A DNA stretch of 51,151 nt from Chloroflexi bacterium HGW-Chloroflexi-8. GTDB taxonomy: Bacteria; Chloroflexota; Anaerolineae; Anaerolineales; Anaerolineaceae. Position numbers and translations under genes: made by a program. Under the pieces are notes generated by a model. It did no database searches and was not told the DNA's origin. It saw nothing but the letters and a program-made list of their open reading frames with translations. The stretch covers positions 1 through 51,151 of the forward strand of contig PHBS01000005.1 of the NCBI GenBank assembly GCA_002841995.1, written 5' to 3'. Below, one piece after another: positions 1 to 51,151 of this stretch (its first letter is position 1; each line of letters begins with the position of its first letter).

Positions 1-2483
1 TTTTCAACAAGTATGTTCTCAATCGATAGCGGATAATTTGCCGTTATGAGAAAACTTTCCTCGTTGTTATTGGATTGGCTTATCATAGCAAATCCTGCTT
101 GCAATTTATTCGATGAATCTATTCCTGTGGCAATATTTGTTATTAACCCATATCCGGCAGACTCTAAAGATAAAGTTTGACCGTTTGCCCACTTTGTTCC
201 ATTCCAACGGTAATAGTAAGCTGAAGGCAAGCCATTTGGTAAATAGGCTGTTTGAAGAACATGGAGATTCCCATCCGGATCAATTGTCGAGGATGTTGGG
301 CCAGTCCGATCTTCAATAATGGCTACGTTTGAGGGCGATGACCATGTTTTGCCTTGATCCTTCGAAAACGAATGTTGGAGGGTTGTTGTTGTATCTTCAA
401 TTTTCCAAACACGATGGATTGTTTCCGTACCATTGAAAAGCAGTTTATTCCAGGTCACTGGTTGTTCTGTTACCAGAACCGGATCTGTCCAGGTTTTTCC
501 GGCATCCGAAGATTGAATGGCATACATTCCTAATGAACCTGTACCTCCGGGATATGTACTGCATTGGAAAAGAATATAAAAGTTTTCCGAGTTATCGGCG
601 ACGATACTGCTTTGATCAAAAAAAGGACAATTCTCCAAATTTGAAAAGTCAGAAATTAGTATTGGTGTTGTCCAATTTTCACCACCATTCGTTGAACTAA
701 TGAAAAATAATCCTTTTTGACCGACATATGAATTGCTAAATATTGCAAACAATTCATGATTGTTGTTTGAAGTTATGGATGGGAATTGACCCGTTGAGGT
801 TGTTTTTAATTGAGTATCTGTTGACCAACCTACCGGGTTATCTATTTGGTCCAAAAATGCCCATTTGGTGAAAATTTGACCAAATTTTCCACCTTTCCAT
901 AGTAAGGCTGTTCTCAATCCACCCTGATCAATTGCGCTTGTTATTTGACTGGCTTCTCCTTCGAGATTGTCACTTATTTTCAGAAGGGATTGCCCTCCTG
1001 ATAAGGATATTGTCAGTGCTTGTAGTACGCTGGTATTTGTTTTTTCATTATTTTTGGTAGTGAATAAATAATTAAATTGATCTTTTGTCCCATTTGCTGA
1101 TGTTAATCCGTACACTTGCCCCGTACCAATATCTGTAATTTGGATAGGAGCCCAACCTGATGATCCACTATACCACCCACTAATGTCGTCGAATTTTTTT
1201 TGAGTAAAAAAAATATCATTGCTTGCAGACTGATCTTTTCCCACTAAGTAAAGCGTATTGTCTGAAATCACAGGACTGCTTTTATCGAATTCTATTAAGT
1301 CAAAAGTTATCGGATTAATGAATTGATTTAATTCGGGTTGTGCTTGTGGTTGACTCCAATTTTTCCCATTCCATGCAACGAGGAAGATAGTATTTTGATT
1401 CTGGGCAACAAAAAGAACTGTTTGAGGGTTTAGATAATCCCAATGTAATGAGTCGGGACATTTCCCAAAAACTGAATCCAGAGATAATGGGGTAGTCCAA
1501 CTCTCCCCTTTATCCGAAGATGTGCGGTAATTGAGGGTGCAATTTCCACCGGGTTCACTTAACTCCCAAAATTGAAGAATAGTCTCTGGCAAAAATACGG
1601 TTTGCATATTTCTTGGTGTAATTAATATTAAATCCTGTGATGGAGTGACAATTTCCATAGGTTGTTGCCAGGTTTGACCGTTATCTGTTGATTTATTGTA
1701 AAAAAGACGCTTTAGAGAGGGGTTTTCCCAACCCAAAAAAATGGATATATTCCCATCAATTGAAGTTGTATTTACACTAACATTCATTTGATCTGATGAG
1801 TTTACATCGGCGACAGTCATTTCGCCTTCAGGGGGAATCAAGCTCCGGTAATATTTCGATTGATATATCAGCCTCGTATCAGACCAATTGGAAATTGCAC
1901 CAAGCGTTCTCTGATAATAAATTCCTGATGGCGTTTCATTTGTATCGAGTGCTCGCGTAAAGACTAAATGAACCTGATTATTGTCATCAATATCAACATC
2001 GAAAGCTACAACGGACGAAGCGATTGTCGTTGCAGATAGCCAATTACCTGTCAAACTCATGTTTGCTTCTGATACTCCAGAATATTGTAAATTATGATCT
2101 TCGTTAATCCAGAAGACATAAAACCAACCCGAATTGTCTGCGATGATTTTATAATTCTGCTGATAAAAAGGTAAATCAAGCGGAAAATTCTGACCCCAAG
2201 AATCGGTAAAGTTGCGATTTACGAATGAGGCATAATCATCTTCCCAAATGGCATGTAATTGTCCGGATGGTCCTTTGAGTAAGGTTGGATTCTGTGTACC
2301 TCCAGAATTTGATAAATTAATTGGATCCTGCCAACCCTGGGTAATTGATTGGGCTTCTGCAACTTTTAATTTTGCGTTCAGTAAAAACAAAACAAGCAAG
2401 AACAAAATAAGCCCAAGAATTGGGCTTGATTTTGTTCTGGTGAATACAGACCACGGAATGCTTTTTTTTAGTCCATAACCCAT
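1..2483 (-). CDS. Secreted Asp-box (BNR/sialidase-fold) repeat protein, 3' end outside window
   Basis: An uninterrupted reading frame of 827 codons runs from an ATG at 2483 through the left edge, so the C-terminus is missing. SD-like GGAAG lies 10 nt upstream. Residues about 19-40 are a hydrophobic signal/anchor ending near VAEA. Five Asp-box motifs of the S-x-D-x-G-x-T-W type are visible at about residues 264-272, 322-329, 596-604 (with N for D), 658-665 and 707-714. Asp boxes mark six-bladed beta-propellers such as sialidases, photosynthesis assembly factors and sortilin-like proteins. Here they do not prove sialidase activity, and I see no convincing catalytic Arg triad or FRIP motif. The protein is probably exported and binds or processes surface glycan, since it is the last visible gene of the polysaccharide cluster. 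It starts 17 nt after the radical SAM gene, which fits co-transcription. Confidence 0.8.
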   Translation of the reverse strand, partial: MGYGLKKSIPWSVFTRTKSSPILGLILFLLVLFLLNAKLKVAEAQSITQGWQDPINLSNSGGTQNPTLLKGPSGQLHAIWEDDYASFVNRNFTDSWGQNFPLDLPFYQQNYKIIADNSGWFYVFWINEDHNLQYSGVSEANMSLTGNWLSATTIASSVVAFDVDIDDNNQVHLVFTRALDTNETPSGIYYQRTLGAISNWSDTRLIYQSKYYRSLIPPEGEMTVADVNSSDQMNVSVNTTSIDGNISIFLGWENPSLKRLFYNKSTDNGQTWQQPMEIVTPSQDLILITPRNMQTVFLPETILQFWELSEPGGNCTLNYRTSSDKGESWTTPLSLDSVFGKCPDSLHWDYLNPQTVLFVAQNQNTIFLVAWNGKNWSQPQAQPELNQFINPITFDLIEFDKSSPVISDNTLYLVGKDQSASNDIFFTQKKFDDISGWYSGSSGWAPIQITDIGTGQVYGLTSANGTKDQFNYLFTTKNNEKTNTSVLQALTISLSGGQSLLKISDNLEGEASQITSAIDQGGLRTALLWKGGKFGQIFTKWAFLDQIDNPVGWSTDTQLKTTSTGQFPSITSNNNHELFAIFSNSYVGQKGLFFISSTNGGENWTTPILISDFSNLENCPFFDQSSIVADNSENFYILFQCSTYPGGTGSLGMYAIQSSDAGKTWTDPVLVTEQPVTWNKLLFNGTETIHRVWKIEDTTTTLQHSFSKDQGKTWSSPSNVAIIEDRTGPTSSTIDPDGNLHVLQTAYLPNGLPSAYYYRWNGTKWANGQTLSLESAGYGLITNIATGIDSSNKLQAGFAMISQSNNNEESFLITANYPLSIENILVE

Positions 2484-2500
2484 TTGATTACTACTTCCAA

Positions 2501-4144
2501 CTAAGATTTATTCTTTTCAGATTGCCATGAAAGATGTTGAATACCAGTACTCAATGCGATCTTGAATGTCGAAATATCTGATAACAACATTTTGAGGTAG
2601 GTAAACATTGGCCCAGGTCGAAATGCCCATTCTCTAAAGGCTCTTTTTTGCCAATACAGCAATCTTTCAGCTGGAAGACCCGGGTAATCCAACACTGTTC
2701 CTTTATCCATATCCACCTGTTCCCATCGTGTACCTGGTCTGAACCAACCATTTTCGACTACTTCGAAGAAAAATGGAGTGCCAGGATAAGGTGCTGCCAC
2801 ATGGAATAAGGCGATGTCCAGTGGTAAAGTTTTCGCGAATTCGATAGTTTTCTTGATAGTCTCTTCAGTTTCGGTTGGTAGACCAATAATAAAATAGCCC
2901 CAATTTTTTATTCCGGCTTTTCTTGACCAGGTGAGTGCGCGCATTGCTTTATCGGGATCTGCACCTTTCCTGGCATGTTTTAAGATTTCTGCACTGCCTG
3001 ATTCAACCCCCCAACTGATCAAATGACAGCCAGCTTTCGCCATAAGTTGAAGCATCTCTTCATCAACGTAATCAACCCGGCTGTTGCAGGTCCACTTCAT
3101 GTTAATATTGGATTCAATCATTAATTTGCATAACCCAACAACCTGATCACGACTAACAGTAAACAAATCTGCATACATGTGAACATTATTGAGTCCAAGA
3201 TTTTTTAAGACCCAAAGTTCTTCCATGATTTTTTCCGGTTCTCTGATTCTCACTGAATACTGATAACTGACATGTTTAATACAATAAATACATCCAGCTG
3301 TACATCCTCGACTGCTCACGATAAAAGTGAATGGACCTTTAATCAAAGGCATTAAATATTTCTTGTAAGGTAACAATTCGTGAAGCGGAATGGGTAAATC
3401 ATTTAAATCTTTAATAAAAGGTCTGGGAGGATTGACGACAACTTTATCCCCATCTCTCCAGGCGAGACCTTTAATGCCACTGAAATTTACACTTCCATCT
3501 TGATTGAATGAGGGTTTGTAATTTGGATCATGATCTGCCATCAACTTTTTGACGAGTTCAGTCCTTTGTTCTATTTTATTTTCCAAATGATCCAACAAAT
3601 CTAAAATTGTTAAATCAGGCTCCCCCACCAGAGAGAAATCGAGTGCTGGAAAAGGACGCATCGTTTCGACCGGAATCGGAGTGACATGAGTTCCAAATGC
3701 AATCGTGGTTGCACCTCGAGATTTTGCCAAAAAACATCCGTACATGTCATTTTCAAGAGTGGGGGCAGTCATTTGAGTAAAGTAATATTTTGGTTGATAT
3801 AGATTGATTAGTTCTGTAAATTCTTTCCAGCCCATTCTCTCCGCATTTGCGTCTATTATTTTTACTTTATATGTAGGCACCATTAATGCTGCCATTTGAG
3901 CCAGGGAGACTTGTGGCCAAACCATATTCTCGCGGGTCTTTCTACCAACACGGTGCTGCGTTCTAATCCATAACTCTCCATCCGGAGTTGGTGGGTTAAC
4001 CAGCAGTATATCCACAGCTTCTGTCCGACGAGATTTAATGATATTTTCCCGGACGATCTGATCTGCATTCGGAAAATTTGCTAATTTTACGTTAGCAATA
4101 CGTCTTGTACCTAAATTTACTTTTTCAAGAGATTCTTCGCTCAT
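2501..4144 (-). CDS. B12-binding-type radical SAM protein
   Basis: The 547-residue protein has an N-terminal Rossmann-like segment (residues about 43-190, starting DILLVNPPTPDGE), as in cobalamin-binding-type radical SAM enzymes. The radical SAM core follows, with the cluster motif C281-x3-C285-x2-C288 (SRGCTAGCIYC). No DxHxxG cobalamin motif is visible, which is common in this class, so B12 use is uncertain. Relatives (BchE/P-methylase-like families) do C-methylation or ring and lipid modification. In this cluster a modification of glycan, lipid carrier or membrane lipid is likely. An ATG at 4159 would add five residues, but it has no ribosome site. The ATG at 4144 has GAAGG 8 nt upstream and is preferred. 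The gene follows the GT2 gene closely. Confidence 0.85.
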   Translation of the reverse strand: MSEESLEKVNLGTRRIANVKLANFPNADQIVRENIIKSRRTEAVDILLVNPPTPDGELWIRTQHRVGRKTRENMVWPQVSLAQMAALMVPTYKVKIIDANAERMGWKEFTELINLYQPKYYFTQMTAPTLENDMYGCFLAKSRGATTIAFGTHVTPIPVETMRPFPALDFSLVGEPDLTILDLLDHLENKIEQRTELVKKLMADHDPNYKPSFNQDGSVNFSGIKGLAWRDGDKVVVNPPRPFIKDLNDLPIPLHELLPYKKYLMPLIKGPFTFIVSSRGCTAGCIYCIKHVSYQYSVRIREPEKIMEELWVLKNLGLNNVHMYADLFTVSRDQVVGLCKLMIESNINMKWTCNSRVDYVDEEMLQLMAKAGCHLISWGVESGSAEILKHARKGADPDKAMRALTWSRKAGIKNWGYFIIGLPTETEETIKKTIEFAKTLPLDIALFHVAAPYPGTPFFFEVVENGWFRPGTRWEQVDMDKGTVLDYPGLPAERLLYWQKRAFREWAFRPGPMFTYLKMLLSDISTFKIALSTGIQHLSWQSEKNKS

Positions 4145-4160
4145 AATATTTGCCTTCATT

Positions 4161-5372
4161 CTATTCTGGACTCATGTCCTGGTCTACGTCAGTGGCACGC
4201 ATGGATATATCTTTTAATACGCGCATTAGTGACCAATATAAAACTAATTGAATTCCAACCAGGGTTACCATTGCACTTCCCAACATGTATAACCAAAGTC
4301 TGGCTATTTCCCATCCTTGCAAGCCAAGGATTAAACTCACCAAACCAAACAAAAAACCAATTCCAATTGCTAACAAACCAAACCATCCAAAATATGACTC
4401 CAATGGTTTGCTAAATATAGGTTTACCAAAAAGACCTTGTCGAATCTTCTTTTTGTAGAAGATTGATACCAAATAATTAAAAGTTGCTCCCAGAGCAAAG
4501 AGCGAAATGCCTCCAACTGAAGAAATCATACCTAAGAATAAGGCATAGACTCCCCAGGGACCTATTGCAGTTACTCCAGCGATTCGCGAGATTAATAAGC
4601 CCAAGAAAATGAGAATTGACAGTAAAAAGGCAAATAAACCAATAATTCCTAATACCCGAACCGGGTTATAAGCCAATACAGTCCAAACCATCGATTCCAG
4701 AAATACCCAACCATCTTTGATAACGGATAATTTAGAACGGCCTAATCGTTCGCTATAAGGAATTGGAACCTCAACCATTTTAATATCTTCATATACTGCT
4801 CTGGTGCTCATTACAGGGGTTAAATTCAATCCATTTGGTAAAGGGTAAATTTTTGCCAAAATTTCTTTTCGAAAGACTCTCATCCCACTTGCACTATCGG
4901 AAATTTTCTGCCATCCTAATAAACTAAGTAAATTTGCGAATAAGAAGTTACCTATTCTACGGGTGACTGGCATTTGACTGGCAGAACCTGCCATTCGGGA
5001 TCCGATAACTAAATCAGCTCCGTCAAGGATTGATTTGCATAAAGCTGGATAGTATTCCGGTGGGTATGTTCCATCTGCATCCAGAAACCCAATTAAATCA
5101 CCTGAAGCAAGAGAAAACCCGGTTTTGAGTGCTCCACCATACCCTCTATTTTTTTTGTGTGTGATCACACGAACAAGAGGATCATTATCGGAAAACGTTT
5201 TAGCGATTGCTGCAGTTTGATCTTTTGATCCGTCATCGACCACCAGCAACTCCATTTTGTTGATTCCGATTTTAGCCAGCTCAGGCCGTACTGCCAGTAC
5301 CCTACCCATGATTTCGGATATACCCTGTTCTTCATTATAAGCAGGTATTACGATTGTTAAAGAATCAATCAT
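4161..5372 (-). CDS. Membrane family-2 glycosyltransferase (polyprenyl-phosphate sugar synthase-like)
   Basis: A 403-residue GT-A enzyme. It begins SLTIVIPAYNEE (residues 4-15), with the nucleotide-binding VVDDGS at 44-49 and the metal-binding DAD at 98-100 followed by GTYPPEYY, as in dolichyl/undecaprenyl-phosphate mannose or glucose synthases. Four C-terminal membrane segments are visible (about 241-263, 273-303, 328-350, 359-383), so it acts at the cytoplasmic face of the membrane. It likely moves a sugar from a nucleotide donor to a polyprenyl phosphate carrier. The donor sugar cannot be read from the sequence. It lies 9 nt after the acyltransferase stop and directly before the radical SAM gene, in the surface-glycan cluster. 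Confidence 0.88.
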   Translation of the reverse strand: MIDSLTIVIPAYNEEQGISEIMGRVLAVRPELAKIGINKMELLVVDDGSKDQTAAIAKTFSDNDPLVRVITHKKNRGYGGALKTGFSLASGDLIGFLDADGTYPPEYYPALCKSILDGADLVIGSRMAGSASQMPVTRRIGNFLFANLLSLLGWQKISDSASGMRVFRKEILAKIYPLPNGLNLTPVMSTRAVYEDIKMVEVPIPYSERLGRSKLSVIKDGWVFLESMVWTVLAYNPVRVLGIIGLFAFLLSILIFLGLLISRIAGVTAIGPWGVYALFLGMISSVGGISLFALGATFNYLVSIFYKKKIRQGLFGKPIFSKPLESYFGWFGLLAIGIGFLFGLVSLILGLQGWEIARLWLYMLGSAMVTLVGIQLVLYWSLMRVLKDISMRATDVDQDMSPE

Positions 5373-5381
5373 TATCCCTCA

Positions 5382-6155
5382 TTAAAAATAAATTTCCTTA
5401 TCATTATCAGGATCTCGTTTTTCGATCGAACGGAGTACCTTTGCAGGTATCCCGGCTGCGATAACGTTCGAAGGAATATCTGTCGTAACAACCGCCCCGG
5501 CAGCAACTACAGATCCATGTCCAATCCTGATGCCATCTGTAATGATTGCCCCCGACCCAATCCATACATCATCTTCAATGACAATACCTTGAGCGGTTAT
5601 TCCCTGATCAATAATCGGAATGGATGGATCATTAATTACATGGTTTACAGCAAGAATTTGAGTAAAGGGTGAGGTGTATACCCGGTCACCAATAGTAACT
5701 CCGCCTTGCCCCCTAATAACCGAATATTCACCAACCAAGGAGTCTTTTCCAATTTTAATTCCGGAGTGTGGTAGGTTTCGAAAATTATAAACATGTAAAA
5801 TTGACCCGTGCATAATGATTGTATTTTCTCCAATGGAGATGCCATTTTCACAGGCATGCAAATAGGTATTTTGATCCAAATAAACTCCATTTTTCAAGTG
5901 AATATTCTTGGCAAATCTCAACCTTACATTATTTTCAATAGCAGCCCAACCATCCATATCAAGAATTAAGTGATAAAAAATTCCACGAATTCCAATACCA
6001 ACAATTGTAGGTACCCACCCAAAAAATATATAGAACAGGTTTTCCCAAATATAGCGTGGAATCGAATTCGCTTGGCGGTTTATATACAGTGATAGAACAG
6101 ACAAAATCCCACTTTTTGGTGTTTTATGTAATGGCTGATTTTCAGTTTGATTCAT
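5382..6155 (-). CDS. Hexapeptide-repeat (left-handed beta-helix) acyltransferase
   Basis: A 257-residue protein. Residues about 35-70 form a hydrophobic, membrane-associating segment. From about residue 80 to 245 there are repeated [LIV]-G-x4 hexapeptides (for example IGENTI, IGKDSL, IGDRVY, IGSGAI, IGHGSV), ending with the GIPAKVLR signature common to this family. This matches WcaF/NodL/maltose-acetyltransferase-like enzymes that transfer acetyl or other acyl groups from acyl-CoA to sugars. It probably decorates the surface polysaccharide. The gene is separated from the upstream isomerase gene by 170 nt and may have its own promoter. It ends 9 nt before the GT2 gene. Confidence 0.85.
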
Positions 6156-6249
6156 TTGTCTATTGACCTGGCATGCTCCGCCATACTAACACCATTGTTG
6201 TTGGTGATCGTATGTTTGTCTCTGTGAAAAAAGTTCTTTTCTAGACCCA

Positions 6250-6278
6250 AGATTAATAAAATTGGTTATTGATATCAA
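6250..6278 (-). promoter_or_regulatory. Candidate internal promoter of the polysaccharide cluster
   Basis: Read on the minus strand: TTGATA (6278-6273), a 17-nt spacer and TAATCT (6255-6250), about 95 nt upstream of the acyltransferase start. This is the only gap in the cluster large enough (170 nt) for an internal promoter. The -10 match is weak. Confidence 0.35.
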
Positions 6279-6325
6279 TTGAATACCATTAATTATTTAA
6301 ACAAAAATTAGATATGAATATTTAT

Positions 6326-7474
6326 TCAATCTCCAGATTGTTTTTTTGGCTTATTTAATGCAGGTTCGATACTGGATGTCATGCTCGTTACTAATTCCAA
6401 ATCTTTGATCGAAAAACGATTTTCTTTCGGTCGAACCAGCGTTATGCAGCCCACAATATTCCCTGCCTTAATAGGGATGCTCAAAGCGGATTTTGATTCC
6501 TGATGGTCAAGTTCCCAGGGACGCTGTAACCATCGCGCATCGTCATTCGTGTTTTCCACAATGGTAGCTTGTTTATTTTTTACTACCCATCCGGCCAATC
6601 CATTTTGACTAATATCGAGCAATTGCTCAATTGAAGGTGAAACCGTTTTTCCACCAAATACCTGTGCACCATCAATGACGTTACCAGATTCATCCAAAAC
6701 GATCAAAGTACCGCTTTTAGTATTGGTAATTTCCAGGAGCATTCTTAATAACTGAAATAGCATAGATGTATTTGTGCTATCCAACGCACTTGAATTTATA
6801 GTCGTAAATTCATCCTGACTGATCTTATCTTTATCAAATGCTTTTGTCTTTTGTTTTGTAATGTTGTTGATTTTAGAATCAAAGGACTGATTTGTCTTAA
6901 TTTGAAAAGCCAGGGTTTCACTGCTGATTTCATATAGTGCAAAACTGATCAAATGTGAAATGATCATGTGAATATCTTCAATGTGACGGATATTATCCGA
7001 AGCAACCCGCACTTCCACATTTACCATTTGACCTAGTTTGCCGCCTTCATACCCAGTGAACCCGATCGTAATGGCACCAATTTTGTTGGCTAATTTGACT
7101 GCTTTTAAGATGTTCGGTGAGTTTCCACTTGTTGAAATTGCGATGACAATATCATGAGGGTTGATCAAGTTACGTAATTGGCTCGCAAATACATTTTCGT
7201 ATCCATCATCATTTGCATAAGCCGTAAAAATTGCATTACTAGAATTTAAATCAATTGCTTTAAAAGGGGGTAATCCCTCAAAATAATTATTTTTTGCTAA
7301 ATCACATACAAAATGACTTGAAGTTGACGCACTACCGCCATTTCCCATAATGAATACTTGTTTTCCATTTAATCTTGCGTGGTGCAATATTTGGATAACA
7401 TGTTTTACTTTTTCAAGTGGTATCTGCGAAAGACTTGTTCCTAAGAAACTTAGGTATTCATCAATATTTACCAT
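6326..7474 (-). CDS. SIS-domain phosphoheptose isomerase (GmhA-like) fused to a GAF domain
   Basis: A 382-residue two-domain protein. Residues 1-190 are a SIS domain closely resembling GmhA (sedoheptulose-7-phosphate isomerase): phosphate-binding GNGGSAS at about 45-51, STSGNSPN near 130, and the helix with two conserved His (EDIHMIISH). The position matching E. coli GmhA Glu65 is Asp58 (H54-x3-D58). Residues about 225-375 form a GAF domain (GLAGWVVKN, SIPIKAGNIVGCITL), which is not part of any GmhA I know. Its product would feed the adjacent HddA-like kinase. The ATG at 7474 has an ideal GGAGG 5 nt upstream. The TTG at 7486 that would lengthen the protein overlaps that ribosome site and is rejected. 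Confidence 0.85.
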   Translation of the reverse strand: MVNIDEYLSFLGTSLSQIPLEKVKHVIQILHHARLNGKQVFIMGNGGSASTSSHFVCDLAKNNYFEGLPPFKAIDLNSSNAIFTAYANDDGYENVFASQLRNLINPHDIVIAISTSGNSPNILKAVKLANKIGAITIGFTGYEGGKLGQMVNVEVRVASDNIRHIEDIHMIISHLISFALYEISSETLAFQIKTNQSFDSKINNITKQKTKAFDKDKISQDEFTTINSSALDSTNTSMLFQLLRMLLEITNTKSGTLIVLDESGNVIDGAQVFGGKTVSPSIEQLLDISQNGLAGWVVKNKQATIVENTNDDARWLQRPWELDHQESKSALSIPIKAGNIVGCITLVRPKENRFSIKDLELVTSMTSSIEPALNKPKKQSGD

Positions 7475-7503
7475 TTTTACCTCCAAAAACCTTCCAAAAA
7501 CAC

Positions 7504-8478
7504 TTAATTACGATAATCAAAAATTACTTTGGAACCACTCTCTTCTAATTGAATGGGGATTTCCCTCAATTCTTTCAGCCGGGTCCGCACAGCATCTCTT
7601 TTGTCATAAGGGCAATATATTAATAAAAATCCACCACCACCAGCGCCAGTAACTTTTCCACCGAGCGCTCCGGAAGAGATTGCAGATTCATAATAATAAT
7701 CAATTTTTCCATTCGTGATACCGCTTGCCAAACGTTTTTTTAGTTGCCAACTTTCGTTCAGCATATAGCCTATGCAATCAATATCACCTTTTTGTAATTC
7801 TTCAACTGCACTATGTGCCATAATTTTTAATTTATTTAATATTTTTAAATTGTCCTGAACATGATTATTTTGTTCAGTAAGAATTGATTCTGATAATCTG
7901 TGTTGCCCGGTGTAAAAAAGCAATAAATTTTCATTTAATCGATTTTTCACAATCGGGTCTAATGCAATTACCTGAGTTGTGATTTTTCCATCTTTGCCAA
8001 ATTCAATCAACCGGAAATTACCCAAAGCCGCAATGTATTGATCCTGGTAGCCAATTGGTTTATTCAGCGTGTCTATTTCGATTTGACATGCTTCTTTGGC
8101 GAGGTCTTCCGGGCGTACAAATTTGTTTTGAAATGCATACATGGCATTCAAAACCCCAACCGTGACAGTAGACGAAGATCCCAACCCGGTTCCGGCAGGA
8201 ATATCTCCCATTGTCGTAATTTCCACACCTTTTTTTAATCCGGTCATACGAAATGCTTCTCGAATAAGCTCATGTTGAATTTCGTTCACATCTTCAACAA
8301 TTTCAGTTTTTGTATAACCAATCCTGATCAAATCATCAAATCTTTGTTTTATGGTCACAAATATATATTTATCAATCGCAGTACTGAGTACACACCCACC
8401 TTCACGGCGAAAATAAGATGGAAAATCGGTACCACCACCAAAAAAACTGATGCGTAAAGGTGTCTGGACAATGATCAA
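7504..8478 (-). CDS. hddA: GHMP kinase, HddA-like (D-glycero-D-manno-heptose 7-phosphate kinase)
   Basis: A 324-residue GHMP-superfamily kinase. It starts MIIVQTPLRISFFGGGTDFP, which is typical for HddA and L-fucose-kinase-like heptose kinases. The ATP loop PAGTGLGSSSTV is at 94-105 and the C-terminal GGKVTGAGGGGFLL at 273-286. It probably phosphorylates a heptose-7-phosphate at C1 using ATP. The start is a TTG whose TTGA overlaps the stop of the epimerase gene by 4 nt, with GAGGTG 4 nt upstream, so translation is probably coupled. Together with the GmhA-like gene just downstream it gives the first two steps of the nucleotide-activated heptose route. No phosphatase or nucleotidyltransferase of that route is visible beside them. 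Confidence 0.82.
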   Translation of the reverse strand: MIIVQTPLRISFFGGGTDFPSYFRREGGCVLSTAIDKYIFVTIKQRFDDLIRIGYTKTEIVEDVNEIQHELIREAFRMTGLKKGVEITTMGDIPAGTGLGSSSTVTVGVLNAMYAFQNKFVRPEDLAKEACQIEIDTLNKPIGYQDQYIAALGNFRLIEFGKDGKITTQVIALDPIVKNRLNENLLLFYTGQHRLSESILTEQNNHVQDNLKILNKLKIMAHSAVEELQKGDIDCIGYMLNESWQLKKRLASGITNGKIDYYYESAISSGALGGKVTGAGGGGFLLIYCPYDKRDAVRTRLKELREIPIQLEESGSKVIFDYRN

Positions 8479-9407
8479 AGAGCCACCTCTTTTTGTCTGA
8501 AGTAGTCAACAGTTGCCTGTAGACCCTCATGTAGAGAGACTGATGGTTCCCAACCAAGTTCTAATTTAGCTTTATCTCCTGTGAGATATATTTTGCTGGT
8601 TTCCCCTAATTTTGCCGGACCATGCAATGCATCTAAAGGGTATTGGGTGATTGATTTTAACTCGTCAAATATTTGGTTGACATCAGTGGCAACACTTGAT
8701 CCTAAATTATAAATTCCAGATCCGGTCTGTTTAGAACTTCCCATCAGGTTCGCTCGGGCAATATCTTTTACATAGACGAAGTCACGTTGTTGTTTCCCAT
8801 CACCGTTTATCGTAACTGGTTTCGAATTAAGCATTAAACCTGTAAAAATTGCAACTACGCCAGCTTCACCATGAGGATCTTGCCTGGGACCATAGATATT
8901 TGGGTATCGAAAAACAGTGAAATCCATGCCATACATAAATTTATACATATCCAAATAGACTTCAAAGATATATTTCGTCGCTCCATAAGGGCATATTGGT
9001 CGAATGGGGTGCTTCTCATCACAGGGTAAATAAACCGGCTCGCCATATACAGTTCCACCTGAAGAGCTGTAAAGTATGCGAGAAACTTGATATTTTCTTG
9101 ATAATTCCAGGACATTCAATGATCCAACCACATTTACATCTGCGTCATATTTTGGATCCGATACAGATCTTCGAACATCCATTTGAGCAGCATGATGATT
9201 GACAATTTGGGGTTTTTCATCGCGAAAAACACTTTCAAGATTGGGATCTCGTATATCCATCTTATAAAATTTCGCGTTCGGATTGATATTCGATTGCCGT
9301 CCAGTTTCCAGGCTATCGACGATGACTACTTCATAATTGTTATTAATATATTCATCCACTATATTCGAGCCAATAAATCCCGCTCCGCCAGTAACTAGCA
9401 CTTTCAT
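8475..9407 (-). CDS. Extended SDR NAD-dependent sugar epimerase (UDP-glucose 4-epimerase family)
   Basis: 310 residues. The Rossmann motif GGAGFIGS is at 7-14. The catalytic Ser/Tyr/Lys set is visible as SSSGGT at 114-119 and Y141-x3-K145. The overall layout (HHAAQMDVRRSV, FRYPNIYGPRQDP) is that of GalE-like nucleotide-sugar epimerases. It would convert UDP-glucose to UDP-galactose or a related epimer for glycan assembly; substrate specificity is not readable. It sits 26 nt downstream of the initiating phosphotransferase gene and overlaps the kinase gene by 4 nt. Confidence 0.88.
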   Translation of the reverse strand: MKVLVTGGAGFIGSNIVDEYINNNYEVVIVDSLETGRQSNINPNAKFYKMDIRDPNLESVFRDEKPQIVNHHAAQMDVRRSVSDPKYDADVNVVGSLNVLELSRKYQVSRILYSSSGGTVYGEPVYLPCDEKHPIRPICPYGATKYIFEVYLDMYKFMYGMDFTVFRYPNIYGPRQDPHGEAGVVAIFTGLMLNSKPVTINGDGKQQRDFVYVKDIARANLMGSSKQTGSGIYNLGSSVATDVNQIFDELKSITQYPLDALHGPAKLGETSKIYLTGDKAKLELGWEPSVSLHEGLQATVDYFRQKEVAL

Positions 9408-9433
9408 AAATCATCCTCTCGTTAATAAATCTG

Positions 9434-10939
9434 TTAATACGCACCTTTTTTACTGATTACAGCAGGTATCGTTTGGATTAATAATTGAACATCCAGCCAA
9501 ATACTCCAATTTCGGATGTAATACATATCTAATTGGACGCGTTGTTGATAGGAAATATCTGATCTGCCGGAAACTTGCCATTTTCCCGTGATTCCAGGTT
9601 TTACAGTGAGTAAATTCATTCCCCATTTCTGATAATCCTGAACTTCCTCAGGAGAGATCATTCTTGGCCCTACCAGCGACATCTCATTTCGAAGGATATT
9701 GAAGAGTTGGGGAAATTCATCAATACTCCATTTTCGTAGGAAAGCACCAATTTTTGTTATTCTGGGATCATCCTTCAATTTGTGTGTTTTTGATAATTCT
9801 TCTACTTTATCTGGATATTTCTGTAGGATTTCATCTCCATTGACAAACATGGTTCTGAACTTAAAAGCGTCAAATTCTTTTCCATTTACACCCATCACTC
9901 TTCGACGGTGAAAAATTGGACCGGGGGAGTCCAGTTTGATTAGTAATCCAACAATGAATAAAAATGGAGAAAGAAAAATTATTCCAGGGATTGTAATTCC
10001 ATAATCTAAAATGATTTTCAACCAATAATTCATCCCTGTTAATCGAACTTTATTTACTTCAACAAGAGGGACCCAGGCATATTCACGGACTTTCATACCT
10101 GTCGTGACAATTTCGTACAGGCCGGAAGAAATGTGTAATTTGATTTTTTCTGACATGCCATAATTCTGATAAATATCCAAAACTTGTTCGTGAGAAAGGG
10201 CGGAACTGATCAAAATGATCTTTTGGATATTGTATTCAGATATGATTGGTTCCAAATTGCTGATGTTACCCAGACATTTCAAATGTCTGTAAATTTGAGT
10301 TCCTGGAGTCTCTTTACAATCGACAAATCCAAGAATTCGAAGACCAGATTGTTTCGGGTTGAGAAATTGCTCAACCATGGAAGTGGCTTCTTCGTTAAAT
10401 CCAACCACAACAGTATTCTGGAGATACCAATCCTTTGTCCTCATAAAATAAAAGATTCTTCGTAATGTAAAACGGCCCAGAGCTGTAAAAAAGAATGCAG
10501 AGATCCAGGATATTAATAACCATCCTCGAGCGAAGATGATGTTTGGTTGGAAAAACCCGGTAGCAACCATGACCAAAACTGCAATCGTGTTTGAATAAAA
10601 AAGAAGGTTGTACTCTTTTACTCCCCCCATTAAATTGTCCATTGTGTAAAGCCCGGAAAGGATAAATACAAGTAACCAGACCGGAATAATAATAACTATT
10701 AGATTTTCATAATAATCCGGGGAAGCAAGCGCATCTCGAACGAAAAATGGTAAGTTGATTTCAAAGCGAATCCAATATGCAAACCTGAAAGCAAAACCGA
10801 TCATTAAAAAGTCAGATATCAACAATCCCAGATATAAAAACACAACTTGAATAAGTTTTGGAGTATTTTGAATTCCAGCATTAATGGATTTCTTTTTGGA
10901 ATTCGTATATTCTTTTTCAGGGTTAATAATCGAATCCAT
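9434..10939 (-). CDS. Polyprenyl-phosphate hexose-1-phosphate transferase (initiating enzyme of glycan synthesis)
   Basis: 501 residues with the full WbaP/CpsE architecture. Several N-terminal membrane helices lie between about 31 and 160. A cytosolic nucleotide-binding-like domain follows (about 172-290, VVVGFNEE start), then a re-entrant hydrophobic helix (about 306-335), then the catalytic sugar transferase domain. That domain shows KFRTM at 360-364, the catalytic Asp-Glu pair D407-E408 (WSIDEFPQL), SLVGPRM at 421-427 and KPGITGKWQVSGRS. The enzyme moves a sugar-1-phosphate from a UDP-sugar onto undecaprenyl phosphate. As first gene after the promoter at about 10,980 it defines the cluster as polymer or glycoprotein-glycan synthesis. 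Confidence 0.92.
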   Translation of the reverse strand: MDSIINPEKEYTNSKKKSINAGIQNTPKLIQVVFLYLGLLISDFLMIGFAFRFAYWIRFEINLPFFVRDALASPDYYENLIVIIIPVWLLVFILSGLYTMDNLMGGVKEYNLLFYSNTIAVLVMVATGFFQPNIIFARGWLLISWISAFFFTALGRFTLRRIFYFMRTKDWYLQNTVVVGFNEEATSMVEQFLNPKQSGLRILGFVDCKETPGTQIYRHLKCLGNISNLEPIISEYNIQKIILISSALSHEQVLDIYQNYGMSEKIKLHISSGLYEIVTTGMKVREYAWVPLVEVNKVRLTGMNYWLKIILDYGITIPGIIFLSPFLFIVGLLIKLDSPGPIFHRRRVMGVNGKEFDAFKFRTMFVNGDEILQKYPDKVEELSKTHKLKDDPRITKIGAFLRKWSIDEFPQLFNILRNEMSLVGPRMISPEEVQDYQKWGMNLLTVKPGITGKWQVSGRSDISYQQRVQLDMYYIRNWSIWLDVQLLIQTIPAVISKKGAY

Positions 10940-10965
10940 ACCTAATTCTCACTATTCCATTTTTT

Positions 10966-10995
10966 ATTATATGAGTCAACGATTCGTAAAACCAA
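10966..10995 (-). promoter_or_regulatory. Promoter for the surface-polysaccharide operon
   Basis: On the minus strand TTGGTT (10995-10990), an 18-nt spacer and a perfect TATAAT (10971-10966). The predicted transcript start near 10,959 leaves about a 20-nt leader before the ATG at 10,939. Confidence 0.55.
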
Positions 10996-11542
10996 TTGAG
11001 CACCAAAATATAGGGTCGTTGAAAAACACTAAAATTTAGCGATGTTAGTGAAGAATGAATTGTGAGAAATTAATAATAATGGCACAAAATAAAAAAGAAT
11101 AAACCTACAATCATTCTTCGAATGTTATAAGATATTACTTATTCTTATAATATCGATTCAAACACGATAAGTCAATAATCCGTATACTAATTTGGTAATA
11201 ATCATATTCAATTCCGTGCGGGTGGAATGTAGAAATCCAATTTCATAGAGTTTTTTTGTAACGCCCTTATTTCACCTAACGCACTTTATTATTTTATTTG
11301 AAAGAAGCTCAATAAAACCTAAATAAAATCTATTAAAAATCTTAATATTTCATCGGACCATAATTTGAATAAATATTAATAGATCGTAATTTCAACCCAA
11401 TTATGTCATCCTTTTAACTTCTGCATGGAGGAATGAAAATCCAGCAAAAAGAAAATCCATTAATTGAACATTGCTTTCAAATTGTGTTGAGAAAAGATTA
11501 TTATTAATATGTTAAATTTACCTGACTTTGCCATTTATCCTT
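10996..11542. other. Gene-free AT-rich divergent region between polysaccharide operon and pst
   Basis: About 550 nt with no supported gene. It is very AT-rich. It holds an inverted repeat TTATAAGA/TCTTATAA (11125-11150, 10-nt spacer), which could bind a regulator. A 24-codon ORF at 11,433 has GGAGG only 1 nt before its ATG and is not credible. A possible further pst promoter is TTGTGT-N17-TAATAT ending near 11,510. I do not recognise a Pho box. Confidence 0.5.
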
Positions 11543-11548
11543 TATAAT
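11543..11548 (+). promoter_or_regulatory. Perfect -10 box almost touching the pstS start codon (leaderless candidate)
   Basis: TATAAT at 11543-11548 is 8 nt before the ATG at 11557. Transcription would then start at or within 2 nt of the ATG. No Shine-Dalgarno sequence precedes pstS, so a leaderless mRNA is plausible. The -35 is poor, which would fit activator-dependent (phosphate starvation) control. Confidence 0.45.
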
Positions 11549-11556
11549 TTTCAATC

Positions 11557-12462
11557 ATGAATACAATACACAAGAAACTTTTTTGCTTCTTCATTTCACT
11601 TTCAATCATACTTTCAGGGTGTCAAAATAATATTCAGACACAAGATGAAATTGATGGAACTGTTACTACAAGTGCTTATTTGGAAAACAAAGGCTCAGAT
11701 ACAATGGTTAATATGGCCTTGTTCTGGGCTGAAGAATATCAAAAAGAGAACTCTGAAGTTAGCATTTCAGTCACAGGGGGAGGGAGTGGTACAGGTATTT
11801 CGGCTTTGATTAGTAATACGGTCGATATAGCAAACGCCTCGCGAAAAATTAAGCAGGAAGAAATTCTTGAAGCAAACGCAAATGATGTATATCCAAAAGA
11901 ATTGATTGTTGCCAGAGATGCAATCGCTGTAATTGTTAATCCGGAGAATCCAATTGACAGGCTTACATTGCAGCAAATTTCAGATATTTATAGTGGAAAA
12001 ATCGAGAATTGGTCCGAGTTAGGTGGGGATGATCGTCCAATTGTTAAACTTTCACGGGAAACAAACTCTGGTACTCATGTTTATTTCCTGGAAGCCGTTA
12101 TTCGATTAGGAAATTCTAAGGACAAAACAATTTTTTCTGCCGATACATTGCTTTTGCCTTCATCGGAAGGAATAATTTCTGAAGTAGCCAATAATCCAAA
12201 CGCCATCGGATATGATGGCCTTGGTTATATTACATCTGATGTTAAAGTCTTAGCTGTAGAAAATAGTCTTGGCGATTATATTTTGCCTAGTATTGATACA
12301 GTAAATCAAAACATTTATCCGATTTCTCGCGATTTGTACATGTATACCAATGGAGAACCGACTGGAATTATTAAAACATATATGGATTGGATACTTTCTG
12401 AAGCGGGCCAAAAGATTGTAGCTGACCTTGGTTTTGTGCCAATTTTAAAGGGAGAGACGTGA
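11557..12462 (+). CDS. pstS: Phosphate-binding lipoprotein of the Pst ABC transporter
   Basis: 301 residues. A lipoprotein signal peptide ends in the lipobox LSGC with Cys22. The mature part has the phosphate-binding motifs GGGSGTGIS (about 69-77), the DIANASRK stretch and SRETNSGT (about 168-175), typical of PstS. The lipid anchor indicates display on the outer face of the cytoplasmic membrane, where it captures inorganic phosphate for PstCAB. It overlaps pstC by 4 nt (GTGA). It has no ribosome site, and a perfect -10 box sits just upstream. Confidence 0.93.
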   Translation: MNTIHKKLFCFFISLSIILSGCQNNIQTQDEIDGTVTTSAYLENKGSDTMVNMALFWAEEYQKENSEVSISVTGGGSGTGISALISNTVDIANASRKIKQEEILEANANDVYPKELIVARDAIAVIVNPENPIDRLTLQQISDIYSGKIENWSELGGDDRPIVKLSRETNSGTHVYFLEAVIRLGNSKDKTIFSADTLLLPSSEGIISEVANNPNAIGYDGLGYITSDVKVLAVENSLGDYILPSIDTVNQNIYPISRDLYMYTNGEPTGIIKTYMDWILSEAGQKIVADLGFVPILKGET

Positions 12463-13358
12463 GCGCAAAAAAACTTAACCTTTCTGAAGTGATTATTACA
12501 AAGGGTGTTCAAATTTCAGGTTTGTCATCTATCTTATTTGTTCTTTTAATTTTGTTTTTTCTGATTTCAGAAGGCGTACCTGCCTTATTCGATGTACCGA
12601 TTAGTGAATTATTAAGTCAACGGTGGTACCCGATAGAAGGGTATTATGGAATTGTTCCGCTAATTCTAGGTTCTTTGGTTGTGACTTTAGGCGCATCTAT
12701 CATTGCTGTTCCATTTGGCGTACTCACAGCCGTTTTTATAGCGGAAATTGCTCCAAAATGGTTGGCGGAAATTCTAAAACCTTTAGTGGAATTATTAGCC
12801 GGATTACCCAGTGTGGTGCTTGGTTTCCTGGGTATTTTAATCGTTTCCCCATTTCTTCGAGATGTCTTAAAGTTACCCACCGGATTAACTGCATTTACAG
12901 GATCGCTTTTATTAGGCGGAATTGCAATTCCGACCATTGTCTCCATCTCAGAAGATGCTCTAAAAAATGTCCCTGTCTCTTACAGGCACGGTTCTTTGGC
13001 ACTGGGAATTACCCGATGGCAAACGATTTGGCAAGTAACTGTCCCGGCAGCACGAACCGGCATCCTCACAGCTATTATGTTGGGATTGGGAAGAACCATT
13101 GGAGAGACGATGACGGTGATGATGGTTACCGGAAACGCACCAGTTATTCCGGATTCTCTACGATCGTTATTTTTACCTATTAGGACTATGACTGCTACCA
13201 TTGCATCTGAAATGGGTGAAGTAGCAAGTGGCAGCGTCCATTATCATGTATTATTCTTTATTGGTATCGTGCTTTTTGTTTTTACAATGACGGTAAATAT
13301 TATCGCATCCAAGATTAGTTCCCGAGAAATTAAACGTTCAGAAAGGATATTATCATGA
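12459..13358 (+). CDS. pstC: Phosphate ABC transporter permease PstC
   Basis: 299 residues with six hydrophobic segments and the ABC-permease EAA-type loop (SYRHGSLALGITRWQTIWQVTVPAARTG region, about 176-198). Length and order match PstC. It starts with GTG in the GTGA overlap with pstS, with GGGAGAG just upstream. It ends in an ATGA overlap with pstA, so translation is coupled through the operon. It forms the membrane channel with PstA. Confidence 0.93.
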   Translation: MSAKKLNLSEVIITKGVQISGLSSILFVLLILFFLISEGVPALFDVPISELLSQRWYPIEGYYGIVPLILGSLVVTLGASIIAVPFGVLTAVFIAEIAPKWLAEILKPLVELLAGLPSVVLGFLGILIVSPFLRDVLKLPTGLTAFTGSLLLGGIAIPTIVSISEDALKNVPVSYRHGSLALGITRWQTIWQVTVPAARTGILTAIMLGLGRTIGETMTVMMVTGNAPVIPDSLRSLFLPIRTMTATIASEMGEVASGSVHYHVLFFIGIVLFVFTMTVNIIASKISSREIKRSERILS

Positions 13359-14239
13359 GCAATATTCCTGCTGAACAAATTAATATCCCCATGAAGCGAC
13401 AGTTAATTATCGAAAAATTTGGTTTTTCGGTATTAACAATTCTGACAATTGCAACAGTCTTACCGATCATCACAGTGGTAATTTATATTATTTATTTGGG
13501 TGCACCCGCAATTAGCTGGGAATTCCTGACTGCAATGCCTGTTGATGGAATGCGTGCAGGTGGTATATGGCCAGCAATTGTTGGCACATTTTATTTGACG
13601 GTTGGCACCGCCATTTTCTCAGTTCCATTGGGGATTGCAACTGCCATTTATCTTTCGGAATACGCATCGGATAATCGCTTAACACGAAATATACGTCTTG
13701 CAATCATTAATTTGGCTGGAATTCCCTCAGTTGTGTATGGATTATTTGGGTTGGGACTTTTTGTTATTTTTCTCAAATTCGGGACGAGCATCTTGTCTGC
13801 CTCTTTGACCCTTTCGATTATGACTCTACCAGTAATTATAAGCACCACTGAAGAGGCTTTACATGCTGTTCCACAGTCTTTTCGAGTTGTTAGTGTCTCT
13901 TTAGGAGCAACAAAGTGGCAAACAATTCGAAGAATTATTTTGCCACAGGCAGTTTCCGGAATTTTGACTGGTGTTGTTTTGGGTCTTGAACGTGCAGCAG
14001 GTGAGACCGCTCCAATTCTTTTTACTGGGGCTTCGTTTTTCTTGCCACGGCTGCCAGGGTCGCCAATGGACGCCACCATGGCTCTCCCTTACCATTTGTT
14101 TGTAATTTCGACTCAAGTACCTGGAATGCCAATTCAAATTCAATATGGGACAGTACTGGTTCTTATCGTTTTTGTATTAATTATGAATATTATAGCGACT
14201 GTAATTCGATCCAGGGCACGTGCCCGCAGGCAATGGTAA
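13355..14239 (+). CDS. pstA: Phosphate ABC transporter permease PstA
   Basis: 294 residues, six membrane segments and the PstA EAA loop (SFRVVSVSLGATKWQTIRRI region, about 174-193). It also has the family's AAGETAPILFTG stretch. It starts with ATG overlapping the pstC stop by 4 nt and overlaps the pstB ORF by a few bases. It is the partner of PstC in the transmembrane pore. Confidence 0.93.
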   Translation: MSNIPAEQINIPMKRQLIIEKFGFSVLTILTIATVLPIITVVIYIIYLGAPAISWEFLTAMPVDGMRAGGIWPAIVGTFYLTVGTAIFSVPLGIATAIYLSEYASDNRLTRNIRLAIINLAGIPSVVYGLFGLGLFVIFLKFGTSILSASLTLSIMTLPVIISTTEEALHAVPQSFRVVSVSLGATKWQTIRRIILPQAVSGILTGVVLGLERAAGETAPILFTGASFFLPRLPGSPMDATMALPYHLFVISTQVPGMPIQIQYGTVLVLIVFVLIMNIIATVIRSRARARRQW

Positions 14240-14997
14240 TAATGGATAAAATAATTGTAGAGCACTTTAGCCTTACCTATTCTGATGGAACAGAATCGCT
14301 TTTTGATATAAATCTTCGAATTCCAGCAAATCAGATTACTGCGTTGATTGGTCCTTCTGGTGGAGGGAAATCAACCTTTTTAAGGATCCTTAATCGACTC
14401 AACGATCTGGCTGATGTTAAGAAAGTTACTGGTAAAGTACTTATTGATAATATTGATGTTTTGGACCCAGACCTTGATGTTATAGAATTAAGAAGAAAAG
14501 TTGGTATTGTTTTTTCCAGACCTTTGCCCTTACCATTATCCATCTTTCAAAACGTTGCCTATGGATTGGAGCTTGCTGGTGAGAAGAATAAAAGTGTGCT
14601 CAATGACGCAGTGGAACGCGCACTCCGCTTGGCTGAACTTTGGGATGAAGTGAATGATCGATTGCATGACCCAGCAAATTCATTATCTGGTGGACAACAA
14701 CAGCGTTTATGTCTGGCACGTACTCTGGCTTTAGAACCAGAGATCATCCTGTTAGATGAACCGACTTCAGCGCTCGATCCTTTAGCTACTGCCAGAATTG
14801 AAAACTCACTTACGGAATTAAAAAAACAATACACAATCGTTGTTGCTCCTCACAATACACAGCAGGCAGCCCGGATTGCGGACTTTGTTGCGTTTTTTTT
14901 ACAGGGAAAGTTAATTGAATTTTCCTCGGCAGATAAGATTTTCACAAAACCTGTGGATCAGCGTACACAGGACTATATTTCAGGAAAATTCGGATAA
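14233..14997 (+). CDS. pstB: Phosphate ABC transporter ATPase PstB (variant Q-loop)
   Basis: 254 residues. Walker A GPSGGGKST is at 40-48, the signature LSGGQQQR at 151-158, Walker B IILLDEPTSALDP at 171-183, and the H-loop PHNTQQAAR with His207. It energises phosphate import. The Q-loop reads VFSRPLPLPLS, with Ser95 where classical PstB has Gln (VFQxPNPFP). The substitution is in an otherwise intact ATPase, so it is likely a lineage variant. The start is either ATG 14233 (overlapping pstA by 7 nt) or ATG 14242; neither has a good ribosome site, which suggests translational coupling. No phoU gene follows. Confidence 0.9.
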   Translation: MVIMDKIIVEHFSLTYSDGTESLFDINLRIPANQITALIGPSGGGKSTFLRILNRLNDLADVKKVTGKVLIDNIDVLDPDLDVIELRRKVGIVFSRPLPLPLSIFQNVAYGLELAGEKNKSVLNDAVERALRLAELWDEVNDRLHDPANSLSGGQQQRLCLARTLALEPEIILLDEPTSALDPLATARIENSLTELKKQYTIVVAPHNTQQAARIADFVAFFLQGKLIEFSSADKIFTKPVDQRTQDYISGKFG

Positions 14998-15078
14998 TCT
15001 CGTTTTTTTCTTTGTTAAAAATGTATAACCAAATCAATAATTTGAATACAATTATTAATAATTTAATCAGGAGATAAC

Positions 15079-15504
15079 ATGCGACCACCTTGGGATGATT
15101 ATTTTATGAAGATTGCAGATGATGTAGCACTAAGATCAACCTGTGATCGGGCTTCTGTTGGTGCAGTTTTGGTAAAAGAAAAACATATTGTATCGACCGG
15201 ATATAATGGATCACCAGCCGGGTTGGAACACTGTGACGATGTAGGGCATTTAATGGTCGAAGGTCATTGTGTTCGAACTGTGCATGCTGAAGTCAATGCG
15301 ATTATTCAGGCGGCTGTGTTTGGATTGGCGACGAGAGATGCTGTCTGTTATGTGACTCACTTTCCTTGCTTGAATTGCACAAAAATGTTGATAAATGCTA
15401 GGATTTCTAAGTTAATTTATAAGAATTCTTATCGTATCGATCCAATTGCCCTTGAGTTTTTGAAAACTGCTGGCGTTGAAGTAATTGTCTACTCACCCGA
15501 ATAA
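15079..15504 (+). CDS. dCMP deaminase (ComEB-type deoxycytidylate deaminase)
   Basis: 141 residues, zinc-dependent cytidine deaminase fold. The zinc and catalytic residues are in HAEVNAI (H69, E71) and PCLNCTKM (C97, C100). An N-terminal insert with a further His/Cys pair (LEHCDDVGH) is as in dCMP deaminases. It converts dCMP to dUMP for thymidylate synthesis. The start has AGGAGA 5 nt upstream. It lies 81 nt downstream of pstB and probably has its own expression signal. Confidence 0.88.
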   Translation: MRPPWDDYFMKIADDVALRSTCDRASVGAVLVKEKHIVSTGYNGSPAGLEHCDDVGHLMVEGHCVRTVHAEVNAIIQAAVFGLATRDAVCYVTHFPCLNCTKMLINARISKLIYKNSYRIDPIALEFLKTAGVEVIVYSPE

Positions 15505-15525
15505 ATTATTACGAGTAAAGATAAA

Positions 15526-15544
15526 GTGATCGCTGATCGATCAC
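15526..15544. repeat. Perfect 7-bp inverted repeat before the VOC gene
   Basis: GTGATCG, 5-nt spacer CTGAT, CGATCAC. It lies between the dCMP deaminase stop and the preferred VOC start at 15565. It could be an operator, or a small hairpin that hides translation signals. Confidence 0.5.
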
Positions 15545-15564
15545 CAAGACATAAAAGTGTTAAA

Positions 15565-15948
15565 ATGAAAATTGATCACATCGCCATATGGACGAATAAC
15601 TTAGAAACTCTACGATCGTTTTACATCAAGTACTTTCATGGGGAATGCGGGGAAAAATATCGAAATGATAGAAGTGAGTTTGAATCTTACTTCATATCAT
15701 TTTCCAGTGGGTCTCGATTGGAAATAATGACCATTTCTGGCTTAGAGACTGATTTTGGACAGCAAAATAGGATTGGAATTGCACATTTATCTTTTCGAGT
15801 GGGGTCAAAGAAAGCTGTAGATCTACTTACTTCAGAACTAAGAAGCGCTGGTATTTCTGTTTATAGTGAACCAAGGATTACTGGTGATGGGTATTATGAA
15901 AGCGGTATTCTTGACCCGGATGGGAACCGAGTTGAGATAATTGCTTGA
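15565..15948 (+). CDS. VOC-superfamily (glyoxalase/bleomycin-resistance fold) protein
   Basis: 127 residues with the two beta-alpha-beta-beta-beta modules of the vicinal-oxygen-chelate fold. The metal-ligand positions are filled: His in KIDHIAI, Glu in RLEIM, His in IAHLSF and Glu in NRVEIIA. Known relatives include glyoxalase I, methylmalonyl-CoA epimerase and antibiotic-binding proteins; the substrate is not readable. The ATG at 15565 gives the standard N-terminus. The longer GTG-started form would translate the inverted repeat at 15526 and is less likely. No good ribosome site precedes 15565. It converges on acnA with a shared terminator between. Confidence 0.75.
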   Translation: MKIDHIAIWTNNLETLRSFYIKYFHGECGEKYRNDRSEFESYFISFSSGSRLEIMTISGLETDFGQQNRIGIAHLSFRVGSKKAVDLLTSELRSAGISVYSEPRITGDGYYESGILDPDGNRVEIIA

Positions 15949-16015
15949 ATCTAAATAATACTAAAACTAATCAGCAGCGCATAAAATAATAAAAGATCCT
16001 TTGAAAATGGATAAG

Positions 16016-16043
16016 AAAAAACTCTTGCTACCAAGAGTTTTTT
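16016..16043. terminator. Bidirectional rho-independent terminator
   Basis: A perfect 12-bp stem, AAAAAACTCTTG and CAAGAGTTTTTT, with a 4-nt loop CTAC. It carries a T-run on both strands and sits between the convergent VOC (plus) and acnA (minus) genes. Confidence 0.9.
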
Positions 16044-16067
16044 CTATTCTTGGAAAAGTGATAAAAG

Positions 16068-18764
16068 TTATTCTAAACTTTGTTCCTCCAAAATATAATT
16101 CATGATTCCACCCGCTTGAAAATATTCTATTTCGATTTGTGTATCAATTCTCAATTTGACCCTTATCAATTTGATTTCATTTTGTGCGTTTTCAACCCGA
16201 ACTGTGATTATTTTTCCAGGTTGAATTGGGAACAGTTCCTCAATATTGATCACTTCCGTCCCGATAAGATTTAGGGAATTGGCATTTTGACCTGGTAAAA
16301 ACTCTAGAGGCAGAATCCCCATACCTACCAAATTTGAACGATGAATTCTTTCAAACGACTCAGCAATTACAGCTTTTACTCCCAATAAAAGTGGTCCTTT
16401 TGCTGCCCAATCCCGAGATGATCCGGTACCGTATTCTTTTCCAGCAATCACAATTAATGGGATTCCCGCCTTTTTATATAATTGGGAAGCGGAGAAAATA
16501 TCCATAACATCACCAGTTGGGTGATAAATTGTATATCCACCCTCAGTTCCCGCCAGGAGAAGGTTCTTAATACGAATATTCGCGAAAGTACCTCGGGTCA
16601 TGACCTGATCGTTCCCTCTACGAGAGCCATACGAGTTGAAATCCTGTACTTGTATATCATGATCAAGCAAGTACTTTCCTGCAGGACTACTTAGTGCGAT
16701 GGAGCCAGCGGGAGAAATGTGATCGGTGGTAATTGAATCTCCCAACATCAATAAAACCCTAGCGTCCGAGATAGTTTTGGGTTCTTTTTTAGAAAGTGAA
16801 TCCAGAAAAAATGGAGGTTCTCGTAAATATGTTGATGAGTCTGACCAATTAAATAAACTGCTTTTTTCCACTTGAAGATCGTTCCATTTTGAGTTTCCTG
16901 AGAAGATATCCTGATAACTTTTACGGAACAAATCCGGTCCGATGGATGAATTTAATAAGTCCTGAATTTCTAAAGAACTTGGCCAAATGTCACTCAGGAA
17001 AACCGGATTTTGGTCCGTACCGTAACCAATAGGATCTTTTGCTAAATTGATATCAATTGTCCCAGCCAAAGCATAGGCGACAACTAATGGGGGAGAAGCT
17101 AGATAGTTTGCCTGAGTATACGGATTGATTCGACCTTCAAAATTACGGTTTCCGGATAACACAGCGCTGGCCAGTACTTTTTCTTTATCAATCACATGAA
17201 TGACTTCATTAGCCAATGGTCCACTATTTCCAATACAAGTGGTGCAACCATAACCGACTGTATGGAATCCTAATGTTTCCAGGCTTTTCGTTAGCCCACT
17301 TTTATTTAAATATTCTGTCACAACGCGCGATCCAGGAGCAAGACTGGTTTTTACATATTTAGGAACTTTCAGCCCTAATTCAACGGCATTTTTTGCAACA
17401 AGTCCGGCTGCAATCATCACGAATGGGTTGGATGTGTTGGTGCAGGATGTAATTGCTGCGATGGCTAAAAATCCGGGTTTCACTGAATAATGTTGGCCAT
17501 CAAAATTAATACCAGCCTCGTGGTTAATTTGTTCTTCAGATAATCCAAATCCATTTTGATTCTTGGGTTTGATCAGACTGGATCGAAAGTTGTCTTGCAC
17601 TTCATCGAGAGGGACTCGGTCTTGTGGCCGTTTTGGACCTGCCAAACTGGGTACTATCGATCCCAAATCCATTTCAATGACATCCGTATAGATTGGATCT
17701 ACAGATGTTGAATCCCGAAACATTCCCTGCTTTTTATAATATTCTTCAACCAGATTTACTTGTTCCATGGATTTACCAGTCAAGGTCAAATATTCCAGAG
17801 TTCTTTGATCAACTGGGAAAAAGATAACTGTTGCACCACATTCAGGAGTCATGTTGGCAATCATTGCACGATCTGTAACTGGTAGGTTATCCAATCCATC
17901 ACCATAAAATTCAATAAACTTGTCAACTACCCCTCTTTTGCGAAGCATTTGTATGATCGTGAGCGTTAGATCAGTGGGCGTTGTTCCTTTGGGTAATTTT
18001 CCACTCAATTTGATTCCAATCACATCCGGGGCGGGGATTTCTAACGGTTGTCCCATCATCGCCGCAACTGCCTCAATACCCCCAACACCCCAACCTATAA
18101 CACCCAAACCGTTGATCATGGTTGTATGTGAATCTGTGCCAATTAATGTATCGGGAAAAACAACCAATTCGTTGTCTTGTTTACGAACTAAAACAGACTG
18201 TGATAAATACTCCAAATTCACTTGATGGACAATGCCTGTAGCGGGTGGGACGACTCTGAAATTGGTGAACGATTGTTCACACCATTTAAAAAATTGGTAT
18301 CTTTCAAAATTTCTTTCGAACTCTACTTTAGCATTGATTGTCAGGGCGTTATTATTCGCATAGCTATCTACCATGACAGAATGGTCAATGACCAGATCAA
18401 CCGGAATAATGGGATTTATTTTTAATGGATTGTCACCCCGTTTTGCGAGTGCAGACCGCATAGCAGCCAGATCATTCATTACCGGGACACCCGTAAAATC
18501 CTGCAAAACAATTCGACCCGGGTAAAAAGCAATCGGTTCCCGTTGATCTTCGATTGGTTTCCAGGAAGCCAAATAACGAGCATCTTGGATTGTGATATTT
18601 TTTTCATCAGAATTCCTGATGACACCTTCCAACAATACCCGAACAGAGTAAGGTATTTTTTCCCAGTAGTTTGGCTGCGTCCCAGGAATATTTTTGATAT
18701 TGTAATAAACATATTCCTGATTGTTTACGAAAAGCTTGGATTTTGTAGATGATAATCCTTTCAC
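16068..18764 (-). CDS. acnA: Aconitate hydratase (AcnA type)
   Basis: 898 residues, the length of AcnA/IRP-type aconitases. The 4Fe-4S ligands are C441 (ITSCTNTSNP), C507 and C510 (GCTTCIGNSGP). Substrate-binding stretches such as DSHTTMINGLG (about 211-221) and the C-terminal swivel domain with GSSRDWAAKG are intact. It interconverts citrate and isocitrate in the cytoplasm. It starts with GTG, with GGGAG 9-10 nt upstream, 17 nt after the icd stop, so icd and acnA form an operon. The pair is divergent from the IclR-type regulator. Confidence 0.96.
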   Translation of the reverse strand: MKGLSSTKSKLFVNNQEYVYYNIKNIPGTQPNYWEKIPYSVRVLLEGVIRNSDEKNITIQDARYLASWKPIEDQREPIAFYPGRIVLQDFTGVPVMNDLAAMRSALAKRGDNPLKINPIIPVDLVIDHSVMVDSYANNNALTINAKVEFERNFERYQFFKWCEQSFTNFRVVPPATGIVHQVNLEYLSQSVLVRKQDNELVVFPDTLIGTDSHTTMINGLGVIGWGVGGIEAVAAMMGQPLEIPAPDVIGIKLSGKLPKGTTPTDLTLTIIQMLRKRGVVDKFIEFYGDGLDNLPVTDRAMIANMTPECGATVIFFPVDQRTLEYLTLTGKSMEQVNLVEEYYKKQGMFRDSTSVDPIYTDVIEMDLGSIVPSLAGPKRPQDRVPLDEVQDNFRSSLIKPKNQNGFGLSEEQINHEAGINFDGQHYSVKPGFLAIAAITSCTNTSNPFVMIAAGLVAKNAVELGLKVPKYVKTSLAPGSRVVTEYLNKSGLTKSLETLGFHTVGYGCTTCIGNSGPLANEVIHVIDKEKVLASAVLSGNRNFEGRINPYTQANYLASPPLVVAYALAGTIDINLAKDPIGYGTDQNPVFLSDIWPSSLEIQDLLNSSIGPDLFRKSYQDIFSGNSKWNDLQVEKSSLFNWSDSSTYLREPPFFLDSLSKKEPKTISDARVLLMLGDSITTDHISPAGSIALSSPAGKYLLDHDIQVQDFNSYGSRRGNDQVMTRGTFANIRIKNLLLAGTEGGYTIYHPTGDVMDIFSASQLYKKAGIPLIVIAGKEYGTGSSRDWAAKGPLLLGVKAVIAESFERIHRSNLVGMGILPLEFLPGQNANSLNLIGTEVINIEELFPIQPGKIITVRVENAQNEIKLIRVKLRIDTQIEIEYFQAGGIMNYILEEQSLE

Positions 18765-18781
18765 TTTAAAAATCTCCCTAT

Positions 18782-20074
18782 TTAATCAATCATGTTTTTG
18801 CAAACAATGTCTGCAAATTCGCTAGTTCCAACCCGGATCGATTGTTCAACAAACTGAGATAGATCCGGAGTGAGTTTCTTTTCTGCAATAGATCGCTCAA
18901 GTCCGTGAATTATGAGATTAGCTGCGCCTTCCCATCCGATGTATCTCAACATCATTTCTGCCGAAAGTATCAATGAAGATGGATTTGCCATATTCTTTCC
19001 GGCAATGGAAGGGGCTGTTCCATGGGTTGCTTCAAAAATTGCGATCCCTGTCTGATAATTTATATTTGCTCCTGGTGCAATACCAATTCCACCAACTTGG
19101 GCTGCCAGGGCATCGGAAAGGTAATCTCCATTTAAATTTGTCGTTACAAGAAGTTCAAATTCCTGCGGATATAGTAAAACCTGTTGAAATGCAGCATCTG
19201 TTATGATGTCATTAATCCAGATTTTTCCGGATTTAATGGCTTTCTCTTTTTCTTTGTTCGCAAACTCCTCACCAGAAGATTTTTGGGTTTTTTGCCATTG
19301 GCGTGATGTATATACCTTGGAGCCATATTTTTGTTCAGCGATATCATAACCCCATTGAAGAAATGCTCCTTCGGTAAATTTCATGATGTTCCCTTTATGG
19401 ACCAGGGTGATTACTTTTATATTTTCCTGGATGGCGTATTCAATTGCTGACTGGACTAATCGTTCACTTCCAGGTTTGGAAATTGGTTTAATTGCTAAAC
19501 CCACATCCTCCGTGAACCGAATTTTCTGAATTTCTTTCGGAAAGTGTTGTCCGAGTAATTCGATTAACAATCGTGATTCAGTAGAACCAGCAGCAAATTC
19601 AACACCACTATAAACATCTTCCGTGTTTTCCCGAAAAATGGTTATATTGACATTTTCGGGGTGGTGGACTGGTGCGGGAATTCCTTTAAACCAACGGACT
19701 GGTCGCAAGCAAACATACAAATCAAGGTCTTTTCTTAATGCAACATTGAGAGAACGGATACCACCGCCAACAGGAGTTGTTAAAGGGCCTTTAATCCCAA
19801 TAACATAATGTCGAAAATCAGCAAGCGTTTCATCTGGCAACCAAGTACCGGTTTCCTGAAAAGCTTTTTCACCCGCAAGAACTTTTTTCCAACGAATTGA
19901 TTTTTTCCCTTTATATGAAGCATTAACAGCGAAATTTACAACTTGTTCAGTGGCATTCCATACCTCATTCCCAATTCCATCTCCAGGGATAAAAGGTATC
20001 GTAGGGAAATCAGGTACCACCAGTTTGCCTTGAAAGAAAGTTATGATCTGCTCTTGAAAGGTATTTTTTATCAT
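18782..20074 (-). CDS. icd: Isocitrate dehydrogenase, predicted NAD-preferring
   Basis: 430 residues, prokaryotic IDH fold. Substrate residues match E. coli IDH: S108, N110, R114 and R124 (GGIRSLNVALRKDLDLYVCLR), R148 and Y155 (FRENTEDVYSG), and K227 (VHKGN). It oxidises isocitrate to 2-oxoglutarate and CO2. The five E. coli NADP-binding residues (K344, Y345, V351, Y391, R395) align without gaps to S356, I357, A363, P403 and Q407 here. Loss of K344/Y345 and the I/A pair is the pattern of NAD-dependent IDHs, so NAD+ is the likely cofactor; this is inferred from by-eye alignment. First gene of the icd-acnA operon, with GGATGG before the ATG. Confidence 0.94.
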   Translation of the reverse strand: MIKNTFQEQIITFFQGKLVVPDFPTIPFIPGDGIGNEVWNATEQVVNFAVNASYKGKKSIRWKKVLAGEKAFQETGTWLPDETLADFRHYVIGIKGPLTTPVGGGIRSLNVALRKDLDLYVCLRPVRWFKGIPAPVHHPENVNITIFRENTEDVYSGVEFAAGSTESRLLIELLGQHFPKEIQKIRFTEDVGLAIKPISKPGSERLVQSAIEYAIQENIKVITLVHKGNIMKFTEGAFLQWGYDIAEQKYGSKVYTSRQWQKTQKSSGEEFANKEKEKAIKSGKIWINDIITDAAFQQVLLYPQEFELLVTTNLNGDYLSDALAAQVGGIGIAPGANINYQTGIAIFEATHGTAPSIAGKNMANPSSLILSAEMMLRYIGWEGAANLIIHGLERSIAEKKLTPDLSQFVEQSIRVGTSEFADIVCKNMID

Positions 20075-20130
20075 GATTATCCATCCAAATCGTTTCTTAT
20101 AATGCTAACAAAATAAATCCATTTTGCTAC

Positions 20131-20159
20131 TTGACATAAAAGCATCTCGTCTCTATAAT
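20131..20159 (+). promoter_or_regulatory. Consensus sigma-70 promoter of the iclR-type gene
   Basis: TTGACA (20131-20136), a 17-nt spacer and TATAAT (20154-20159): a perfect consensus promoter. Transcription would start near 20166. This places the promoter inside any longer reading frame from the TTG at 20124 and therefore argues for the ATG at 20202. Confidence 0.85.
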
Positions 20160-20173
20160 CTTATAATATTCTT

Positions 20174-20186
20174 GGGACAGCGTCCC
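20174..20186. promoter_or_regulatory. Candidate autoregulatory operator
   Basis: The palindrome GGGAC-AGC-GTCCC lies 8 nt after the expected transcript start of the strong iclR-type promoter and 15 nt before its ATG. IclR-family regulators bind short palindromes, often at their own promoter, so bound protein here would block its own transcription. Confidence 0.5.
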
Positions 20187-20201
20187 GCTCAGTGGCACAA
20201 A

Positions 20202-20996
20202 ATGAAAATCGAAAAAATCCAGACCCTTGATCGTGCATTTCAAATACTTGATTGTTTTTCCCTTGAGGACTATGAATTGGGAGTCCGCGAAGTGGCTCGT
20301 ATAACAAACTTGCCATCAAGTGTGTGTGGTCGATTAATGGCTGGAATGAAAAATTGGGGTGTTTTGGTCCAAAATAATGTAACCAAAGCCTATTCAATTG
20401 GACCCAAACCTTTACGTTGGGCAGAGATATATTCAGCCAATCTTGATATCCGGAATGTTGCATTTCCATTCATAAACGAATTACTTTTACGTTCAAAAGA
20501 AACGATCAGTTTGTATATTTTGGACAATGATGAGAGATTGTGTATTGAGCGAATGGAAAGCGCTCAGAATGTCCGGATTGTTGCCCGAATCGGCAGGCGA
20601 TTACCACTATTCGCTGGTTCGGCTGGGAAAGTATTGCTTGCTTTCTTACCTTATCAAAGGCAAGAAGAAATTATTCAAAAAACTGAGTTCAAACCGTTTA
20701 CAGACCATACAATTACCGATCCGCAAGAATTAAGAAAAGAACTTAAAAAAATTATGAAACAGGGATACGCCTATAGTAATGGCGAATGGGTATCAGATGC
20801 GGCAGGTGTAGCAGCCCCAATTTTTGATCATAAAGGCAACGTGATTGCTGCAATTACGATCTCAGGCCCATCCAATCGTTTTACCCCTGATGCAGTCAAT
20901 ACTCACATACTAAATGTTCTTAAATTTGCCGAACTCATTTCTCACGAACTCGGTTACATCGGAACCGATTATCCACAACAAAACCAACATCAATAA
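20202..20996 (+). CDS. IclR-family transcriptional regulator of the TCA-cycle block
   Basis: 264 residues from the ATG at 20202. An N-terminal winged helix-turn-helix (about 5-65, including VREVARITNLPSSVCGRLM) is followed by the IclR effector-binding domain (about 80-250), with the typical RIGRRLPLFAGSAGKVLLAF and DAAGVAAPIFDHKGNVIAAITISGP regions. It lies between divergent icd-acnA and downstream citrate synthase, so it probably controls these genes in response to a TCA or glyoxylate metabolite. The TTG at 20124 would extend the frame but overlaps the promoter. No good Shine-Dalgarno precedes the ATG. Confidence 0.88.
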   Translation: MKIEKIQTLDRAFQILDCFSLEDYELGVREVARITNLPSSVCGRLMAGMKNWGVLVQNNVTKAYSIGPKPLRWAEIYSANLDIRNVAFPFINELLLRSKETISLYILDNDERLCIERMESAQNVRIVARIGRRLPLFAGSAGKVLLAFLPYQRQEEIIQKTEFKPFTDHTITDPQELRKELKKIMKQGYAYSNGEWVSDAAGVAAPIFDHKGNVIAAITISGPSNRFTPDAVNTHILNVLKFAELISHELGYIGTDYPQQNQHQ

Positions 20997-21098
20997 ATCC
21001 TAATGGTTGATTGATAAAATTTTCAGCCTCAATCTACTTTTTGAGGTCGAAAGAAATTTTTTCATTTTTTATTTGGAAAGTCAAAGGAGCAAACGACA

Positions 21099-22406
21099 AT
21101 GAAATTAATGGAAGAAAGAATTGAGGCTCAATTACCTGTGTGGCGGGAAAGGGTTAGCCGGTTACGAAATAACGGAGATTTTAAAGTTTGCGATGTAACC
21201 GTTTCACAAATCTACAGTGGTATTCGTGGTGTCCAAATTCAAGTGAGTGATATTTCTTATGTAGATCCCAACAAAGGGATTCTCATCCGTGGTCATACAA
21301 TCTCTGAACTATTGGATTTGCTACCAAAAGCAAAAGATTCACAAATGCCGTTGGCAGGTGGGCTATTTTTTCTGTTAATGTGTAATGAAATGCCTACCAA
21401 TGAAGAAGCAGAACTGGTTGAAGAAGAATGGCGGAAGCGTTGCCTCATCCCGACATATGTATTTAATTCAATTCGTAGAATGCCGGCCGATACCCACCCG
21501 ATGACCCTTCTTTCTATGGGAATAATGGCATTGCAAAGAGAGTCAGTTTTTTCGAAGCGATACGCAGAAGGAATGAATAAACAGGATTATTGGCGGTCAA
21601 ATCTTGAAGACGCCATCAACCTGACTGCAAAATTACCCGGTTTGGCTGCATTTATTTACAACCTGAAATATCAAGACGGAATTTATGTTCCTCCAAGTAC
21701 AAATCTGGATTGGAGTGCAAACTTTGGTCACATGATCGATCGGTTTAAAGACCAGGATTATTATGATGTTTGCCGTTTATTTTTTTTCCTGCATTCCGAC
21801 CATGAAGGAGCAAATGTAAGTGCACATACAACTCACCTGGTTAGCTCCGCCTTGTCTGATGTCTACTTATCCTGCGCTGCCGGTATGAATGGATTGGCTG
21901 GTCCATTACATGGGTTGGCAAATCAGGAATGTTTGAAATGGTTAATCGATGTCAGAGACCATTTTGGTGGACTTCCTGAACAATCTGCTTTAGAGACTTT
22001 TTTGAGAGAGCAAATTGGCAGAGGAGAACTAATTCCCGGATATGGTCATGCGGTATTACGAACTACAGATCCCCGATTTACAGCACAACTTGAATTTGCA
22101 AATGAAAATATAAAAAACGATGTGCTCATCCAATTGGTGGAATTGGTATATAAAACACTACCTCTTATCTTAAGAGAATCTGGCAAGATCAGTAATCCAT
22201 GGCCAAATGTTGACGCGATCAACGGTGCACTTCAATATCATTATGGCGTAACTCAATACGATTTCTATACAGTTCTTTTTGGGATTAGTAGAATTATGGG
22301 ATTGGTATCTCATATCGTGTGGGCGAGGGCATTGCTCAAACCTATTGAAAGACCAAAATCACTTACGACTGATATGCTGGAAGCGATGATAGCAGGAAAA
22401 AATTAG
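21099..22406 (+). CDS. gltA: Citrate synthase, eukaryotic (mitochondrial-like) type
   Basis: 435 residues. The catalytic residues are H271 (GPLHGLANQ), H317 (PGYGHAVLR) and D372 (NPWPNVDAINGA), equivalent to pig heart H274, H320 and D375. Long stretches (HSDHEGANVSAHTTHLV, MNGLAGPLHGLANQE, YTVLFGISR, ERPKSLTT) match the mitochondrial enzyme rather than the hexameric GltA of enterobacteria. It condenses acetyl-CoA with oxaloacetate. AAAGGAG lies 9 nt upstream of the ATG. A weak hairpin (CCTCAA/TTGAGG) lies between it and the IclR-type gene. The next gene follows after 19 nt. Confidence 0.95.
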   Translation: MKLMEERIEAQLPVWRERVSRLRNNGDFKVCDVTVSQIYSGIRGVQIQVSDISYVDPNKGILIRGHTISELLDLLPKAKDSQMPLAGGLFFLLMCNEMPTNEEAELVEEEWRKRCLIPTYVFNSIRRMPADTHPMTLLSMGIMALQRESVFSKRYAEGMNKQDYWRSNLEDAINLTAKLPGLAAFIYNLKYQDGIYVPPSTNLDWSANFGHMIDRFKDQDYYDVCRLFFFLHSDHEGANVSAHTTHLVSSALSDVYLSCAAGMNGLAGPLHGLANQECLKWLIDVRDHFGGLPEQSALETFLREQIGRGELIPGYGHAVLRTTDPRFTAQLEFANENIKNDVLIQLVELVYKTLPLILRESGKISNPWPNVDAINGALQYHYGVTQYDFYTVLFGISRIMGLVSHIVWARALLKPIERPKSLTTDMLEAMIAGKN

Positions 22407-22425
22407 ATCAATGGAGTAATTCAAA

Positions 22426-24189
22426 ATGGAAAACGGCTCTTATCAATTTTATGGGGATAAATTGGTCATTCGAATACGAAACCGTGTTTGTGATACGGTG
22501 GATGAATTAATTTCAAGCGAAATTTTTATGGATCTATTGTCCAAATATGTTCGCAGACTTTTTCGACAGCAATCCAGGTTGTTGCGTGTCTTCACCAATG
22601 AAGAACAAGTTACTACCGAAGAACTAAAAACGATGCAAAAGACTTTAGTCATGTTATCGAAACTGCCTGCGGATCAAGCAAAACTACTTGTCCCGGGATG
22701 TGAAACTTTTTTTGAAGATATCGAATTGTTAAGTGACTTTGTGGAACAGCTTTATAACTTCTGGCGTGGACTGCATCGCCTGATTATATGTGACTCGATT
22801 GGTGATCGCCTGGATAAGCGCCCTTACCGCACTTTCAATGATACTGTCGAAAGGCTCATGCATGTTGTTCGGTCAGCACAACGGGACATTCTTGAAAATA
22901 TTACTGGTGACCACCCTAGGGTTTACCGCCAAGTCAGTGCAGGAGCCGAAATGGCGGCAATCGCATTACCTGAGAAAATCCCATACCCTACTTCACTATA
23001 TGAAGAGTTGAATAAAATCCTGGTGGCCAGGCAGGTATTAATTTATCCACCCATGATCTATAACTCTGCAACGAATAAACGGAGCGGTACATTTACGCGT
23101 GTAAATTACAATCCTCTTGAAGGCTTGGAAATTAATCCAAAGGAATGGTTGTGTTACCCCGCAAAAGTAGGGTCACTCGTAATTAATGTTTATTTTTCAA
23201 TGACATTTTTCGAAATGGGTTTTTCTTTAAGTAACCTGTTTGAATTAGCCGAAGATGAAGACTTAAAACGTAAACCGGATGCAATTTTTCTGTTTGGAAT
23301 TCCGAGCACGGCAGAAAGTGCTGTACAGGAACAAGACACAATATTTTATGATGACGAAGAAAATGATCTATTAGTCGGTTCTGTCCCCTTTCGAAAGGAA
23401 TATAGCTATTTTGGGTACCTCAAGAAGATGATATTAACTTTGCATAATATTAAAATGATGAAACTGGGCAGAATGCCTTTCCATGGTGCCATGTTTCACA
23501 TCGTTTTACGCAATGCAGGTAGTTCAAATGTAATCTTAATTGGGGATAGTGGTGCAGGAAAATCCGAGACTTTAGAAGCATTGCGCGGAATTATTGAAGA
23601 TCAGGTGGAAGAATTAACGATTGTTGCTGATGATATGGGATCAATTGAACTCACCCCAGAAGGCAATGTGATTGGTTATGGAACGGAAATTGGTGCCTTT
23701 GTACGTTTGGACGATCTTCAAAAGGGTTATGCTCTCGGACAAATTGACCGCACTATCATCATGAATCCAGACCAGGTGAATGCCAGAGTTGTTATACCTG
23801 TTACGAAATATAAAAATGTAATTCGCGGTTTCGATGTTGATTTTATTTTATATGCAAATAATTATGACTCTGTCGATGAAGATCATCCCGTGATTGAACA
23901 ATTCAATCATTCCGAAATGGCGTTGGACGTATTTCGTTCTGGAGCTGTCATGAGTAAAGGAACAACAACCACAACCGGCCTGACACATTCTTATTTTGCC
24001 AACATATTTGGCCCACCGCAATATCGAAATTTGCATGAAGAAATTGCCCAAAAGTATTTCAACCAGTTTTTCCAAAGAGGAATATTTGTAGGTGAAATGA
24101 GGACACAACTTGGTATTTCTGGTAAGGAATACTCCGGTCCAGAAGAATCAGCCCGAGCATTACTTAATATGTTGCTTAAAAAAGAATAG
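22426..24189 (+). CDS. HPr-kinase/PEPCK-superfamily P-loop protein of unknown substrate
   Basis: 587 residues. The C-terminal half has an HprK-like core: HG at about 353-354 (PFHGAMFHI), the P-loop GDSGAGKSE at 373-381, then VADDMG at 400-405, the same order as in HPr kinase (x-HG..., GxSGxGKSE, VADD). HPr kinase and ATP-type PEP carboxykinase share this fold. Lys380 should bind phosphate, and D402/D403 the metal and catalytic base. The N-terminal half (1-340) has no domain I recognise. The gene lies 19 nt after citrate synthase with GGAG 8 nt before the ATG, so it is co-transcribed with it. It may be a PEPCK-like enzyme or a protein/metabolite kinase linked to central carbon flow; no HPr gene is visible. 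Confidence 0.7.
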   Translation: MENGSYQFYGDKLVIRIRNRVCDTVDELISSEIFMDLLSKYVRRLFRQQSRLLRVFTNEEQVTTEELKTMQKTLVMLSKLPADQAKLLVPGCETFFEDIELLSDFVEQLYNFWRGLHRLIICDSIGDRLDKRPYRTFNDTVERLMHVVRSAQRDILENITGDHPRVYRQVSAGAEMAAIALPEKIPYPTSLYEELNKILVARQVLIYPPMIYNSATNKRSGTFTRVNYNPLEGLEINPKEWLCYPAKVGSLVINVYFSMTFFEMGFSLSNLFELAEDEDLKRKPDAIFLFGIPSTAESAVQEQDTIFYDDEENDLLVGSVPFRKEYSYFGYLKKMILTLHNIKMMKLGRMPFHGAMFHIVLRNAGSSNVILIGDSGAGKSETLEALRGIIEDQVEELTIVADDMGSIELTPEGNVIGYGTEIGAFVRLDDLQKGYALGQIDRTIIMNPDQVNARVVIPVTKYKNVIRGFDVDFILYANNYDSVDEDHPVIEQFNHSEMALDVFRSGAVMSKGTTTTTGLTHSYFANIFGPPQYRNLHEEIAQKYFNQFFQRGIFVGEMRTQLGISGKEYSGPEESARALLNMLLKKE

Positions 24190-24244
24190 GAAGAAATACC
24201 ATCTTCAAATTTTTGAAAAAGAATATTTGGATTTCCAAAAGCGA

Positions 24245-25384
24245 CTACGGATATGTTGTTTCACCAAGGGTAATATCAGTCTGCATGGAATCGTTGCCGC
24301 GGAAAAAGGTGATTGCAATTGTTTCATTCGGCTTGAAATGAAATAGAACATTAATGAAAGAATTCTTTTCATTAATTTCTTCATCACCCAGTTTTGTGAT
24401 AATGTCTCCAACTCTTAAACCAGCTTGTTGAGCAGGGCTATTGTTTCCAATTTCGGTTAAATAAATTCCATAATCTGAAGGTAATTGATATCTGGCTGCA
24501 ATTCTAGGGGTAATGCTCTCATAATTTGCTCCAAAGTATGGTCTGGCAAAAAAACCTGACTGGATGATTTGATTACTGATCATTTGAGCAGTATTGGAAG
24601 GAATGGCGAAGCCTAAAGCTTCTGCAGTTGTTGATGAACTTCCTCCCCGCACGACCATCGTATTAATGCCGATAATTTCCCCAGCCAAATTGACTAAAGG
24701 ACCACCGGAGTTTCCTGCGTTAATGGCAGCATCAGTCTGGATAAGATCTTCCATCGTGTAACCATTTCCAGTATCCAGTGAACGGCCTGTAGCACTGATT
24801 ACTCCGACTGTCACTGAATTACGGAATGTGCCGAGCGGAGACCCAATTGCTATCACAGTCTCTCCCGGTTGCATGAGTTCCGAATTACCAATGACCGCCA
24901 CTCCGGGTACATCACCTTCAATTTTTAAGATTGCTAAATCGGCATATACGTCTGTGCTAACTAACCTGGCTTCTTTTTCAGTGCCGTCATTAAAGAAAAC
25001 GGAAATGGTTTTAGTATCCTGAATCACATGATTGTTGGTAATAATATAACCATCCCTGGAGATAATTACACCGCTTCCACTTACTTCCTGGTCAGAAGTT
25101 GTCCCAAAGAATGTTTGCATACCGCTGATCGTTCCAACAACCGTTACGACAGCGGGCTCAACTTTATTGACCACATCGGTTATTGTAGTTTGAATGTCTG
25201 TATTGCTGATGATGATTGAAGATGGCGTAGGAGTAGCAATTACTTCATTAAGGACTGTAGTTTGAGTTTTTTGATTTCCAATATAATTTACAGTTAAAAT
25301 AACCCCGGTCACAGCACCGAAGATTGAACTTGTAAAAGCGACAAGTATAATCAATAAAAAGGCAAGAAGTTTCTTAGGATTCAT
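24245..25384 (-). CDS. Membrane-anchored HtrA/DegP-type serine protease with PDZ domain
   Basis: 379 residues. An N-terminal membrane anchor spans about 6-33, with a linker to about 75. The trypsin-like domain has the triad H119 (TNNHVI), D149 (YADLAIL) and S226 (NAGNSGGPL). One PDZ domain (about 280-372) ends the protein. It degrades or refolds damaged extracytoplasmic proteins. The start has AAGGA 6 nt upstream. It is divergent from the M23 lipoprotein gene, across a 142-nt region holding two near-identical palindromes. Confidence 0.93.
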   Translation of the reverse strand: MNPKKLLAFLLIILVAFTSSIFGAVTGVILTVNYIGNQKTQTTVLNEVIATPTPSSIIISNTDIQTTITDVVNKVEPAVVTVVGTISGMQTFFGTTSDQEVSGSGVIISRDGYIITNNHVIQDTKTISVFFNDGTEKEARLVSTDVYADLAILKIEGDVPGVAVIGNSELMQPGETVIAIGSPLGTFRNSVTVGVISATGRSLDTGNGYTMEDLIQTDAAINAGNSGGPLVNLAGEIIGINTMVVRGGSSSTTAEALGFAIPSNTAQMISNQIIQSGFFARPYFGANYESITPRIAARYQLPSDYGIYLTEIGNNSPAQQAGLRVGDIITKLGDEEINEKNSFINVLFHFKPNETIAITFFRGNDSMQTDITLGETTYP

Positions 25385-25456
25385 TCGTTTTCCTTGATTT
25401 TTTTATGAGTATATCGCGAAATAATTAGAAATTTGTTTATGTATGGTATATTTTCA

Positions 25457-25498
25457 CAAAATATTTTGCTAGATGAAAAGATTTGCGAAAATATTTTG
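25457..25498. repeat. Two near-identical palindromes 30 bp apart in the htrA/M23 divergent promoter region
   Basis: CAAAATATTTTG (25457-25468) is a perfect palindrome. GAAAATATTTTG (25487-25498) repeats 11 of 12 bases. Their centres are 30 bp apart, close to three helical turns, on the same face of the DNA. This is consistent with a cooperative regulator controlling the divergent protease and cell-wall hydrolase genes. Confidence 0.55.
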
Positions 25499-25526
25499 TA
25501 ACTTTTTGGATTGATATAACGGAAAT

Positions 25527-26399
25527 ATGCAAAAGATAATCATTTGTGGAACCCTATTGATAATTTTACTTACTACTTGTACTTCAAAGCCTCAAATCGA
25601 GTTGAGTAAGCCTCAAATGACACCTACTTTGGAAGAAATGACTGACGCATTAACAACTCAACTCGAGCCAAAAGTACCCATCCCAACAATTGTTATTACC
25701 AAACCGATACCCACGCTCATTCCTGTTGTTTTGCCAGAGAAATCAAAAATTTCCTCACCTTTAGAAGATAAAGATTTGAGTGAACTAGCAAGTATGATTT
25801 CAAACCCATATCGTCCGCCAGAGGTTGGATCGGATGATCCCCACCAGGGTGTCGACTTTAGTGATGTTGATAAAGAATCAAAAGTGGCGTATCCAGGTCG
25901 CGAAGTGAAAGCGATGATTGATGGTGAAGTAATTGGAATTATGCAGGATCGGTTCCCTTATGGAAATGCAATTTTGATTAAAACAAACGTGGTTTCTTTA
26001 CCAAAAAACTGGCGTGTTTATTTGGAATCATTGGAAATACCCGGCCTCTGGAATAAGAATACTTCCCTAACTTGTCCAGAAGGTTGGAATGATGCTCCAG
26101 AAAATCAAAACAGTCTTTCTTTGTATATACTTTATGCACATATGAGAGATCCAATCGATATAGAGTTGGGGCAAAAATTATTCTCAGGGGACAAACTTGG
26201 TGTGGTAGGAATGAGTGGCAATGCATTGGCTCCCCATCTCCATCTCGAAATGAGATATGGCTTCGATGTAGAATCTTTTGGTAGCATGTCACATTATGAT
26301 GTCACAGCCACACAAGAAGAGATGTCTAATTATTGTCGCTGGCGAGTGAGTGGGTGGTTTAAGTTAATCGATCCGATAACCATATTGTCAATTGATTAA
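25527..26399 (+). CDS. M23-family (LytM-type) peptidase lipoprotein
   Basis: 290 residues. A lipoprotein signal ends in LLTTC with Cys18. A Pro/Thr-rich linker follows to about residue 90, then an M23/LytM domain. Zinc-site motifs are visible: H106-x3-D110 (PHQGVD), H205 (YAHMRD) and H237/H239 (HLHLE). It likely cleaves peptide cross-links of peptidoglycan at the cell surface. An insertion around 155-195 separates the domain parts. It starts 8 nt after a weak GGA. Its stop overlaps the stop of the convergent M15-like gene by 4 nt. Confidence 0.85.
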   Translation: MQKIIICGTLLIILLTTCTSKPQIELSKPQMTPTLEEMTDALTTQLEPKVPIPTIVITKPIPTLIPVVLPEKSKISSPLEDKDLSELASMISNPYRPPEVGSDDPHQGVDFSDVDKESKVAYPGREVKAMIDGEVIGIMQDRFPYGNAILIKTNVVSLPKNWRVYLESLEIPGLWNKNTSLTCPEGWNDAPENQNSLSLYILYAHMRDPIDIELGQKLFSGDKLGVVGMSGNALAPHLHLEMRYGFDVESFGSMSHYDVTATQEEMSNYCRWRVSGWFKLIDPITILSID

Positions 26400-27208
26400 G
26401 GAATGGCCTCGCGTAAGTCGGTATAGCCTTGTTCAATCATCCATTTGCAGAGAATCGGGCCACCGTATTCATCTGGAATTGGTGCGACTCCTTCAGGTTG
26501 GGGTAAACCATTGAAACCCCGGAAGTATCCAAAAACACCATTTAACTGCTCATAAGCGGCCGAAGACAAATCCCGATCTCCAATTGCAATGGCATGAATA
26601 TGGATAGGAGAACCTGGATATAACTCATCGAAGCCACGGAGCCATGCTGCGAAGCCTGCGGTTCTTAAGGCATGAACCAAAGGCTCAATATCATCATACA
26701 GAACTTGATAGGTTCCGTATTGGATAACAGATAAATCCACAGCACCTCCCCCGGAATGGGTCCCAAAACTTGCAGATACTTCGTTTGAATAAGATCCTTG
26801 AGTGAGATGATACCCGGTCAAATCAATCTCTCCTCCATACAATTCTTGAGCTTGTACCAGCATGTCATAAGTTCTCTGGTTAATTAACATTCCATTTATG
26901 TAGACCAATGTGTAATCTTTGGAGGGTTCAAGGCAACCTTCAGGTTGTTGAAAAGTAGGTTCTGGCTGAGGTGTGAGGGTAGGAATAAGGATTGGAATTT
27001 TTGTTGGTAAATTCGTAGGTGTAAGAGTTTTTGTTGAAGACGTAATAGGTGTTAATGAGGATTTGATTGGTGTAATCGTTGGAACAGGTAGCTTATGGTT
27101 TTGGCAATTGGATAAAAGGATCACAATTGTGAGTAAAAACAAGTTTCTCCAAATTCTGTTCTTCTCAGTTTTTCTGAGTAGAAGTAGTAAACTGGCCATT
27201 TTATCCAT
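26396..27208 (-). CDS. M15-like (D,D-/L,D-carboxypeptidase fold) zinc peptidase lipoprotein
   Basis: 270 residues. A hydrophobic signal ends in the lipobox LLSNC (Cys35), followed by a Thr/Pro-rich linker (about 38-85). The catalytic domain has H151-x6-D158 (THSGGGAVDLS) and H203-x-H205 (PIHIHAI), which match the SxHxxGxAxD and HxH zinc motifs of the VanY/DacB M15 group. It is probably a peptidoglycan carboxypeptidase, with lower certainty because Glu before the final His pair is not obvious. It is convergent with the M23 lipoprotein. The start could be residue 1 or Met4; no ribosome site is evident. Confidence 0.72.
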   Translation of the reverse strand: MDKMASLLLLLRKTEKNRIWRNLFLLTIVILLSNCQNHKLPVPTITPIKSSLTPITSSTKTLTPTNLPTKIPILIPTLTPQPEPTFQQPEGCLEPSKDYTLVYINGMLINQRTYDMLVQAQELYGGEIDLTGYHLTQGSYSNEVSASFGTHSGGGAVDLSVIQYGTYQVLYDDIEPLVHALRTAGFAAWLRGFDELYPGSPIHIHAIAIGDRDLSSAAYEQLNGVFGYFRGFNGLPQPEGVAPIPDEYGGPILCKWMIEQGYTDLREAIP

Positions 27209-27353
27209 TGGTCTCGTGTTTTTCTGTTTTTCAATGCGATATTAATTTCTTTTATCGGTACCAGGATTAAATCCTTTGAGGATTTATAAAATTTTATTTA
27301 TTAGATGATGTAAAAATTACCCATTCTCTCAATTTGATTGAATAGTTTTAATT

Positions 27354-28784
27354 TTAAGGAATTGAGATGTTTTCTTTGGATTTAACTTTTAAGATTGCCA
27401 AAATTGATAATAAGAATAAGATTGCATAAATGCCCATTAAGTATGTGTATCCGATTTGATCGGCAATTGGTCCCCCAATATATGCTCCAACTGCTCCTGC
27501 CCCTGCACCGGCTAAATTGGATATCCCCAAAAACCTCCCAGCTTCTGATGGAGGAACGATTTCTGTTCCCAAAGCCCAATTGGACGCGAAGAAGAAACCA
27601 ATTCCAGCACCAACTAATATTCCACCCACATAAATCATAGTCAAAGTTGGAGAGAAGATTACGACCAGGGTGCCAGCTGTGGCAAGTAGCGCACTGATAA
27701 TAATCAACTTTTTGGTTCCAAATTTGTCACTAAGCCAACCGCTTGGTAAAGCACACACGAGAATGAAAATGCCCACAAACATTGTGATCGTAGAAGCCGG
27801 CCCGGCTGCTTTTTCTCCCTGATATTGAACAAATTTTTCTTGTAGGAAGTAAATCATAAATCCAGCCAGGTTGGTCGAACCTGTCAGGAATGCAAGTCTG
27901 TTAATTACCCACCAGGTGAACGATTTTTGTTCTTGAATTCGTTTACCAATTCCTATAGCAATACTGCTCCAGACACCAACCCAGATTGCGATAATCATCC
28001 CAATCAATCCTACAATCATGACAAAAACCGGGTTATGGAAACCGAGGATCTTTAATCCTTGATTCATTACTTGATTCACAATAAATCCACACAACAAAAT
28101 AATGGCTGTGAATGCGCCCGTCATGAGCAATAATCTAATAATTGGCTGCCAATCCAACTTTTCTTTATTGGAGATTAATGGTTCCTCTTTGACAGTCAAT
28201 GTAATTAACATACAAACCAGCATGACTACAATTAAAGTAATTAAGCCACCCCAAAGATTTCCTTTGCTGATCATTTTTCCAATAACAAACGAAACGAAGA
28301 TCAGAGGGAGGGGTAATTCGAATAAAGCTTTAACTCCAGAGAAACGTCCTCGTTTTTCTTCTGGAACCAAATCTGGTATTAATCCTTGGGTTGCTGCATG
28401 GGCAGTATTGGAAGAAATCATGGACAAAGAATACAGAAGAAACAGGAACGTGTAACCAGTTGTTCCTTCCAATCCTGCAGTCAAACCGATCAGTACAAAT
28501 ATGATCAATTCAACAAGCGTACCAACAATAATGAATGGACGCCTTCTACCCATTTTTGCTGTTGATCGGTCTGAAAACATACCCATTAACGCCTGAAATA
28601 AGACTGCAGCCATTAATGCCCAAAGACGCATATTTCCGACATAAGTACCTTTAGATGCCTCACCCATAAATTGTTGAACAAGCAATGGAATGACAAGCGG
28701 AGAAAGTACCTGTGATCTTGTGGTTAATGCAAACCAATAAATATTGATTGTTATGTAATCAAACCATCGAATAGGGCGTTTCAT
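27354..28784 (-). CDS. MFS transporter (GPH/SLC45-like sugar permease)
   Basis: 476 residues with about 12 membrane segments. The MFS loop motif appears as MFSDRSTAKMGRRRPFI (about 64-80), and a second copy as GWLSDKFGTKK in the C-terminal half, as in sugar/cation symporters of the GPH and SLC45 groups. It overlaps the glycoside-hydrolase-like gene by 4 nt (ATGA), with GGAG just upstream. It therefore probably imports the sugar released by, or needed for, that enzyme. The substrate is unknown. Confidence 0.85.
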   Translation of the reverse strand: MKRPIRWFDYITINIYWFALTTRSQVLSPLVIPLLVQQFMGEASKGTYVGNMRLWALMAAVLFQALMGMFSDRSTAKMGRRRPFIIVGTLVELIIFVLIGLTAGLEGTTGYTFLFLLYSLSMISSNTAHAATQGLIPDLVPEEKRGRFSGVKALFELPLPLIFVSFVIGKMISKGNLWGGLITLIVVMLVCMLITLTVKEEPLISNKEKLDWQPIIRLLLMTGAFTAIILLCGFIVNQVMNQGLKILGFHNPVFVMIVGLIGMIIAIWVGVWSSIAIGIGKRIQEQKSFTWWVINRLAFLTGSTNLAGFMIYFLQEKFVQYQGEKAAGPASTITMFVGIFILVCALPSGWLSDKFGTKKLIIISALLATAGTLVVIFSPTLTMIYVGGILVGAGIGFFFASNWALGTEIVPPSEAGRFLGISNLAGAGAGAVGAYIGGPIADQIGYTYLMGIYAILFLLSILAILKVKSKENISIP

Positions 28785-30673
28785 ATTTCTCCTTTTTGGT
28801 CATTCATCAGGATGATAGAATAAATATCCAGTGGAAAAGATATTTCACTGGTTGCTTCAAAAGAATTATATTGAGTATCAAAAAGGTGAATTATTTCTCC
28901 TTTTGTTTCTTTCTCAAAAATGAGTTTAATTGTTTGTGAAGTTTTTGCATAGTTGACGAGATGAATCTGAATTTGGCTTGTACTGGTTTGCCAAAGATCA
29001 ATTAAGACGGGTTCAGCACAAATAATTTTGGGATAATTATGACCAGTTATTGAATCTAAAAGAATTCTTTGTTGTTTTTGGGAAGGCATAAAGAATAATG
29101 GTGTCTGGGTAACTATTTTGGCCATCCCGAATTGATCCATAAGCTTTCTTGAAACGGGTTGAGAATGATATGATCTGATTAAGCTTTCGATGATCCAGGA
29201 TGTGATTTTGTGAATTTTCTTGTGATTGCTCAGGTAGGATTTGGATTTTATCTGCCAATCTTTTAGATCAGGGACATTAATAAATTTATTTTCGATATTT
29301 GAACCAGGTATCTTTTGATCAGACTCAGTAAAAGTAAATACAGTGTTGGAATGTTGCGTTAATTCGGTGTCGGGGACTACTTTCCAGGGAATCCCAGCTC
29401 GGGTTAAAGTTTGCATGCATCCATAGAAAATGGGTGAGATTTGGAACCATCTTTTCCATAAATTATCACCAGGGTGAATTAATGTGACAGGTGAAATATT
29501 TTTTCGATTAATAAACATATCACAATGCTTTTGCAACCAATAATTGAAATCTCCTATTGCTTTCTGTTGCTCTTTATATTTAGGACTGGTAATGAGAGTC
29601 ATTTCAAATCCATCGAAATATTCTGTGCCTTTGGTTGTGACGCTCGCACCCAAAGCAGTTATTTCCGACATGCCCTGTAAGATCCTGCGAGCCGGATACA
29701 CATCGTCAAATCCAATACCGACATCATACGATAGAACGCTCAGGTGTTTTTGAACCGGTAGTTGTGATCTGGCAACGCGAATCGTCATTGCGTTGTTTGG
29801 GAATCTTGTTTTTTCGCCAGGTTCCCAATTTGGCAAACAAAAATCTTCAATCATCAGTAGATCTTGAATATCGGCATAAGATGTAAAATCAATACCGTAG
29901 ATTAATTTGCTGGGTCGCATGATAACGTCATAATCGTTTGCACTTATTTTGACATCCTGCTTCAATGACCTGGCAAAATTTGAAAGGTTTCTGAAGAAAA
30001 TTGTCAATTGATCTGATCGCCAATTGAGATATCGCTCTACGAGCGGATCGCTTGGGTCGATCAATTCAGGGATCGAATCCCCATAACTATCCCTATATTT
30101 TCTTTTACAAAGATCACAATAACAGCCTGCAGATCCCAACCAGCTTCCCCCAAAGCCAGAAGGTTGTGTTCCATACCATAGATTATCAAAGAATATTCCA
30201 TCCGCCCCGCGATCAATCGCTCCTTTGATCCGATCATGCAAGAAAGCGATCCATTCCTGGTTTTGCAAACAGGTCATAAAACGGTTCGTGTAATAAAAGA
30301 ATTTCCTGCCCTGTGGATCCAGGGCAAACCATTTCTTTAGTTTATTGCTTCCATCAAAAACACAATTGGACGTTTGGATATATGCAAAAACATCAACATT
30401 TTGTGCATGATATGATTTTGTTGCTTGTTGGAATGATTCCCAATCTTCCTGCTCAACTTCAGGGGGAAATCCCCAACTATAAGTAAGATGGACCCAGTTT
30501 TGCTTCATTTTGTTGACGACAATATCAGCACCAACTTGCCCATGGGATTCCATATGGATATTTTCGTTAACGGGAACTTGCATGAATTTAAGTCTATTCA
30601 TGCGAATTGTTCCTGGACCTGCCCATAAATATATAGGTCTATAACTGCCGATCAAAAAGTCTGGTTGGTTCAT
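28781..30673 (-). CDS. TIM-barrel glycoside-hydrolase-like protein, family unassigned
   Basis: 630 residues with no signal peptide. The middle contains barrel-like strands with acidic ends: GADGIFFDNLWYG (about 160-172), DVKISANDYDVI, LMIEDFCLPNWE, and a Cys-rich GCYCDLCKRKY. This resembles GH42/GH-A-like or hypothetical glycosidase families in which 'DGIFFDN' carries an active-site Asp. The C-terminal 90 residues look like a beta-sandwich. I cannot assign a substrate or CAZy family. The gene precedes and overlaps an MFS sugar permease gene, which supports carbohydrate use. GAGG lies 7 nt before the ATG. Confidence 0.6.
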   Translation of the reverse strand: MNQPDFLIGSYRPIYLWAGPGTIRMNRLKFMQVPVNENIHMESHGQVGADIVVNKMKQNWVHLTYSWGFPPEVEQEDWESFQQATKSYHAQNVDVFAYIQTSNCVFDGSNKLKKWFALDPQGRKFFYYTNRFMTCLQNQEWIAFLHDRIKGAIDRGADGIFFDNLWYGTQPSGFGGSWLGSAGCYCDLCKRKYRDSYGDSIPELIDPSDPLVERYLNWRSDQLTIFFRNLSNFARSLKQDVKISANDYDVIMRPSKLIYGIDFTSYADIQDLLMIEDFCLPNWEPGEKTRFPNNAMTIRVARSQLPVQKHLSVLSYDVGIGFDDVYPARRILQGMSEITALGASVTTKGTEYFDGFEMTLITSPKYKEQQKAIGDFNYWLQKHCDMFINRKNISPVTLIHPGDNLWKRWFQISPIFYGCMQTLTRAGIPWKVVPDTELTQHSNTVFTFTESDQKIPGSNIENKFINVPDLKDWQIKSKSYLSNHKKIHKITSWIIESLIRSYHSQPVSRKLMDQFGMAKIVTQTPLFFMPSQKQQRILLDSITGHNYPKIICAEPVLIDLWQTSTSQIQIHLVNYAKTSQTIKLIFEKETKGEIIHLFDTQYNSFEATSEISFPLDIYSIILMNDQKGEI

Positions 30674-30703
30674 TGATTGTCCTCAAATTGAGAAGCTGAA
30701 TAA

Positions 30704-30709
30704 ATTATA
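30704..30709 (-). promoter_or_regulatory. -10 box for the glycosidase/MFS operon
   Basis: Minus-strand TATAAT, 31 nt upstream of the ATG at 30673. No clear -35 hexamer is seen, which suggests activator dependence. Confidence 0.4.
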
Positions 30710-30812
30710 GTTAAAAACAGGGCAATCGACTTACATTTCGTGTTTGAGTTTTTTCTGACCTTTGGAGAAAATTAGATTTATCATATTTCTTCCGGAAACT
30801 AATTTACAAAAC

Positions 30813-31037
30813 ATGCGAATAAAATCAATTTATATGAAATATATTTAGGTTTTTTATTAATTTCAGGTTGCAAGAATTTACATTTGGACTCTGTAATTTC
30901 AACGCTGCCATCAACGATTTTTACCAGTGTTATGGTTAATAAGAACCAAAATCCTTATGTCTCCTTTATTAGAATCTGGTTCCGTACCTGATTATTCGGA
31001 ATGGCTGTTTGTGTTTTTGGTCAAAATCGATCGATGA
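30813..31037 (+). pseudogene. Possible decayed small lipoprotein gene
   Basis: An ATG at 30813 opens a short basic/hydrophobic start (MRIKSIYMKYI) that stops at once. One base out of frame the sequence continues as GFLLISGC, a lipobox, and then KNLHLDSVIS and on to a stop at 30989-30991. A further shift gives PDYSEWLFVFLVKIDR to a stop at 31035-31037. Two frameshifts would join these into a protein of about 70 residues with a lipoprotein signal. The alternative is chance. It is the only structure seen in the 467-nt gap between the glycosidase-like and ECF-S genes. Confidence 0.3.
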
Positions 31038-31092
31038 AAAAAACTTTACTTATTAATTAGAATTTGAATGTTTCATTATCGAATTGATTTGT

Positions 31093-31098
31093 TATAAT
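31093..31098 (+). promoter_or_regulatory. -10 box upstream of the ECF S-component gene
   Basis: TATAAT, 64 nt before the start codon at 31162. No good -35 is found. I see no riboswitch-like fold in the short leader. Confidence 0.4.
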
Positions 31099-31161
31099 CA
31101 TGCAATAAAATTATTTTTTACATAACTTATATCGTTGTGATTGGAAATTAAGGAGTCTCGT

Positions 31162-31719
31162 ATGCCTCAGGATCGTACAAGGAAATTAGTTATTACGGGT
31201 GTGATGGGCGCTATTGCAATTTTATTAGGTGTCACTAGGTGGGGTTTTATTCCCTGGTTTGGTGGTGTTTCACTGACGATCATGCATGTACCAGTGATTA
31301 TTGGAGCCGTACTAGAAGGTCCAATTGTTGGTGTAGGTATCGGTCTAATATTTGGAATTTTTAGCATGATTCAGGCTGCTGTAGCACCCAATGGACCTTC
31401 CGATATTTGGTTTACCAATCCGCTTTTGTCTGTTCTGCCTCGCTTATTCATTGGACCTGTATCTTATATTGTATGGAAAGCATTGCAGCGAATACCAGTG
31501 GTAGGTTTGATCGCCGCAGGTATTGCAGGAAGCTTGACGAATACGATTCTGGTTCTGGGAACAATCGGATTAATGGGATTATTACCCTGGGCAGCTTTAG
31601 GTGGCATTGTAGTCGGTAACGGTTTATTGGAAGCCGGTGTCTCTGCTGTTATTACCCTGGTTGTTGTGGCAGCATGGCGTCAAATCAGAATTGGTAAGAA
31701 AAAGGGTTCTGACTTATAA
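31162..31719 (+). CDS. ECF transporter substrate-binding (S) component
   Basis: 185 residues with about six hydrophobic segments. The N-terminus RKLVITGVMGAIAILLG with the IMHVPVIIGAVLEGP stretch is typical of ECF S proteins. It binds a vitamin or related micronutrient in the membrane and docks on EcfT. The ligand cannot be assigned. AAGGAG lies 7 nt before the ATG at 31162; the TTG at 31141 that would extend it lies upstream of this site. It is convergent with ecfT, overlapping it by 6 nt, so S and the energising module are transcribed towards each other. Confidence 0.85.
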   Translation: MPQDRTRKLVITGVMGAIAILLGVTRWGFIPWFGGVSLTIMHVPVIIGAVLEGPIVGVGIGLIFGIFSMIQAAVAPNGPSDIWFTNPLLSVLPRLFIGPVSYIVWKALQRIPVVGLIAAGIAGSLTNTILVLGTIGLMGLLPWAALGGIVVGNGLLEAGVSAVITLVVVAAWRQIRIGKKKGSDL

Positions 31720-32535
31720 AATCACAATAACTAATGAAAAAATTAAGACGGCAATTAAGAATAAGCCGTCTTTTTTCTTAAATTCAAGGTGACGATACGA
31801 ACCTCGCTGAGATGACGAGCCATAGCCCCTGGCATCCATTGCTAAAGCCATATTTTCGGCTCGCTGAAGGCTGATCAGAAACATTGGAATAATGACAGGA
31901 TAAATCGTCTTTACCCTTTGAACAATATTTTGTTTCTTAATTCCCCAATTAGCTCCTCTGGAAGCTTGTGCTTTTGCGATTTGTTCGGTAGCCTGTCCCA
32001 ACATAGGGATGTAATGCAAAGTAACCTGAATCACTAGAATCAGATCTTCACTGTGAATTCCAAGCCAATTAAGTGGTTTGAAGAGCGATTGCAGTCCATA
32101 AATCATATCGCTGCTGGAAAGTGAATAACTGGCTAAACTGATCAGTAATATTAAAGTTATAAATCTTACCATGACAACTGCACCAGCAATTAATCCATTG
32201 ATTGTTATAGTAAAAGGACCTAAAGCAAAAATTAGTTGGTTGGTTGGGTCTGGTGCAAAACGGAAAAATTGTAAAAATGCAATGATTGCCAAGAAGATTA
32301 AAGGGGTCTTTATACTCCTGGCAACATACTTTAATGGCACTTTTGAAATTTGAAAACCCAATAGAATGAGGATCAAGCCGGAAAGAATCATAAAAAAATG
32401 TGATGTAAAAGTGATCGCCATTAAAAGACTAACATAACCAACAATCCTGGCTCGTGCATCGAGGCGATGGATCCAGGAATCTAATGGCAAATATTGACCA
32501 AAGGAAAGGTTTTGCGAAAACTCAAACGCGGACAT
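31714..32535 (-). CDS. ecfT: ECF transporter transmembrane (T) component
   Basis: 273 residues with several membrane helices and the two EcfT coupling-helix signatures near the middle and C-terminus: AQASRGANWG (about 193-202) and AMDARGYG (about 235-242), each containing the family's A-R-G. It links the S component to the ATPases. It overlaps the ATPase gene by 14 nt, and its stop overlaps the convergent S gene by 6 nt. Confidence 0.92.
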   Translation of the reverse strand: MSAFEFSQNLSFGQYLPLDSWIHRLDARARIVGYVSLLMAITFTSHFFMILSGLILILLGFQISKVPLKYVARSIKTPLIFLAIIAFLQFFRFAPDPTNQLIFALGPFTITINGLIAGAVVMVRFITLILLISLASYSLSSSDMIYGLQSLFKPLNWLGIHSEDLILVIQVTLHYIPMLGQATEQIAKAQASRGANWGIKKQNIVQRVKTIYPVIIPMFLISLQRAENMALAMDARGYGSSSQRGSYRHLEFKKKDGLFLIAVLIFSLVIVIL

Positions 32536-34270
32536 CTTTTACCTCATCCAATTGTTCAAATGCAGCTATTAATTGTTGGCTGATGATAATATTTTCGGGA
32601 ACCATCCAATTTTTCTGACGAAGAATTTTTACCATTTGAGCTGCAATAGGAGCTGTCATTTTGTTATCTTCTAGCAATTTGTGGTTGGATAATAACTGTT
32701 CACTTGGCTGGCTAGCGACAACTTGACCTTCTGATAATAAAGTCACATGGTCAGTCAATAAAGCCAAATCCTCCATTTGGTGCGAAGAAACGATTAGTGT
32801 TTTCCCATTTTTATTTAAGGTTTTCATTTGGTTCAAAATTTCATTTCTTGCGACTGGATCCAAACCTGCTGTTGGTTCATCAAGAAGAAGTAAGGTTGGA
32901 TTCAATGCAAGCGTTGAAGCCAATGCAACTTTACGTTTTTCACCACCAGACAATGCAAACGTCATTCGGTCTTTAAAGGATTCAAAATCCATTCCGACAA
33001 TATTCATGGCGTCCATCACTCTTTGCCGTAATTCAGGACCTTTAATACCTAGTAATCGCAAACCATAAGCAATTTCATCTCCCACATATTGTTCAAAAAG
33101 CTGATAATTTGGATTTTGAAAGACAATGCCTGCATATCTGCGTAAAGCCAAAAAATCTGTCTCGCGATTGACTTGAAAAGGTCCGACCTGTAATGTGCCC
33201 TTCTGAGGAAAATAGAGGCCATTAAAATGTTGAATTAATGTTGATTTGCCAGAACCTGTAGCACCGATCAAGCCGTGGATACTCCCTTCGGGGATAGAAA
33301 AAGTAATATCTTCCAAAGCCATATGAGCAAGAGGAGTATCTTGCATGTAAGTAAATGTCAGATTTTGGGATTCAACGATTGGATTCGCATTATTTCGAGA
33401 GAAATATTTACTATCCAAATTCCGGAAGAAAATTGGATTGTTGAGCGGAATAATCTGGTTGTCAAATTCTTCAAGAGTCATTGGATCATTTAAAGAAGGG
33501 ATCCATTTGCTTAATTGTTGTGCGAATGAAAAAATACGGGGTTTGTCCAGATTGAGCGTTTGAACCAATTTTGAATTGGTAAATAATTCTTTTGGAGTGC
33601 CATCAAAAAGTAATTTTCCCTTGGCAAGACCCAAAATTCTATCGGCAAGACAGGCTTCTTCCATGAAATGGGATATTGTAATTACGGTGATCCCCTGGTT
33701 TCTCAGTTGTTTAATGCTTTCCAATACTTCCATTCTTCCAGCTGGGTCCAACATCGCTGTTGTTTCGTCGAAAATGACACATTTGGGTTTCATTGCCAAT
33801 ATGCCGGCTAACGCAACTCGCTGCATTTGACCTGCGGATAAGTGTTGGGGAGCCCTTGTTCTTTGATCCCACATATCTACATCCAGAAGGGCTTTTTTGA
33901 CTCGTTCTTGAATTTCTGGAGTGGAGAGTCCGAGGTTTTCAGGACCAAATGCTACATCTTCCTCGATCGTTGAAGCAATCATTTGTTCTTGTGGATGTTG
34001 AAAAACCATACCAACCTGTTGGTGAATGGTGTTTAGATTTACTTTGTCTTTTGAATTCAACCCATTAACAAGAATTAGTCCCTGTTGAGGTATTAGCAGT
34101 CCGGAGAGGTGTCGTGCTAAAGTAGATTTTCCAGAGCCATTAGCTCCGACAATTGAAACGTATTCTCCGTGATGAATCTCAAAGCAAACATCCCGTAATG
34201 CACGATGTGGAAGTGAGCCAGGATTTTGATGAGCAAACGAAACGTGGTTCACATCGAACATGACATCCAT
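32522..34270 (-). CDS. Fused double ATPase of the ECF transporter (EcfA-EcfA')
   Basis: 582 residues containing two complete ABC ATPase units in one chain. Unit 1 has Walker A GANGSGKST at 42-50, signature LSAGQ at 144-148 and Walker B CVIFDETTAMLDP at 164-176. Unit 2 has Walker A GATGSGKST at 336-344, signature LSGGEKRK at 440-447 and Walker B LLLLDEPTAGLDP at 459-471. Most bacteria encode EcfA1 and EcfA2 separately. Unit 1 has the weaker signature and ETT in place of EPT. It drives the adjacent EcfT-S importer. The ATG at 34270 has AAGGA 10 nt upstream. Confidence 0.93.
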   Translation of the reverse strand: MDVMFDVNHVSFAHQNPGSLPHRALRDVCFEIHHGEYVSIVGANGSGKSTLARHLSGLLIPQQGLILVNGLNSKDKVNLNTIHQQVGMVFQHPQEQMIASTIEEDVAFGPENLGLSTPEIQERVKKALLDVDMWDQRTRAPQHLSAGQMQRVALAGILAMKPKCVIFDETTAMLDPAGRMEVLESIKQLRNQGITVITISHFMEEACLADRILGLAKGKLLFDGTPKELFTNSKLVQTLNLDKPRIFSFAQQLSKWIPSLNDPMTLEEFDNQIIPLNNPIFFRNLDSKYFSRNNANPIVESQNLTFTYMQDTPLAHMALEDITFSIPEGSIHGLIGATGSGKSTLIQHFNGLYFPQKGTLQVGPFQVNRETDFLALRRYAGIVFQNPNYQLFEQYVGDEIAYGLRLLGIKGPELRQRVMDAMNIVGMDFESFKDRMTFALSGGEKRKVALASTLALNPTLLLLDEPTAGLDPVARNEILNQMKTLNKNGKTLIVSSHQMEDLALLTDHVTLLSEGQVVASQPSEQLLSNHKLLEDNKMTAPIAAQMVKILRQKNWMVPENIIISQQLIAAFEQLDEVKDVRV

Positions 34271-34592
34271 TAATATTTGATCCTTATGTCTTTATTTTCT
34301 TCAATTGAATGCAATTTATCAATAATCCTGAAAGAAATTCTTCACAAAAAAACAGAAGAATCACAAAATAAATGTTTTTTGAACCAGTTGGAATGATAAG
34401 CCAAAATGGGCTTTTATTCAATGAAATAATCGATTCGAAGTCAAAATTGCATTGGTTATGATAAATCATCAAGCAACATACACAATCCCATGTTTGACCT
34501 GGAATCAATTAAGAATTGGTAAAATTTAAATCGCTCTGTTTTTATCATTTATTCTGAATCCGAAATATTTCCAAATCCAAGTCTTCCGAAAA
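34271..34592. other. Gene-free leader region of the ecfAA'-ecfT operon
   Basis: About 320 nt without a supported gene. A 74-codon minus-strand frame here has no ribosome site and an unusual Cys/Ile composition. A small hairpin AAGCCC/GGCTT is present. I looked for a riboswitch (thiamine, riboflavin, cobalamin, preQ1) and could not recognise one. Confidence 0.45.
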
Positions 34593-34633
34593 AACGATCC
34601 CACACCGAATATTTCATTTGGTGTGGGATCGTT
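34593..34633 (-). terminator. Strong rho-independent terminator
   Basis: An 18-bp stem (outer arm AACGATCCC pairing with GGGATCGTT, inner arm ACACCGAAT with ATTTGGTGT, one G-T pair) and a 5-nt loop. On the minus strand it is followed by six T residues, 34 nt after the stop of the gene at 34668. Confidence 0.88.
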
Positions 34634-34667
34634 AGAAAACGCACAATTTATTAGATCGGTAAATAGA

Positions 34668-35165
34668 TTATTTTCTTGAAAATCCTTTTATCAGGAAGAA
34701 TGCACCCAACAAGATAATGATGATTGGCCATAAGAATTGAAGGTCCAACCCAAAAAACTTACTTCCGCCAAAAACGATGAACATAATCGCACTAAGTGCA
34801 ATCATGAAAAAGCTGGCGGACCAGCTACCTTGGTTTTCATTTGGGGAGATTAGAGCTGCGAGACCAATGCCAATACCAACAAATCCGGGTATCAGCGTCC
34901 AGGCAAAGCTCCAAGTGTCCCAATTATCTGTCAGATTTTGATAGTATAAGATCGCACCAATTCCAGAAATGATCGTTCCAGGTATTGCTAAACCACCCGT
35001 TCTTGTAAAAAATGCAAATAACAAGAAAACCAAACCCACACCAATAATGATCCATGGCCAATCAAGAATTGTTGAGATTTGAGGAAATAGTTCTCTTGCT
35101 AACATCAAACCACCTAACAGGACCAAAATAAATCCCCAGGCATAATTAGAATTTTTCTTTTGCAT
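34668..35165 (-). CDS. LiaF/LiaI-type small membrane protein
   Basis: 165 residues with about six short hydrophobic segments in hairpin pairs. Repeated patterns are WGFILVLLGGLMLARELFP at the start and LWPIIIILLGAFFLIKG at the end. This is the LiaI/LiaF-like transmembrane region (DUF5668 group), often linked to cell-envelope stress sensing. No soluble domain or catalytic motif is present. It is 46 nt downstream of a second multi-pass protein gene and is the last gene before a strong terminator. Confidence 0.6.
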   Translation of the reverse strand: MQKKNSNYAWGFILVLLGGLMLARELFPQISTILDWPWIIIGVGLVFLLFAFFTRTGGLAIPGTIISGIGAILYYQNLTDNWDTWSFAWTLIPGFVGIGIGLAALISPNENQGSWSASFFMIALSAIMFIVFGGSKFFGLDLQFLWPIIIILLGAFFLIKGFSRK

Positions 35166-35211
35166 ACTTCACCGCCTTATTAATTTAATTGTTTTAATCA
35201 AAAAGATCTCA

Positions 35212-35898
35212 TTATTTAGAAACGTCGATGGATTCCTGATCATTATTATTTTCTTTGATTGCCGGATTGGTGGATAATTCAAAATCTTTTTGTCCAAGTA
35301 AAATTTTTGACAATTTGCCAAAAAGCGTAGCAGCAAAGTTAAAGATATGGAAAATTCCAGGTAGCATTAGGAGTCCGACAATCGAAACACCAATTGCTTC
35401 AGAAAAGCTGTTAATGATCCAGAAACCAAAATCGATTGTTCCAAACGGGTAAATTACTGGTGCAAATATAAGACCCAGACCCAAAGCAAGACCGGTGGTA
35501 ATTAAAACAAATGCGAAAATTCCTAATGGGAATTTTAAGAAAAGGAATAATAGACCTTTCCAGGTAACCGGATTTGTAAAGAACTCTTTCATCCGTATGA
35601 TCAGACCTTTTTCCCCATTTGAAGATAGCTCCATTGGTGGGATTTTCTCCCCCAAAAGATAAATAGCTTGTGTTCGTTCAAAAGCGATCAAAAACCAGAT
35701 CAGGGGAAATAAAACAGCAAGTATTAATAAACCAACCCAGATAATGATTAATGATAAGCCCAATGAAAAACCGGTCACCAGGACAATGAAATAAGCAAGC
35801 CCTAACGGGAATGCTAAAAGCAGATATAAGAAATTGAGGTAAGTTCGGGATTTTACCATTACTCCAAAATAAAAACTGAATATATTTTCATTGTTCAT
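35212..35898 (-). CDS. Multi-pass membrane protein resembling the 'putative sensor' domain
   Basis: 228 residues made of two similar halves: FLYLLLAFPLGLAYFIVLV (about 22-40), with FSLGLSLIIIWVGLL after it, and FLFLKFPLGIFAFVLIT (about 124-140), with LALGLGLI after it. This internal duplication and the FPLG motif resemble the membrane 'sensor' domain found at the N-terminus of some histidine kinases, but no kinase domain follows. The start at 35898 has AGGAG 6 nt upstream. It is probably co-transcribed with the LiaF-like gene and involved in envelope sensing. Confidence 0.55.
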   Translation of the reverse strand: MNNENIFSFYFGVMVKSRTYLNFLYLLLAFPLGLAYFIVLVTGFSLGLSLIIIWVGLLILAVLFPLIWFLIAFERTQAIYLLGEKIPPMELSSNGEKGLIIRMKEFFTNPVTWKGLLFLFLKFPLGIFAFVLITTGLALGLGLIFAPVIYPFGTIDFGFWIINSFSEAIGVSIVGLLMLPGIFHIFNFAATLFGKLSKILLGQKDFELSTNPAIKENNNDQESIDVSK

Positions 35899-35960
35899 TT
35901 TATTCTCCTAACGAAAAGCGCTAATCATAAATATATACGCGTTCTGAGCTAAAAGGTTGC

Positions 35961-36002
35961 AAAAAAAATCACAGCCACTTATTTTTATTTGTGACTGTGA
36001 TT
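35961..36002 (-). terminator. Rho-independent terminator after the yceI gene
   Basis: Arms AATCACAG and CTGTGATT (35967-36002) plus a short inner stem. On the minus strand they are followed by eight T residues (35968-35961), 24 nt after the stop at 36026. Confidence 0.75.
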
Positions 36003-36025
36003 GGGATATATATTTGAAAATATTT

Positions 36026-36553
36026 TTATTTTTCTTGTTTAACCAATTCAAGCTCTATTGTAATTGAAATCTCATCACCAACCAGAATGCCGCCCGTTTC
36101 GAGACCTTGGTTCCAGTTTAGTCCCCAATCTTTGCGATTTATCTTTGTCTCACCGCTGAAACCTGCGCTCATTGTACCCCATGGACTTTTTGACAATCCG
36201 TTATAGACAACATTTAGACTTACTGGATTTGTAATGTCTTTAATTGTCAACTCTCCATTTAATGTTGCTTCATTTTTACCGTGAACTTCGACTGAAGTGT
36301 TTTTAAAGATTAATTTTGGAAATTCGGTTACATTAAAGAAATCTGCTGATCGAAGATGATCGTCTCTTTGGGATTGGCGAGTATTTATAGATGCTGCGTC
36401 AATTTCGACGGACAATGTTGTGTTTTTAGGATTATTTTCATCCAGATCGATATTTCCGGAAAAGTTTTCGAAAACTCCTCGTACTTTTGAAATCATCATA
36501 TGAGTTACTGAAAATTGAATTAATGAATGGGCTGGATCAATTTGCCATGACAT
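36026..36553 (-). CDS. YceI-family lipid-binding protein
   Basis: 175 residues matching the YceI lipocalin-like barrel: WQIDPAHSLIQFSVTHM at the N-terminus, RGVFENFSGNIDLDE, RDDHLRSADFF and the LTIKDITNPVSL region. Family members bind polyisoprenoid or other amphiphilic lipids. There is no signal peptide, so this copy is cytoplasmic. GGAG lies 11 nt before the ATG. It stands alone between terminator and upstream gap. Confidence 0.88.
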   Translation of the reverse strand: MSWQIDPAHSLIQFSVTHMMISKVRGVFENFSGNIDLDENNPKNTTLSVEIDAASINTRQSQRDDHLRSADFFNVTEFPKLIFKNTSVEVHGKNEATLNGELTIKDITNPVSLNVVYNGLSKSPWGTMSAGFSGETKINRKDWGLNWNQGLETGGILVGDEISITIELELVKQEK

Positions 36554-36683
36554 TTTATGTTTTTCTCCTGTTTGACATTAAATAATTATATATTAATTAG
36601 TTTGATATCGTAATAATAATACAAAAAAGATCAAATGTCAAATCATTTGAAGATTTGTATAAGGTTTTACAGGAATTCTTCAA

Positions 36684-37397
36684 TTACTTGCGAATTTGAA
36701 TAACCACAATAGATAACAATACGTATAAAGCAAACGTAATTGCTCCACCCCAAAAATTAAGTTTTAAACCAGCAAAGGCTAAAAAACCGATTGTGAAAAA
36801 AATCAAAGCTGTCAATAAATTGACGATTACAAATAAATTGGATCGCTCTGTTTGCGCATTTGATTTAACTACAAAGAAAAAACCACCCAGGGCACAAATC
36901 ATAAAAGGAATACCGAACCAACTGAGGGAAAGGTTTTGGTTGTTTTTTGATAGCACCAAAGACACTATGAACAAAATCCCGGTTGTGATAACTGCAAGGC
37001 CAGTTGAAAAAATCCACGAACGGAAATTTGCAGCCATTTTGCCGATCGGTTCATCTGAATTTAGAAAACCAGTCTGAAAGAGAATTAATCCAGCAATAAT
37101 AATTAAGAGAGGAGTGAATTGCTGCCAATCGACATTCATGAAAAATCCAAATGAAATTGCTATTGGAAACAAGATTCCGGAAATTGAACTTACGATTGCA
37201 AATGAAAATCCATTTTTTCGTTTTATTTCTTGAAACAGGTTCGTGATGGAAGAGATAGCAGGAATCCAAAAAATGATTGCCCACCAATTGTGAACAGCAA
37301 ACAAACCGGTCCAAATTCCTAAGAAGAAAATACTAAGGACGAGTAGAATCAAAGCCCCACTCAGTAGGCTTGTTGATTTTTGTTTTTGATTTTTCAC
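36684..37397 (-). CDS. Seven-helix membrane protein of unknown function
   Basis: 237 residues with about seven hydrophobic segments and almost no soluble part. The pattern resembles the LiaF-like membrane proteins nearby, but no defining motif is seen. It starts with GTG inside the M16 protease stop (GTGA overlap of 4 nt), so it is translated together with that protease. It could be a membrane partner or simply share regulation. Confidence 0.55.
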   Translation of the reverse strand: MKNQKQKSTSLLSGALILLVLSIFFLGIWTGLFAVHNWWAIIFWIPAISSITNLFQEIKRKNGFSFAIVSSISGILFPIAISFGFFMNVDWQQFTPLLIIIAGLILFQTGFLNSDEPIGKMAANFRSWIFSTGLAVITTGILFIVSLVLSKNNQNLSLSWFGIPFMICALGGFFFVVKSNAQTERSNLFVIVNLLTALIFFTIGFLAFAGLKLNFWGGAITFALYVLLSIVVIQIRK

Positions 37398-40309
37398 AAC
37401 ACTTTAATTTCTTTGAGAAAGTTTTTATTTTTCATGTTTGCTCCATCGATTGCCGGAGCAGAACCTAACACGACAACCAGACCATTTTTCTTCAATTTTG
37501 TCAGAAATTTGGCGAATTCCACAAAGTGTGCGAGATTTGTTTCCAAAATTTGATCACGGATGATTTGTCTTTCTTCATCACTGATTTGAAGTAAGAAACG
37601 GATCATGGCTGTGAATCCTTTTGCATCAGGTAATTGGTATGAATCAATATCTCCGATTGCACCAATTATATTTTTGGTTAATTCGGCCTGATCAATTTTT
37701 ATGGTTTTTAAGAAATTTGCAGTTCGATCATAATAATCCAGAGTGCTTAACAGATTTGGATCACGGTAAGATAAGAATGTAAATATTCCAGATAAACGGT
37801 CAAAAGTGGAGAAACCACCGTAGGCACCTCCCAACACGCGTACTTTTTCCCAAAGCCATGTGCTTTTCAGATAGGAGGAAATAACGTTGATTGAACCATG
37901 GTATTTATATCCAAGTGCATAGATGTTGGCGCCTTTTCCAACATAATTGACCTGACTTGGAATTGTAAGTCCTTCGTTGAATAGGTCATTATTTTTAGTC
38001 CATTTTTGACTGACCTTTCCATTAGTGGGGAGTTTTAGTAGAAAATCGTCAATTATGGGCTTTATCATTCTCCAGTTTTCTTTGTCGATTGTGGCATTGA
38101 TTACCAGATTGTTGGAATTGAATAAGATCTTGCGGATCTTTTCAAATTGATCTTTAATACTTTCCCATCGATCATCAAATTCTTGAATTAATGTGCGGAC
38201 AAAAAACAAATAATCCAAACCGCTTATCTGCTCGGTAGCCCAGGCTGATTCACTAAAATGAGATTTCAAACGATTATTAATTACTCGGTGACCTGATGGA
38301 ATCAATCCCGCTTCCATGCTTGATTTCTCTTCCAATAAAATCTGGCGAAAACGCTCTTTATCATCGAACTTTGGTGATAGCAGAATATCTTCAAGAATTG
38401 TGAAAAGTGATTTGACCTGCGTGTTCATCGCTTTGGCTCGAATAAATAAGTAGGCAAAAGCTTCTTTTGTTGTCAATTGGTCCGATGTGTAGATGGAATG
38501 GTTAATTCCACCAGTCTCTCTTCCGATATGTTGAATCAGCGAAACAAAATCTTCTTTCTGTGTTCCCATTTCCAGTAAAGATCGTGAGAATAAACGCATG
38601 AAGGGCAGCTGTTCTGGCGTAAGTCCTTTAAGGTCAAATCCAAGGTCAATATATAAGATGTTACTGGTGAAAATGTCATGGTAAAGAAATCTGCCCCGCT
38701 TTGAGTCAATCACTGTATTGGGGATCGTTTTGACTTTTCTATCAATATCATCCAGACTCAGCATCGGAATGGTGGCTAATGATTCTGGTGAATCCGGGGT
38801 CTCTTGTCTGAGAATTAATGCTTTTGAATTACTTATAATTTCTGAAATGTCTTTATCCGACATTTTGTTTCTTGCATCCAGTATTCGGGATTTTTCTTTT
38901 TCAACACGCAATTTTGCGAGATTTGTATCAGGTTCCAAAATTACGGTTACCCGATGGTTGTTATTAACCAAATAATCTGTAATTAATTTTTCAAAATACT
39001 TCTCTTCATTTTTAAAACGATTTTTGATTTTATCCAATGGTTTTTGAAATGCCAGAGGAGAAAGTGGATCCCGGTCGTAAAGCCAGGAAGTGAGTGATCG
39101 CAACATCACAAGCAAACCACGAGGAAATGAGCCGGTATTATTTTCTCGAAGACCAAATTCTATAGTATTTAAAGATGCTTCGATTGTTTTTCGATCAATT
39201 CCATTTATCGAAATATTATTGAGCGTTTCCAAAATCAAAGCTTCTGCCTGATCCAGATTTTCTCTCTTGACACTTCTGAAACCTGTCGAAAACATTAATT
39301 GGCGTAATTCATTTTCTAACCCACGATCTATTATGTCTTCACCTAATCCTGATTCAGTCATGGCTTTTCTGAGAGGAGATGCAGGAGTTGCCAATAAAAT
39401 ATGTGCCAGAATACTCAGTCCCAGGCTAAGATCAATGTCGTTGCCTTCTGGGAGTAACCAGTTCAAAGTTATAAAATAACCAGAATCTGACCCATCTTCA
39501 TTGCTTTCATATGGAATTGTCTTCTTTTGAGGATTCTGAAATTTATTTTGTAATGGAATCAATGAGGGTACATCGACTTTTTCAAAATCGTCCAGGTATT
39601 CTTCCAACAATTTAAGTCTTTCTTTTGGCTCATCATCGCCATAAAAGAATATTCTTGCATTGGATGGATGATAATATTTTTTATGATAGTCAATAAAATT
39701 CTGATAAGTTAAATTCGGAATAAATTCCGGATCTCCCCCGGATTGGAAACCGTAGGGTGTGTCTGGAAATAAGGACATTTGGCTTTCATCTCCGATAATG
39801 TCATCCGGGGATGAATTTGCACCTTTCATTTCGTTAAAAACAACCCCTTTGTAAACCATTTCCGAATCTTGATTATCAATTTCGAAATGCCACCCTTCCT
39901 GCATCAGCGTATAAGGAGAAAGAATTGGATAAAAAACAGAATCTAAATAAACATCAACCAGGTTGTAGAAATCTTTTACATTTGTACTGGCGACCGGATA
40001 ACAGGTTTTGTCAGGATAAGTAAAAGCATTCAGGAATGTGTTCAAAGACCCTTTCATTAATTCAACAAAAGGTTCTTTTACCGGATATTTTCGTGAACCA
40101 CACAGTACGGAGTGTTCCATGATGTGCGTAATTCCAGAAGAATCCGGTGGTGGTGTCCGGAACGTGATACCAAAAACTTTGTTTTCATCATCATTTTCAA
40201 TTGAGAGAATTTCAGCCCCAGTTTTTATATGACGATAGTGAGTAGCCTGACCATTAATTTCCTTAATAAATTCTTTTTTACTAATTTCAAAACCTGAGAT
40301 TTTGTTCAT
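37394..40309 (-). CDS. M16C metallopeptidase, presequence-protease (PreP) type
   Basis: 971 residues, the size of PreP/insulysin-like single-chain M16C enzymes. The inverted zinc motif H62-x2-E65-H66 (THIMEHSVLCGS) is intact and followed by the distal Glu region (MKGSLNTFLNA, then VVFNEMKG). There is no signal peptide, so it is cytoplasmic; it would degrade short unstructured peptides in its closed chamber. AAGGA lies 8 nt upstream of the ATG. It is overlapped at the 3' end by a membrane protein gene. Confidence 0.92.
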   Translation of the reverse strand: MNKISGFEISKKEFIKEINGQATHYRHIKTGAEILSIENDDENKVFGITFRTPPPDSSGITHIMEHSVLCGSRKYPVKEPFVELMKGSLNTFLNAFTYPDKTCYPVASTNVKDFYNLVDVYLDSVFYPILSPYTLMQEGWHFEIDNQDSEMVYKGVVFNEMKGANSSPDDIIGDESQMSLFPDTPYGFQSGGDPEFIPNLTYQNFIDYHKKYYHPSNARIFFYGDDEPKERLKLLEEYLDDFEKVDVPSLIPLQNKFQNPQKKTIPYESNEDGSDSGYFITLNWLLPEGNDIDLSLGLSILAHILLATPASPLRKAMTESGLGEDIIDRGLENELRQLMFSTGFRSVKRENLDQAEALILETLNNISINGIDRKTIEASLNTIEFGLRENNTGSFPRGLLVMLRSLTSWLYDRDPLSPLAFQKPLDKIKNRFKNEEKYFEKLITDYLVNNNHRVTVILEPDTNLAKLRVEKEKSRILDARNKMSDKDISEIISNSKALILRQETPDSPESLATIPMLSLDDIDRKVKTIPNTVIDSKRGRFLYHDIFTSNILYIDLGFDLKGLTPEQLPFMRLFSRSLLEMGTQKEDFVSLIQHIGRETGGINHSIYTSDQLTTKEAFAYLFIRAKAMNTQVKSLFTILEDILLSPKFDDKERFRQILLEEKSSMEAGLIPSGHRVINNRLKSHFSESAWATEQISGLDYLFFVRTLIQEFDDRWESIKDQFEKIRKILFNSNNLVINATIDKENWRMIKPIIDDFLLKLPTNGKVSQKWTKNNDLFNEGLTIPSQVNYVGKGANIYALGYKYHGSINVISSYLKSTWLWEKVRVLGGAYGGFSTFDRLSGIFTFLSYRDPNLLSTLDYYDRTANFLKTIKIDQAELTKNIIGAIGDIDSYQLPDAKGFTAMIRFLLQISDEERQIIRDQILETNLAHFVEFAKFLTKLKKNGLVVVLGSAPAIDGANMKNKNFLKEIKVL

Positions 40310-40495
40310 GAGATAATCCTTATCGAGCTTGTTGGATGAATTTGGAAAACCAGATTGATCAGCGAGATATGTTTACTCCAGCGTATGTACATCTTTGTAT
40401 AGAGGATTATAAATCAACAAATGGTAAGAATTAATGCATTACAGAATGTTGAATCCATTGTTCGAAAAAATATTTTGTTTTATATCGTTACAATG

Positions 40496-41575
40496 CTAGT
40501 CATTTAATTGATAAGTGTAATAAGTTCCTTTGCACGGAGAACCCCAAGCTGCGTGCATTTGTTTGTTTGTCAAATCCATGATGATTGCAACAATTGTTTT
40601 TTCGCTATTAAGAACATTCTTATCAATTCCATGATTGCAAATTGAATCCGGATAATTTACATGATCTCTTTGGATATTGATTAATGACTCAATTGAATGT
40701 TTATCATTCGACTGCACTAACCGGAGTGCTCGGTAGTAGCGGACACGGGCACTTATCAATTCTTCCGGTTCATCTTCCACTTTTTGCATCTGAGGATCTA
40801 AGTAGAAATTGGTATGAACCAATCGCCCTTCTTGCCCATAAATCATGCTAAATTGGCGAGCAGAGGTTTCAATATTGTACATCTCACCACTTTCGTGTAC
40901 CACAAGATGGTTATAACCTGCAGCTCGTTGTGGGCGCAGTATATATCGAATAGCATCTGCAGGTGTTTGGGCAGAGAGTGTTGCTCGTGAATAAATAATA
41001 CGGGGTATTCCGATACGACTATCGTTTGGATAAACTGAATCACAACATTGAGATATCCCATATGAATTAAAACCAATATTAGGTAAAAGTCCGCCATAGC
41101 TCATTGCTAAAAAAGTAGGCTCATCAATTGGACTGGCATGAATGATATAGACGTCTGCCTCATCTTCAGGTGTCCAATCTTCATTATGAGCAACCAGGAC
41201 TGAACTATCCGCTGTACACTGTTGATTTACAGCGATACTGGTACATTTCGTGAGATGTAATGCATCACTGGTCACAGCTTCCATTGCATTAACTACACAG
41301 ATTGCATCATAATCTACATTTGCCCCGGATGCGATACCTTTCATCTCGTCAATGTATTGAGGATAGTGTTCTTCCACAAATGGTATATATTTCCTGGATT
41401 GCATACTCGCGCCGTCCCAGGTTAATAGGATCTGATCATAGGCTTTATCGATTAAAATCCGGGCGTTTTCAATACTATGTTGTATTTGTTCACGAAACGC
41501 TTCACCGATTTGTTCGCCGATTTGTAAGTGTGTACCTTTGACATGTACCAAAGGTATTTTCTTTTCGCAAACCAT
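40496..41575 (-). CDS. C45-family (isopenicillin-N acyltransferase-like) Ntn hydrolase
   Basis: 359 residues. The predicted nucleophile is C111 in the TKCTSIAV motif, the autocleavage site of acyl-CoA:6-APA acyltransferase-like enzymes. N-terminal HVKGTHLQIGEQIGEAFR and LVAHNEDWTPE are typical family stretches. Relatives include penicillin acyltransferases, N-acyl-ethanolamine hydrolases and beta-alanyl-dopamine hydrolases, so the substrate is an amide-linked acyl group of unknown type. It follows the fatty-acid-hydroxylase-family gene by 3 nt, which suggests lipid amide chemistry. Confidence 0.85.
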   Translation of the reverse strand: MVCEKKIPLVHVKGTHLQIGEQIGEAFREQIQHSIENARILIDKAYDQILLTWDGASMQSRKYIPFVEEHYPQYIDEMKGIASGANVDYDAICVVNAMEAVTSDALHLTKCTSIAVNQQCTADSSVLVAHNEDWTPEDEADVYIIHASPIDEPTFLAMSYGGLLPNIGFNSYGISQCCDSVYPNDSRIGIPRIIYSRATLSAQTPADAIRYILRPQRAAGYNHLVVHESGEMYNIETSARQFSMIYGQEGRLVHTNFYLDPQMQKVEDEPEELISARVRYYRALRLVQSNDKHSIESLINIQRDHVNYPDSICNHGIDKNVLNSEKTIVAIIMDLTNKQMHAAWGSPCKGTYYTYQLND

Positions 41576-41578
41576 AAA

Positions 41579-42214
41579 TCATTTTTCCTTAAGCATTGTC
41601 GAAAAAACATAATCCCAAAGAGGTGAGCTCACTCCAAACTGAAGTCCGGGATCTTTATAATGATGCTGCATATGATGTCTCTTTAGCCACTTCCAAACCC
41701 CGTTACGCATGGGAAAATGATGAGTCGCGTAATGCATCATATCGTAAACAATATATCCAGTAATAAATCCGGAAAAAATTGGTCCACTCCAGGCGGGTAA
41801 TCCAAATAAACCGTTAAATATAAGTGTAAAAAGCAGCCAGAAAATTGATGCTAGGGGAATACTCACAATTGGTGGCATGACCAGTCGGGTTTTAATTTTT
41901 GGTTGAGAATGGTGAATACCGTGAAATAAAAATGCGATTCTTTCTTGTGTTTTATTTCTTGGATGAAAATGAAAGAGAAACCGGTGCAGAATGTATTCTG
42001 CTAAAGTCCAAAAAAACGAACCAAGCAAGAATGCAAATGGGATAAAGAAATAACGTTGATTGGAAAGCGAAATTCCCTGTATCAGGAAGAAAATGACTAT
42101 CGGAACCCAAATGATCAAGACTGCAATAGGGCTGATGTGTGTAAAAAATTCCAGAAATTCAGATTTGAATAATCGAATCGGTTGATCATCGTTATTAATC
42201 TCAACTTTGGGCAT
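41579..42214 (-). CDS. Fatty acid 2-hydroxylase / sterol desaturase family membrane protein
   Basis: 211 residues with four hydrophobic segments. The di-iron histidine boxes are visible: HRFLFHFH, HGIHH, HYATHH and HHMQHH, the eight-His set of the fatty acid hydroxylase superfamily and close to FA2H. It would hydroxylate or desaturate a lipid acyl chain with O2, or act in related chemistry. It lies between tatC and the C45 gene in one run of minus-strand genes. A need for O2 would be notable if the host is anaerobic. Confidence 0.85.
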   Translation of the reverse strand: MPKVEINNDDQPIRLFKSEFLEFFTHISPIAVLIIWVPIVIFFLIQGISLSNQRYFFIPFAFLLGSFFWTLAEYILHRFLFHFHPRNKTQERIAFLFHGIHHSQPKIKTRLVMPPIVSIPLASIFWLLFTLIFNGLFGLPAWSGPIFSGFITGYIVYDMMHYATHHFPMRNGVWKWLKRHHMQHHYKDPGLQFGVSSPLWDYVFSTMLKEK

Positions 42215-42238
42215 ATCTTCTCCTGGAAATTTTTGGGG

Positions 42239-42943
42239 CTATTTTGCGAAAAATGCAAATAAGACACTTAATAGATATAAAACAAAAAGTGGCACCATTA
42301 GAATTGCCATATTTACTGGATCCACAGTTGGCGTAATAGCGGCAGATACGACTGCAATTAAGACAATCGCAACTCGCCATTGCTTTAATAATGTCTGGGG
42401 AGTGACTAATTTGAATTTTGCAAGGGCAAAAACAACAATCGGTAATTCAAAACCAATACCAAGCCAGAAAATGAGACTGGTAGTGAATTTTGTGTAGCTG
42501 ATCAGTCTTGGTGTGGTGGGCACCCCTAAAAAATTGATCAAATATGGGATGGCGACTGGAAGCATCACAAAATAGGCAAACGCAACGCCAGAAAGGAATA
42601 AGACTGTCGCAATTGGAATTGTAAGAAATATCCAACGTTTTTCATTTTTATTCAATCCAGGAGCGATGAAGGCAAGCAATTCTCCTAATATAATCGGAAA
42701 GGCAAATATGAAACCTGCTAACAAAGAAAGTCTCATAAAAACACCGATGTTTTCGGTCATTTCTATGGATTGTAAATTCTCGATTCCACCTACTGGTATG
42801 GTAATAATATCCAGTAATTTTGGGACGATTGCGAAACTAATTAATGTCGTAATAGCCAAAGCAGCTACAGCGACAAACAACCGTTTCCGCAATTCATTGA
42901 TGTGTCCCCAAATGGACATGTTAAGAAGGCTATCTGAGCTCAT
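42239..42943 (-). CDS. tatC: Twin-arginine translocase subunit TatC
   Basis: 234 residues with six membrane helices. Family features include the N-terminal WGHINELRKRLF (E and R conserved), a proline after the first helix and FxxLPIVV-type helix 5 (GIGFELPIVVFALAKF). It recognises twin-arginine signal peptides in the cytoplasmic membrane. Start codon overlaps the tatB stop by 4 nt (ATGA). Confidence 0.94.
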   Translation of the reverse strand: MSSDSLLNMSIWGHINELRKRLFVAVAALAITTLISFAIVPKLLDIITIPVGGIENLQSIEMTENIGVFMRLSLLAGFIFAFPIILGELLAFIAPGLNKNEKRWIFLTIPIATVLFLSGVAFAYFVMLPVAIPYLINFLGVPTTPRLISYTKFTTSLIFWLGIGFELPIVVFALAKFKLVTPQTLLKQWRVAIVLIAVVSAAITPTVDPVNMAILMVPLFVLYLLSVLFAFFAK

Positions 42944-43416
42944 TTTTGTGATTCACTACTGGGACTTTCGGATATTTTGGAGTTGGATTCTGCTTCAACC
43001 GGAGCAGATTGACCAGGTAAGATAGAGTTCTCTTCCAAATTTTCGATTATTTTTTCTTGTTTTTCGACTGGTTCTTGTTGCTTTTCAGGTTCTGTGCTTT
43101 TTTTATTTATATCGCTATTAATCGTTATTGGATTTGTTGTGACAGAAATGTTCTTAAGGTCTCTGATTGATTGAGCGGTTGATTGGATATCTTTGATGTC
43201 CTCATCAAGTCCAGCTTCTCTCACGAGTTTTGTCGGGATATCACGAATTTCTCTGGATGTATCCATTATCGTACCCCAAATGGGAGATTTGACGACTTTA
43301 CGAACTAAAGCGCCTGCTTTCCTTGCTGTTACAACCATTTGTTGGGGTCCCAAAACCAGAATCGCAATAATTAAAATTAAAACGAGCTCTAGTGGACCGA
43401 TTCCGAGTATATTCAT
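42940..43416 (-). CDS. tatB: Sec-independent translocase TatB-like subunit
   Basis: 158 residues. A single N-terminal membrane helix with Glu9 (GPLELVLILIIAILVLGPQQM) and the LGP hinge is followed by an amphipathic helix and a long charged, low-complexity tail rich in Glu, Lys and Ser. Longer tail and LGPQ hinge favour TatB over TatA. It works with TatC in signal recognition. It starts 45 nt after tatA. Confidence 0.88.
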   Translation of the reverse strand: MNILGIGPLELVLILIIAILVLGPQQMVVTARKAGALVRKVVKSPIWGTIMDTSREIRDIPTKLVREAGLDEDIKDIQSTAQSIRDLKNISVTTNPITINSDINKKSTEPEKQQEPVEKQEKIIENLEENSILPGQSAPVEAESNSKISESPSSESQK

Positions 43417-43461
43417 GATGAATTTGTTTTCCAGTAATTTCTAGAAAATCATAAAAAGGAA

Positions 43462-43626
43462 TTAATCTTCCTTGTCGTCTTCGTCTTTTTTGGGGCCTTG
43501 TAAACCATCTTTGAATGATTTAATGCCGCTGCCTAATTCACCCGCTATTTTGCTAATTCTACCCACCCCAAACAGGAGAATAATGATCACCAATATTATG
43601 ATTAATTCAGTAGGTCCGAAACGCAT
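43462..43626 (-). CDS. tatA: Sec-independent translocase subunit TatA (54 residues)
   Basis: A 54-codon gene. It has an N-terminal helix with Glu7 (GPTELIIILVIIILLFG), the FG hinge at 19-20, an amphipathic segment (GRISKIAGELGSGIKSFKDG) and an acidic KKDEDDKED tail. This is the canonical TatA layout and it forms the protein-conducting pore. GGAG lies 7 nt before the ATG. It heads the operon tatA-tatB-tatC, which continues into the hydroxylase and C45 genes. Confidence 0.95.
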   Translation of the reverse strand: MRFGPTELIIILVIIILLFGVGRISKIAGELGSGIKSFKDGLQGPKKDEDDKED

Positions 43627-43657
43627 AGGGATACTCCTTTAAAATAGATTGAGACTT

Positions 43658-43666
43658 ATTATAGCA
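43658..43666 (-). promoter_or_regulatory. Extended -10 promoter of the tatABC operon
   Basis: Minus-strand TG-C-TATAAT, 32 nt upstream of the tatA ATG. No good -35 is present, which fits an extended -10 class promoter. Confidence 0.6.
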
Positions 43667-43840
43667 CTGATTCTATCCGAAAATTTTACTTGAAATTTCT
43701 CTAAAATAATTGAATATATGTGGAAAAAGTAAAATACTTCCAGGTTGATAGAAATGAAAAAAATATTTTTTCCCTGATATTTACCTTAAAAATTAATAGA
43801 TAATAAAATTTAGATCATTATTTATCTTGTATATGTATTT

Positions 43841-43871
43841 TTGGTAAATTATCTCAGGTATTGGGTATAAT
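43841..43871 (+). promoter_or_regulatory. Candidate promoter of the response regulator gene
   Basis: TTGGTA (43841-43846), a 19-nt spacer and TATAAT (43866-43871). It lies about 58 nt before the ATG at 43930. The rest of the 303-nt divergent gap is AT-rich with no other structure recognised. Confidence 0.45.
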
Positions 43872-43929
43872 ATCATTGTTGAAATCCAGATATCAAGGGA
43901 ATAAAGGATTTCATTATAAGGAGAATCAC

Positions 43930-44574
43930 ATGGGAAGTGATCGGCCGATCCGTGTAATGTTAGTAGATGATCATGCTGTTGTAAGAAGTGGATTGGGTGC
44001 TTTTTTATATGTTTTTGATGACCTTGAATTGGTTGCTGAAGCAAAAGATGGGAAGGAAGCTTTGATGCTTTGCGAAACCATTATGCCTGATGTTATATTA
44101 ATGGATTTAGTGATGCCTGTAATGGATGGGGCAGCCGCAACTAAAGCAATTCGAGAAAGATGGCCTCAGATACAAGTTGTAGCCCTTACAAGCTTTAAAG
44201 AAGAAGAACTTGTTCAAGGAGCATTACAAGCAGGTGCAATTGGTTATTTACTGAAAAATATCTCGGCCGATGAACTTGCAAATGCAATTCGGGCAGCTTA
44301 TGAAGGGAAACCAACACTTGCTCCTGAAGCAGCCCAGGCACTCATTCATGCTGCAGTTCGACCTGAAAAACCTGATTATGGACTCACAAATCGTGAAGAG
44401 GAAGTCCTGTTATTAATGACGGATGGCCTTAGCAATGTTGACATCGCCGAAAGATTGGTTGTCAGCCGATCCACTGTAAAATTTCATGTCAGCAGTATTT
44501 TATCAAAATTAGGTGTGTCCAGCCGCACGGAAGCTGTGGCTATGGCGCTCCAACAAAAATTAGTGAAAAAATAA
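43930..44574 (+). CDS. NarL/LuxR-family response regulator (no cognate kinase in window)
   Basis: 214 residues. The receiver domain has acidic pair D13/D14, phospho-acceptor D59 (ILMDLVMP) and the conserved Thr and Lys (ALTSF, GYLLK). A C-terminal LuxR-type helix-turn-helix (LTNREEEVLLLM, IAERLVVSRSTVKFHVSSIL) follows. It is DNA-binding and activated by phosphorylation. AAGGAG lies 7 nt before the ATG at 43930. No histidine kinase gene is adjacent; the nearby 'sensor'-like membrane protein lacks a kinase domain. Confidence 0.93.
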   Translation: MGSDRPIRVMLVDDHAVVRSGLGAFLYVFDDLELVAEAKDGKEALMLCETIMPDVILMDLVMPVMDGAAATKAIRERWPQIQVVALTSFKEEELVQGALQAGAIGYLLKNISADELANAIRAAYEGKPTLAPEAAQALIHAAVRPEKPDYGLTNREEEVLLLMTDGLSNVDIAERLVVSRSTVKFHVSSILSKLGVSSRTEAVAMALQQKLVKK

Positions 44575-44609
44575 AAAAATAGCCGTCTTTTTTGAAGACG
44601 GCTATTTTT
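44575..44609. terminator. Bidirectional rho-independent terminator
   Basis: A perfect 15-bp stem AAAAATAGCCGTCTT / AAGACGGCTATTTTT with a 5-nt loop. It sits between the convergent response regulator and formate-tetrahydrofolate ligase genes, with A- and T-runs serving both strands. Confidence 0.92.
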
Positions 44610-44620
44610 AGATATTAACC

Positions 44621-46546
44621 CTAAAACAGCCCAAAAACTTCGCCTGTTTCAGTATCCAAATCAACATCATAGAATGCGGGTCTGGTCGGAAGACCAGGCA
44701 TTGTTCGCATTTCTCCTAACAATGGGTATAGGAAACCTGCGCCAACGGATGCTTTTATATCACTGACAGGTATTCTAAAACCTTTAGGAACTCCTTTGAG
44801 ACTGGGATCATGGCTCAGGCTAAGATGCGTTTTTGCCATACAAATTGGATTGCTTCCAAATCCTAACCGCTCATAATCTGCAATGCGTTCTTCAGCGATT
44901 TCAGAATAATCGACACCATCTGCTCCATAAATTTCTTTTGCGATTGTCTCAATCTTTTCTTTAATGCTCAATTCCAGCGGATATAAGAAATGGAAATCAT
45001 GTGGTTTTTCAGCAGCTGCAATGACTGCTTTTGCTAATTCCACGGCGCCTTCACCACCAAATTCCCAATGTTCCGATACCACAGCAGATTCTGCCCCACC
45101 CTTTTCGACAGCCATTTTACACACGAGATCGAGTTCATTTTGGGTATCGGTGTAAAAACGATTTACTGCTACTACAACAGGAACCCCATATTTTTTGGCA
45201 ATTTTTATGTGATGAAAAAGATTGGAAAGACCATTTTCTAATAACGGGAGATTTTCTTCTATATATTCTTTGTCGAGAGGTCGTCCAGCAACAACCTTTG
45301 GTCCACCACCATGCATTTTTAATGCGCGAATCGTTGCCACTAAAACAACGACATCCGGGACAAGCTTTGAATATCGACATTTGATATCGAAGAACTTTTC
45401 CATTCCCATATCAGCGCCAAACCCAGATTCTGTGATTACATAATCAGCTAGTTTTAAAGCGATTTTATCTGCCAAAATTGAGCTGTTACCATGCGCGATG
45501 TTGGCAAAAGGACCGGCATGCACGAATACTGGTGTTCCTTCCAAAGTCTGCATGAGATTTGGTTTTATTGCATCTTTCATTAAAACCGTTAAAGCACCTG
45601 CGACTCCAATATCATTGGCATCTATGGCTTCTCCTTTTTTACTTGTTCCGATAACCATCCGCCCGAGTCGCTCTCGCATATCCTTCCAATCGGTCGTTAA
45701 TGCTAATACTGCCATAATTTCACTGGCAACGGTGATATCAAACCCGGTTTTTCTCTCATGGCCTTTTTCGTCTGCACCTTCGCCTACGGTGATGCCACGT
45801 AAGAATCGGTCATTTGTGTCCATAACACGCTTCCAGGTGATTGAATCTGGATCAATATCCAAACGAACAAACCGGCTTTTCTCTTCTGCTGTCATTTGGT
45901 CGGGATCAGCTGTGGTAATCCCTAATTTTTTCTTTCTGTGTTGCATACCAACTGAAAAATGTCGTGCCCCAGATTTATCCTTTGGAAATAAATTAGCGAA
46001 TAAACGATCATCAGTTTGTGAACTCTCATGTAACATCCGCGCGTCGATTGCAGCTGCCAAAAGGTTGTTTGCTGCAGTAATTGCATGAATGTCACCAGTA
46101 AGATGTAAATTAAACTCGTCCATTGGGATTACCTGGCTGTAACCACCACCAGCTGCCCCGCCTTTTATACCGAAAGTTGGACCTTGACTGGGTTGGCGGA
46201 TACAGGTGAGGACTGTCTTTCCCAGGTGAGCACCTAATGCCTGGCTCAAACCTACTGTCGTGGTTGTTTTTCCCTCACCCAAGGGGGTTGGTGTGATTGC
46301 AGTCACATCAATATACTTCCCATTTTTGCGGTCTTTAAGCCGTTCCAATATCTCAAGTTTTACTTTGGCCTTATATGGACCATATTGTTCCAGTTCACCA
46401 GGCAAAAGTCCCAATTCCTCTGCAATCAATGTCACTGGTTTTAATTCAGATGCTTTAGCGATATCGATATCTGAAGGGACCGGTTTTACTCTTTTGAGTT
46501 TAATAGGCGTAAATGGCTTTTTTCCGTCAAAAACATTTTTACTCAT
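44621..46546 (-). CDS. fhs: Formate-tetrahydrofolate ligase, eukaryote-type
   Basis: 641 residues, about 85 longer than the usual bacterial enzyme of about 556. The ATP loop [12 protein letters not shown] is near 85-96. [22 protein letters not shown] and [21 protein letters not shown] are highly conserved. An insertion around 180-225, with [14 protein letters not shown] after it, and the C-terminal [18 protein letters not shown] match the ligase domain of eukaryotic C1-THF synthase by eye. It makes 10-formyl-THF from formate, ATP and THF, for purine synthesis or C1 metabolism. GGAG lies upstream of the ATG. No other C1 gene is adjacent. Confidence 0.95.
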
Positions 46547-46633
46547 ATCTTTTGTTTCTCCTTTTAAAGTTGGCCGTTTATATCTTTAATTCACATATAT
46601 TCTCAGTTTAATTAAAGATTAGGTTGTATATTA

Positions 46634-46657
46634 AATCAAGCATTAACTTACTTGATT
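46634..46657 (-). terminator. Weak terminator or hairpin after the CoA-binding gene
   Basis: AATCAAG / CTTGATT, 7-bp stem with a 10-nt loop, 55 nt beyond the stop at 46712. The T-tract is poor (TTTAATATA on the minus strand). Confidence 0.35.
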
Positions 46658-46711
46658 ATCATAATTCAGTATGAATCAATTTGTTAATATAAGGGATATA
46701 CAATAGACCCA

Positions 46712-47152
46712 TTAATATTGCTTAATTAATCGCCATATCCAGCGATGTGCTGAATGCAACCCTTTCACAGGTTCCATATACATTAATATACATCCATTGG
46801 ATGACACATTCAGGTTATTATCTTGGGCAAATTTAAGCGCATCTTCCGATTCCGAACCTTGTTGAAGCCATACATTTTTTACCCCGGATTTTATTACATC
46901 CTTTAAAATCTCCACAACCTTGGTAGGTTTTACATTGATTAATACGCCATCCACGGCAGGCTCAATTTCTGAAATCGATTTGTAACAGGGATCTTCGTCA
47001 ATTTTCTCCATGTCGGGATGGATAGGAAAAACTTTATATCCTCGTGATTTCAATTCCCGAAAAACCGCATTTCCGAATTTTGCATCCGACCTGGATACAC
47101 CATACACAGCAATCCTTTTACAACGCAAGAACTCTGACTTTATTGTTGCCAT
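46712..47152 (-). CDS. CoA-binding-domain protein (YccU type)
   Basis: 146 residues forming one Rossmann-like CoA-binding domain, as in succinyl-CoA synthetase alpha. Visible motifs are IAVYGVSRSDAKFGNAVFRELKSRGY (about 14-39) and the NVWLQQGSES stretch (about 93-102), typical of the small YccU/YneT-like proteins. It probably binds CoA; function is unknown. GGAG lies 8 nt before the ATG. Confidence 0.85.
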   Translation of the reverse strand: MATIKSEFLRCKRIAVYGVSRSDAKFGNAVFRELKSRGYKVFPIHPDMEKIDEDPCYKSISEIEPAVDGVLINVKPTKVVEILKDVIKSGVKNVWLQQGSESEDALKFAQDNNLNVSSNGCILMYMEPVKGLHSAHRWIWRLIKQY

Positions 47153-47233
47153 TGTCTACACTCCATATGATTTATTAGAAGTTTTTACCTTGGATTTTGG
47201 AAAGGTATCAAGAATTACTTTCTTATCATAACA

Positions 47234-47264
47234 ACAAAAAAAACGTACATCAACTGTACGTTTT
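47234..47264 (-). terminator. Terminator of the tRNA-Leu gene
   Basis: On the minus strand AAACGTACA-GTTGA-TGTACGTTT followed by a run of T. It starts 4 nt after the tRNA 3' end. Confidence 0.9.
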
Positions 47265-47268
47265 ATTG

Positions 47269-47352
47269 TGGGGCGGGAGGGGGTCGAACCCTCACAGTGT
47301 CACCACCGACGGATTTTAAGTCCGTTGCGTCTGCCTATTCCGCCACCGCCCC
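47269..47352 (-). tRNA. tRNA-Leu (anticodon UAA)
   Basis: 84 nt. The acceptor arms GGGGCGG and CCGCCCC pair fully, with discriminator A. The anticodon stem CGGAC/(T)CCG encloses TTAAAAT with anticodon TAA. A long variable arm typical of class II tRNA-Leu is present, and the T-arm GAGGG-TTCGACC-CCCTC is intact. CCA is not encoded. Confidence 0.96.
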
Positions 47353-47362
47353 AACAGTACTA

Positions 47363-47390
47363 ATTTTATCTCACTCTAGCCTTGCGTCAA
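47363..47390 (-). promoter_or_regulatory. Promoter of tRNA-Leu
   Basis: Minus-strand TTGACG (47390-47385), 16-nt spacer, TAAAAT (47368-47363), 10 nt before the mature tRNA 5' end. Confidence 0.65.
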
Positions 47391-47457
47391 GGTTGAAAAG
47401 TCATTATTTTCTCTAAACTCTTTTGCAAAAAACTTGTTAATGAATTTCTAATACTCC

Positions 47458-47487
47458 TTGACAAATTACCTGTAATTATGCTAATAT
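47458..47487 (+). promoter_or_regulatory. Promoter of the small-peptide gene
   Basis: Perfect TTGACA (47458-47463), 18-nt spacer and TAATAT (47482-47487). The transcript would start near 47494, about 27 nt before the peptide ATG. Confidence 0.65.
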
Positions 47488-47520
47488 TTGTTTCATCTTA
47501 TAAAGAAAGGAAGCGCACTG

Positions 47521-47622
47521 ATGGTTAAAATGTTTATCGCTAAAATTGGATACGCTGCATATCTCGCCGGTTTTTCTGGCGGAGTTGCCGTTCCTTCTCG
47601 TAGTGCGCCTGTTCGTCATTAA
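47521..47622 (+). CDS. 33-residue peptide gene of unknown function (possible leader peptide or dual-function RNA)
   Basis: An ATG with GGAAG 7 nt upstream opens a 33-codon frame. It begins MVKMFIAKIGYAAYLAG, a mildly hydrophobic segment, continues FSGGVAVPSRS and ends APVRH. I do not recognise it. The gene sits 34 nt behind a consensus-like promoter and 18 nt ahead of a rho-independent terminator, so a transcript of about 180 nt is expected. The peptide could be a regulatory leader whose translation controls the terminators downstream, a short toxin-like or signalling peptide, or the coding part of a small RNA. The ribosome site, promoter and terminator together argue against chance. Confidence 0.6.
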   Translation: MVKMFIAKIGYAAYLAGFSGGVAVPSRSAPVRH

Positions 47623-47640
47623 TATCTAGTGTAATTAATG

Positions 47641-47671
47641 GCCACGGGCTGCAAGACCCCGTGGCTTTTTT
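47641..47671 (+). terminator. First tandem terminator hairpin
   Basis: GCCACGGG / CCCGTGGC with a 9-nt loop, followed by six T residues. It lies 18 nt beyond the 33-codon peptide stop. Confidence 0.85.
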
Positions 47672-47699
47672 GTTTAATACCCTTTAATACACCTGTAAA

Positions 47700-47730
47700 G
47701 CCACGGATACGGAAAATCTGTGGTTTTTTT
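47700..47730 (+). terminator. Second tandem terminator hairpin, related to the first
   Basis: CCACGGAT / ATCTGTGG (one G-U pair) with a 7-nt loop and seven T residues. It shares the 5' GCCACGG arm and the trailing T-run-GTT(T)AAT with the hairpin at 47641, as if the unit had been duplicated. Confidence 0.75.
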
Positions 47731-47745
47731 GTTAATGAGGAAAAA

Positions 47746-47769
47746 ATGGAAAACTCTCTAGATCCGTAA
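47746..47769 (+). CDS. Seven-codon ORF (MENSLDP) with ideal ribosome site
   Basis: GAGG (47737-47740) with 5-nt spacing precedes an ATG and seven codons ending in TAA. It lies between the second hairpin and the recombinase-like gene. Its only plausible role would be translational control of that gene. Such short frames also arise by chance. Confidence 0.3.
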   Translation: MENSLDP

Positions 47770-47844
47770 TCATCGTTGTCAAGGCTAAAAAGCCTATTGG
47801 TAGAAATGAAGTTCGAATTGCCTACCCTTATAAGGAGGCCAGAA

Positions 47845-48294
47845 ATGTTTACTAGATTACTGACAAAAGATACACACCAACAAGAATATTTAAATTTCAA
47901 AAATGCCGGAGACGAATTTGCATTTGGTTTATATATTCGCGCTTCCATGCAGAACTCAAAACCATATTGTGTAGAAGCTAAACATCGCTTATATCTCTGC
48001 CTGGATCATATTTCCCAATTTTTAGATAAAGAAAAATTGGTAGCGATTTATTTTGATATCAAGTGTGATCAAAATAATCAATTTACTGCGTTTGATCAGA
48101 TGGTTCGGGATATAAAGGCTGGAATGTTTTCCAAAATGATGTGCTTCGATTTGGCTGAATTGTTTGAAGAACCATATTTGACGAAAAAAATAGACGATCT
48201 TAGAAATTTAGTCATAGATTTGGAGGTTTCTGATTTATGTGGCAATATCATCCAATCGAAAAGTATCCCTCTCGATCAATTATTGGGAGTCTGA
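47845..48294 (+). CDS. Short protein resembling the catalytic domain of serine recombinases, without a DNA-binding part
   Basis: 149 residues. The order of elements resembles a resolvase/invertase N-terminal domain: LYIRASMQ at 29-36 (Y-x-R-x-S, so R32 and S34 may be the catalytic pair), a CVEAKHRL helix (usual SLEAQ-like), AIYFDI, then FDQMVRDIKAGMFSKMMCFDLAEL (usual pgF-x-x-ML-x-D-x-x-x-G-x-hhhh-x-DLDRL). The final Arg-rich active-site segment (DRL/SRLGR) is replaced by LAELFEE. No helix-turn-helix or zinc ribbon follows. It may be a degraded or repurposed recombinase domain, or a coincidental match. AAGGAGG lies 6 nt before the ATG at 47845, which decides against the TTG at 47776. Confidence 0.5.
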   Translation: MFTRLLTKDTHQQEYLNFKNAGDEFAFGLYIRASMQNSKPYCVEAKHRLYLCLDHISQFLDKEKLVAIYFDIKCDQNNQFTAFDQMVRDIKAGMFSKMMCFDLAELFEEPYLTKKIDDLRNLVIDLEVSDLCGNIIQSKSIPLDQLLGV

Positions 48295-48321
48295 TCACCA
48301 TGATTATTTTTAGCTTAATAA

Positions 48322-48377
48322 ACCAATCCGGAGTACTTTTTCTATATTCGAAAATATATGGAAAAATCCGGATTGGT
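48322..48377. repeat. Long inverted repeat (11-bp perfect arms) between recombinase-like and GNAT genes
   Basis: ACCAATCCGGA (48322-48332) and TCCGGATTGGT (48367-48377). The interior also folds (TTTTTCTATATT against AATATATGGAAAAA), giving a nearly continuous stem. It could be a terminator lacking a T-tract, an RNA-processing site or a mobile-element end. Confidence 0.7.
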
Positions 48378-48438
48378 AGACTATTGTCACCTGATGAAAC
48401 TCTGTTGAAATTGACAAATTAATTTGGGAGCTAAGCTT

Positions 48439-49008
48439 ATGATGAAATATCCTTTATTCGAAACTGAAAATTGCTTGTTGACTGAAATTGATTACGAAAA
48501 AGACTTGGAGACAGATTCTCTTTTCACCCAGGATTTACGTTATGCGAGATATTGGTGTAAGGGAATTGTCAAACCATTATCAAAAAATGAAATGAAAAAA
48601 ACTTATGAAAAATTGGAAAAAAAAGCAGATGAGAGTCGGAATAAATTTCATTTTGCTGTCAGATCAAAAGTCGATTCACAATTAATTGGTTATGCCAGAT
48701 TTGATTGGGTATTCTGGAACGATCAATGTGGAGAAATTAAAGTTGCAATTGGGCATCCCGAATATTTGGGAAAAGTCGAACAAGAACTGATTGAAAAATT
48801 GACATATTATGGTTTCCACGAGTTGAATTTGCACCGGATTGATTGCTATATCAGCCAATTTGAAGAAGAATTGGATTTAAGTCTTAAGAAGGTTGGATAT
48901 TTAAGGGAAGCAATATTCCGGGAGGCTGAATTTTTTAATAATAAATATTGGGATCGATATGTTTATGGAATTTTGCGACCAAGTTGGTCTCAAAAACTGG
49001 AGGCTTAA
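48439..49008 (+). CDS. GNAT-family N-acetyltransferase
   Basis: 189 residues from ATG 48439. The GNAT fold is indicated by the central beta-4 stretch GEIKVAIGHPEYLGKVEQELIEKL and the LNLHRIDCYISQFEEELDLSLKKVGYLREAIFR C-terminal half, as in RimJ/RimL-like enzymes. The acetyl-CoA loop (usually Q/R-x-x-G-x-G/A) appears as HPEYLGKVE and is degenerate, so catalysis is less certain than for its neighbour. GGGAG lies 8 nt upstream of this ATG. The next gene, also a GNAT, starts immediately after the stop. Confidence 0.72.
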   Translation: MMKYPLFETENCLLTEIDYEKDLETDSLFTQDLRYARYWCKGIVKPLSKNEMKKTYEKLEKKADESRNKFHFAVRSKVDSQLIGYARFDWVFWNDQCGEIKVAIGHPEYLGKVEQELIEKLTYYGFHELNLHRIDCYISQFEEELDLSLKKVGYLREAIFREAEFFNNKYWDRYVYGILRPSWSQKLEA

Positions 49009-49584
49009 TTGATAGAAAAACAAGATATCCTTACAGGGGAAAAAGTTAGATTAGTTCCAATCGATGCGGAACGAGACTCGATATTATTTTCACTCTGGCA
49101 TCGAAATAGTGAGTATTCCAGATTGCTGGACAGCGATCCAGCACGACAATTTTCATCGATCGCAACGAAAAAATGGATTGAAGAAAACGAATTGGCTCAT
49201 GATTTTGTGTCTTTTGGTATTCAGTCTATTGAAGATGGTACTATTCTTGGTGATATTGGCCTGGGCGACTTTTCAGGACAATTCACAAATACATTTGTTG
49301 GTTTGGGCATTGGTGATCCGCAATACTGGGGTAAGGGTTATGGATCGGATGCGATGAGGATTATTTTAAGATACGCTTTTGAGATTCTAAATTTTCATCG
49401 AGTATCATTAACGGTGTTTGAGTACAACACGAGGGCTATTCGTTCTTATGAAAAATGTGGCTTTCAGCATGAAGGTAGATTGAGGGAATTTTTAAGTCGA
49501 GAAGGTCGCAGATGGGATCTCCTTTTTATGGGAATAACCAGGTATGAATGGCAGGATGCTTTTCAAAAAATGGAAAATGCTTGA
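49009..49584 (+). CDS. GNAT N-acetyltransferase, RimJ/RimL type
   Basis: 191 residues. The acetyl-CoA-binding loop QYWGKGYGSDAMR (about 105-117) is canonical, followed by FHRVSLTVFEYNTRAIRSYEKCGFQHEGRLREF, the hallmark of RimJ/RimL-like protein acetyltransferases. It starts with TTG directly after the preceding stop (TAATTG), with GGAGG 5 nt upstream, so the two GNAT genes are an operon and probably an old duplication. Target unknown. Confidence 0.88.
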   Translation: MIEKQDILTGEKVRLVPIDAERDSILFSLWHRNSEYSRLLDSDPARQFSSIATKKWIEENELAHDFVSFGIQSIEDGTILGDIGLGDFSGQFTNTFVGLGIGDPQYWGKGYGSDAMRIILRYAFEILNFHRVSLTVFEYNTRAIRSYEKCGFQHEGRLREFLSREGRRWDLLFMGITRYEWQDAFQKMENA

Positions 49585-49633
49585 AAAACAACGTCCGGTC
49601 AAACGATGATTAAATGAATTTTCCACCGGTTTG

Positions 49634-49662
49634 TTGCATGAAGAATTTATTTTGAATATATA
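49634..49662 (+). promoter_or_regulatory. Candidate promoter of the HAD gene
   Basis: TTGCAT (49634-49639), 17-nt spacer, TATATA (49657-49662). A start about 7 nt later would leave almost no leader before the ATG at 49673. Confidence 0.4.
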
Positions 49663-49672
49663 AGGGATAATA

Positions 49673-50290
49673 ATGGCGGATCAAAAAATAAAAGTTATTA
49701 TTTTTGATATGGGTGGTGTTTTGATTAAAACAGTTGATCGGGCACGAAGAACAGAACTTGCCAAAAAATTTAATAAATCCTATGATGAGATCGATAAAAT
49801 CGTTTATGGGTCTGATTCGTCCCAAAAGGCAATGCTTGGAGAAATTTCAGAAACTGATCATTTTATGAATGTGCTCAAGTGTTTAGGTGATCCGGATTTT
49901 GGAATTAGGGAATTTCAGGAAGCATTTTGGGGTGGGGATGAATTGGACCTGGAGCTCGCTGAATTTATTTCGTCAAAAAAAAATCAATTTCGGTTTGGAA
50001 TGCTTTCTAATGCCATGAGTGATATTCGAAAATGGTTGACGGACCATTATGATTTTTTGAATTTATTTGATATTGTTTTTTTCTCAGCTGAATATAAAAT
50101 AGCAAAACCTGATTTAAAATTCTACCGGGCAATTCTTAAAGAATTTGACGTTGATCCGAATGAAGTGATTTTTATTGATGATTTTGTAGAAAATATTAAT
50201 GCAGCAAAATCTTTAGGTATGCTGACTGTCCATTACCACTCCACAAAGCAAGCAATTTTTGAAATCAATCAGTTATTACGACATGATTAA
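49673..50290 (+). CDS. HAD-superfamily phosphatase (subclass IA)
   Basis: 205 residues. Motif I is IIFDMGGVL (nucleophile D11; the usual second Asp is Gly, as in the haloacid-dehalogenase-like YihX group). Motif II is MLSNA (about 111-115), motif III has K at about 140 (KIAKPD), and motif IV FIDDFVEN has D162/D163. An alpha-helical cap lies after motif I. It probably dephosphorylates a sugar phosphate or nucleotide; substrate unknown. Confidence 0.85.
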   Translation: MADQKIKVIIFDMGGVLIKTVDRARRTELAKKFNKSYDEIDKIVYGSDSSQKAMLGEISETDHFMNVLKCLGDPDFGIREFQEAFWGGDELDLELAEFISSKKNQFRFGMLSNAMSDIRKWLTDHYDFLNLFDIVFFSAEYKIAKPDLKFYRAILKEFDVDPNEVIFIDDFVENINAAKSLGMLTVHYHSTKQAIFEINQLLRHD

Positions 50291-50352
50291 TTGATTTGTA
50301 TTTCCAATTACTTATTTTTGATCAAATTATTACAGATTTCTCCGTTATAATT

Positions 50353-50388
50353 CAACTTCCTTCCTTTAATAAAGTCGAAGTTGTACTT
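50353..50388 (+). terminator. Hairpin between the HAD and metallophosphoesterase genes
   Basis: The outer stem CAACTTC / GAAGTTG (50353-50383) encloses a nested CTTT-AAT-AAAG stem. A TACTTTTT tail follows. It probably terminates the HAD transcript. Confidence 0.55.
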
Positions 50389-50402
50389 TTTAATAATTGT
50401 AA

Positions 50403-51047
50403 ATGATCAAAGTGAGCAATTTGGACGACAACAAAAAAAAAGAGTCAATAATTCGTATTGGTATAATTTCAGATACCCATGTTCCAGATCGCGTTGGCAA
50501 TTTGCATCCGGATGTGATACCTATCTTTACCGACCTTAAAGTTGATCACATATTGCATGCTGGAGATATTTCTTCACCAACGGTCATAGAACTACTTGAA
50601 AAAGTTGCGCCTTGCACTTCAGTAAAAGGAAATAGAGATTGGTTTAAGAAAGAAAATGAAGAAACTGTGAAGTATATTTCCTTTAATAATGTCCGGGTTT
50701 GCCTAAACCATGGACACGGAAGCTTATTTTTCTATTTAGCAGATAAAATTCCTTATGTTCTCTTTGGTTATCACTTCGAACGATATTATCGTAACCTAAA
50801 GAAATATATTGATGACGCAACGATCATTGTTTTTGGACACACACACCAAATTGAAAATCGTTGGATTAATAACCGTTTGTTCTTTAATTCAGGTTCAGCA
50901 TATGATTCCGGTAATGATGGTTCGGGTCCGACAATAGGTTTAATTGAAATTGGGGCTGATCAATCCATTAGCGGAAAAATTATTCCACTAAGAAAGGCAA
51001 GATGGACGAATACCGGATGGGTATTTAGAGAAAATGGAGTGAGTTAA
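50403..51047 (+). CDS. Metallophosphoesterase (YfcE/MJ0936 type)
   Basis: 214 residues. The metal-binding motifs in order are ISDTHVPD (D24, H26), HAGDIS (D53-like), KGNRDW, HGHG and FGHTH. This is the complete set of the YfcE/MJ0936 calcineurin-like phosphodiesterase family. It hydrolyses phosphodiesters with two divalent metals; physiological substrate unknown. The N-terminal 18 residues before the fold are polar and Lys-rich. No Shine-Dalgarno precedes the ATG, so the true start could lie slightly downstream. Confidence 0.9.
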   Translation: MIKVSNLDDNKKKESIIRIGIISDTHVPDRVGNLHPDVIPIFTDLKVDHILHAGDISSPTVIELLEKVAPCTSVKGNRDWFKKENEETVKYISFNNVRVCLNHGHGSLFFYLADKIPYVLFGYHFERYYRNLKKYIDDATIIVFGHTHQIENRWINNRLFFNSGSAYDSGNDGSGPTIGLIEIGADQSISGKIIPLRKARWTNTGWVFRENGVS

Positions 51048-51104
51048 TATTTTATTATCTTTTGTAAGGTCAGAATCAGCCAAAATGTAATTAATATTGG
51101 TATC

Positions 51105-51133
51105 TTGACCATTGTGATTGCTTTTGCTATAAT
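51105..51133 (+). promoter_or_regulatory. Strong promoter reading out of the window
   Basis: TTGACC (51105-51110), 17-nt spacer and perfect TATAAT (51128-51133). The gene or RNA it drives starts beyond 51140. Confidence 0.7.
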
Positions 51134-51151
51134 ATCGGTTTGCATCCCGCC

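Follow-up and report, generated by a model that had tools for sequence, protein, structure and literature searches.

A putative divergent clade of PEPCK-like proteins with an added N-terminal domain, encoded beside citrate synthase in an Anaerolineaceae genus

Our analysis suggests, with moderate confidence, that a 587-residue protein encoded directly after citrate synthase represents a divergent clade of the PEPCK superfamily, i.e. a PEPCK-type enzyme of oxaloacetate/PEP or a related 2-oxo acid that carries an added N-terminal domain. The gene lies in the window, the whole stretch of 51,151 nucleotides from Chloroflexi bacterium HGW-Chloroflexi-8 analysed here. Homologous sequences and a structure model both indicate that the protein, called KIN hereafter, probably works like a PEPCK. 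No paper describing or testing this clade was found in our literature search, which lacked most subscription journals.

Results

The gene and its surroundings

The original prediction placed a 587-residue open reading frame 19 nt past citrate synthase, and both the coordinates and the spacing agree with our reading of the window:

20124..20996, + strand: IclR-type regulator gene, upstream of gltA, scoring below every equivalog cut-off
21099..22406, + strand: citrate (Si)-synthase, 435 aa (NF007128, 559 bits, cut-off 344)
22426..24189, + strand: KIN, the PEPCK-like protein, ATG start, 587 aa plus stop

The gap of 19 nt runs from the end of citrate synthase (22406) to the start of KIN, and a GGAG lies ahead of this start at 22413-22416. 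The surroundings had been called a TCA-gene block, and this holds, as citrate (Si)-synthase, NADP-isocitrate dehydrogenase (Icd; 574.9 bits, cut-off 490) and AcnA (1306.7 bits, cut-off 686) all score above the cut-offs of curated models, the latter two being encoded near KIN on the opposite strand. The citrate synthase beside KIN is not the sole one in the genome, since a second gene of the family elsewhere (G000:C109:1570-2619, L103) scores higher with PF00285, i.e. 410 vs 287 bits. A consensus scan of positions 20900-24500 gave 7 promoter-like sites against a shuffle mean of 10 and 1 terminator-like site against 3 in shuffles, and is uninformative on the co-transcription with citrate synthase proposed originally.

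Downstream of KIN, at 24245-27208, sequence reading points to an HtrA-like protease and two lipoproteins, one of them M23-type, and these two lipoproteins recur at the same place in 7 of 39 KIN loci. An ECF-transporter-like set, also recognized by sequence reading, lies at 31141-34270, where minus-strand genes for a double-ABC ATPase and a T-component-like protein converge with a plus-strand substrate-component-like gene.

Predicted fold and family assignment

KIN scores below the cut-off of every Pfam and NCBIfam model. The best Pfam match is a generic P-loop match to ABC_tran (20.7 bits, cut-off 25, E 6.6e-4). The curated ATP-PEPCK scores are not reached, with 13.4 bits for PF01293 (cut-off 26.5, E 0.032) and 28 bits for NF006821 (cut-off 369), and HPr_kinase_C (PF07475) is below its threshold as well (13.0 bits, cut-off 33.3, E 0.073). 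The best NCBIfam match is to a PEPCK subfamily (E 8e-7, residues 283-433). With E <= 0.1 as the limit, 22 of 23 family members are matched by this PEPCK model (best 5.8e-8), 16 by PF01293, 12 by the HprK equivalog model (best 7.1e-5) and 9 by PF07475.

We predicted the structure of KIN with AlphaFold2 from a 23-row alignment, obtaining a model with pLDDT 83.2 and pTM 0.85. The best Foldseek match of this model is 2pc9_B (E 6.7e-14), and the best 50 matches listed are all PEPCKs, one of them being a PCKA-containing complex model. VIA-align gives 2pc9_C as the best match (Z 17.4, rmsd 3.3, 347 aligned residues), where model residues 190-587 are aligned with residues 5-457 of the Thermus PEPCK; again the best 50 matches listed are all PEPCKs, with Z 15.4-17.4 over 337-386 residues. 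Because of these Foldseek and VIA-align matches of the AlphaFold2 model, we consider the family question settled in favour of PEPCK. The chain is accordingly divided as follows:

22426..22959, + strand: extra, mostly helical N-terminal domain, residues 1-178, outside the canonical PEPCK match (structure model and alignment)
22960..24186, + strand: predicted two-lobed PEPCK fold, residues 179-587, matched from ~183 (Foldseek and VIA-align on the model)

An unrecognised N-terminal half had been proposed for this protein. The description suits residues 1-178, but from ~183 on the chain belongs to the PEPCK fold; since residues ~183-587 are modelled as a complete two-lobed PEPCK, the unrecognised part shrinks to ~1-178.

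A search of solved-structure sequences with KIN did not single out PEPCK (best E 0.18, an alkylmercury lyase), and with the KIN profile the best match was an immunity-related GTPase at E 0.023, with a PEPCK at E 0.92. When KIN was compared profile to profile with 10 ATP-PEPCKs of Anaerolineae, the match had E 3.7e-7 and covered residues 267-381. When the 41-row profile described below was used, the E-values were 1.6e-7 against 10 PEPCKs (229 columns), 2.4e-7 against 4 PEPCKs (103 columns) and 3.5e-5 against 3 HprKs (60 columns), the HprK profile being made of 3 of the 4 fetched HprK loci, with one HprK read as 241 aa. Global alignment of the KIN core to PEPCK was weaker (E 6e-5, probability 37%), and the KIN N-lobe alone gave E 0.0016 and probability 16%. 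The HPr kinase/PEPCK catalytic layout seen originally is correct, with PEPCK favoured by the predicted fold, the Y.G..KK segment and the profile comparison.

Conservation of the active-site core

The homologue alignment has 41 rows, i.e. the window protein together with 22 of 28 contig-scan loci and 18 of 20 Clostridium-phylum loci; we left out L065, a duplicate of L019, as well as L069, for which the frame read from ATG starts at residue 217. The lowest pairwise identity is 36%, and 86 of the 587 columns are invariant. The positions discussed here are:

23080..23082, + strand: R219, proposed counterpart of Arg65, which binds substrate in E. coli PCK (low-confidence profile alignment; 41/41)
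23407..23427, + strand: Y328-F-G330-Y-L-K333-K334, PEPCK-specific segment (E. coli Y207, G209, K212, K213; profile-profile alignment, E 3.7e-7)
23482..23484, + strand: H353, equivalent of the PEPCK metal-binding His (profile alignment; 41/41)
23542..23568, + strand: P-loop GDSGAGKSE, residues 373-381 (GKS 41/41)
23629..23634, + strand: D402-D403, kinase-2 XDD (DD 41/41)
23779..23787, + strand: N452-A-R454, proposed equivalent of the PEPCK N-T-R (low-confidence profile alignment; N and R 41/41)
23941..23979, + strand: residues 506-518, G....KGTT...G, possible PEPCK mobile lid (model residues 507-527 have pLDDT < 50)

Y328, G330, K333, K334, H353, G373, G378, K379, S380, E381, D402 and D403 are invariant in all 41 rows, and so are R219, N452 and R454, while position 375 varies between S (23 rows) and T (18 rows). 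The order HG, GDSGAGKSE and VADD, noticed in the original prediction, is found at H353-G354, G373-E381 and V400-D403, and the invariance of H353, G354, G373, G378, K379, S380, E381, D402 and D403 across the 41 homologues indicates that these motifs are more than chance. K333, K334 and H353, aligned to the Lys, Lys and His of PEPCK, supply the XKK segment and the metal-site His, and the GK[ST] P-loop and XDD of the PEPCK superfamily are present as GKS and DD. A regular expression finds a His exactly 19 residues past the second Lys in 30 of the 41 rows, whereas the alignment has His in every row.

We take H232 of E. coli PCK to be the counterpart of H353, and its N-T-R residues to be Asn331 and Arg333, with R333 presumably corresponding to R454. 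The equivalence of R219 and Arg65 is put forward as a proposal because the match falls in the low-confidence part of the profile alignment. PDB titles name mutants of E. coli PCK at Arg65, Tyr207, Gly209, Lys212, Lys213, Ser250, Lys254 and Asp269. In the canonical PEPCK of the window's genome we find Y194, G196, K199, K200, S237, K241 and D256, i.e. a constant offset of 13 from Tyr207-Asp269, and this anchors the mapping from Y.G..KK to DD. A study of PEPCK alignments locates the catalytic site in the XKK, P-loop and XDD motifs (PMC2684135). A hypergeometric value of 6e-6 for seven invariant PEPCK positions was set aside, as 3 of the 7 had been picked with the conservation of KIN in view.

The N-terminal domain

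Ten columns of the N-terminal domain are invariant in the 41 homologues, i.e. F34, L77, Y110, W113, R118, F137, N158, R168, Q169 and G173. Modelled alone from 35 rows, the domain has an overall pLDDT of 83.3 and is confident over ~21-120 and 141-160. Foldseek found no reliable fold relative for it (best E 0.65), and the VIA-align matches listed, at Z 4.6-5.8, are not significant, the best being globin folds (5.8) and the RsbR N-domain (5.5). The domain's profile matched nothing better than E 0.022 among solved-structure sequences. OHCU decarboxylase (PF09349) was matched by 17 of 35 sequences at E <= 1 (best 0.005) and by the window protein at 15.2 bits against a cut-off of 24; these matches were treated as chance. 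This conserved domain probably regulates KIN or binds a partner.

Distribution of the clade

In a sample of 61 genomes, i.e. the window's own and 60 relatives, KIN is encoded in 19, all among the 37 genomes of the same family. Every sampled genome of the genus has it (8/8), as do 11 of 29 in the rest of the family, and none was found in 24 genomes from other families of the order. Of 400 genomes drawn from the window's phylum, 3 matched at E <= 0.001; 2 of these have a full-length KIN, and both belong to the window's family. Sampling 398 genomes from the phylum to which a KIN-bearing Clostridium belongs gave 34 matches at E <= 0.001, 25 of them full matches below E 1e-200. By scanning genome contigs with six peptide patterns we collected 28 KIN loci, from Anaerolineaceae, other Chloroflexi, three Clostridium, one Tissierellia and Lucifera butyrica, and from single MAGs labelled Deltaproteobacteria, Dehalococcoidia and Actinobacteria. 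Plasmid records yielded one match (Limosilactobacillus fermentum), and the phage records searched yielded none.

Gene context across the loci

We compared 41 stretches (the 28 contig-scan loci, 12 further ones and the window), 39 of which carried KIN. Citrate synthase is upstream of KIN on the same strand in 10 of the 39 loci, and 11 of the 19 KIN-bearing relatives have a citrate synthase in the 1.5-kb flank of KIN. An IclR-type gene is clustered with the gltA-KIN pair in 9 of the 39, and in L007 too by direct BLAST. The idea that the protein is tied to TCA entry therefore fits the genus and some family members, but 29 of the 39 loci have no gltA neighbour, and a universal gltA link is ruled out.

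Eight other loci of the 39 have a polar-amino-acid-type ABC transporter operon directly upstream of KIN, short spurious frames aside; the ABC binding protein of L026 matches the Lys/Arg/Orn family at E 4e-27, but with 95.3 of the 256.35 bits needed. In L007 (4615-10172) one same-strand run holds gltA, KIN, proB (glutamate 5-kinase, 10 nt after KIN by its longest-ORF start) and proA, the last named by sequence reading. Also with longest-ORF starts, an aminotransferase gene lies 10 nt downstream of KIN in L023 and a GlcD-like oxidase gene overlaps KIN by 4 nt in L087. No adjacent gene cluster is common to more than two of the 18 loci outside Anaerolineaceae; L085-L087 have two nearby genes in common, and L088 and L089 a 120-aa gene just upstream of KIN. 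Because the neighbourhoods vary by lineage, none of them is strong as a clue.

Occurrence alongside canonical PEPCK and HprK

Apart from KIN, a single canonical ATP-PEPCK is encoded in the window's genome, and GTP-PEPCK gave no match there. HprK was not found in this assembly (~93% complete), and the check for ptsH found no HPr in it, with 0 matches to PF00381. The alternative that KIN is itself an ordinary PEPCK is borne out as far as the core catalytic residues go, which are those of PEPCK; the protein as a whole is not an ordinary PEPCK, the separate canonical one being present in the same genome.

Canonical ATP-PEPCK scores over its cut-off in 15 of 19 KIN-bearing relatives vs 33 of 42 relatives lacking KIN. 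In the Clostridium phylum draw the corresponding numbers are 12 of 25 vs 11 of 30 (30 genomes lacking KIN were tested), one of the latter 11 being a weak match of 35 bits. Among the 11 KIN-bearing genomes of named records (L021 left out), 5 have ATP-PEPCK, 1 has GTP-PEPCK and 5 have neither, e.g. the complete Pelolinea submarina chromosome, where neither type is over its cut-off. Replacement of canonical PEPCK by KIN is unsupported, since the two occur independently in both samples. True HprK is over its cut-off in 4 of these 11 genomes, i.e. two Clostridium, the Tissierellia and Lucifera. Given this independent occurrence and the coexistence with HprK, KIN neither replaces nor requires an ordinary PEPCK and is not HprK. 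An HPr kinase proper is ruled out by the predicted fold, the score, the finding of no HPr and the coexistence with true HprK.

Two side observations were made in these genomes. One Clostridium genome has four HPr_kinase_C-like matches within 8.5 kb (L098 and G064:C34:75775-84236), one of them over the cut-off, in open frames of 311-327 aa, with a true HprK elsewhere in the genome; the four appear to form a cluster of small HprK-like proteins. The Clostridium phylum draw also gave a different PEPCK-like protein of 549 aa (L092:6371-8020, G315:C36), with FGLSGSGKST and a gap at the R219 column, which is possibly of the Lactobacillus casei / Streptococcus bovis type, described in the alignment study as having Ser between Lys and Thr (PMC2684135).

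Comparison with known enzymes

With ATP-PEPCK (EC 4.1.1.49; PF01293, PRK09344) KIN shares the two-lobed fold over ~183-587 as modelled, the Y.G..KK, His, P-loop Lys and DD in the same order, and possibly the N-x-R. The two differ in that identity is 13-18% in the structural alignments of the matches listed, and KIN has the extra 178-residue N-terminal domain. The P-loop GDSGAGKSE occurs in 22 of the 41 KIN rows, with close variants in the others, whereas canonical PEPCK has GLSGTGKTT in 10 of 10. The RX5TR ATP (adenine) pocket is likewise found in 10 of 10 canonical PEPCKs, but in 4 of 41 KIN rows, the window protein not among them. We do not file KIN as an ATP-PEPCK because it lacks this pocket and the curated scores. 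PEPCKs with no clear ATP or GTP pocket also appear in published alignments (PMC2684135).

GTP-PEPCK (EC 4.1.1.32; PF00821) has the same fold as the KIN model, with Z 15.4-16.1 and 10-15% identity among the matches listed. PF00821 itself gave no match to KIN at E <= 10, in a search whose filters drop weak matches. The guanine-pocket pattern [FY]xxx[FY] is present in 36 of 41 KIN rows, the pattern being too loose and its position unrestricted.

HPr kinase/phosphorylase (PF07475) has in common with KIN a strip consisting of the P-loop GDSGxGKSE or GESGxGKSE, HG and (A)DD, with 33% identity over 60 columns, and the HprK-type strip GDSGxGKSE ... ADD is indeed found in KIN. What sets KIN apart from HprK is its Y.G..KK segment, together with the N-lobe of PEPCK type predicted for it. 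The likeness to PPi-dependent PEPCK (EC 4.1.1.38) is in the nominal reaction only, and it is set apart by its description as evolutionarily unrelated to ATP/GTP PEPCK (PMC8100219).

Limosilactobacillus fermentum AYP99509.1, annotated as phosphoenolpyruvate carboxykinase, belongs to the same clade (36.7% identity over 548 residues). All the PEPCK-equivalent residues checked are kept in this plasmid-borne protein of 569 aa, and K511 of KIN is Leu there; no citrate synthase was found in 17 kb around it, for which the gene table is incomplete. DUF4914 (PF16260) is weakly matched by 6 of the 23 KIN members (best E 4.1e-4), and the term was not found in the literature searched.

Discussion

If KIN acts as PEPCK does, K334, H353 and D403 would hold the catalytic metal, and the metal bound to the nucleotide would be held by S380 and D402. 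Oxaloacetate/PEP, or a 2-oxo acid much like it, would be bound by R219, N452 and R454, and the 506-518 loop may close over the substrate. The reaction would be a reversible decarboxylation with phosphoryl transfer, i.e. oxaloacetate + NTP <-> PEP + NDP + CO2, or the same with a related acid. Supply or drain of oxaloacetate around citrate synthase is the simplest reading of its physiological role, because KIN adjoins citrate synthase in this genus.

The same fold might serve another substrate, and KIN would then be a kinase, decarboxylating or not, of an oxaloacetate-related 2-oxo or amino acid, e.g. in glutamate or proline metabolism. The coexistence with canonical PEPCK in 15 of 19 KIN-bearing relatives is in line with this, as are some amino-acid-related neighbourhoods (ABC transporter in 8 of 39 loci, proB in L007, the aminotransferase in L023, the GlcD-like gene in L087). 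But the neighbourhoods vary between lineages and none is strong, and Y328 and K333, the substrate-side PEPCK residues that are confidently placed, are kept. We consider a changed substrate rather unlikely.

We find it improbable that KIN is an HprK-like protein kinase phosphorylating citrate synthase or other TCA enzymes, as the whole PEPCK N-lobe is predicted in it, HPr_kinase_C stays at 13.0 bits against 33.3, the match to the HprK profile is shorter and weaker than that to PEPCK, gltA is not a neighbour in 29 of 39 loci, and a true HprK accompanies KIN in 4 of 11 genomes. For such a kinase speaks the strip of most rows, GDSGxGKSE and then ADD or FDD, which is nearer to HprK than to the GLSGTGKTT of PEPCK, as do the 12 of 23 members matching the HprK equivalog model, the adjoining gltA in the genus, and the protein phosphorylation reported for mammalian PEPCK1 (PMC9138534).

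Still more improbable is a PEPCK relative of weak catalysis that serves in regulation or sensing, with the N-terminal domain as sensor or scaffold. This might be suggested by the extra conserved domain and its non-significant VIA-align matches, at Z 4.6-5.8, to globin folds and to the N-domain of RsbR, but a catalytic core kept invariant across 41 homologues with identity down to 36% is not expected of a dead enzyme.

Returning to the PEPCK-type enzyme, its chemistry is likely to be familiar. We tentatively speculate that the clade could be a further PEPCK class, i.e. a carboxykinase of 2-oxo acids that depends on a nucleotide, has a regulatory N-terminal domain of its own and is run alongside canonical PEPCK. 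In this genus it may be co-expressed with citrate synthase and control oxaloacetate entry into the TCA cycle, or it may use another substrate. At least one member of the clade is already named phosphoenolpyruvate carboxykinase in the public record. The extra N-terminal domain is a concrete place to look for regulation. PEPCK is an enzyme of the PEP-pyruvate-oxaloacetate node, and a second conserved PEPCK-like clade may change flux predictions in these anaerobes.
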